Shown here: positions 1 to 25,801 of the stretch, piece after piece
Position numbering within the stretch: position 1 is the stretch's first letter
How the letters are laid out: each line of letters opens with the position of its first letter
Source of the DNA: a virus
Reading direction: 5' to 3' (one strand)
IMG/VR virus record: IMGVR_UViG_3300036819_000051
Location: 1-25,801 of that record
DNA: 25,801 bases
Program-made: the position numbers and the translations under genes
The notes under the pieces: model-generated
Databases searched by the model: none
What the model was told of the DNA's origin: nothing
The model's input: the letters and a program-made list of their open reading frames with translations, nothing else

Positions 1-2330
1 CTGATCTTGTCCGGATTATCGTCCGCTGCCGCGACTCGTTGCAGGTAATCGAAGTATTTTGGCCCGTACTTTGCCGTGTCACCTTCGGATGTCGCTTTGA
101 CGTGCGAGTTGTAGAACGTTTGCAGATTTTCTCGTGTCTGCAAACCAAGATGCGGGTCGTTGGCAATTTGGCTCACAATGCTTGGATCGATCGGCCCTTT
201 CATCATCCGCTGGACATAGCCATCGGCGGCGGCGTTCTGGTTTTCGACGATCGCCTGCTTTTGTGCAGTAATAACCATCTGCCGCGAGCGAAACTGTACG
301 TCAGCTTTTTGGACGGCGTGCGCGTAAGCTGTCGGGTTGGTGGCGGCTCGCGGATCATTGTCGAGATTGGCGATCGTCTGCGCGTGGTGTTGCGCAAGTT
401 CCGCTTCCGCGTTCGCCAGATCAGCCATGCCGGGCGGCGGCGTCGGTGCCGGGGTGGCGTTCGGGCGGGGTGCTGGGGCAGCGGTGCCGACAAGCTGGTC
501 AGGCTGCTGTTGCCCAATCAACGTCGCCGCATGAGCGGCGTATTGCCGATAACCCTGCGGCGATGGATGGACATTGTCTGTCGGCAGCGGCCCCGCAAAC
601 GGAACGCCCTTCCGCTGGGCGATCTGCTGTAGCTGTGCATTGTATGGCGCGAATCGTCCCTGATCGACGCCTTGCAAGACGACATTGGCCCCGGCTGCCT
701 TGAGCGCGTCGAGCTGCGCGCCGACAAGCGGGAGCGCGGCTTGCGGATTAGCGCCGGCATTCATCAGGCCCGATGACCACAGGACGGTTTTGCCCTGGAA
801 GCGATCGGGATGCGCTTGGATATAGTCGAGACCTTGTTGCGGATTACGTCCTCCGGCGGCATCAGCATCGCCGGCATTCGGATCGGCAACACTGTTGACC
901 GCGTTGCCGCCGAGGCCGCCATAGCGGATCGCGCCGACACCGATACTGTCGCCGGCCGCCATATCGAACTTGCCGGGCTGGCCCGGAGCAGCGGCTGATG
1001 TCGCGCCGCCACCGACTTTGGACGCCGCCTGCTGAAATCTGTTTTGCCACATCGAAACGAACTGGCTCGCCGGCGCGTTCGGATCGCCGCCGTTGGCGCT
1101 GATGTTCGCGGGCGGCACCACCTGACCGGCCGGTTTGTCCGGATTTTTCAACAGCGACAGGGCGCCACCAGTGCCTTGCTGATGCGCGAGATAGATCTCC
1201 GCCGGCGTCGGATCGCGGCCAAGGGCTAAAGCGAGTTCCTTTTTTTTCTGTGCCAGGAACGCGACGCCGTTTTTGATCTGCGTATCGGTGTCGGCCATGT
1301 TGCCGCCGCCGACACTCGACCACTCCGGCTGCCCGAGTTGAAAGATGTTGCCCCGGCTGCCGAGGTTCGTCCCCATACCGCTTTCGATTTGCGCCGTCGC
1401 GAGTGCGGTTGTTGGGTCAACATCGCTCTGCTGTGCGGCCTGGGCGATCCGTGTCGGCACAGCGCCGCCGGTTGACATACCACCGCCGCTCGTGGCGCGG
1501 CCCTCTGCATCGGCCAGTATCTGATTGCCAAGAACGGCAGTTCCCGCTGTCTGCACCCCATGCAGCAACTGGTCGTAGACCGGCCCGGTCAGCTCGGCGC
1601 TGTCTTTATGTGCGTCGAGAATTTGCTGCGCCTTGGCCGGATTTGTTCGAGTCAGCGAGCGAACCTGCTGTACCACGCTTTCGGCGTTTGCTTTGGCCAC
1701 AATGTCCTTGGACATATCTGGCGTGAGATTGTTGCCGTATTGAAGCTGCCCTGCCTGTATCCTCGCGGATTTCAACTTCTCTGTTGCAGTTTGCACGCCC
1801 GCATCGTCACCAGCGACTGCTGCGGAGGCGATCGATCTTAGGCTGGCATCCGCTGTCGTCTTGTTGACACCGATGCCCCATACCTGGGCTTGCTGGGCAT
1901 AATGCCGCCCGATTTCCCCCTCGATCCGAGAGCGCATATACCGCGTCTGGTTGGAAAACGTCGCCTGCGCGTCGGGTGTCGAAAGCGACCCCATCGCATT
2001 TTCCTGCGCGTCTTTCAGATGCTGCAAGACACCCTGGCGGGCGTCCATCGCATCCTGACCCTTGAGGCCATAAAACCCCACGTCATTCGGCTTGTTCGGA
2101 TCGCCGAACAGGATTTTGTCGGTCTCGTCCTGCCAGTTGTTGACCGCCTGCTGCGCCGCGATCTGACTGTAGAACTGCACCGCATGCGTGCCGCCCTGGC
2201 CAAGCTGCTCAAGTCCCTGGCCGACGCCGGTTCCGAACGCTGCAGCCGGCGCATTCGTGCTGTTATAATCGTTGGGGACGCCTTCCTGTGGCAAAACCGA
2301 AGGGACGCCCTGGGAATAGCTCTGCACCAT
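1..2330 (-). CDS. Internal virion (ejection) protein with lytic transglycosylase and SGNH-like domains, partial
   Basis: The reading frame starts at an ATG (2330-2328) one base after the stop of the preceding gene and stays open to the left edge, so the C-terminus is missing (776 codons seen). Residues about 300-395 look like a lytic transglycosylase: candidate catalytic Glu316 in IESG, then NIFQLGQ, and a late EIYLAHQQGTGG (378-389). Residues about 455-605 look like an SGNH hydrolase: GDSIGVG with Ser462, WSSGLMNAG with Asn524, and a DNVHPSPQGY block with Asp585 and His588. Position after gp12-, gp13- and gp14-type genes matches T7 gp15/gp16 ejection proteins, which enter the periplasm and open the cell wall. 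The transglycosylase should cut glycan strands; the SGNH part may be an esterase (inferred). A run of eight A residues encodes QKKK near residue 364. The motif reading is firm; the esterase substrate is unknown. Confidence 0.85.
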   Translation of the reverse strand, partial: MVQSYSQGVPSVLPQEGVPNDYNSTNAPAAAFGTGVGQGLEQLGQGGTHAVQFYSQIAAQQAVNNWQDETDKILFGDPNKPNDVGFYGLKGQDAMDARQGVLQHLKDAQENAMGSLSTPDAQATFSNQTRYMRSRIEGEIGRHYAQQAQVWGIGVNKTTADASLRSIASAAVAGDDAGVQTATEKLKSARIQAGQLQYGNNLTPDMSKDIVAKANAESVVQQVRSLTRTNPAKAQQILDAHKDSAELTGPVYDQLLHGVQTAGTAVLGNQILADAEGRATSGGGMSTGGAVPTRIAQAAQQSDVDPTTALATAQIESGMGTNLGSRGNIFQLGQPEWSSVGGGNMADTDTQIKNGVAFLAQKKKELALALGRDPTPAEIYLAHQQGTGGALSLLKNPDKPAGQVVPPANISANGGDPNAPASQFVSMWQNRFQQAASKVGGGATSAAAPGQPGKFDMAAGDSIGVGAIRYGGLGGNAVNSVADPNAGDADAAGGRNPQQGLDYIQAHPDRFQGKTVLWSSGLMNAGANPQAALPLVGAQLDALKAAGANVVLQGVDQGRFAPYNAQLQQIAQRKGVPFAGPLPTDNVHPSPQGYRQYAAHAATLIGQQQPDQLVGTAAPAPRPNATPAPTPPPGMADLANAEAELAQHHAQTIANLDNDPRAATNPTAYAHAVQKADVQFRSRQMVITAQKQAIVENQNAAADGYVQRMMKGPIDPSIVSQIANDPHLGLQTRENLQTFYNSHVKATSEGDTAKYGPKYFDYLQRVAAADDNPDKI

Positions 2331-2331
2331 C

Positions 2332-2883
2332 TCAGAAGCCCGCCGTCCCTTCCGACTGGCCCCATCCGCTACCGCCCTGCATCCACTGGAACTTCGTCGG
2401 CAGTGTTGAGGCGCTGGACAGGAGAGAGCCGCCCGCTGACAAAACGCCCGCCGGGATCGCGTTCGCCGCTACCGAGCTTTCGAGCGTCGACTGCGCCCCA
2501 AAATTCGTGGCTTGCGTCCGGTAGCCGTAGGCTTGCAGCAAAGCATTATGCTCGGTCGTTGCCTGGTCGAGTTCGCCCGTCATCTCCTGTGTCTTGCGCG
2601 TATCCTCGTTCGACCCCGAATTGATGTCGACGCCGCCGGCCGCCAGTTGCGAAGTCAACAACCCCTGTTGCGCCCGCGCCTTTGCTCCTGCCGCCTGTGT
2701 CGCCGCGGCACCGGCTTCGGTCGCATAGGCCGCGTTCTGGTTGGCGACCGTCTGGTTATTCTTCGCGACCTCGGCTTGGTAATTGGCCTGGTTTGACGAG
2801 GCTATGCCTGTCGTGATGGCGCCGGCGGCGGAAGCAACCGCGCTTCCGATCGCCAGCGTTCCGAGGGTGACCGGATCAGCCAT
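2332..2883 (-). CDS. Internal virion protein, T7 gp14-like
   Basis: A 183-residue protein rich in Ala, Gln, Ser and Thr. The N-terminus (residues 3-30) is a hydrophobic Ala/Gly/Thr stretch, followed by a long Gln/Ala-rich helical region (33-110) of the kind seen in gp14-type ejection proteins that insert into the outer membrane. It lies between a gp13-type gene, whose end overlaps its start, and the large ejection protein, the same order as in T7. No enzymatic motif is visible. The call rests on position, size and composition rather than on a diagnostic motif. Confidence 0.7.
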   Translation of the reverse strand: MADPVTLGTLAIGSAVASAAGAITTGIASSNQANYQAEVAKNNQTVANQNAAYATEAGAAATQAAGAKARAQQGLLTSQLAAGGVDINSGSNEDTRKTQEMTGELDQATTEHNALLQAYGYRTQATNFGAQSTLESSVAANAIPAGVLSAGGSLLSSASTLPTKFQWMQGGSGWGQSEGTAGF

Positions 2884-3295
2884 GCAAGCGGAATCCGTCC
2901 AATGTCACTTCAGTCGGATCGAGGCCACAGAACGAGGCGAAACACCGTGCCCGCTCATCGTCGTCAAGCACCCAAGCGGTTATCCTGACCCCGCAATCCT
3001 TTAGTCTCCTGGCTTCAGCCACCACGGCACGCGCCAACGGGAACCGCTGCGTTCGCGCCTCAGGCGTGATCGCGAGCCATGCTTCGGCTTCCCCAGAAAG
3101 CAGCGTCCCTTTCCACCCGCCCACCGCCGCCACCTTGCCGTCGATCAGCAGCGCAAATGTGCGGGTGGACTCGACAAAAGACCGGCGCATTTCCCGTCGC
3201 GGATCGCGGCCAAGCGCACGAGCACGATCCAGTATCTCCGGGTCGAGATTTCGCGCCACTCGCAACACATGCCCCAACCGGGCCGGAACAATCAT
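2876..3295 (-). CDS. GNAT-fold-like internal protein, T7 gp13 / DUF2833-like
   Basis: I chose the ATG at 3295 because it forms an ATGA overlap with the stop of the upstream tail gene; earlier in-frame starts lie inside that gene in another frame. The 139-residue product has a GNAT-like pattern: a strand with FALLIDGKVAAVGGWKG, then EAWLAITPEAR, a helix with RFPLARAVVAEARRL, and a C-terminal ITAWVLDDDERARCFASFCG. Proteins of this type occupy the gp13 position of T7-like phages and are listed as DUF2833 or acetyltransferase-like. Whether it acetylates anything is unknown. Its end overlaps the start of the gp14-like gene by 8 bases. Confidence 0.7.
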   Translation of the reverse strand: MIVPARLGHVLRVARNLDPEILDRARALGRDPRREMRRSFVESTRTFALLIDGKVAAVGGWKGTLLSGEAEAWLAITPEARTQRFPLARAVVAEARRLKDCGVRITAWVLDDDERARCFASFCGLDPTEVTLDGFRLHG

Positions 3296-6288
3296 GCGGC
3301 CTGCCGTTGTTGGCGAGGCGGCAACTGCACTTCCGGCGTGTCCCCCGGCTGTATCTCTGGGATCAGCGCGAGAACCGACAACGGCAACGGGAGCGTCTGC
3401 TGCACCGCGACTTGTCCCGGCTTTTTCCAACCCGATTGGATCGGAATACGCGTGTCGCCGGTAAACAGCGGCTGCACCGCTCTGCCACCAGGACTGGTAT
3501 AGGTCGCAGGCAACGCGGCGCCTTGCGGCTTAGCCGTTGCGAGGCCGGGCCAGTTGACGAATAACGGCGCCGGGCTGAGGGTCGAGGCATCCACCTGATT
3601 TGACCCCGCCTGCATAGGGCTGGAGGCTTCGGAGCGCACTGTCGCCGCCGGAATGACCTTGCGGGTGCCTTGGATCGTCGGATTGCCGGTATCGAGATAG
3701 ACGCTCTGCATCTGCGCGGTAAAGCCGAGTCCCAGAATAATCAGGGATGCCGGGAACGGCAGCGTCACAAACCCGGTGAAATCCGGCACCAGGGGGCCGA
3801 CCGGCACACCATCGGCGAGGCCGACCACCTGTTTGCCGGCAAGGTGCATCAACCCGCCAACTTCGGTCACGTTCGGCGCGAGGCTCCACGTTCCTTGCCG
3901 CTGCGAAAACGGCACGCTGTTCGGATCATCGGGGATGATGTCCTGACAGGGATAAATCCATGTCCCGTTGACCGAACTGATGCTGACAAACTGCGTCACC
4001 GTCGCTATGCCGCCGCCCATGCGCAGGGTCTTGCCGACATCGCCAGCGGCAAAAACATCCGCAGTTGTAGTAAAAACCGCATTTCCAACACCGGTGCTGG
4101 CGCCGATATCAGCCGCCGGGTTGGGCAATACCGTCGCCACGCCGGCATCGACCGCCCACGCGTCCTCGACCGAATTCCACGTCCGGTTATCCATGCGTTC
4201 GATCAGATACCGCGTCGATCCGTCGCCCGCGACCGGCCGCTGCACGACCATGTAAAGCGCGTCGACCGGTAGCTCGGCCACGGTGCACAGCGATCGAACC
4301 TGCCCTTGCGTCGTGTGCCGCGCCCAGCCGTAAATCTCCTGCTCCTTGACATAGGTGAGGCTCAGCATCACCCCGTCATCGCGAACCGACCAGATCACCC
4401 GATACGGTTCCTGGCACCACGCCCAATCCACCAGTTGATGCCCAGCCAAAAGATGCGAAGACGGCCAGGAAATATCGGCGCCGGTGTAGATGTTGAACAC
4501 CAGTTGATAAGTCAGATCACGAACCGTCGCGCCGTTCGATTGCAGATAGACGATGTCCCAATTCACCCGGATCGGCGACACCATCGGCGAGGCGCCGATC
4601 GAGCTTTGCGGGGCCGCCAATTGGTTTGACGGGCTGATCGCAGCAGGGTTTGAGGCAAACGATCCCGGCGCTCCGACCTGCCATACCGCGGACCCGGTAA
4701 AGGTGACGAGGCCCAATGGCATCTGCACCATCCAGTTGATGCCGTCAACCTGTTCGGCCCACGGCGTTCCGGTGATGGCGTCGTTGTTGTTGACCGGCAC
4801 GCTGCTGTCGAAATTGAGAAATGCCCCCGGCTGGCTCATCCAGTAGGTATCGGGATTATTTGTCGTAGAGGCATAAACCCGACGCTGCTGGAAATACGTC
4901 ACGACTCCCGGATAGGTGCCGCTCGCCGGGCCGATGTCGAGCGTCCCCGTCGCTGATGTTCCGTCGCCGGTGATGACGAGGCTGTCGCCAGGAGCATAGT
5001 CGTGACCATTGTCGAGCACCACCACGGCAACGACTTCGCTTCCACTGATGACGCACGCGCCCTCAAATCCGTTGCCGGTGCTGGTGGAGATCGTCGCCGC
5101 CGCTGTCGTCCAGTCGCTGGAACTGGAAGTCATGTCGATGAACAGAATCTGCCCTGGCGCAAACGGGTCCTTGTGCTGCGGCGGCGATTGCGTCGTGTCG
5201 GCGATCGTGTTGCTGTCGACGAACTGCGTCCCGAATGCCTGCCCGACAAATCCGAACGGTGCCCCTATCGGGACCGGCAGAGCATCCGTCGTATTTCCCG
5301 GATCGGTATTGTAGGATGGCGGGGCGCGATAGACGTTATAATAGACATTCCCGACGACCGGCGACCACGCGACGATGACCGACCCGGCCGTAACCGACAT
5401 GTCGACCGAGTCGGTCACATTGGCGATCGGCGAAGGGATCGATTCCGCGCCGGTATTCTGATCGACCGCCGTGACGACATAGGCATAGGCGCACGGCAAG
5501 GTCGGCGGCGAACTGCCGCTGTCCGGTTGCGTCGTCGCTGTTGCAGAGCAGGTTGATGGTGGCAGGATCGAGGATGAAAAAGCCGCGGGGGCGATCGACC
5601 AATCGGTTGGCCCGTTCCGAACGAGTTCCTGCGGCGGGTAGCTCGGATGCGTCAGCGACATCGTGTCGGCCGATTGCGTGTATTTCACCAACGGCATGTT
5701 GACCGCGGAATACGGCGACGCCACGGTGTAAATCCGCGCGACGATCCCGCCCGAGACATAGGCCGGGTATGCCGTCGAATTGAGGGTAAATCCGTCGAGG
5801 TCTTCCAGCGTGAAAGTGCCGGAACCGGTGTTGCTGTTCGCGACGATATAGGTGTTGCCGTTAAGCTGAATCATCCCCAAGACTTCGGAGATCGCGACCC
5901 AATCGCCGTCTGCGAAATTGTGACCCGGCGCGGTGATCTGGCAGGGATTGGCCTTGGTCGCTCCGGTTATCGCGAAATCCGTCTCGATGACATAACCGCC
6001 ATTGCTGATGATCCGGAAATATGCATCGCCAAATTCCAGGACGTATTGCTGATCCTGGCGAAAGCTGAACGGGATCAATCGAGGTGCCGCGGCGCCGGTC
6101 TGCGCCGTCTGTTTCGACCGTCCGACATATCGAGTGCCGCCACGCGAATAGAGGCCACCCTTGAAACCGACAAACATATTGCGAGCGGTAGACGCGGCTG
6201 CGTGGTAGCCGGCCCAATCGACACGGCCGTAAAGGGCCGGCGCGATCTCTCCTCGGGTAAAGCTGGGATCGATAAACGGAGCGGTCAG
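3292..6288 (-). CDS. Tail tubular protein B-like nozzle protein (T7 gp12 type), CTG start
   Basis: The first ATG in the frame is at 6177, but 37 codons upstream of it are open and encode the family's N-terminal signature: PSFTRGEIAPALYGRVDW, then N-M-F-V, then GGLYSRGGTRYVG, matching the usual 'F..GE.SP.L.GR.D..Y ... GG...R.GT.FV' pattern. The frame closes just before, and the only reasonable start is CTG at 6288, whose TG is shared with the TGA of the preceding gene (CTGA). This gives 998 residues against 794 for T7 gp12. Residues about 255-345 resemble a fibronectin type III-like insertion (AYAYVVTAVDQNTGAESIPSP, then VYYNVYRAPP). The rest is beta-rich. It should form the tail nozzle below the gp11-type ring. 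Confidence 0.85.
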   Translation of the reverse strand: MTAPFIDPSFTRGEIAPALYGRVDWAGYHAAASTARNMFVGFKGGLYSRGGTRYVGRSKQTAQTGAAAPRLIPFSFRQDQQYVLEFGDAYFRIISNGGYVIETDFAITGATKANPCQITAPGHNFADGDWVAISEVLGMIQLNGNTYIVANSNTGSGTFTLEDLDGFTLNSTAYPAYVSGGIVARIYTVASPYSAVNMPLVKYTQSADTMSLTHPSYPPQELVRNGPTDWSIAPAAFSSSILPPSTCSATATTQPDSGSSPPTLPCAYAYVVTAVDQNTGAESIPSPIANVTDSVDMSVTAGSVIVAWSPVVGNVYYNVYRAPPSYNTDPGNTTDALPVPIGAPFGFVGQAFGTQFVDSNTIADTTQSPPQHKDPFAPGQILFIDMTSSSSDWTTAAATISTSTGNGFEGACVISGSEVVAVVVLDNGHDYAPGDSLVITGDGTSATGTLDIGPASGTYPGVVTYFQQRRVYASTTNNPDTYWMSQPGAFLNFDSSVPVNNNDAITGTPWAEQVDGINWMVQMPLGLVTFTGSAVWQVGAPGSFASNPAAISPSNQLAAPQSSIGASPMVSPIRVNWDIVYLQSNGATVRDLTYQLVFNIYTGADISWPSSHLLAGHQLVDWAWCQEPYRVIWSVRDDGVMLSLTYVKEQEIYGWARHTTQGQVRSLCTVAELPVDALYMVVQRPVAGDGSTRYLIERMDNRTWNSVEDAWAVDAGVATVLPNPAADIGASTGVGNAVFTTTADVFAAGDVGKTLRMGGGIATVTQFVSISSVNGTWIYPCQDIIPDDPNSVPFSQRQGTWSLAPNVTEVGGLMHLAGKQVVGLADGVPVGPLVPDFTGFVTLPFPASLIILGLGFTAQMQSVYLDTGNPTIQGTRKVIPAATVRSEASSPMQAGSNQVDASTLSPAPLFVNWPGLATAKPQGAALPATYTSPGGRAVQPLFTGDTRIPIQSGWKKPGQVAVQQTLPLPLSVLALIPEIQPGDTPEVQLPPRQQRQAA

Positions 6289-7193
6289 AATACACCGCCA
6301 TCACTAAAGGCGTACCCCGACCAGCCGACCCAGGTATAGCCCGCGCCGCCGTTGCCCCAATTGCCGTTGCCCCACCAGCCGCCGCCCGACCGCGCCGCAA
6401 TCCAATTCGGGGTGTGATCGGTTGTCTGCGGAAAACCGCTGTCATTAGCGCTGGCGACGCGCGCCGCCTGCAAAGCCTGCTTGGCAAGAGCGATCTGCAC
6501 CGAGCGCTCGGTCATCGCGACCTTGCGGTCCTTAAGCGCCACCATCGCCAGACGCTCGGCCATCGCTGCGACCACGGCCTGGCGAAACAGCGGGTCCCAC
6601 TGCTCAATTTCCAGGATCAGCTTGGTATAGACGAATGTGGCTTGCGGAACGTTGGTAAGAATGACCTGCCGGGCCGTCAGCCCGACGCCCTCGGTTCCTT
6701 GAAGGTCAGGGAGATTGTCCCAATCCACTTCCCCGATGATGACCGGGAACTGCTCGCTGGTGGAGACCAGGAACCGCGCCGGCTGCGGCGGATACCAGGC
6801 CTGCAACGGGCCAGCCGTGGTAAGCGGGATTGGAGGGTTGGGCGGAATGACCACGGCTCCAGGGGGCGCCCAAGGCAGCCAGCGAGCCATGACGCCGTCA
6901 ATCGGCCACGCATAGGCGTACAGCCAAGGCTGCTCGACATTGACCGAAAGGGGCGTGCCGTTCGGAGCAAAGCTCTGCCCCGAGGAATCGCCAAGCAACT
7001 GGAGGGGGGATGATTTCCGAGCAAAGGCCCAATGCGCCGCGCGCAGGAGCTGGCGCACCATCGGCCCATACGAGCGGCGCGCGGCTTCGCTGATCGGCGT
7101 GCCGTCCGTCATCGCACCAATAACCGTCCCGGCGCCCAGGGCGTCGAGAGACTGATTGACGATGTCCGAGGGCTGCGCCGGCACCCACGGCAT
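6285..7193 (-). CDS. Tail tubular protein A-like adaptor, paralogue 3
   Basis: A 302-residue member of the T7 gp11-type adaptor group. The N-terminus PSDIVNQSLDALGAG matches the two proteins encoded just upstream (VNRALELIG, VNQALVDIG), followed by a RRSYGPMVRQLLRAAHWAFARK helix region, a PWLYAYAWP strand, VILTN, and a C-terminal helix pair ending with AKQALQAARVASA. It is longer than its paralogues through a central Pro-rich insert (WLPWAPPGAVVIPPNPPIP) and a Gly/Trp-rich tail (about residues 270-300). It starts in a TGATG overlap with paralogue 2 and ends in a CTGA overlap with the nozzle gene. It probably forms or extends the ring between portal and nozzle. Confidence 0.75.
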   Translation of the reverse strand: MPWVPAQPSDIVNQSLDALGAGTVIGAMTDGTPISEAARRSYGPMVRQLLRAAHWAFARKSSPLQLLGDSSGQSFAPNGTPLSVNVEQPWLYAYAWPIDGVMARWLPWAPPGAVVIPPNPPIPLTTAGPLQAWYPPQPARFLVSTSEQFPVIIGEVDWDNLPDLQGTEGVGLTARQVILTNVPQATFVYTKLILEIEQWDPLFRQAVVAAMAERLAMVALKDRKVAMTERSVQIALAKQALQAARVASANDSGFPQTTDHTPNWIAARSGGGWWGNGNWGNGGAGYTWVGWSGYAFSDGGVF

Positions 7194-7831
7194 CAGCCGC
7201 GCGCCTCATTGGCGGCCTGGAAGGCTGCGGCGCCTTGAGCGGCATCGTCCTTGAACACGTCTTCCTTGCCGACCAATCGCCGGGATAGCTTCTCGCCCAT
7301 GCGCTTGACCAGCGTTGCGACAAAGCCCGGTTCCCAGAACTGCGGATCGGTGATCTGACCTTCGTAAATCGCCAGGGCATTTTTGGTGTTGGTCAGAATG
7401 ACCTTGGCCTCTGGAACGGCCTGACCATCCCGGTTGACGAGGCTGTCGTCATCATCGATCCGCCATAGCGCCGGCACCGGGTCCAGGTCGAACATCACCG
7501 TAGGCGGCGGGATGATGGCCCGCAGGTCAAGGCAATCATCGGGATAAGCGTACTCGTAAAGCCACCCCGGCGGCGGGAAGCGCACAGTCCAAGGCTGCAT
7601 CGGATTGTAGCCGCCCGGCGGCGGCGGCCCTTTCAGCAGCGTGAGAGCAACATTCGCGCGGCGCGCAAACGGCCACTCCCCGGCGTCGAGAATTTCATCA
7701 CGGGTCTGGTTGTAGATTTCCAGCGCCGTGCGCGCCGCCATCGATCCTTCGTAGATGTCACCGATGAGCTTGCCGGCATACCCGATATCGACCAGCGCCT
7801 GATTGACAACATCTTCAAGCGCAAGCGGCAT
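7193..7831 (-). CDS. Tail tubular protein A-like adaptor, paralogue 2
   Basis: A 212-residue protein of the gp11 type. It begins MPLALEDVVNQALVDIG, has the ARTALEIYNQTRDEILDAGE helix, WPFARR, a GWLYEYAYPDDCLDLR strand, a VILTNTKNALAIYEG segment and a C-terminal helical region with LVKRMGEKLSRRLVGKED. Both ends are TGATG overlaps with its paralogues, so all three should be translated together. It is closer to ordinary gp11 length (196 in T7) than paralogue 3. In the T7 model this protein makes the dodecameric ring that joins portal and nozzle. Confidence 0.8.
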   Translation of the reverse strand: MPLALEDVVNQALVDIGYAGKLIGDIYEGSMAARTALEIYNQTRDEILDAGEWPFARRANVALTLLKGPPPPGGYNPMQPWTVRFPPPGWLYEYAYPDDCLDLRAIIPPPTVMFDLDPVPALWRIDDDDSLVNRDGQAVPEAKVILTNTKNALAIYEGQITDPQFWEPGFVATLVKRMGEKLSRRLVGKEDVFKDDAAQGAAAFQAANEARG

Positions 7832-8397
7832 CAGAGATCGTCGTTTTCAGCGGAAATCGAGGCAAATTGCTCGGCTTCCGCAAGAAGCTCGCGAGCAAAG
7901 TCCGGTCGGCCGGCCAGCGCCATCGCAAAGGGATTGGCAAGCTGCCGCGCGACCGTTTCGGAAAAGATCGTGTCGAACTGCGCTTCGGTGACGGCCGATG
8001 TCGTGATTACCGCGATTGCGGCTTCCTGATTGGTCAAGATCACCTTTCCGGCACCGGGATCGACATCGATTTCGGCCCGAACCGGAGTTGCTGCGTTTCT
8101 GTCGTAACTTCCCGGAGCCGGCGCGACCTGCCGCATCCGCAGGCAAGTGGCCGGATACGTGTAGGCGTAGGCCCAAGACGTCGGGATCGTGATCGCCACT
8201 GGCGCCAGGGTGACGCGGGTGCGCGCGAAATCCGGGTTGACCTGCCGCAACAAAAGCTGGACTGCCGGCGTGTAGAGGACGCCCGCAGCATTGCCGGCGG
8301 TAGAGCCATCAAAGGTCGGATTGACACCCGTCACCTGATCCTGGTTTCCGATCAATTCGAGCGCCCGGTTGACGATGTCGGCAGCGGACAAGGGCAT
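7831..8397 (-). CDS. Tail tubular protein A-like adaptor, paralogue 1
   Basis: The ATG at 8397 is in a TGATG overlap with the fibre-like gene; upstream in-frame starts fall inside that gene. The 188-residue product begins MPLSAADIVNRALELIG and shares the plan of the next two proteins: an N-terminal helix, SWAYAYTYPATCLRMRQV, KVILTNQEAAIAVI, and a C-terminal helix ETVARQLANPFAMALAGRP. The family is the T7 gp11-like adaptor group. It is the shortest of the three copies. Which of the three binds the portal cannot be told from sequence. Confidence 0.78.
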   Translation of the reverse strand: MPLSAADIVNRALELIGNQDQVTGVNPTFDGSTAGNAAGVLYTPAVQLLLRQVNPDFARTRVTLAPVAITIPTSWAYAYTYPATCLRMRQVAPAPGSYDRNAATPVRAEIDVDPGAGKVILTNQEAAIAVITTSAVTEAQFDTIFSETVARQLANPFAMALAGRPDFARELLAEAEQFASISAENDDL

Positions 8398-9716
8398 CAG
8401 AAATATTGGATATGGCGCGGCGTGCCGCCAATATTGAATTCCAGACAGCCGGTACCTGCCCCGCCGCAGCTGGTGTTTGCGGTGAGCGTCGTGCCAAAGC
8501 CAATTTGCCCCGCTGCCACCGTTGGCGTTGCCTCGGTAAAAAGTGCGACACCGGTTTCCAGCGTTCCGGTTCCCCCGGACACCGCGACAGTCGCGCCAGA
8601 CGCGCCGATGCTGCAATGCGTCCACGCGGCATCGCTGCACAGAAAGGCATTCGATGTTCCGTCGCCCGAAACGATCGTGTGCAGGTTGATTTCAATGCCC
8701 TGATTGGACGGCAGGAAGATCGCGCCGTTGGCAAGCAGCAGGTTTGTCGAGTCCGTGCCGCCAAGTGTCAATGTGCCGGCGTGCTGGGCGGTCATGGTGA
8801 GGTTTTTCTCCACCCCGCCAGCCCGATAGTTGAGCGCCAAAATCTGCCCATCGGCGTCACTTGCCGTCGCCGAATTGGCCCCTGCTGTCAGGAAATTGGT
8901 GGCGACACCGTCATCCGTAATGAAGGCATTGCTCCACAGAATTCCGGTTCCGAGAGAGGATACCGAAAAGCCGTTGGCCGCCGCCGGTTGCGACAACGAC
9001 GTGCCTGCGAGCCGAAGGCCCGAAATCTGAGTAGACGGGCTTGTTACGTTATAGTCGAGTTCGCTGTAAAGCGTCCGGTCCGTTCCCGCCGATACGGTTT
9101 GTCCCTCGTTGTCGGTCGCGATACCGTTGAGCAGCCATGTATGGGCGCCATTGACGGCGGAAATCGCAATGGCATTAAGCGCCACAGCAACCGGAAACGG
9201 CTGCCCGCCGGCACTGTTGCGGTTCAGCACATAGCCAGAAACACCATCGACCAGATTGACGCTGGTTCCCGAAGGCGCGAGGGCCACGCCGCGCATGGCG
9301 TCATAGTTGCCGACCGCGCCACCGTTACACGTCTGGATCGCGCAGCGCCAGATGTAAAGCGCAGTCGCGTTGCTGGATAATTGAGACACCCCGGAAAGCG
9401 CCGCGCCCTCAACGGTAATGCCGCCAACCCTATTGTCTGTTGCCTGCGCCGCGCCTTGGCGCAGCAACGTGCCGGTCGTATTGGCAAATGAAGCGATTTC
9501 GCTGATGGCCGACCCGCCGGGGCCGATCACATTGCCGGCCGATCCGGCGGCGGTGCCGGCATCCACCAGCTGGCCATTGGCGGACCACATGCTGAGGTGC
9601 CCTGGCGTTACCGGGCCAAACTGTTGAATAACCCCTTGAGCATAGGCGATCGAGCACGAAAAAAAAGCCGCCAAAATGGCGGCTGCAAATAGGCTCGACC
9701 GGAGGAACCAGATCAT
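8397..9716 (-). CDS. Signal-peptide-bearing fibre- or spike-like tail-region protein
   Basis: The ATG at 9716 overlaps the upstream stop as ATGA. The 439-residue product starts with a classical Sec signal peptide (WFLRSSLFAAAILAAFF, with likely cleavage after SIAYA near residue 26). The rest is Gly/Ser/Thr/Ala-rich and beta-like, with a GPVTPGHLSMWSANGQL segment after the cleavage site. Low charge and repeated short strands suggest a trimeric fibre, spike or head-decorating protein, but no receptor-binding or enzymatic motif is recognised. Cys pairs (RCAIQTC, FLCSDAAWTHC, TSCGGAGTGC) would suit an oxidising periplasm. The signal-peptide codons contain a terminator-like hairpin, listed separately. 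Placement before the tail tubular genes favours a tail role. Confidence 0.6.
   Translation of the reverse strand: MIWFLRSSLFAAAILAAFFSCSIAYAQGVIQQFGPVTPGHLSMWSANGQLVDAGTAAGSAGNVIGPGGSAISEIASFANTTGTLLRQGAAQATDNRVGGITVEGAALSGVSQLSSNATALYIWRCAIQTCNGGAVGNYDAMRGVALAPSGTSVNLVDGVSGYVLNRNSAGGQPFPVAVALNAIAISAVNGAHTWLLNGIATDNEGQTVSAGTDRTLYSELDYNVTSPSTQISGLRLAGTSLSQPAAANGFSVSSLGTGILWSNAFITDDGVATNFLTAGANSATASDADGQILALNYRAGGVEKNLTMTAQHAGTLTLGGTDSTNLLLANGAIFLPSNQGIEINLHTIVSGDGTSNAFLCSDAAWTHCSIGASGATVAVSGGTGTLETGVALFTEATPTVAAGQIGFGTTLTANTSCGGAGTGCLEFNIGGTPRHIQYF
9659..9684 (-). terminator. Intrinsic-terminator-like hairpin inside a coding sequence
   Basis: Read on the minus strand, an 8-bp perfect stem (AGCCGCCA / TGGCGGCT) with a 3-base TTT loop is followed directly by seven further T residues. 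This is the textbook form of a Rho-independent terminator, and it points in the direction of transcription of the late genes. It sits about 32-57 bases after the ATG of the 439-residue fibre-like gene and encodes the AAILAAFF core of its signal peptide. Whether it terminates when the region is translated is unknown. Confidence 0.6.
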
Positions 9717-10156
9717 TTGATGTCGGGAACCTTTGCGTTCGGATCGATCATCGGGAACGCCTGCACCAACAGAATGCCGCCATAGGCTTCGCCCATCTGC
9801 TTCTTGATCACAGTGACTTCCTCCGCGGTCAGAGCGGCATGAGGATCGTCCTTGATCCGTTCGGCGAGCACGGCGCGCGCCCATTTCTGGTCTGGCGTGG
9901 CGGGGTTTTGCGGGAAGGTGGCGAACAGCGCGTGCGCAATAGCGTGACCAAGGGTCAGGCGCGGGCACTTCGAGCACGCCGGGTCGGGATCAGGCGTCCC
10001 TGGTGAGACCGGCTCCTTGAACATGATATCAGGCGCCGGCTTGCCTTGTTCATCCAGCATGACATGAGTCATATCGATCGTGCGCTTGGCGGCATCTTCG
10101 GCAATAGCCGGGGTTGCCGCCAGCATCAACAGAACGATCGCCGCTCGAAACATCAT
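9713..10156 (-). CDS. Small exported protein with CxxC, function unknown
   Basis: A 147-residue product with a clear Sec signal peptide (FRAAIVLLMLAATPAIA, cleavage predicted before EDAAK). Mature features are a Pro-rich segment, a CSKC motif (about residues 61-64), LTLGHAIAHALFATFP, and a C-terminal acidic helical region. There are two adjacent ATGs; the second (10153) is better spaced from an AGAGGA ribosome site. Start and stop overlap both neighbours (TGATG and ATGA). Similar small proteins occur near tail genes of rhizobial prophages, but I cannot name a function. It could be a periplasmic helper for the fibre-like protein that follows. Confidence 0.6.
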   Translation of the reverse strand: MMFRAAIVLLMLAATPAIAEDAAKRTIDMTHVMLDEQGKPAPDIMFKEPVSPGTPDPDPACSKCPRLTLGHAIAHALFATFPQNPATPDQKWARAVLAERIKDDPHAALTAEEVTVIKKQMGEAYGGILLVQAFPMIDPNAKVPDIK

Positions 10157-10554
10157 CAGTCCTCTTTGTGTGGTTCCCTGTCTTCGGACAGTGCCGGATT
10201 GAACGGCGTGTCTGTTTCCGACCCCACGTCGTTGGCGGTCATCGTCGGTTCTTCCGGCACGTTCTCCGGCTGGTACTGATCGCGCGTATGCACGATGCCC
10301 TGCCCAGGGATATCCGCCGGATTGCTGCCGGGATTGATGCGGTCAACGTGCGTGCGCGTATCCCATGCATCGGGGCCGCCGGTCGTGGTGCGCTGGTCAC
10401 TGCGCGCGTTCGTCGGTTCCGGCACGCGATGCGTCGCCGATTCATTCGGCCGGCTATCGGGCCGCACCTCCGGCGGCGGCTCCATCATCGTGTGATCGTC
10501 TGGGGGAGCCGGTACGGGCTTGCGGTCGTCGGCGCGTTCTTCTTCGGTATCCAT
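10156..10554 (-). CDS. Disordered acidic/proline-rich small protein
   Basis: I place the start at the ATG at 10554, which has GGAGGG six bases upstream; the frame extends further up but only through the neighbouring gene. The 132-residue product is charged, with many Pro, Asp, Glu and Thr residues (EVRPDSRPNESATHRVPEP), and shows no hydrophobic core, so it is probably disordered. No family is recognised. Its stop overlaps the next start (TGATG). Confidence 0.55.
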   Translation of the reverse strand: MDTEEERADDRKPVPAPPDDHTMMEPPPEVRPDSRPNESATHRVPEPTNARSDQRTTTGGPDAWDTRTHVDRINPGSNPADIPGQGIVHTRDQYQPENVPEEPTMTANDVGSETDTPFNPALSEDREPHKED

Positions 10555-10556
10555 TT

Positions 10557-11054
10557 TCAACCCTCCGCGTCTTCGTCTTCGATCGCCAATTCGACGATCT
10601 GCAGATCGAGGCACTTGCCGCCCCATTGGGTGTCCGATGCGCCTTCCACCCGCACGGTGCCGATCAGGTGCACCATGTCGCCGCTCGCAACGTCATCGTC
10701 GAGATCGGCTCGTTCGAGCTGGCTGTCGGTCAGGCAAATACTCGGGCGCAAACCCTGATCGAGTTCGCACATCTGGCCTTCGCCGAGCGCGAGAAGATCG
10801 ATTTCCGCCTCGATCCGGCAACCAGAAGAAAGCTGGTGCGAGACGTTCGTCGCGCGGGCAAGAGCGGCGAACCGGATCGTTTCGCCAGGCCTGGCCGAAC
10901 CATCGATCCCAAGTCCCTCGAAATCCGCCTCGCGCACCGTAAACCGCAGGCCCGAGGGATAATCCGGCGGATCGCTCTCGGAACCGTGCGCGAGGTCGTA
11001 TTTGTCGTCGTCGTCCAATTCCATCGAAGTCAAGGCGCGAAACCCGCTCTGCAC
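10557..11054 (-). CDS. Conserved phage structural-accessory protein, OB-like
   Basis: The start is either GTG at 11054, with GAGG eight bases upstream, or ATG at 11024, giving MELDDDDKYDLA; the latter fits the acidic MEL-type N-terminus of similar phage proteins but has no clear ribosome site. After YPSGLRFTVREADFEGLGID the protein has alternating strands (PGETIRFAALARATNV, DMVHLIGTVRVEGA, KCLDLQIVELAIED). This pattern recalls small capsid-associated or 'capsid staple'-type proteins of other phages, but the match is from memory and weak. Confidence 0.55.
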   Translation of the reverse strand: MQSGFRALTSMELDDDDKYDLAHGSESDPPDYPSGLRFTVREADFEGLGIDGSARPGETIRFAALARATNVSHQLSSGCRIEAEIDLLALGEGQMCELDQGLRPSICLTDSQLERADLDDDVASGDMVHLIGTVRVEGASDTQWGGKCLDLQIVELAIEDEDAEG

Positions 11055-11384
11055 TTATTCGGCCTCGGCCGAGCCGGCCTTGTCATCGCCGCCGCCCTGG
11101 CGCGCGTGCAACTGCTGCAACTGCTCCATGTGCCGGTCCATCATCTGCCGATGATCGTCACGGTGCCGGCCATGCATGTCGCGGCGCTCTTTTTCGTGGT
11201 TCTTGTGCAACTGGCGCAATTCGTTCTCCTGCTCCTCGCCAGCGTTCTCGCCGCCGTTTTCGTCATCGTTGCCGGCAACGTCCTCAGCATTATCCGTGCC
11301 GCCGCGCGCCGGCGTATCATCGGCCGCGGGCTTGCTCTTGTTGCCGTAGCGGCGCTCCTCGGGAGACATCTTCTCGTCAGCCAT
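11055..11384 (-). CDS. Highly charged His/Asp/Glu-rich coiled-coil protein
   Basis: A 109-residue product. Residues 1-55 are acidic and low in complexity; residues 56-95 form one long charged helix with many His, Arg, Met and Gln (KERRDMHGRHRDDHRQMMDR), plausibly a coiled coil and possibly metal-binding through its His and Asp residues (inference). The ATG has AAGGA nine bases upstream. No family is recognised. It is in the run of small late genes between cement/exported proteins and tail genes. Confidence 0.5.
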   Translation of the reverse strand: MADEKMSPEERRYGNKSKPAADDTPARGGTDNAEDVAGNDDENGGENAGEEQENELRQLHKNHEKERRDMHGRHRDDHRQMMDRHMEQLQQLHARQGGGDDKAGSAEAE

Positions 11385-11389
11385 CGGCC

Positions 11390-11608
11390 TCAGTCCTTCA
11401 TCTTGGGATAGCGCTTGGCGGCGCTGTGGTGCATGCCCATCAGCGTCTCTGCGAGGCGGGCCTGCGCACCGGTCTTGCCGCTGTCGTGCTCGTGCTCACG
11501 CGCAAAGGTCCGCGTCGAGACGCCGGCCGCTTCGGCCTTGCGGCGGAACTGGCCGTGCGCGTTTTCGGTCGCGCCCTTGATCCATTTGTGCTTGCGACCC
11601 TCAGCCAT
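11390..11608 (-). CDS. Small conserved phage protein ending KRYPKMKD
   Basis: The ATG at 11608 has a GGAG ribosome site six bases upstream and gives MAEGRKHKWIKGATENAHG, a form seen in other small phage proteins; a longer frame from 11641 overlaps the preceding gene. The 72-residue basic product contains FRRKAEAAGVSTRTFAREH and QARLAETLMGMHH. The last eight residues are nearly the same as the last residues of the gene just upstream, encoded by a 23-base near-identical repeat. The function is unknown. Confidence 0.6.
   Translation of the reverse strand: MAEGRKHKWIKGATENAHGQFRRKAEAAGVSTRTFAREHEHDSGKTGAQARLAETLMGMHHSAAKRYPKMKD
11397..11419. repeat. 23-bp direct repeat, copy 1 (encodes KRYPKMK)
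   Basis: This 23-base stretch matches 11642-11664 at 22 of 23 positions. On the minus strand it encodes the C-terminal AKRYPKMK tag of one small protein, and the second copy encodes the same tag in its neighbour. Confidence 0.8.
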
Positions 11609-11637
11609 TCTCGCTCCGTCCAGAATAGTCGGACCGC

Positions 11638-11820
11638 TCATTTCATCTTCGGATAGCGCTTGGCCGGTTTGCCGTTGTGCGTCTTGGTAATGCCGGCCTT
11701 GTCGTCAGCCTTGGCGAAATCCTTGCCGACGCCCTGCGGAATTCCGGCTTTCTTGGCAAAGGCGGGATCGTGTGCAACCGCTTCCATCAGACGATGCTGA
11801 GCGGCGCTTTTGCTTGGCAC
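11638..11820 (-). CDS. Small conserved phage protein (MPSKS..QH type)
   Basis: A 60-residue basic protein that starts at GTG (11820) immediately after the stop of the exported protein gene. The pattern MPSKSAAQHRLMEAVAHDP, FAKKAGIPQGVGKDF is a widely seen small phage protein usually found near virion genes; its function is not known. It ends with AKRYPKMK, the same tail as the next protein. Confidence 0.7.
   Translation of the reverse strand: MPSKSAAQHRLMEAVAHDPAFAKKAGIPQGVGKDFAKADDKAGITKTHNGKPAKRYPKMK
11642..11664. repeat. 23-bp direct repeat, copy 2 (encodes KRYPKMK)
   Basis: Second copy of the repeat described at 11397-11419, with one mismatch (C for G). It is in the same orientation and in the same reading-frame register relative to its own gene. 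Confidence 0.8.
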
Positions 11821-12312
11821 TTAGCCGCCGACCTGCGGAGCGCAGTTGTAATCGGCCAGGTTGTTGCTGGTGGAAGTCTGCGTCAGCGTCAGGGCTGTCG
11901 TGCTGACGGTGTAGCTCTGCGAAGCCAAGGGAGTTGCCCGCCAGCTTACCGTGCAATGCGGCGCCGCGGTGTACGCCTTGGCGAAGGTGACGATGCACCC
12001 GGTTGCAGTCGCGCCCATCGTCAGGGTGCCGACCGTGTCAGTGCCGACAATCGCAGGCGTGGTGCCGCACGAGGTCAGAGCCGGCGTCCCAACAGGATGA
12101 GCGCCGCTCGACAGGATGTAAGTCGCAAGTTGCGAAATGCTGGCGTAGCGGTTGACCGGAGCCGAATTTCCGCCGACCACGTCGTTAAACAGGTCGCCGA
12201 AATTGACCGACGTAACCATCGCCGGATTGACGTTGATCTGAGCCACGGCGGCAACCGAAATGCCACCAATCAAAGCAGCCGCAAGAACTGCGGCGACGCG
12301 CTTTTTCATCAT
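11821..12312 (-). CDS. Exported beta-rich phage protein
   Basis: Two adjacent ATGs (12312, 12309) follow a GGAG ribosome site; earlier in-frame codons lie within the esterase gene. The 163-residue product has a Sec signal peptide (KKRVAAVLAAALIGGISVAAVA, cleavage before QINVN). The mature C-terminal half has the pattern CGTTPAIVGTDTVGTLTMG, CIVTFAKAYTAAPHCTVSW, YTVSTTALTLTQT, a beta domain that recurs at the C-terminus of tail and appendage proteins in rhizobial prophages. Several Cys residues could form disulfides after export. I infer a virion-appendage or surface role; no catalytic motif is seen. Confidence 0.65.
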   Translation of the reverse strand: MMKKRVAAVLAAALIGGISVAAVAQINVNPAMVTSVNFGDLFNDVVGGNSAPVNRYASISQLATYILSSGAHPVGTPALTSCGTTPAIVGTDTVGTLTMGATATGCIVTFAKAYTAAPHCTVSWRATPLASQSYTVSTTALTLTQTSTSNNLADYNCAPQVGG

Positions 12313-12334
12313 CGAATCTCCGTTGAGAAGGCGG

Positions 12335-13609
12335 CTATTGCAGGACGCTTGCAATCGCGGTTTCCGCAATTTGCGCGATGTAGGTGTAGCCCAGACTGGT
12401 CGGATGAATGCCGTCGAGATAGTACGGCGCACCGTTCTGGCCGACCTGACCAATCGTCGGATCGGCGGCATAATCGGCCACGACGTAGTTACGCTGTCCC
12501 GAATATTTGCGGATCAGATTGTTGTAGATCATCCGTTGTGCATTGATGGACGTACCACGTGGCAGCATCGTGCCGACCACCACCTTCCACCCATCGGCCT
12601 GCGCCATGTTGATGAAAGGTATCAGTTGCTGAAATGTGACTTCACCAGACTGCCCGCCGGCGATATCGTTTGTCCCGATCCACAGGTGAAGGACATTGTT
12701 CTTCACTCCCCTGTTGACCAAGGGGCGGATAAACTGCGGGTAAGCAGCCGCTTGCTGATTAACAGTCTGGCCGAACGCGCCATAGTCATAGGTTTTGAGC
12801 GGCACGGTCATTTGTGCAAGCATCTGTTGCGGGAAAGTCTGGTTGAGGGTTGCCCCATAACCTTCCGTGATGCTGTCGCCCTGATAGACCATGTTAGCGC
12901 GCGACTGCGGCGCGAGACCGAGTTGTCGCCGGCAAATCCGAACGTCGTCGAATTCTCGTCGATCCACACCCGGATCGCGCTGGGGCCAGATACCACGCCA
13001 GAAACAAACGGCGACAAAGCCGGAGGCGTGGTAATTGCCCAGGTGCTGACGTAGCTCAACAGGAAGGCGCTAGCCGAAGCCGTATAGCCGTAATGGAACG
13101 AATGCGTCGAATTCGTCAGCTGCATGATCTGCGTCGTGTCGTAGGAGCACCGCTGTTGCTGGAGCGACACCGACGAGACACCATTGCCCTCCGCCGCCAC
13201 GCCAGACGGCAATGTCATAAAAACAGCGGCCATTGATCCTCCTTGTACCGTCGTATCGAAAACCAGAGCGCGAGCATTTCCGATATTGATGCCCTGGACG
13301 ATCGTCGGCGCTGTCGCGAAAGCAGCGGTCGCATCAAGGCTTGACGTACCATTTTGGTTGTAGAGCTTCATCACGCGCGGCTGGAGAAATCCGGCGGCCG
13401 CTGTGGCGGCATCAAGCGCCTGATAATCCGGCAGGCCATTCGCGAGGAAATTGATCGTCGTCGGGCTGCCGCCGCTAGTGTACTGCACATCAAACGCAGC
13501 GCCAGTAGCGATAAGACTGCGACTGCGCAAAAGCACCCGGCAACGCACCAAAGAAAAGGGCGCCGCAAAGGGCGCCCCAAAGGACGATCTTGTTAACGCG
13601 CATGGCCAT
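12335..13609 (-). pseudogene. Exported lectin-like + SGNH esterase gene, split by two frameshifts
   Basis: Three segments in different frames look like one ancestral gene. Segment 1 (from ATG 13609 or 13603, stop TGA at 13490) is a Sec signal peptide with IVLWGALCGALFFGALPGAFA. Segment 2 (about 13520-12910, another frame) is a beta-rich, AbfB/LamG-like domain with QPRVMKLYNQNGTSSLDA and ARALVFD. Segment 3 (to 12335, same frame as segment 1) is an SGNH hydrolase with GDSITEGYG, WIGTNDIAG and DGIHPTSLGY, carrying Ser, Gly, Asn and Asp/His of blocks I, III and V. A shift of +1 is needed near 13510-13520 and -1 near 12895-12915. Segment 2 seems to lack its last strands, so small deletions are likely. 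Segment 3 could still be made alone from GTG 12967 or the ATG just before GDS. The enzyme would remove acetyl or similar groups from sugars. Sequencing errors are the main alternative. Confidence 0.65.
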
Positions 13610-14071
13610 CTATCCCCCGGTCGTCGGCGCTGTCCCGGTCGTGGACAAGCGATAATTGATCGTGCCGCTCGTGTAGGCCGTGCAGTCCAGTCGGTAGAGG
13701 ACGCCCTTTTCCGGCTCGCTCGCGAGAACGGAAACGTCCTTGTTTGGCGTGCTGTAAACCGCTTGCGTTCCGTCGCCTCCGACCCCAGCCACCGCCCAGG
13801 TCGTGCCGCCATCAAACGAGCGCTCAAGCTGCACCGTCGCGCTCCAACTGCCGTTCGGGCCGCCGGAGCCGTAAATCAGAATGTTGAATGTGCTCGCACC
13901 CGACAAAAACATCGCGCTCTGCCCGGTGCCGGTAAACGATCCCGCGACAACGGCATTGGCCTGATCCTTGGCCGGCGGCGTCTGCGAGACAGCAGCGGGA
14001 ATGCCGGCATAGGCCGGCGCGCACGACGCCAGCAACAGCAGCAGATACGCCAGCCGCCGGAACATCGTCAC
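13610..14071 (-). CDS. Exported beta-rich protein, function unknown
   Basis: The start is GTG at 14071 (GTGA overlap with the upstream stop) or ATG at 14065, which is better spaced from AGGG. The 153-residue product has a signal peptide (FRRLAYLLLLLASCAPAYA). The LASC sequence resembles a lipobox, so it could be a lipoprotein; ordinary cleavage after AYA is equally possible. The mature part reads like a single beta-sandwich domain (STFNILIYGSGGPNGSWSAT, VQLERSFDGGTTW, YRLDCTAYTSGTINYRLS), a pattern seen in phage decoration or tail-appendage proteins. It precedes the split esterase gene. Confidence 0.6.
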   Translation of the reverse strand: MTMFRRLAYLLLLLASCAPAYAGIPAAVSQTPPAKDQANAVVAGSFTGTGQSAMFLSGASTFNILIYGSGGPNGSWSATVQLERSFDGGTTWAVAGVGGDGTQAVYSTPNKDVSVLASEPEKGVLYRLDCTAYTSGTINYRLSTTGTAPTTGG

Positions 14072-14937
14072 CAGCCCTGTAGGCCGCTGGGACGTTCTTC
14101 GGTCGCCCGCGACGGTCCCATTGTCCGAGGTCCGCTATCGCGCGGCATCATCGGCGAAATCGCGTTGGTGGCGAACTGCTCCTGCACCGTGCCGACGATG
14201 CGGTTGGGGCCGACCTGCCGGCGGTCGATGCCCGGAATCTGCTCGACCCGGCTCTGCCAGGATTGGCGCGGAGGTCGGCTGATCGCTGGTTCCGGGACAT
14301 CGTAACCCTGCGCGCGGCGATCCTGGTAGACCTGCGCCACCCGATCGGCGATGTGCACCTGATGCCCACCGATCCAACGGTTCATCGCCGCATAAATGCG
14401 TGAGGCGATGTCGTTCTGCGGCTCCATGTCGATCGCCGGAGGGCCGGGCCAATAGATCGTCTGGCCGACTTCCCACAGGATTTCATCGGCGTAAAAGCCC
14501 CCGTCGCCCATGATCGTGTACGCTGCGCGCTGGCCATTCTGCTCGGCATGTTCGATCAGCGCGAGCATTTCGGCATACGCCGCGGCGCGCGCCTCGATCT
14601 CCGCTACCGGAAGCGGCTTGACGTGCCCCGGCATCTGCTGCGCCTGCGCCGACGAATGCTTGTCGAGCGCCGTCACTAGCATGGCCACCATGCGGGCCAT
14701 CGCATCGCCGCTCTCGGACGATGGCGTTGCGCCCGCTACGCCGGCTGCCCGCAATTCCTCGACACGCGCATTGACCAAGGCATCGATCGCCGCCGAAACC
14801 TCGGGGCGATCCAGTAGATCACGCAACGGGTCGACCGGCGTATCGTCAACCCCGACGCCAAGTTCTTCATCGGTCGGAGCGTATTCGTCCGGAGCATCAT
14901 ATTCCGATCCCGCCGTCACGCCCGGATTGGTTCGCAT
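14068..14937 (-). CDS. Uncharacterised late protein
   Basis: I prefer the ATG at 14937 because AAGGA lies eight bases upstream; the frame is open to 15000 with another ATG at 14961. The 289-residue product has an acidic N-terminus, an Ala-rich helical middle (PEVSAAIDALVNARVEELRA), a central part AAYTIMGDGGFYADEILWEVGQTIYWPGPP, then a helix with IYAAMNRWIGGHQ and a basic, probably disordered C-terminus. No family is recognised. Position after the cement protein suggests a virion or assembly role, without motif support. Confidence 0.6.
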   Translation of the reverse strand: MRTNPGVTAGSEYDAPDEYAPTDEELGVGVDDTPVDPLRDLLDRPEVSAAIDALVNARVEELRAAGVAGATPSSESGDAMARMVAMLVTALDKHSSAQAQQMPGHVKPLPVAEIEARAAAYAEMLALIEHAEQNGQRAAYTIMGDGGFYADEILWEVGQTIYWPGPPAIDMEPQNDIASRIYAAMNRWIGGHQVHIADRVAQVYQDRRAQGYDVPEPAISRPPRQSWQSRVEQIPGIDRRQVGPNRIVGTVQEQFATNAISPMMPRDSGPRTMGPSRATEERPSGLQGW

Positions 14938-15059
14938 TCGTCTTGTCCTTCGTCTGCTCATGAGAAAAGCTCGTCGGCGTAAAGCGGCATCAAACAGCAC
15001 GCGAGGCGAGCGGCGGCATTCCCCGCGTACCGCGCGCCAGCCCTACGCCGACGATCCCC

Positions 15060-15572
15060 CTAATAGGCCGCGGGATATGCCGGGTAGTCGTCGCGCCCGG
15101 TATCGATACCGGCAAAAGCGATCGTGCCTGCGGTGAAAGCGTTGGCGATCAGATAATTCAGTCGATAAAACCGCGGGAATGCCTGTCCCGGCGCGCGCGG
15201 CGGCACGGTGAATTCGGCGATCTTGGTACCGGCCGTCAGCACGCCAACCGCGTAATCATCGCTCTGCACGATCGTATCCCAGGTACCGGGATTGCCGGTG
15301 CCATCATCGACCGCTGCCTGCAACTGCACTCGCAGCGTGCCAGCCGTGCCGGTCGTGAAGGTCGTGCCGATAATGCAGACGATCAACGGCGGGCTGGCTC
15401 CATCGCCGATGCCGATGTCTTCACCAAAAACCGTCGCCGTGCCGAACGCATTGGCCGGCGGGTTGCCGACGCCTTGGCCGGTCAGATCGAGGATGCCCTG
15501 CGATACCGCGCCGGGGGCGGCAATCGCGAGGCTCTGGTTTGCCGAAAGGATGGTGTTTGCGTCGAGGATCAT
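15060..15572 (-). CDS. Capsid cement (decoration) protein, Bbp16-like
   Basis: A 170-residue product that starts at an ATG with AGGAG nine bases upstream. It begins with MILDANTILSANQSLA and has repeated strands (TAGTLRVQLQAAVDDGTG, WDTIVQSDDY, GQAFPRFYRLNYLIANAF), consistent with a jelly-roll. The typical N-terminal pattern and the place right after the major capsid gene match Bbp16 of Bordetella phage BPP-1, the jelly-roll protein that stabilises the capsid. The identification is by pattern and synteny; I could not align it. Confidence 0.7.
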   Translation of the reverse strand: MILDANTILSANQSLAIAAPGAVSQGILDLTGQGVGNPPANAFGTATVFGEDIGIGDGASPPLIVCIIGTTFTTGTAGTLRVQLQAAVDDGTGNPGTWDTIVQSDDYAVGVLTAGTKIAEFTVPPRAPGQAFPRFYRLNYLIANAFTAGTIAFAGIDTGRDDYPAYPAAY

Positions 15573-15616
15573 CTGTCAGTGCTCCTGATTTTCAATCGAT
15601 TGCGATCGACCTGTCG

Positions 15617-16663
15617 TCAGGTCACTTGCGCCTCGGACGAGGTCAAAACGTCCATGATCCTGATGGGAATGCCGCGGAACGAAGTCACTGGCGCGCCAGC
15701 GTAATCGTTCGGACCAAGCAGCACGTTGCGGTCGCGGATTGCCTGGATGTCCATAAAGCCGCGCACTGTACGATTGCCGTAAATCGCCGGCCGCACCACC
15801 ATGCCCATCTCAGAACGCGCGTCGGTCTCAGTAATGCCGGATTGGCTGCGTGCCATCTTCGGCAGGCGCAACACCGCTTTAGTGATGCCGGCGAAGATGT
15901 CATAGGCATTCGGACCCGCGAGGCCCGCATTGGTCACGTCGAGATTGCAGATGCGCCAGCCCCAGCGCCAATCCTCGACGCAAAGCCCGGCCATCTGCTT
16001 GAACCACGTCACATAGGCACGATAGGGATTGCCGAGGTTGTCATAGGCCAACGCGACTTCGTCCAGCGGGTCCATGTTGAGACCAGCTTTCGACCCCTTC
16101 GGGAACACGCCATAGATCGAGCGCGGCGACCAGCCGATACCCCAGATCGAGGCGTTGTTCGAAGCGAGGCCGCCGCCGTCGAACACATTGGCCGCATTTG
16201 CTGCGACTGCGGGGTTGACCGTGTTGTAGAACGCGGACAGACCCGTGAATTGGGACGGATTGGCCGGCGCGTTGCCATACATGAACGTCCGCGAGATCGT
16301 CTGCGACATGCCTTCAAGGAAGGCATTGTCTTCCTCGTAACGAAAACGCTTCGGATTGTCGTTCATTTCAACGAGGTGTCGGTCGATCGTCGAATTGCCT
16401 TCGAGCATGCCGCAGTTGATACGGCCTTGCGCTGTGGTGGACTTCATCATCGGCACGCCCTGACCGATAAAGCGCCACCATCCTTGCGGAAGCGACGAGC
16501 GCACGGTGTAGACATGACCCGTGTTGGTATTGCCTTCCTTCCAGACGAGATCGTCGTAAATCTCATCGGACATCGAAAGCAGTTCAGCGACATCGGCCGT
16601 GTCACCATTGGGATCGGTGCGACGTGCGAGATCTACAAGAGTAAGTTGAGCGCCGGTTGCCAT
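15617..16663 (-). CDS. Major capsid protein, BPP-1 (Bbp17)-like
   Basis: A 348-residue protein with an AAGGGG ribosome site. It begins MATGAQLTLVDLARRTDPNG and contains the DEIYDDLVWKEGNTNTGH and GWWRFIGQGV segments, FRYEEDNAFLEGMSQTISRT, WSPRSIYGVFPKGSKAGL and a C-terminal MDIQAIRDRNVLLGPNDY, a pattern familiar from podophage major capsid proteins of the BPP-1/GP7 type with an HK97-like (permuted) fold. It lies between a scaffold-like gene and a cement-like gene, the order expected. It forms the capsid shell. Confidence 0.85.
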   Translation of the reverse strand: MATGAQLTLVDLARRTDPNGDTADVAELLSMSDEIYDDLVWKEGNTNTGHVYTVRSSLPQGWWRFIGQGVPMMKSTTAQGRINCGMLEGNSTIDRHLVEMNDNPKRFRYEEDNAFLEGMSQTISRTFMYGNAPANPSQFTGLSAFYNTVNPAVAANAANVFDGGGLASNNASIWGIGWSPRSIYGVFPKGSKAGLNMDPLDEVALAYDNLGNPYRAYVTWFKQMAGLCVEDWRWGWRICNLDVTNAGLAGPNAYDIFAGITKAVLRLPKMARSQSGITETDARSEMGMVVRPAIYGNRTVRGFMDIQAIRDRNVLLGPNDYAGAPVTSFRGIPIRIMDVLTSSEAQVT

Positions 16664-16675
16664 TGGTTAAACCCC

Positions 16676-17446
16676 TTACATGTTCCGGTAGCGTTTGGAC
16701 TCAGGGCTTGGCCCGCCGTCCGCTCGGGGCGGTAGTGCCGGCGCGGGTGCCGGACGTTCCCGCATTTTTTGCGCAACGTTGTTCGCAAAACGAATAAGCG
16801 CCGGATGATCTCCAGCGCCTGTGTAACTCAACATTTCGCGCAATTCTTTGACCTGAGCCTCGTTGCCGCCGAACTCACCAATGGCCCAAAGTGCGTTTTG
16901 AATGGTCGTGTCCGCTCGATTACGACCAATCTCCGGATCGTCTTGATACCGCTGCACCCATTCTTTTCGTGTGTTGGAAAATACTTCATGCTGGTGTTGC
17001 GCCAGCGCTTCGATGTCCGCCTGCCGCCGGCTGACGTACAAATCCATAAGTTCTTGCCCGGCTTCCTGCGGAAGCTTGTGCTTGCCAAGAAGCTCGGTGT
17101 ACTGGCCCATTGTCTTGGCATCGGGCTGGACGCCTTCGGGCAATTTGAATGGCTCGTAGACCAGCGTTGGTTCGGGTGGCGCTTCCGGCTCGGTCGCGGC
17201 TTCCGGAACAGGCTCTGCGACTGGCTCTACAGGTACCGCCGGGTCTACCGGCTTCGGCGGCTCAGCCGAGAGAAGCGATGCCCCTTGCGATGGCGCAGGC
17301 TCTACCGCTGGTGACGGTGCCGCGGTCGTGACAACCGCTACCGGCTCTGCTGCTGGTGTTGCTACCGGCTCAACAATCGGGGGAGGAGAGGCCACAGCTT
17401 CGCCGCCGCCAGCACCCGGAGGCGCTACGTTTGCAGGATCAGACAA
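16676..17446 (-). CDS. Scaffolding-like head assembly protein, TTG start
   Basis: The 256-residue frame starts at TTG with AAGGA seven bases upstream; there is no ATG nearby in frame. Residues 1-95 are Pro/Ala/Glu/Val-rich and probably disordered. Residues about 95-235 are helical (YEPFKLPEGVQPDAKTMGQY, KLPQEAGQELMDLYVSRRQA, WVQRYQDDPEIG, LREMLSYTGAGDHPALIRF), a pattern common in phage scaffold proteins encoded directly upstream of the capsid. The final residues are basic, as expected for coat-binding. Scaffold role is inferred from this and from position. Confidence 0.72.
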   Translation of the reverse strand: MSDPANVAPPGAGGGEAVASPPPIVEPVATPAAEPVAVVTTAAPSPAVEPAPSQGASLLSAEPPKPVDPAVPVEPVAEPVPEAATEPEAPPEPTLVYEPFKLPEGVQPDAKTMGQYTELLGKHKLPQEAGQELMDLYVSRRQADIEALAQHQHEVFSNTRKEWVQRYQDDPEIGRNRADTTIQNALWAIGEFGGNEAQVKELREMLSYTGAGDHPALIRFANNVAQKMRERPAPAPALPPRADGGPSPESKRYRNM

Positions 17447-17462
17447 TCATCTTTCCTTTGGT

Positions 17463-17816
17463 TTAGCCCTGATGCTCTCGCCGCATCAGCGACGCCAGCT
17501 CGGGCACCGCATCGTCAATCTGCGCCCACAAATGCCACGCCGCCTTTTGCTCACCGGCGTACAGCCACGACCCCAGCGGGTCGGGCGAGTAGCCAGTCGA
17601 GGCAAATCTCGTCTCGAACACATGGCAGTCGCGCAGGTACTGCCATATCCAATCCCGGAACGCCGGATCACTCATCGACCGAGCGATTAACCGCTGCCGT
17701 TCTTCGGTCTTGCGATCCGCTTCTTCCTGTTGCGCTTTCGCTGCCGCTGCGCCTTCGGGATCGAGCCGCTCGTAATCCCGCTCCGGCGGGAATTCCGCCA
17801 GAGTGTCGTCACTCAC
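17463..17816 (-). CDS. Bbp19-like phage protein
   Basis: A 117-residue product from GTG at 17816. After an acidic, Ala/Glu-rich helix it has FRDWIWQYLRDCHVFETRF followed by GSWLYAGEQKAAWHLW, the pattern of the small Bbp19-like domain encoded between portal and scaffold in BPP-1-like phages. The function of this domain is not known to me. It is three genes after the portal and just before the scaffold, the same relative position as in BPP-1. Confidence 0.6.
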   Translation of the reverse strand: MSDDTLAEFPPERDYERLDPEGAAAAKAQQEEADRKTEERQRLIARSMSDPAFRDWIWQYLRDCHVFETRFASTGYSPDPLGSWLYAGEQKAAWHLWAQIDDAVPELASLMRREHQG

Positions 17817-17820
17817 GCGG

Positions 17821-18261
17821 CTACTGCATCATCCACGGTGGCAAAATCAACGTGCCGGCTCGCTCTGTCTTGCGCTCAGCCAAGTCGCCGGCGCGGCGCA
17901 ACCCGTTCTCGAACAACTCGGCCAACTTGCCGAATTGCTTCCACATGCCTTTTGAGTAGTACCGCGTCGCCAATGCCTCAGCCGACAACTGCGCGCGCGC
18001 TTCATGTCCGGTGCGCGAGGCCGCGATGGTTTTCTCGGTACCGCAATAGATCGTCGCCAGCCGAAACCAGCGCGAGTCACCGCGCATATGGCCCATCTGC
18101 CGGCAGGTTCCTTCCAACGCCTTGAGAAGCTGCTTAAGCTCGATGTACGTCCCGCCGCTCGGCCGGCGCTCTATCGCGTTCTTCTGCAATTCGAGACAAG
18201 CCTCTCGCGCCAGCCTCAAGTTGCTCATGTGCAGCGACATGATGGTCACTTCGCTCGGCAT
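17821..18261 (-). CDS. Uncharacterised helical late protein
   Basis: A 146-residue product whose ATG is in a TGATG overlap with the 56-residue gene upstream. It is predicted mostly helical: LRLAREACLELQKNAIERR, YIELKQLLKALEGTCRQMGH, EARAQLSAEALATRYYSKGM, FGKLAELFENGLRRAGDLAE. No known domain is recognised. An alternative start exists at MSLHMSN (codon 8). Confidence 0.6.
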   Translation of the reverse strand: MPSEVTIMSLHMSNLRLAREACLELQKNAIERRPSGGTYIELKQLLKALEGTCRQMGHMRGDSRWFRLATIYCGTEKTIAASRTGHEARAQLSAEALATRYYSKGMWKQFGKLAELFENGLRRAGDLAERKTERAGTLILPPWMMQ

Positions 18262-18431
18262 CAGGACTTCGCCGGCGGGGTGGGGGTTGACAAGCCTTCA
18301 ACGAAGGCAAAGAACGCGCCAGCCATCGCGACAACCGTCTCGGGACTAGCGCTACCAACGGCCGTCAGAGACACTGCCAGTTTCAGGCACTCCAACCGTT
18401 CGTTCTGCGCAAGGATATCGTCTGCGTTCAT
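18261..18431 (-). CDS. 56-residue protein downstream of the portal
   Basis: Short gene with an ATGA overlap with the portal stop (ATG 18431-18429) and a TGATG overlap with the next gene. It reads MNADDILAQNERLECLKLAV, then an Ala/Val-rich helix (VVAMAGAFFAFVEGL) and a Pro-rich end. The first part is like a short coiled coil. The perfect fit between two overlapping neighbours supports it; without it there would be a 167-base gap in an otherwise gapless operon. Function unknown. Confidence 0.7.
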   Translation of the reverse strand: MNADDILAQNERLECLKLAVSLTAVGSASPETVVAMAGAFFAFVEGLSTPTPPAKS

Positions 18432-20212
18432 CGTCCCACTACCGCATCAAGTGCGCTGCCGTTGCCCAATGGCGTGTCGGAAAGCTGCTTTGCCCCCGCG
18501 ACCGCGGCCATTGCGCCTTGCCCCATCGCTGCTGCCTGCTGTGCCTGAGCGGCAGCGGCGCGCAGCTTTTTGACATCCTGCGGCGCCCGAATGATCCGCG
18601 CCGGCGTACCGCGCAGATCGGCGAACTCGCGCACCACCTCGTCAGGGTCGAGAACATCTTTTGACTCGGGATAGAACGGCACCATGTTACCGACCAGCGC
18701 GATGGCTTGCTGAATCGACGCCGTCGAACTCGCCCGCTGCGCCATCGTCAGCATCGAGATAAACTCGATCTGCACCGGCACCCCTTGCAGGCTGCGCGGC
18801 TTTGGCGGCAACAATCCCCGACGATCCATGATCGCCAGTTGCCGATGTATCCTTGGCCGGATGCCCTCTTTGTAGATACGTCCGATTACTGGCCCAAGCT
18901 GCATCAAACGCTCCTCACGAAGCGCGTCGATCTCGGTTGCCGTGATGTCGCGTCGAGACTGCGAAATTTCCTGGATCATCCGGAACAGGTCGGCGTGAAA
19001 CGCTCGTCCGATCCGATTGCGGATATCGACGATGTCAGCAGTGATCCCCGGCAAATCCGGTCGGATTTCATAAAGCGGGTGGAAGCCCTTCTTACCGGTC
19101 GTCGTGTCGTAATAAGTGATCGCGCCCGGCCGCTGGCTGGACGGCTGGTTCTGCAATGCCGGGTCGGCACCCATCGGCGGCCGGATCACCTTCTCCAGCG
19201 CTTCGGCCTTCTGCCGCGTCTCAAGTTGGAGTTGGATCACATCGCCCAATGCCGTCGATCCCGGCCCTCGCCCATAAGGATCGTTCGACACCGTATGCCA
19301 GCGTGCCGCGGCAAACGGCTTCTCATGGAAGCCAGCCTGCGACAACGGATAGGCGTCGGCCTTGCCGACCAGCCAGTACGTCTCGCGCCAGGTGAAATCC
19401 CCCGGCAAACGGCCCGTCTCACCGCCTCTCTGATCCTCGATCGCAAAATTTGGCTCGATCGCGTGGCCGACGACAAACTCCTGATCGAGCGCGCCGCCTT
19501 TCTGCTGCCAGAATTGCTGCACATCTGGCGGGCAATTGCGCAACCCGAACATCTCGGCGATCTGCGAGACCGTGCGCCGCTCCTCGACGTACAATGCCTG
19601 ATCGGTAAAATCAGCACCTGCGGCCAGGCTGTACTCGCCAGCGCAAGGGTTGCGGCATACGAAAATGTCTTCGCCGCTCTCGTAGTCAAGCACAACGCCA
19701 GTTCCGAAGAACGTCATGTCCTCAAAGAACTGCGACATACTGTCGTAAAAATTCGTCTCGCCTTGAACGTAGCGAAGACGCTCGCTGACATCGTCAAACC
19801 AAATCTGCCCGGCTCGATCCAGTTCCAAGCCAGGGATGCCGGGGCCAAGACTGCACCACGGCCGATCCGGCGGGCAGATCGCCGTCATCATGCCGCCGGC
19901 GCAAGTCTCCCCATCCAGCGTGCCGGTGCTGTCGACGATATTCCAGTCGCGCCGCAGACCGCGATCATAGGTGTTGCCGACGATGTATTCGTGATAGCGC
20001 CGAGGCAGCTCGTAACGCGCGATTTCGCCAAAGCTCGTCCACCATGACAGCCGCCATTGACGCAGTGACGCGAGCCGCGCCTCGAGGTGCGCGTACATCG
20101 TCGGCCAGCCATTGGCTTGCGGCTTGCGCTCGGCCGGCGCTTTGGCAGGCTCCCGGGCCAGGAGGGTAGGAGAAGCATCAAAATAATACGGCCGCTCAAT
20201 CGCCGAACGCAC
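18428..20212 (-). CDS. Portal (head-to-tail connector) protein, T7 gp8-like
   Basis: A 594-residue protein that starts at GTG sharing its G with the upstream TAG. The head-tail connector pattern is clear: LRQWRLSWWTSFGEIARYEL, WNIVDSTGTLDGETCAGGM, ERLRYVQGETNFYDSMSQFF, FFGTGVVLDYE, WHTVSNDPYGRGPGSTALGD, a long helix LQLETRQKAEALEKVIRPP, then SRRDITATEIDALREERL and a C-terminal Ala/Gln-rich helix. It forms the dodecameric portal ring through which DNA is packaged. Length is normal for the group (T7 gp8 is 536). Confidence 0.9.
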   Translation of the reverse strand: MRSAIERPYYFDASPTLLAREPAKAPAERKPQANGWPTMYAHLEARLASLRQWRLSWWTSFGEIARYELPRRYHEYIVGNTYDRGLRRDWNIVDSTGTLDGETCAGGMMTAICPPDRPWCSLGPGIPGLELDRAGQIWFDDVSERLRYVQGETNFYDSMSQFFEDMTFFGTGVVLDYESGEDIFVCRNPCAGEYSLAAGADFTDQALYVEERRTVSQIAEMFGLRNCPPDVQQFWQQKGGALDQEFVVGHAIEPNFAIEDQRGGETGRLPGDFTWRETYWLVGKADAYPLSQAGFHEKPFAAARWHTVSNDPYGRGPGSTALGDVIQLQLETRQKAEALEKVIRPPMGADPALQNQPSSQRPGAITYYDTTTGKKGFHPLYEIRPDLPGITADIVDIRNRIGRAFHADLFRMIQEISQSRRDITATEIDALREERLMQLGPVIGRIYKEGIRPRIHRQLAIMDRRGLLPPKPRSLQGVPVQIEFISMLTMAQRASSTASIQQAIALVGNMVPFYPESKDVLDPDEVVREFADLRGTPARIIRAPQDVKKLRAAAAQAQQAAAMGQGAMAAVAGAKQLSDTPLGNGSALDAVVGR

Positions 20213-20424
20213 TACTGCCCGAGCAAACTCTTTTGTGCCGTCTGCGGGGCAGCCGCGCCTTGCGGGCTGGTGGCGATCGTGCCGGCAAAGCCCGCACCTG
20301 CCGCAGCAGCCGCGTCTTGCGCCTGCTTCGCACCGGCACCCGCAACTTCACTCGATGCCATCGTGGGCGGCGCAGGCGGGGGGGGCGGTGGAGGCGGTGC
20401 TTTCGGAGCGGAGAAGATGCTCAC
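20212..20424 (-). CDS. Small proline-rich virion-region protein
   Basis: A 70-residue product that begins MSIFSAPKAPPPPPPPPAPP, has an Ala-rich middle, and ends TSPQGAAAPQTAQKSLLGQ. This layout (MSxFSxPK, poly-Pro, then TSPQG and LLG) is a recognisable small protein found beside terminase or portal genes of many podophages; its function is not established. Its TAG stop overlaps the portal GTG. Confidence 0.7.
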   Translation of the reverse strand: MSIFSAPKAPPPPPPPPAPPTMASSEVAGAGAKQAQDAAAAAGAGFAGTIATSPQGAAAPQTAQKSLLGQ

Positions 20425-20439
20425 GAGCGGATTGCTACC

Positions 20440-20697
20440 TCAGCCATCCGAACCACCTTTCCGCGCGCCAGCCGCACGCTTCTCGGATACTGTCCCAAAG
20501 AGACGCCCGAGGCGACCCATCGTCGGATTGGCCCTCAGGCGGATATCCGGGTTCGGCACCGACCACACTTCGCCCGACGTATCCAGAGCAACAACCCAGA
20601 TCAGATGATGCTCCTGCGAGTAATCGATCAACGCAATTGCCCATCCAGGTCCGCGCGTCGTCGTTACCGGGATCATCGGATCGAGTTGCGTGATCAT
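20440..20697 (-). CDS. Conserved small phage protein after terminase
   Basis: I chose ATG 20697, just after the large terminase stop (TGAgATG); the open frame extends upstream only inside the terminase gene. The 85-residue product reads MITQLDPMIPVTTTRGPGWA, ALIDYSQEHHLIWVV and EVWSVPNPDIRLRANPTMGR, a pattern common in phages at this locus, function unknown. The last 23 residues (after MGR) are not typical. In the -1 frame the same DNA encodes a peptide ending RAERWFGWLR, whose near copy is found at 23352-23405, so a frameshift near 20515-20525 is possible. Confidence 0.65.
   Translation of the reverse strand: MITQLDPMIPVTTTRGPGWAIALIDYSQEHHLIWVVALDTSGEVWSVPNPDIRLRANPTMGRLGRLFGTVSEKRAAGARKGGSDG
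20450..20503. repeat. Diverged repeat, copy A (RAERWFGW segment)
   Basis: Without gaps, 41 of 54 bases match 23352-23405. On the minus strand both copies can be read as LWD.IRE.CG.RAERWFGW followed by two residues and a stop. Most differences fall on third positions of that frame. Confidence 0.55.
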
Positions 20698-20698
20698 C

Positions 20699-22129
20699 TC
20701 ATCGCCACCCCAAGCGCTCACGTAACGCTTCCGCCGGGTCCCATTCTCGATCGAGTCGAGTGATAGGCGTGGCGACCTGCGCACGCTTCGGTAAGATCGG
20801 CTGCGCAAATGTCAGAGCGAGTGCATCGGCATGGTCGGGAGACATGCCAGTTCTCGCCTTCAATTGCCCCTTGTCCTCAAGTAGCAACCGATCGCCCTTG
20901 AACGTGTACGTTGTTTGCGTCAACGCCTGGGTTAGTTCAGGGCAGGGCGGCAACGCTCCACCCTGCTTGATCCATTCAACCATCGTAAAGAACATCTCGG
21001 CGCGCTTGTTGTAATAACGCTGATCTGAGGGCGATGCAGCAAACTGAACTCCTATGGGAGCGCGGCCAAGCTGACGCAATGCATCAATCCACCCCGCACC
21101 ATAACCGCCCGATTCGTCAATGAAACAAGCATCCGCCTGCCAATCCATCCACTTGCGCGAAACGACGCCAGCGCCTTGCGATGAATCAAGGTTGCGATGC
21201 ATCAATGGCGGAAAAGCAATCAACCCCTGTCGCGGGAAGACAACGCTCGCATCATCCCCGAATCTCGCCACATCCACCCCGAGAATGCGGGCCGCGTGCC
21301 CGATCTGCCCCTCGTTGTAAGTCCGTTTCATCGCGGCTGACATATCATCCGGGCCGATCAAAGTGTTCAGCGAGTTCGGCGGAAATTTGCCAAACACATT
21401 GACCAGCACCCACGGGTTATCCCGTCCGTACTTATCGATCTGCTCCCGCGCCCATTCTGCGCTCACCCGAGTCGAGCGCTTCGGATCGTCAGGATCGCCG
21501 TTGATGTCCACAATCCGCCACATGCTGCGCTCCAGCGTGCATGCTCGGTAGAGCGGACCTTCCAAATGCGTTGGGTTGCCAGCCTGTACGATATGCCCCT
21601 CAACGCAACTCGACAGCGCCGCCTCTGCCGCCGCCATAATGGCGTCCGGCATGCCCCCGCTTTCGTCTAGCACAAACAAAATGTAATCAGCATGCAAGCC
21701 AGCCAGGGCATTCGCCTGCTGCGTCCGATCCGCCGATTGCGACCACGTCCTTGCCGAACACCACCATGTTTCCGGATGCTGCTTGGCAAAGATGCGCGTC
21801 TTAGTCCACTCGAACATCTCCTTGAGCAAAGGAGCCTTGTTCATCCAGAGTGCTAATTCCGCCCATAGATTGTCTGCGAGGTTTGCGCCGGAAATCGCCG
21901 TAGCGGCCACTTTCGGGTGCGGCCTTGTCAGCAGGAAATTCCAGATCAGCCACGCTTCGCAGGTAGTTTTACCAACACCTTTCGATGCTTTGAAACACAC
22001 CCGTTGGTTGGTGGGGAAGCATTCTAACGCCTCCTCTTGCCACAGATCAGGCTCGACCCCGAATAACTCGCGCACCATGCGCGTCGGCGATTCACGCCAG
22101 GACCTGATCCTGTCCTGTGCTGGCGTCAG
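20699..22129 (-). CDS. terL: Terminase large subunit, CTG start
   Basis: The motor ATPase-nuclease that packages DNA into the prohead. Numbering from the CTG start (476 residues): Walker A SKGVGKTT (49-56), Walker B ILFVLDE ending at Asp155-Glu156, nuclease acidic residues in GVDVARFGDD (Asp286), FIDESGGYGAG (Asp338) and SPDHADAL (Asp432 to Asp435). The first ATG is at 22078, but 17 upstream codons read LTPAQDRIRSWRESPTR and lead into MVRELFGVEPDLWQ, the usual N-terminus of this family ('..W...P..FVR..FGVEPD.WQ'). These start at CTG (22129), overlapping the small-subunit stop as CTGA, with GGAG ten bases upstream. Confidence 0.92.
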   Translation of the reverse strand: MTPAQDRIRSWRESPTRMVRELFGVEPDLWQEEALECFPTNQRVCFKASKGVGKTTCEAWLIWNFLLTRPHPKVAATAISGANLADNLWAELALWMNKAPLLKEMFEWTKTRIFAKQHPETWWCSARTWSQSADRTQQANALAGLHADYILFVLDESGGMPDAIMAAAEAALSSCVEGHIVQAGNPTHLEGPLYRACTLERSMWRIVDINGDPDDPKRSTRVSAEWAREQIDKYGRDNPWVLVNVFGKFPPNSLNTLIGPDDMSAAMKRTYNEGQIGHAARILGVDVARFGDDASVVFPRQGLIAFPPLMHRNLDSSQGAGVVSRKWMDWQADACFIDESGGYGAGWIDALRQLGRAPIGVQFAASPSDQRYYNKRAEMFFTMVEWIKQGGALPPCPELTQALTQTTYTFKGDRLLLEDKGQLKARTGMSPDHADALALTFAQPILPKRAQVATPITRLDREWDPAEALRERLGWR

Positions 22130-22599
22130 TCTTTCTGCTCCAAGCTACCGACGACAAGCTGCTCAAGCGTCAGAGAGCCGCTGTGCTCGTGCTCGTGCTT
22201 GTCACGCCATTTGCCGGGCTGACGGTTACGCAACCACAACGAGGCCGCAGCCGTATCTGGCGGGTAATGCTCAGTGTAAGGCGCATACACCGGCTCATAA
22301 GCGCCGGCCGGCATAAAGATTTTCACCGCGTCATGCTCATAACCGAGCGCGCGACGATACATGCGTTCAGCGACATCGGCGTCCGCAATAACCTTGCCGC
22401 GCGAAATGGACTGACAAAAATCTGGATGATCGTCTTTCCAGCGATTAATCGTCCGCTCATCAACACCAAAGACGCCAGCTAGTTCAGCATCGGTTGCGCC
22501 GAGCAACAGGCATATCTTGTGCGCTTGAGTGGCGTATTCCGCTCGATATTTGGAGGGACGGCCGCGACCGTTTTTATCGCGCGGCTTAGTTTCGGTCAG
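22126..22599 (-). CDS. terS: Terminase small subunit-like DNA-binding protein, CTG start
   Basis: After a basic start (PRDKNGRGRPSKYRAEYA) there is a helix-turn-helix, ATDAELAGVFGVDERTINRW, then a helical part with ADADVAERMYRRALGYEHDA, and a C-terminal YAPYTEHYPPDTAAASLWL / NRQPGKWRDK segment characteristic of podophage small terminase-like proteins. It should recognise the packaging site and load the large subunit. I prefer CTG at 22599 (LTETKPRDK), seven bases after AAGGA; the frame is also open from a TTG at 22638, which lacks a good ribosome site. The gene precedes the large subunit and overlaps it. Confidence 0.8.
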   Translation of the reverse strand: MTETKPRDKNGRGRPSKYRAEYATQAHKICLLLGATDAELAGVFGVDERTINRWKDDHPDFCQSISRGKVIADADVAERMYRRALGYEHDAVKIFMPAGAYEPVYAPYTEHYPPDTAAASLWLRNRQPGKWRDKHEHEHSGSLTLEQLVVGSLEQKD

Positions 22600-22660
22600 G
22601 GGGATATTCCTTAACGCACAGAGACGCGCCAGACGCAATTCTCAACGCTAGGATAAATCT

Positions 22661-22688
22661 CTTGATTGTATTTTACACACAAGTCAAG
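22661..22688. promoter_or_regulatory. Imperfect dyad upstream of terminase genes
   Basis: Between the DUF6456-type gene and the small terminase is the only AT-rich gap of the late operon. It contains CTTGATTGT and, ten bases on, ACAAGTCAAG, an imperfect inverted repeat. On the minus strand a TTGACT lies inside it, but no well-spaced -10 is visible. It may be an operator or activator site for late transcription (inference). Confidence 0.3.
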
Positions 22689-22696
22689 CGGTTTTT

Positions 22697-23212
22697 TCAC
22701 AACCGAAAATGTTTCGCCAAAATTCCCAACGCGCCGATCAGGATACCGCTGGCGACATTCGGATGGATTGCCCGGCCTGACCATCCTTCGCGTCGCGCCC
22801 ACTCATTGACCGACATCTCGCATCCGAGGATGTGCCACGCGCACGATCCCGCGGGCGACCCTAGGCCGCCGAGCGCATCCAGCGCATCCGAGACACATTT
22901 GCGAGCGCCCATATTGCCGACGTGATCGGGCGCGGCTCCCAAGCGCGGGATGCGGCTGACGTCGGCGGCGCGGATAGGCGACATTGCGGCACGCTGGAAA
23001 TGACGATGAAATTCCTCGCCGGCAAGACGCAACGGCGACGTGATGGCCCCCCTTGCCTCCATGCTCGCCAGCAGATCACGCGCAATCCACGGCTGGCCGA
23101 TGCCACCTTGCGCGTCAGCCATTTGCCGGCCGGCGCGATTGATAGCTCCGTGTTGTTTACGCTCGTCTGATACCTCAACGACAAATTCCTGGCTTCGCAT
23201 CAACCCCACCAT
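22697..23212 (-). CDS. DUF6456-type protein
   Basis: A 171-residue product that starts right after a stop (TAGATG) with GAGGGG just upstream; GTG at 23209 or ATG at 23200 are alternatives. It has the alphaproteobacterial DUF6456 pattern: GQPWIARDLLASMEARGAIT, LRLAGEEFHRHFQ, PIRAADVSRIP, VSDALDALGGLGSPAGSCAW, HILGCEMSVNEWARREGWSG and GILIGALGILAKHF. The biochemical function is unknown. In phage it sits upstream of terminase, on the same strand, so it could control late expression or packaging (inference). The last helix ends close to the intergenic dyad. Confidence 0.7.
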   Translation of the reverse strand: MVGLMRSQEFVVEVSDERKQHGAINRAGRQMADAQGGIGQPWIARDLLASMEARGAITSPLRLAGEEFHRHFQRAAMSPIRAADVSRIPRLGAAPDHVGNMGARKCVSDALDALGGLGSPAGSCAWHILGCEMSVNEWARREGWSGRAIHPNVASGILIGALGILAKHFRL

Positions 23213-23351
23213 CTACCCCTCAAATTCCGCCTGCGCGCGCCCCGCTGAGCGCATCAACCGCGTTCCAGCTACCGAGGCAGCCCGCAGTCCTGTTCATCGC
23301 TATCCAGCTTCGCCGTAGCCCGCTGGACGCGCCCCCTCACCGCATCCACCC

Positions 23352-23405
23352 GAACCACCTCTCGGCCCGACAGCCGCACCATTCGCGAATTATGTCCCAT
23401 AGACC
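23352..23405. repeat. Diverged repeat, copy B (RAERWFGW segment)
   Basis: Second copy of the element at 20450-20503. The minus-strand frame is open upstream but has no start codon, so here it looks like a gene remnant. In another frame an ATG at 23400 opens a 43-codon ORF starting MGHNSR and ending at 23269, with no ribosome site. The 277 bases from 23213 to 23489 otherwise hold only this element and the operator-promoter. Confidence 0.5.
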
Positions 23406-23414
23406 GGGTTTTTT

Positions 23415-23425
23415 GCAGTCACTGC
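23415..23425. promoter_or_regulatory. Operator O1 (GCAGTcACTGC)
   Basis: A perfect 5+1+5 palindrome just upstream of the -35 box of the early promoter. With flanking GT it is an exact inverted copy of 13 bases of O2. Spacing of the two centres is 32 bases, about three helical turns, so bound dimers would lie on the same face. Confidence 0.7.
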
Positions 23426-23435
23426 GTTTTTTGTG

Positions 23436-23464
23436 TTGACGATTACGCAGTGACTGCGTATTAT
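23436..23464 (+). promoter_or_regulatory. Sigma70-type early promoter
   Basis: TTGACG (23436-23441), a 17-base spacer, and TATTAT (23459-23464). The transcript would start near 23470, followed by GGAG (23479-23482) seven bases before the ATG at 23490. It is the best promoter in the window and is aimed at the four plus-strand genes. Confidence 0.8.
23445..23459. promoter_or_regulatory. Operator O2 (ACGCAGTgACTGCGT)
   Basis: A perfect 7+1+7 palindrome that fills the spacer between -35 and -10. A protein bound here would block the promoter. The size and arrangement suit a lambda-type CI or Cro repressor; the small HTH gene at the end of the same operon is a candidate ligand. Confidence 0.75.
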
Positions 23465-23489
23465 CTGCCTTGTCGGACGGAGATGGGCA

Positions 23490-24050
23490 ATGGCGATGAT
23501 CAACGGTCACAACATCAGCAAGTCGGTTAACGGATGGCTGGTGGACGACACCGGAGCCTATCTGGCTCGCGACGGCCTGACCCTCGTCAATAGCTCCGGC
23601 GCAACCCTCGCGGTGCTGACCGAGGCCGAGGTCACTAAGCTGCGGGATGACGACGAGATGGAGCGTGAGGCACGCCGCAGTCCGGTCTCTCGTGCCACCA
23701 AAAAACGGACTTACGACCTCGTCCAAAACGAGGGAGGCGACGGATACAACCCCTACGCTGACGGCATGGACCTGCCTAAGCTGAGGGGCAGCCCCAAACA
23801 GATCGCGTGGGCCAGAAAAATCCGCGCGACGGCGATAAAGTTGCTCGACGCCGACGCGAAAACCGCAAAGCTCATCGAGCTTGCCGAGACACATACCAAA
23901 GCCACATGGTGGATCGACAAGCGATTTGTCCTGGAGCATCGCAACAACGTGGTTCGCGAGCTTTTGTTGGCGGCCGGTTTTATCGTCGACCGCAATGATT
24001 TCACCCCGACCGAGGCTGGCCTGGTCTGGGCGGCAAAAGCCAAAATCTAA
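23490..24050 (+). CDS. Early phage protein with SPKQxAWAxKIR motif
   Basis: A 186-residue product, first gene of the plus-strand operon, with a well-spaced GGAG. The N-terminal half (about 1-65) has short strands ending in a charged EAEVTKLRDDDEMEREARR. Residues about 95-140 contain RGSPKQIAWARKIRATAIKL and ATWWIDKRF, a motif pair seen in small proteins of diverse phages and plasmids, of unknown function. The C-terminus is helical. Being first behind a repressed promoter, it is probably an early or regulatory-region protein. No nuclease or polymerase signature is seen. Confidence 0.75.
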   Translation: MAMINGHNISKSVNGWLVDDTGAYLARDGLTLVNSSGATLAVLTEAEVTKLRDDDEMEREARRSPVSRATKKRTYDLVQNEGGDGYNPYADGMDLPKLRGSPKQIAWARKIRATAIKLLDADAKTAKLIELAETHTKATWWIDKRFVLEHRNNVVRELLLAAGFIVDRNDFTPTEAGLVWAAKAKI

Positions 24051-24065
24051 ACAAGGAGAGAGCAA

Positions 24066-24461
24066 GTGCGCGAAACGGCAAAAACCTACGAGGAATGCTG
24101 GGAGGACAACGGAATTTTCCAGCCAGGAACAAGGCAATACTCGCTTTGCCTGGCCTGCGCGCCAAACCCGATCTACGGATATGTCCGCGTCGCCCCGGAT
24201 AGCACAAACCCAACTAAAATCGTCATCGACCGCATCCCGGCCACCATCAACCCCGCAACGGTGGCGCAACATCTGCGTTCGCTCGCCTTCTGGCCGGCGC
24301 CAGCGCGCATTGATTGGACAGTCGCAGCGACGTTGCCGCCGCGCTCCATCTTGCTCCTTAAGCGTGTCCCTTCGCTCGATGAGCGCGGACCAGAATGGGA
24401 TGAAACCCATTATCGGGCGCTCCGCTTGCCGGATGACCGCTGTGTAGGATGGACAGCTTGA
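24066..24461 (+). CDS. Uncharacterised early protein
   Basis: A 131-residue product that starts at GTG 24066 behind AAGGAGAG, the best ribosome site in the window. It contains TYEECWEDNGIF, YSLCLACAPNPIYGYVRVAP, TKIVIDRIPATINPATVAQHL and ends with YRALRLPDDRCVGWTA. No known domain. It begins 15 bases after the previous stop and overlaps the next gene. Confidence 0.65.
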   Translation: MRETAKTYEECWEDNGIFQPGTRQYSLCLACAPNPIYGYVRVAPDSTNPTKIVIDRIPATINPATVAQHLRSLAFWPAPARIDWTVAATLPPRSILLLKRVPSLDERGPEWDETHYRALRLPDDRCVGWTA

Positions 24462-24709
24462 CTTACGCAATTCCACGTCCCGCAAGGGCGCGCGTCCGGC
24501 TTAAATTCCGCCTCTATGACGATGGCGCAGACGGCGATCCCACTGTCCGCCGTAGCTGGTCCGTCTTTGCCGTACACTGGATTTTCTTCGGGGAGGGCAT
24601 CGGGTACGTCAACGCGATCGGCCCGGAGGATGCGCTCGCGAAAGCGTACGCCAAGTATCCCGAGTATCGCCGACTGAAGGTGTTTCTCAACCCGGAGCAA
24701 AGCGCATGA
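24449..24709 (+). CDS. Small early protein, start ATG or TTG
   Basis: The longest form (86 residues) starts at ATG 24449, but AGGA directly touches that ATG. TTG at 24458 has AGGA eight bases upstream and overlaps the previous stop as TTGA, giving 83 residues, and may be the true start. The protein has a basic N-terminus (RPARARVRLKFRLYDD), RRSWSVFAVHWIFFGEGIGY and EDALAKAYAKYPEYRRLKVF. It looks like a small alpha/beta fold. Function unknown. It overlaps the HTH gene by ATGA. Confidence 0.65.
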   Translation: MDSLTYAIPRPARARVRLKFRLYDDGADGDPTVRRSWSVFAVHWIFFGEGIGYVNAIGPEDALAKAYAKYPEYRRLKVFLNPEQSA

Positions 24710-24906
24710 CCCCCACTGATTTTCGCGCCTGGCGAAAGCAGCTCTGCTACACCCGCGCAGCGGCAGCCGAGGCGCTGGGGATATCGGCTTCGCAGATTCT
24801 GAATTACGAGCTGGGGGCAGATCGCAGCAGCGGCCGACCCGCGCCGGTCCCGCGTCATGTCGCATTGGCGTGCGCCGCGCTGACAGCCGGGCTGGAAGCT
24901 GGGTGA
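24706..24906 (+). CDS. Cro-sized helix-turn-helix regulator
   Basis: A 66-residue product with an XRE/Cro-type HTH in residues 4-38 (FRAWRKQLCYTRAAAAEALG, ISASQILNYELG) and a C-terminal helix HVALACAALTAGL. It is the last gene of the plus-strand operon and probably binds O1 and O2 to control its own promoter (inferred). The stop TGA is immediately followed by the stop of the convergent gene (TGATCA), with no room for a terminator. Confidence 0.75.
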   Translation: MTPTDFRAWRKQLCYTRAAAAEALGISASQILNYELGADRSSGRPAPVPRHVALACAALTAGLEAG

Positions 24907-25560
24907 TCACTTCAGGCCACCAGCAGCGCAACATTCGCCGCACGATTGGCCAAGCGTGTCCCACAGGTAAATTTGGCCATCGGCGTTGCGCAGCAAAATG
25001 TCTGCGTGGCCGTCCCCGTTGAAATCTCCAACGCCGGCGATTTTGCAATCAGTGTTAAGACGGCCGAGCTTTCGGTATGAGGCTGTTCCGCCGGCGGATA
25101 TCGTCCACAGCCCGACTTCGCCGTCCCTGTTGTTGCGCCACAAAATGTCGGCCTTGCCGCGCTCGGTGAAATCCGCAGCCCCCTGGATGCTCCAGTCAGG
25201 AGCGCTGTACCCGAGGTCGACAAACGTCGGAACGCTATCGACCAGCGTCCATAGTCCGACATAGCCATAAGTGCTGCGCCATAAGATGGCGTCGTGGCCG
25301 CTGCCAAGGAAATCGCCGGCGCCTTGGACACTCCACTCGGCTGTGCTTGTGCCGATGGACTGCACGTGGCGATTGTGAGCATGGACGACCGTAGCGGCGG
25401 CAACGCGCATATCTGCTGCTATTGCCGCCGCCGCGGTCCTCGTTATGTCTCGATGGAGCGCCAGGGAGGCCTGCAGAACGAAGCCAAGCAACATCAGATT
25501 CACAGCTAAAACCGCCGTAACAGCGACATCGATACCATATCGCGATACCTTGCCGATCAT
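24907..25560 (-). CDS. Membrane-anchored FG-GAP/VCBS-repeat protein
   Basis: A 217-residue product with an N-terminal transmembrane segment or signal anchor (VAVTAVLAVNLMLLGFVLQA), a helical linker to about residue 70, then three repeats of about 48-50 residues: GAGDFLGSGHDAILWR, GAADFTERGKADILWRN, GVGDFNGDGHADILLRN, each followed by G.VGLW or G.IYLW. The DxDGxxD-like loops (best in the third) can bind calcium in FG-GAP proteins. It is probably on the periplasmic or outer side of the inner membrane. This is not a virion protein type; it may be a lysogenic-conversion gene. Cys residues at the C-terminus (GQSCGECC) are unusual. Confidence 0.75.
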   Translation of the reverse strand: MIGKVSRYGIDVAVTAVLAVNLMLLGFVLQASLALHRDITRTAAAAIAADMRVAAATVVHAHNRHVQSIGTSTAEWSVQGAGDFLGSGHDAILWRSTYGYVGLWTLVDSVPTFVDLGYSAPDWSIQGAADFTERGKADILWRNNRDGEVGLWTISAGGTASYRKLGRLNTDCKIAGVGDFNGDGHADILLRNADGQIYLWDTLGQSCGECCAAGGLK

Positions 25561-25563
25561 CCC

Positions 25564-25644
25564 TCAACCCGCCTTCCGCTCGTCGCGCTCATAGGGCACG
25601 CCGCCGCGCTCCAGGGTGGAGAGCCAGGAGATGCTGTGGGTCAT
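25564..25644 (-). CDS. Possible 26-residue leader peptide
   Basis: ATG at 25644 with GGAGAG nine bases upstream, reading MTHSISWLSTLERGGVPYER and ending DERKAG. The stop is three bases before the ATG of the FG-GAP protein, so it could be translationally coupled to it. It may be real or chance. Confidence 0.35.
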   Translation of the reverse strand: MTHSISWLSTLERGGVPYERDERKAG

Positions 25645-25665
25645 GCTGCGATGCTCTCCAGATCA

Positions 25666-25687
25666 ATTCTTGCCAAATTCTTGCCAA
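25666..25687. repeat. Perfect 11-bp tandem repeat (ATTCTTGCCAA x2)
   Basis: Two head-to-tail copies without spacing, 25666-25676 and 25677-25687. Length and arrangement fit integrase arm-type sites or initiator iterons. Confidence 0.75.
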
Positions 25688-25695
25688 CGGTTTTT

Positions 25696-25779
25696 GGTAA
25701 TAATTGATCGATCTAACTCTTTGATTTTTATATATAAATTATATTATTACCATTATTACCATTCTTACCCATAGATACC
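25696..25779. repeat. ATTATTACC iterons, one inverted and three to four direct
   Basis: One inverted copy GGTAATAAT (25696-25704); two perfect direct copies (25743-25751, 25752-25760); one copy with a single change, ATTCTTACC (25761-25769); and a degenerate ATAGATACC (25771-25779). The part between 25690 and 25770 is strongly AT-rich against a GC-rich genome. The edge ends in a small CCCC-AACA-GGGG hairpin (25789-25800). The whole 25567-25801 stretch holds no other gene. Confidence 0.65.
25714..25726. promoter_or_regulatory. IHF consensus match
   Basis: TAACTCTTTGATT fits YAANNNNTTGATW at every fixed position and is followed by an A/T-rich flank, as in functional IHF sites. It lies between the 11-bp tandem repeat and the ATTATTACC repeats. 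Confidence 0.5.
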
Positions 25780-25801
25780 CCGTCAACTCCCCAACAGGGG
25801 T

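Follow-up and report, generated by a model that had tools for sequence, protein, structure and literature searches.

A predicted SGNH hydrolase domain in phage ejection-type and other virion-type proteins and its exchangeable murein-hydrolase partners

Gene context of the ejection-type protein

The DNA analysed here (hereinafter designated the window) comprises the 25,801 bases of IMG/VR virus record IMGVR_UViG_3300036819_000051, which Pfam and PHROG matches identify as the structural part of a podovirus-like phage (Table 1). Among the matches listed for its portal protein, the highest-ranking isolates, with about 34% identity, are phages of Gram-negative bacteria. The gene of interest lies at the edge of the window, directly downstream of the gp13-like (phrog_308) and gp14-like (phrog_418) genes in T7-type order; the gp14-like gene also matches PF24072 (T7_gp14) at E 0.0015, below the Pfam cut-off. 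On the minus strand, the reading frame extends over 776 stop-free codons from 2330 to 3, where the window edge truncates it. Judged by the closest relative, the 984-aa protein L004, about 200 C-terminal residues are missing.

The encoded protein is homologous along its length to L004 and over residues 12-593 to the 1215-aa protein L052, both of which have the window-type N-terminal module but another middle domain. Compared with the gp15 and gp16 families, its sole PHROG matches fall in the transglycosylase region, and a direct search of viral contigs with the whole protein gave no match. The protein is probably an internal virion (ejection) protein, for which we infer packaging and ejection. 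Its likeness to T7 gp13/gp14/gp15/gp16 consists in the gene order and in a lytic transglycosylase carried by an ejected protein, and the murein hydrolase is known to shift from the gp16 to the gp15 homologue (PMC8954989). By contrast, the same review mentions no SGNH or lipase domain in the T7 ejection proteins, whereas the window protein has a predicted SGNH domain. Near the other end of the record, the window also encodes an FG-GAP/beta-propeller repeat protein with a hydrophobic start, which is unusual beside phage structural genes.

Table 1 Features of the window
Feature	Coordinates	Strand	Basis or remark
Ejection-type internal virion protein, gp15 position	3..2330	-	776 aa, 3' end beyond window
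N-terminal module, residues 1-285	1476..2330	-	Common to L004, L052 and L109
Lytic transglycosylase domain (predicted), residues 290-445	996..1463	-	PHROG matches and predicted fold
Glu316, presumed catalytic acid	1383..1385	-	Invariant in 19/19 sequences (alignment A8)
SGNH hydrolase domain (predicted), residues 455-607	510..968	-	AF2 fold; 34 further distinct homologous domains
Ser462, nucleophile, block I (GDSIGVG)	945..947	-	35/35 distinct domains
Asn524, presumed oxyanion-hole Asn, block III	759..761	-	35/35 distinct domains
Asp585, block V	576..578	-	32/35; exceptions L004, L052, L054
His588, block V	567..569	-	33/35; Asp instead in L062/L065
C-terminal region, start	3..509	-	Homologous to L004
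gp14-like internal virion protein	2332..2883	-	phrog_418 internal virion protein, E 2e-20
gp13-like internal virion protein	2876..3430	-	phrog_308 internal virion protein, E 4e-8
Tail proteins	within window		Listed between the capsid gene and the gp13-like and gp14-like genes
Major capsid protein, GP7 family	within window		PF20911, E 9e-98
Portal/head-tail connector	within window		PF12236, E 2e-109
Terminase-like gene	within window		In the structural part of the phage
Second SGNH/GDSL protein	12335-12967	-	PF13472, E 3.5e-18
Upstream ORF without family matches	12808-13827	-	Overlaps second SGNH gene in another frame
FG-GAP/beta-propeller repeat protein	24907-25560	-	Hydrophobic start

Folds and catalytic residues of the two predicted enzyme domains

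The initial annotation, made from the sequence alone, had described this protein as a transglycosylase-like region followed by an SGNH-like domain, and the motifs on which it drew (IESG, FQLGQ, EIYLAHQQGTGG, GDSIGVG, SGLMNAG and DNVHPSPQGY) are all present where it placed them. Both assignments hold up. Residues 290-445 match three PHROG families, one of them named transglycosylase (E 4e-12 to 5e-16); they match no Pfam model, SLT included, and a PDB sequence search with the single domain returned chance matches only. The AF2 model of the domain, built from 19 sequences (pLDDT 90.9), adopts a lytic transglycosylase fold, with phiKZ gp144 as the best structural match in VIA-align (Z 15.2, rmsd 2.3, 150 residues), followed by MltC, MltF, Slt and MltE. 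While phiKZ gp144 is a separate lytic protein, the transglycosylase of the window is the middle domain of an ejection-type protein.

Residues 455-607 are predicted to be an SGNH hydrolase fold with a conserved catalytic set, as judged from an AF2 model built from 35 sequences (pLDDT 93.1, pTM 0.88) and from relatives found by profile search. The model aligns with many SGNH structures at Z 12-13.7. The top VIA-align match is the catalytic domain of S. aureus OatA (6wn9/6vjp; Z 13.7, rmsd 2.6, 135 residues), tied within 1 Z with TesA and several general SGNH esterases (aryl, carbohydrate). Of the PatB/Ape-type enzymes with which a comparison had been proposed, N. gonorrhoeae PatB ranks fourth in Foldseek and Ape1 (4K7J) is absent from the structure and profile matches listed. 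A profile of the family run against 177,635 PDB sequences gave S. pneumoniae OatA as the best match, at a marginal E of 0.018; the single domain gave chance matches only in a PDB sequence search. The likeness to the C-terminal domain of OatA (S. aureus 6wn9/6vjp, S. pneumoniae 5ufy/5ug1) lies in the SGNH fold. OatA is an acetyl-transferring enzyme attached to a membrane acyltransferase; the phage domain, by contrast, has a murein hydrolase attached to it and belongs to a virion-type protein. Residues 455-607 alone match nothing in Pfam, NCBIfam or PHROGs, and the Pfam GDSL models PF13472 and PF00657 match neither the window protein nor its 34 relatives at E 0.01; the family is a domain for annotation that current libraries miss.

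The four catalytic positions, Ser462, Asn524, Asp585 and His588, stand in canonical SGNH order, and the three that the initial annotation had named as a triad (Ser462, Asp585 and His588) are conserved columns among the 35 distinct domains. Block V reads Asp585-x-x-His588 (DxxH) in the window protein, Asn524 is spaced as G-x-x-N compared with the usual G-x-N-D, and Gly494, in the stretch expected for block II, is kept in 34/35. Median dN/dS is 0.11-0.17 across the three groups tested, indicating purifying selection on the domain. Chance motif matches are ruled out as an explanation by the fold, the profile relationships and the conservation. One lineage, represented by L062 (1988-2392) and L065 (3986-4390), has replaced the catalytic His by Asp and kept Ser and Asn; to go by these residues, its SGNH domain, which stands beside Phage_lysozyme2, is possibly an inactive form.

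A second SGNH gene in the window had been cited as adding interest, at 12335-13609. That stretch contains 5 in-frame stops and is not one open frame; the SGNH part ends at 12967, and this gene and the overlapping upstream ORF are possibly one gene broken by a frameshift or sequencing error. Profile comparison shows no relation between the second protein and the SGNH domain of the ejection-type protein (hhalign probability 9%); being of an unrelated family, the second protein lends that domain no support. A search of viral contigs for relatives of the second gene found none. It therefore provided no control family, and other large ORFs of the SGNH loci were used as controls instead.

Distribution of the SGNH family and exchange of its partners

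Profile scans gathered 35 distinct domains, the window included, and place the SGNH family in unrelated backbones. Its carriers are podoviral ejection proteins (window, L004, L052), Mu-like prophage tape measure proteins (L005-L014 and BK070131), a tape-measure-like protein of an Elusimicrobia genome (L054), proteins of about 1000 aa in large phages (L031-L085), a protein type of 702-712 aa (L097-L106), and a Synechococcus phage S-H38 protein together with L086. The Gp5_OB domain of baseplate hub proteins occurs in 17 large ORFs of the SGNH loci. Among 50,697 isolate phage records, tblastn found the family only in BK070131, in S-H38 (two records) and, in a stand-alone 141-aa form joined to it by profile comparison (probability 97.7%), in SeF6a and CBA6. 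A search of bacterial genomes with alignment A2 and a search of plasmids gave no match. The stand-alone member in Kuttervirus SeF6a (L016, 2941-3366) has a signal-peptide-like start, lies between baseplate genes and carries the annotation 'putative lipase'; the form in CBA6 is alike. The PHROG profile phrog_19273, which stands for giant proteins (4846 positions, function unknown), holds the SGNH domain at about 555-715.

At E 0.01 or better, a murein-hydrolase Pfam match is present in 26 of the 35 distinct SGNH proteins: M23 in 6, Phage_lysozyme2 in 5, SLT in 5, GH24 lysozyme in 3, Amidase_2 in 3, DPBB_1 in 2, and M15_4 and Hydrolase_2 in 1 each. This total supposes that the partner classes are otherwise without overlap, as they are in the proteins listed singly, four of the five SLT partners being probably identical with the four SLT_3 matches. 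In the control set of 74 other large ORFs from these loci, no more than 9 match such a model (8 M23, 1 VanY) among the 25 families listed. The difference gives a Fisher p of 2e-10, which is nominal because the proteins are related to each other.

Nine SGNH proteins have no Pfam partner match. For the window protein the partner is set by its fold. Those of L028, L064, L067 and L082 are assigned through PHROG endolysin or lysin matches, homology to an Amidase_2 protein (L064 with L061) or shared motifs. The partners of L054, L059 and L074 are assigned by sequence motifs only; L075 has a weak match to the Hedgehog domain, which we take to have the fold of M15-type peptidases. A SleB-type Hydrolase_2 domain follows the SGNH domain in L066 and L069, by a weak Pfam match (E 5e-5) in a virion-type protein.

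The partner is exchanged as a cassette. Four pairs of otherwise near-identical proteins carry hydrolases that are, short matches aside, unrelated: phage lysozyme versus Hydrolase_2 (L063/L066), amidase-like versus SLT_3 (L064/L068), DPBB-like versus phage lysozyme (L070/L072) and GH24 lysozyme versus transglycosylase-like (L022/L028). Across these pairs, identity is 87-99% in the N-terminal part, 92-97% in the SGNH domain and 92-100% in the C-terminal tail. The window protein and L004 have SGNH domains that are 70% identical and middle domains of unlike type, the window transglycosylase giving no significant BLAST match to L004, a relationship that in sequence terms has the form of the same partner exchange on an older scale. 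Conversely, L109 has the window-type N-terminal module and transglycosylase (41%) but lacks an SGNH domain, and its C-terminal region matches the stretch of L052 that directly follows this domain; the SGNH domain is therefore a discrete, optional module.

None of 30 loci found via the transglycosylase domain has the SGNH family, ruling out that the latter is bound to the window-type transglycosylase.

SGNH domains are common in phage tail fibres. Tal of the staphylococcal phages phi11 (gp44) and 80alpha (gp59) resembles the window protein as a virion protein with an SGNH/GDSL domain, C-terminal in Tal, which has been proposed to act on the cell wall, its activity being unproven (PMC4876445, PMC7048315). 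Tal differs in being the tail-tip hub of Gram-positive siphophages; HHpred matched it to ordinary GDSL structures, and no series of exchangeable hydrolases is described for it. The S-H38 protein A0A873WIR8 and the BK070131 tape measure combine the SGNH family itself with a murein hydrolase (M15 peptidase, GH24 lysozyme), but on other backbones, and are annotated as hypothetical or by the peptidase domain alone. In the open-licence literature searched, we found neither this SGNH family nor an ejection protein with an SGNH domain described, and no account of an esterase that stays fixed while the murein hydrolase beside it is exchanged.

Candidate roles of the SGNH domain at the cell wall

Lytic transglycosylases cannot act on MurNAc that is O-acetylated at C6, lysozymes are blocked by the same modification, and Gram-negative bacteria that acetylate their peptidoglycan reverse it with an SGNH esterase (PMC6174289). 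Cells pair the two enzymes as well: the transglycosylase LtgA of Neisseria is found in a complex with the O-acetylesterase Ape1, each enhancing the other (PMC7083599). The window protein looks like LtgA- and Ape1-type activities on one chain: the likeness is that of an SGNH esterase alongside a lytic transglycosylase, while Ape1 and LtgA are two separate cellular proteins and the phage SGNH is a predicted domain of a single one. According to models of T7 infection, ejection proteins move into the periplasm to form a DNA channel, and the gp16 transglycosylase is needed where peptidoglycan is highly cross-linked (PMC8954989).

We read the SGNH domain as a hydrolase of envelope esters and most plausibly as a MurNAc O-acetylesterase, a reading to which we give about an even chance. 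It is supported by the nearest solved SGNH relatives, OatA and PatB, which act on the MurNAc C6 hydroxyl. Computation covers the two folds, the conserved catalytic residues and their order, the genomic setting and the repeated pairing with exchangeable murein hydrolases; for packaging and ejection, catalysis, substrate and the order of events we infer the following. The ejection protein would enter the periplasm of a Gram-negative host before the DNA does, and there the lytic transglycosylase would cut the glycan strand and the SGNH serine esterase would strip acyl groups, most likely the MurNAc C6 O-acetyl, from the same patch of peptidoglycan. Removal of the acetyl would free the C6 hydroxyl that transglycosylases need, and would also open the patch to lysozyme-type enzymes and the host's own autolysins, which would explain why the SGNH domain is kept while the neighbouring hydrolase is exchanged.

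The initial annotation had proposed more narrowly that the esterase clears O-acetyl groups so that the transglycosylase can act. That idea is sustained in so far as an SGNH domain with a conserved catalytic set adjoins a true transglycosylase fold and has OatA and PatB as its nearest relatives; as the whole purpose of the domain it is too narrow, the partner being an amidase or an M15/M23 peptidase, by Pfam match or homology, in at least 11 of the 35 distinct proteins. These partners count against a purely C6-hydroxyl-linked role, and cleavage by N-acetylmuramoyl-L-alanine amidases and M15/M23 peptidases is not known to depend on the C6 hydroxyl. The SGNH domain is therefore not solely a transglycosylase helper, and a role limited to unblocking transglycosylases is not supported. 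Beside amidases and peptidases, its role may be to expose the patch to the host's autolysins, or its substrate may be a different ester.

The occurrence of a fixed SGNH domain with an exchanged wall-cutter in unrelated viruses points to a general, largely undescribed wall-unlocking tool. Tentatively, and with somewhat less than even confidence, we propose that an undescribed SGNH esterase family may be a general accessory of virion murein hydrolases, a fixed module into which unrelated phage lineages plug different wall-cutters and which would clear acyl groups from peptidoglycan where the phage enters, irrespective of the bond cut afterwards. The handling of modified peptidoglycan by phages during entry is hardly studied. 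If the proposal is true, removal of wall decorations would be a separate, general entry step, and the effect of wall acetylation on phage infection would become testable.

Besides the amidase and peptidase partners, further observations weigh against the O-acetylesterase reading: the structural tie with TesA and with aryl and carbohydrate esterases fits several substrates, the domain is optional (L109 being without it), and the His is lost in L062/L065. Lipid esterases and esterases of other polysaccharides are its main rivals. A phospholipase, lysophospholipase or lipase that disturbs the outer or inner membrane for the ejected protein or tape measure would account for TesA (lysophospholipase L1/thioesterase) among the tied matches and for an SGNH presence independent of which bond the partner cuts, and ejection proteins and tape measures meet the inner membrane too. 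We nevertheless consider a lipase unlikely: the recognised neighbour is a murein hydrolase in family after family, and the sole SGNH enzyme among the PDB profile matches is OatA. An esterase for some other envelope ester, be it an acetylated surface polysaccharide or another wall decoration, would resemble the tailspike deacetylases; SGNH carbohydrate esterases (Est24, a CE3 esterase) tie in structure, and SGNH deacetylases that act on surface polysaccharide have been described in phage tails (e.g. PMC8471582). The domain, however, sits inside ejection, tape-measure or hub-adjacent proteins beside murein hydrolases rather than in receptor-binding fibres and has no detectable kinship to the window's own PF13472-type SGNH protein, making this alternative rather unlikely.

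A constant domain beside a variable cutter also has the look of a targeting module, and the SGNH domain could be a peptidoglycan-binding module that holds the exchangeable cutter on its substrate without need of catalysis. The lost His of L062/L065 and an Asp that is not aligned in L004, L052 and L054 would agree with such a module, but Ser and Asn in 35/35 and His in 33/35, together with the low dN/dS, render it decidedly unlikely. An OatA/PatB-like O-acetyltransferase capping the opened strand is highly improbable, for although OatA and PatB are the nearest solved relatives, both depend on a membrane acyltransferase partner, none of which was found by Pfam in the window protein and 34 relatives, and esterases tie in structure.

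The hosts of some carriers bear on the O-acetylesterase reading. For the GCCGTCTGAA motif scan, we used what we take to be the sequences of the uptake dialects. Neisseriaceae DNA-uptake-like motifs (dialect names as in PMC3630211) are present in 10/10 scanned Mu-like prophage records with the SGNH domain, and one such record holds 33 copies of GCCGTCTGAA compared with 0 in a reversed-pattern control. The peptidoglycan of Neisseria is O-acetylated, Ape1 is used there together with LtgA (PMC6174289, PMC7083599), and Ape1 is conserved in genera including Neisseria and Kingella (PMC7083599). The motifs fit an O-acetylesterase in those prophages, which are the carriers they concern. For cyanobacteria, the hosts of S-H38, a literature search on peptidoglycan O-acetylation found nothing useful, a point against the reading. 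The host label of BK070131 (L002), Helicobacter pametensis, may be wrong: the stretch examined has 56% G+C, Neisseriaceae uptake-like motifs are present, and the prophage matches at 90% identity another one that has these motifs too.
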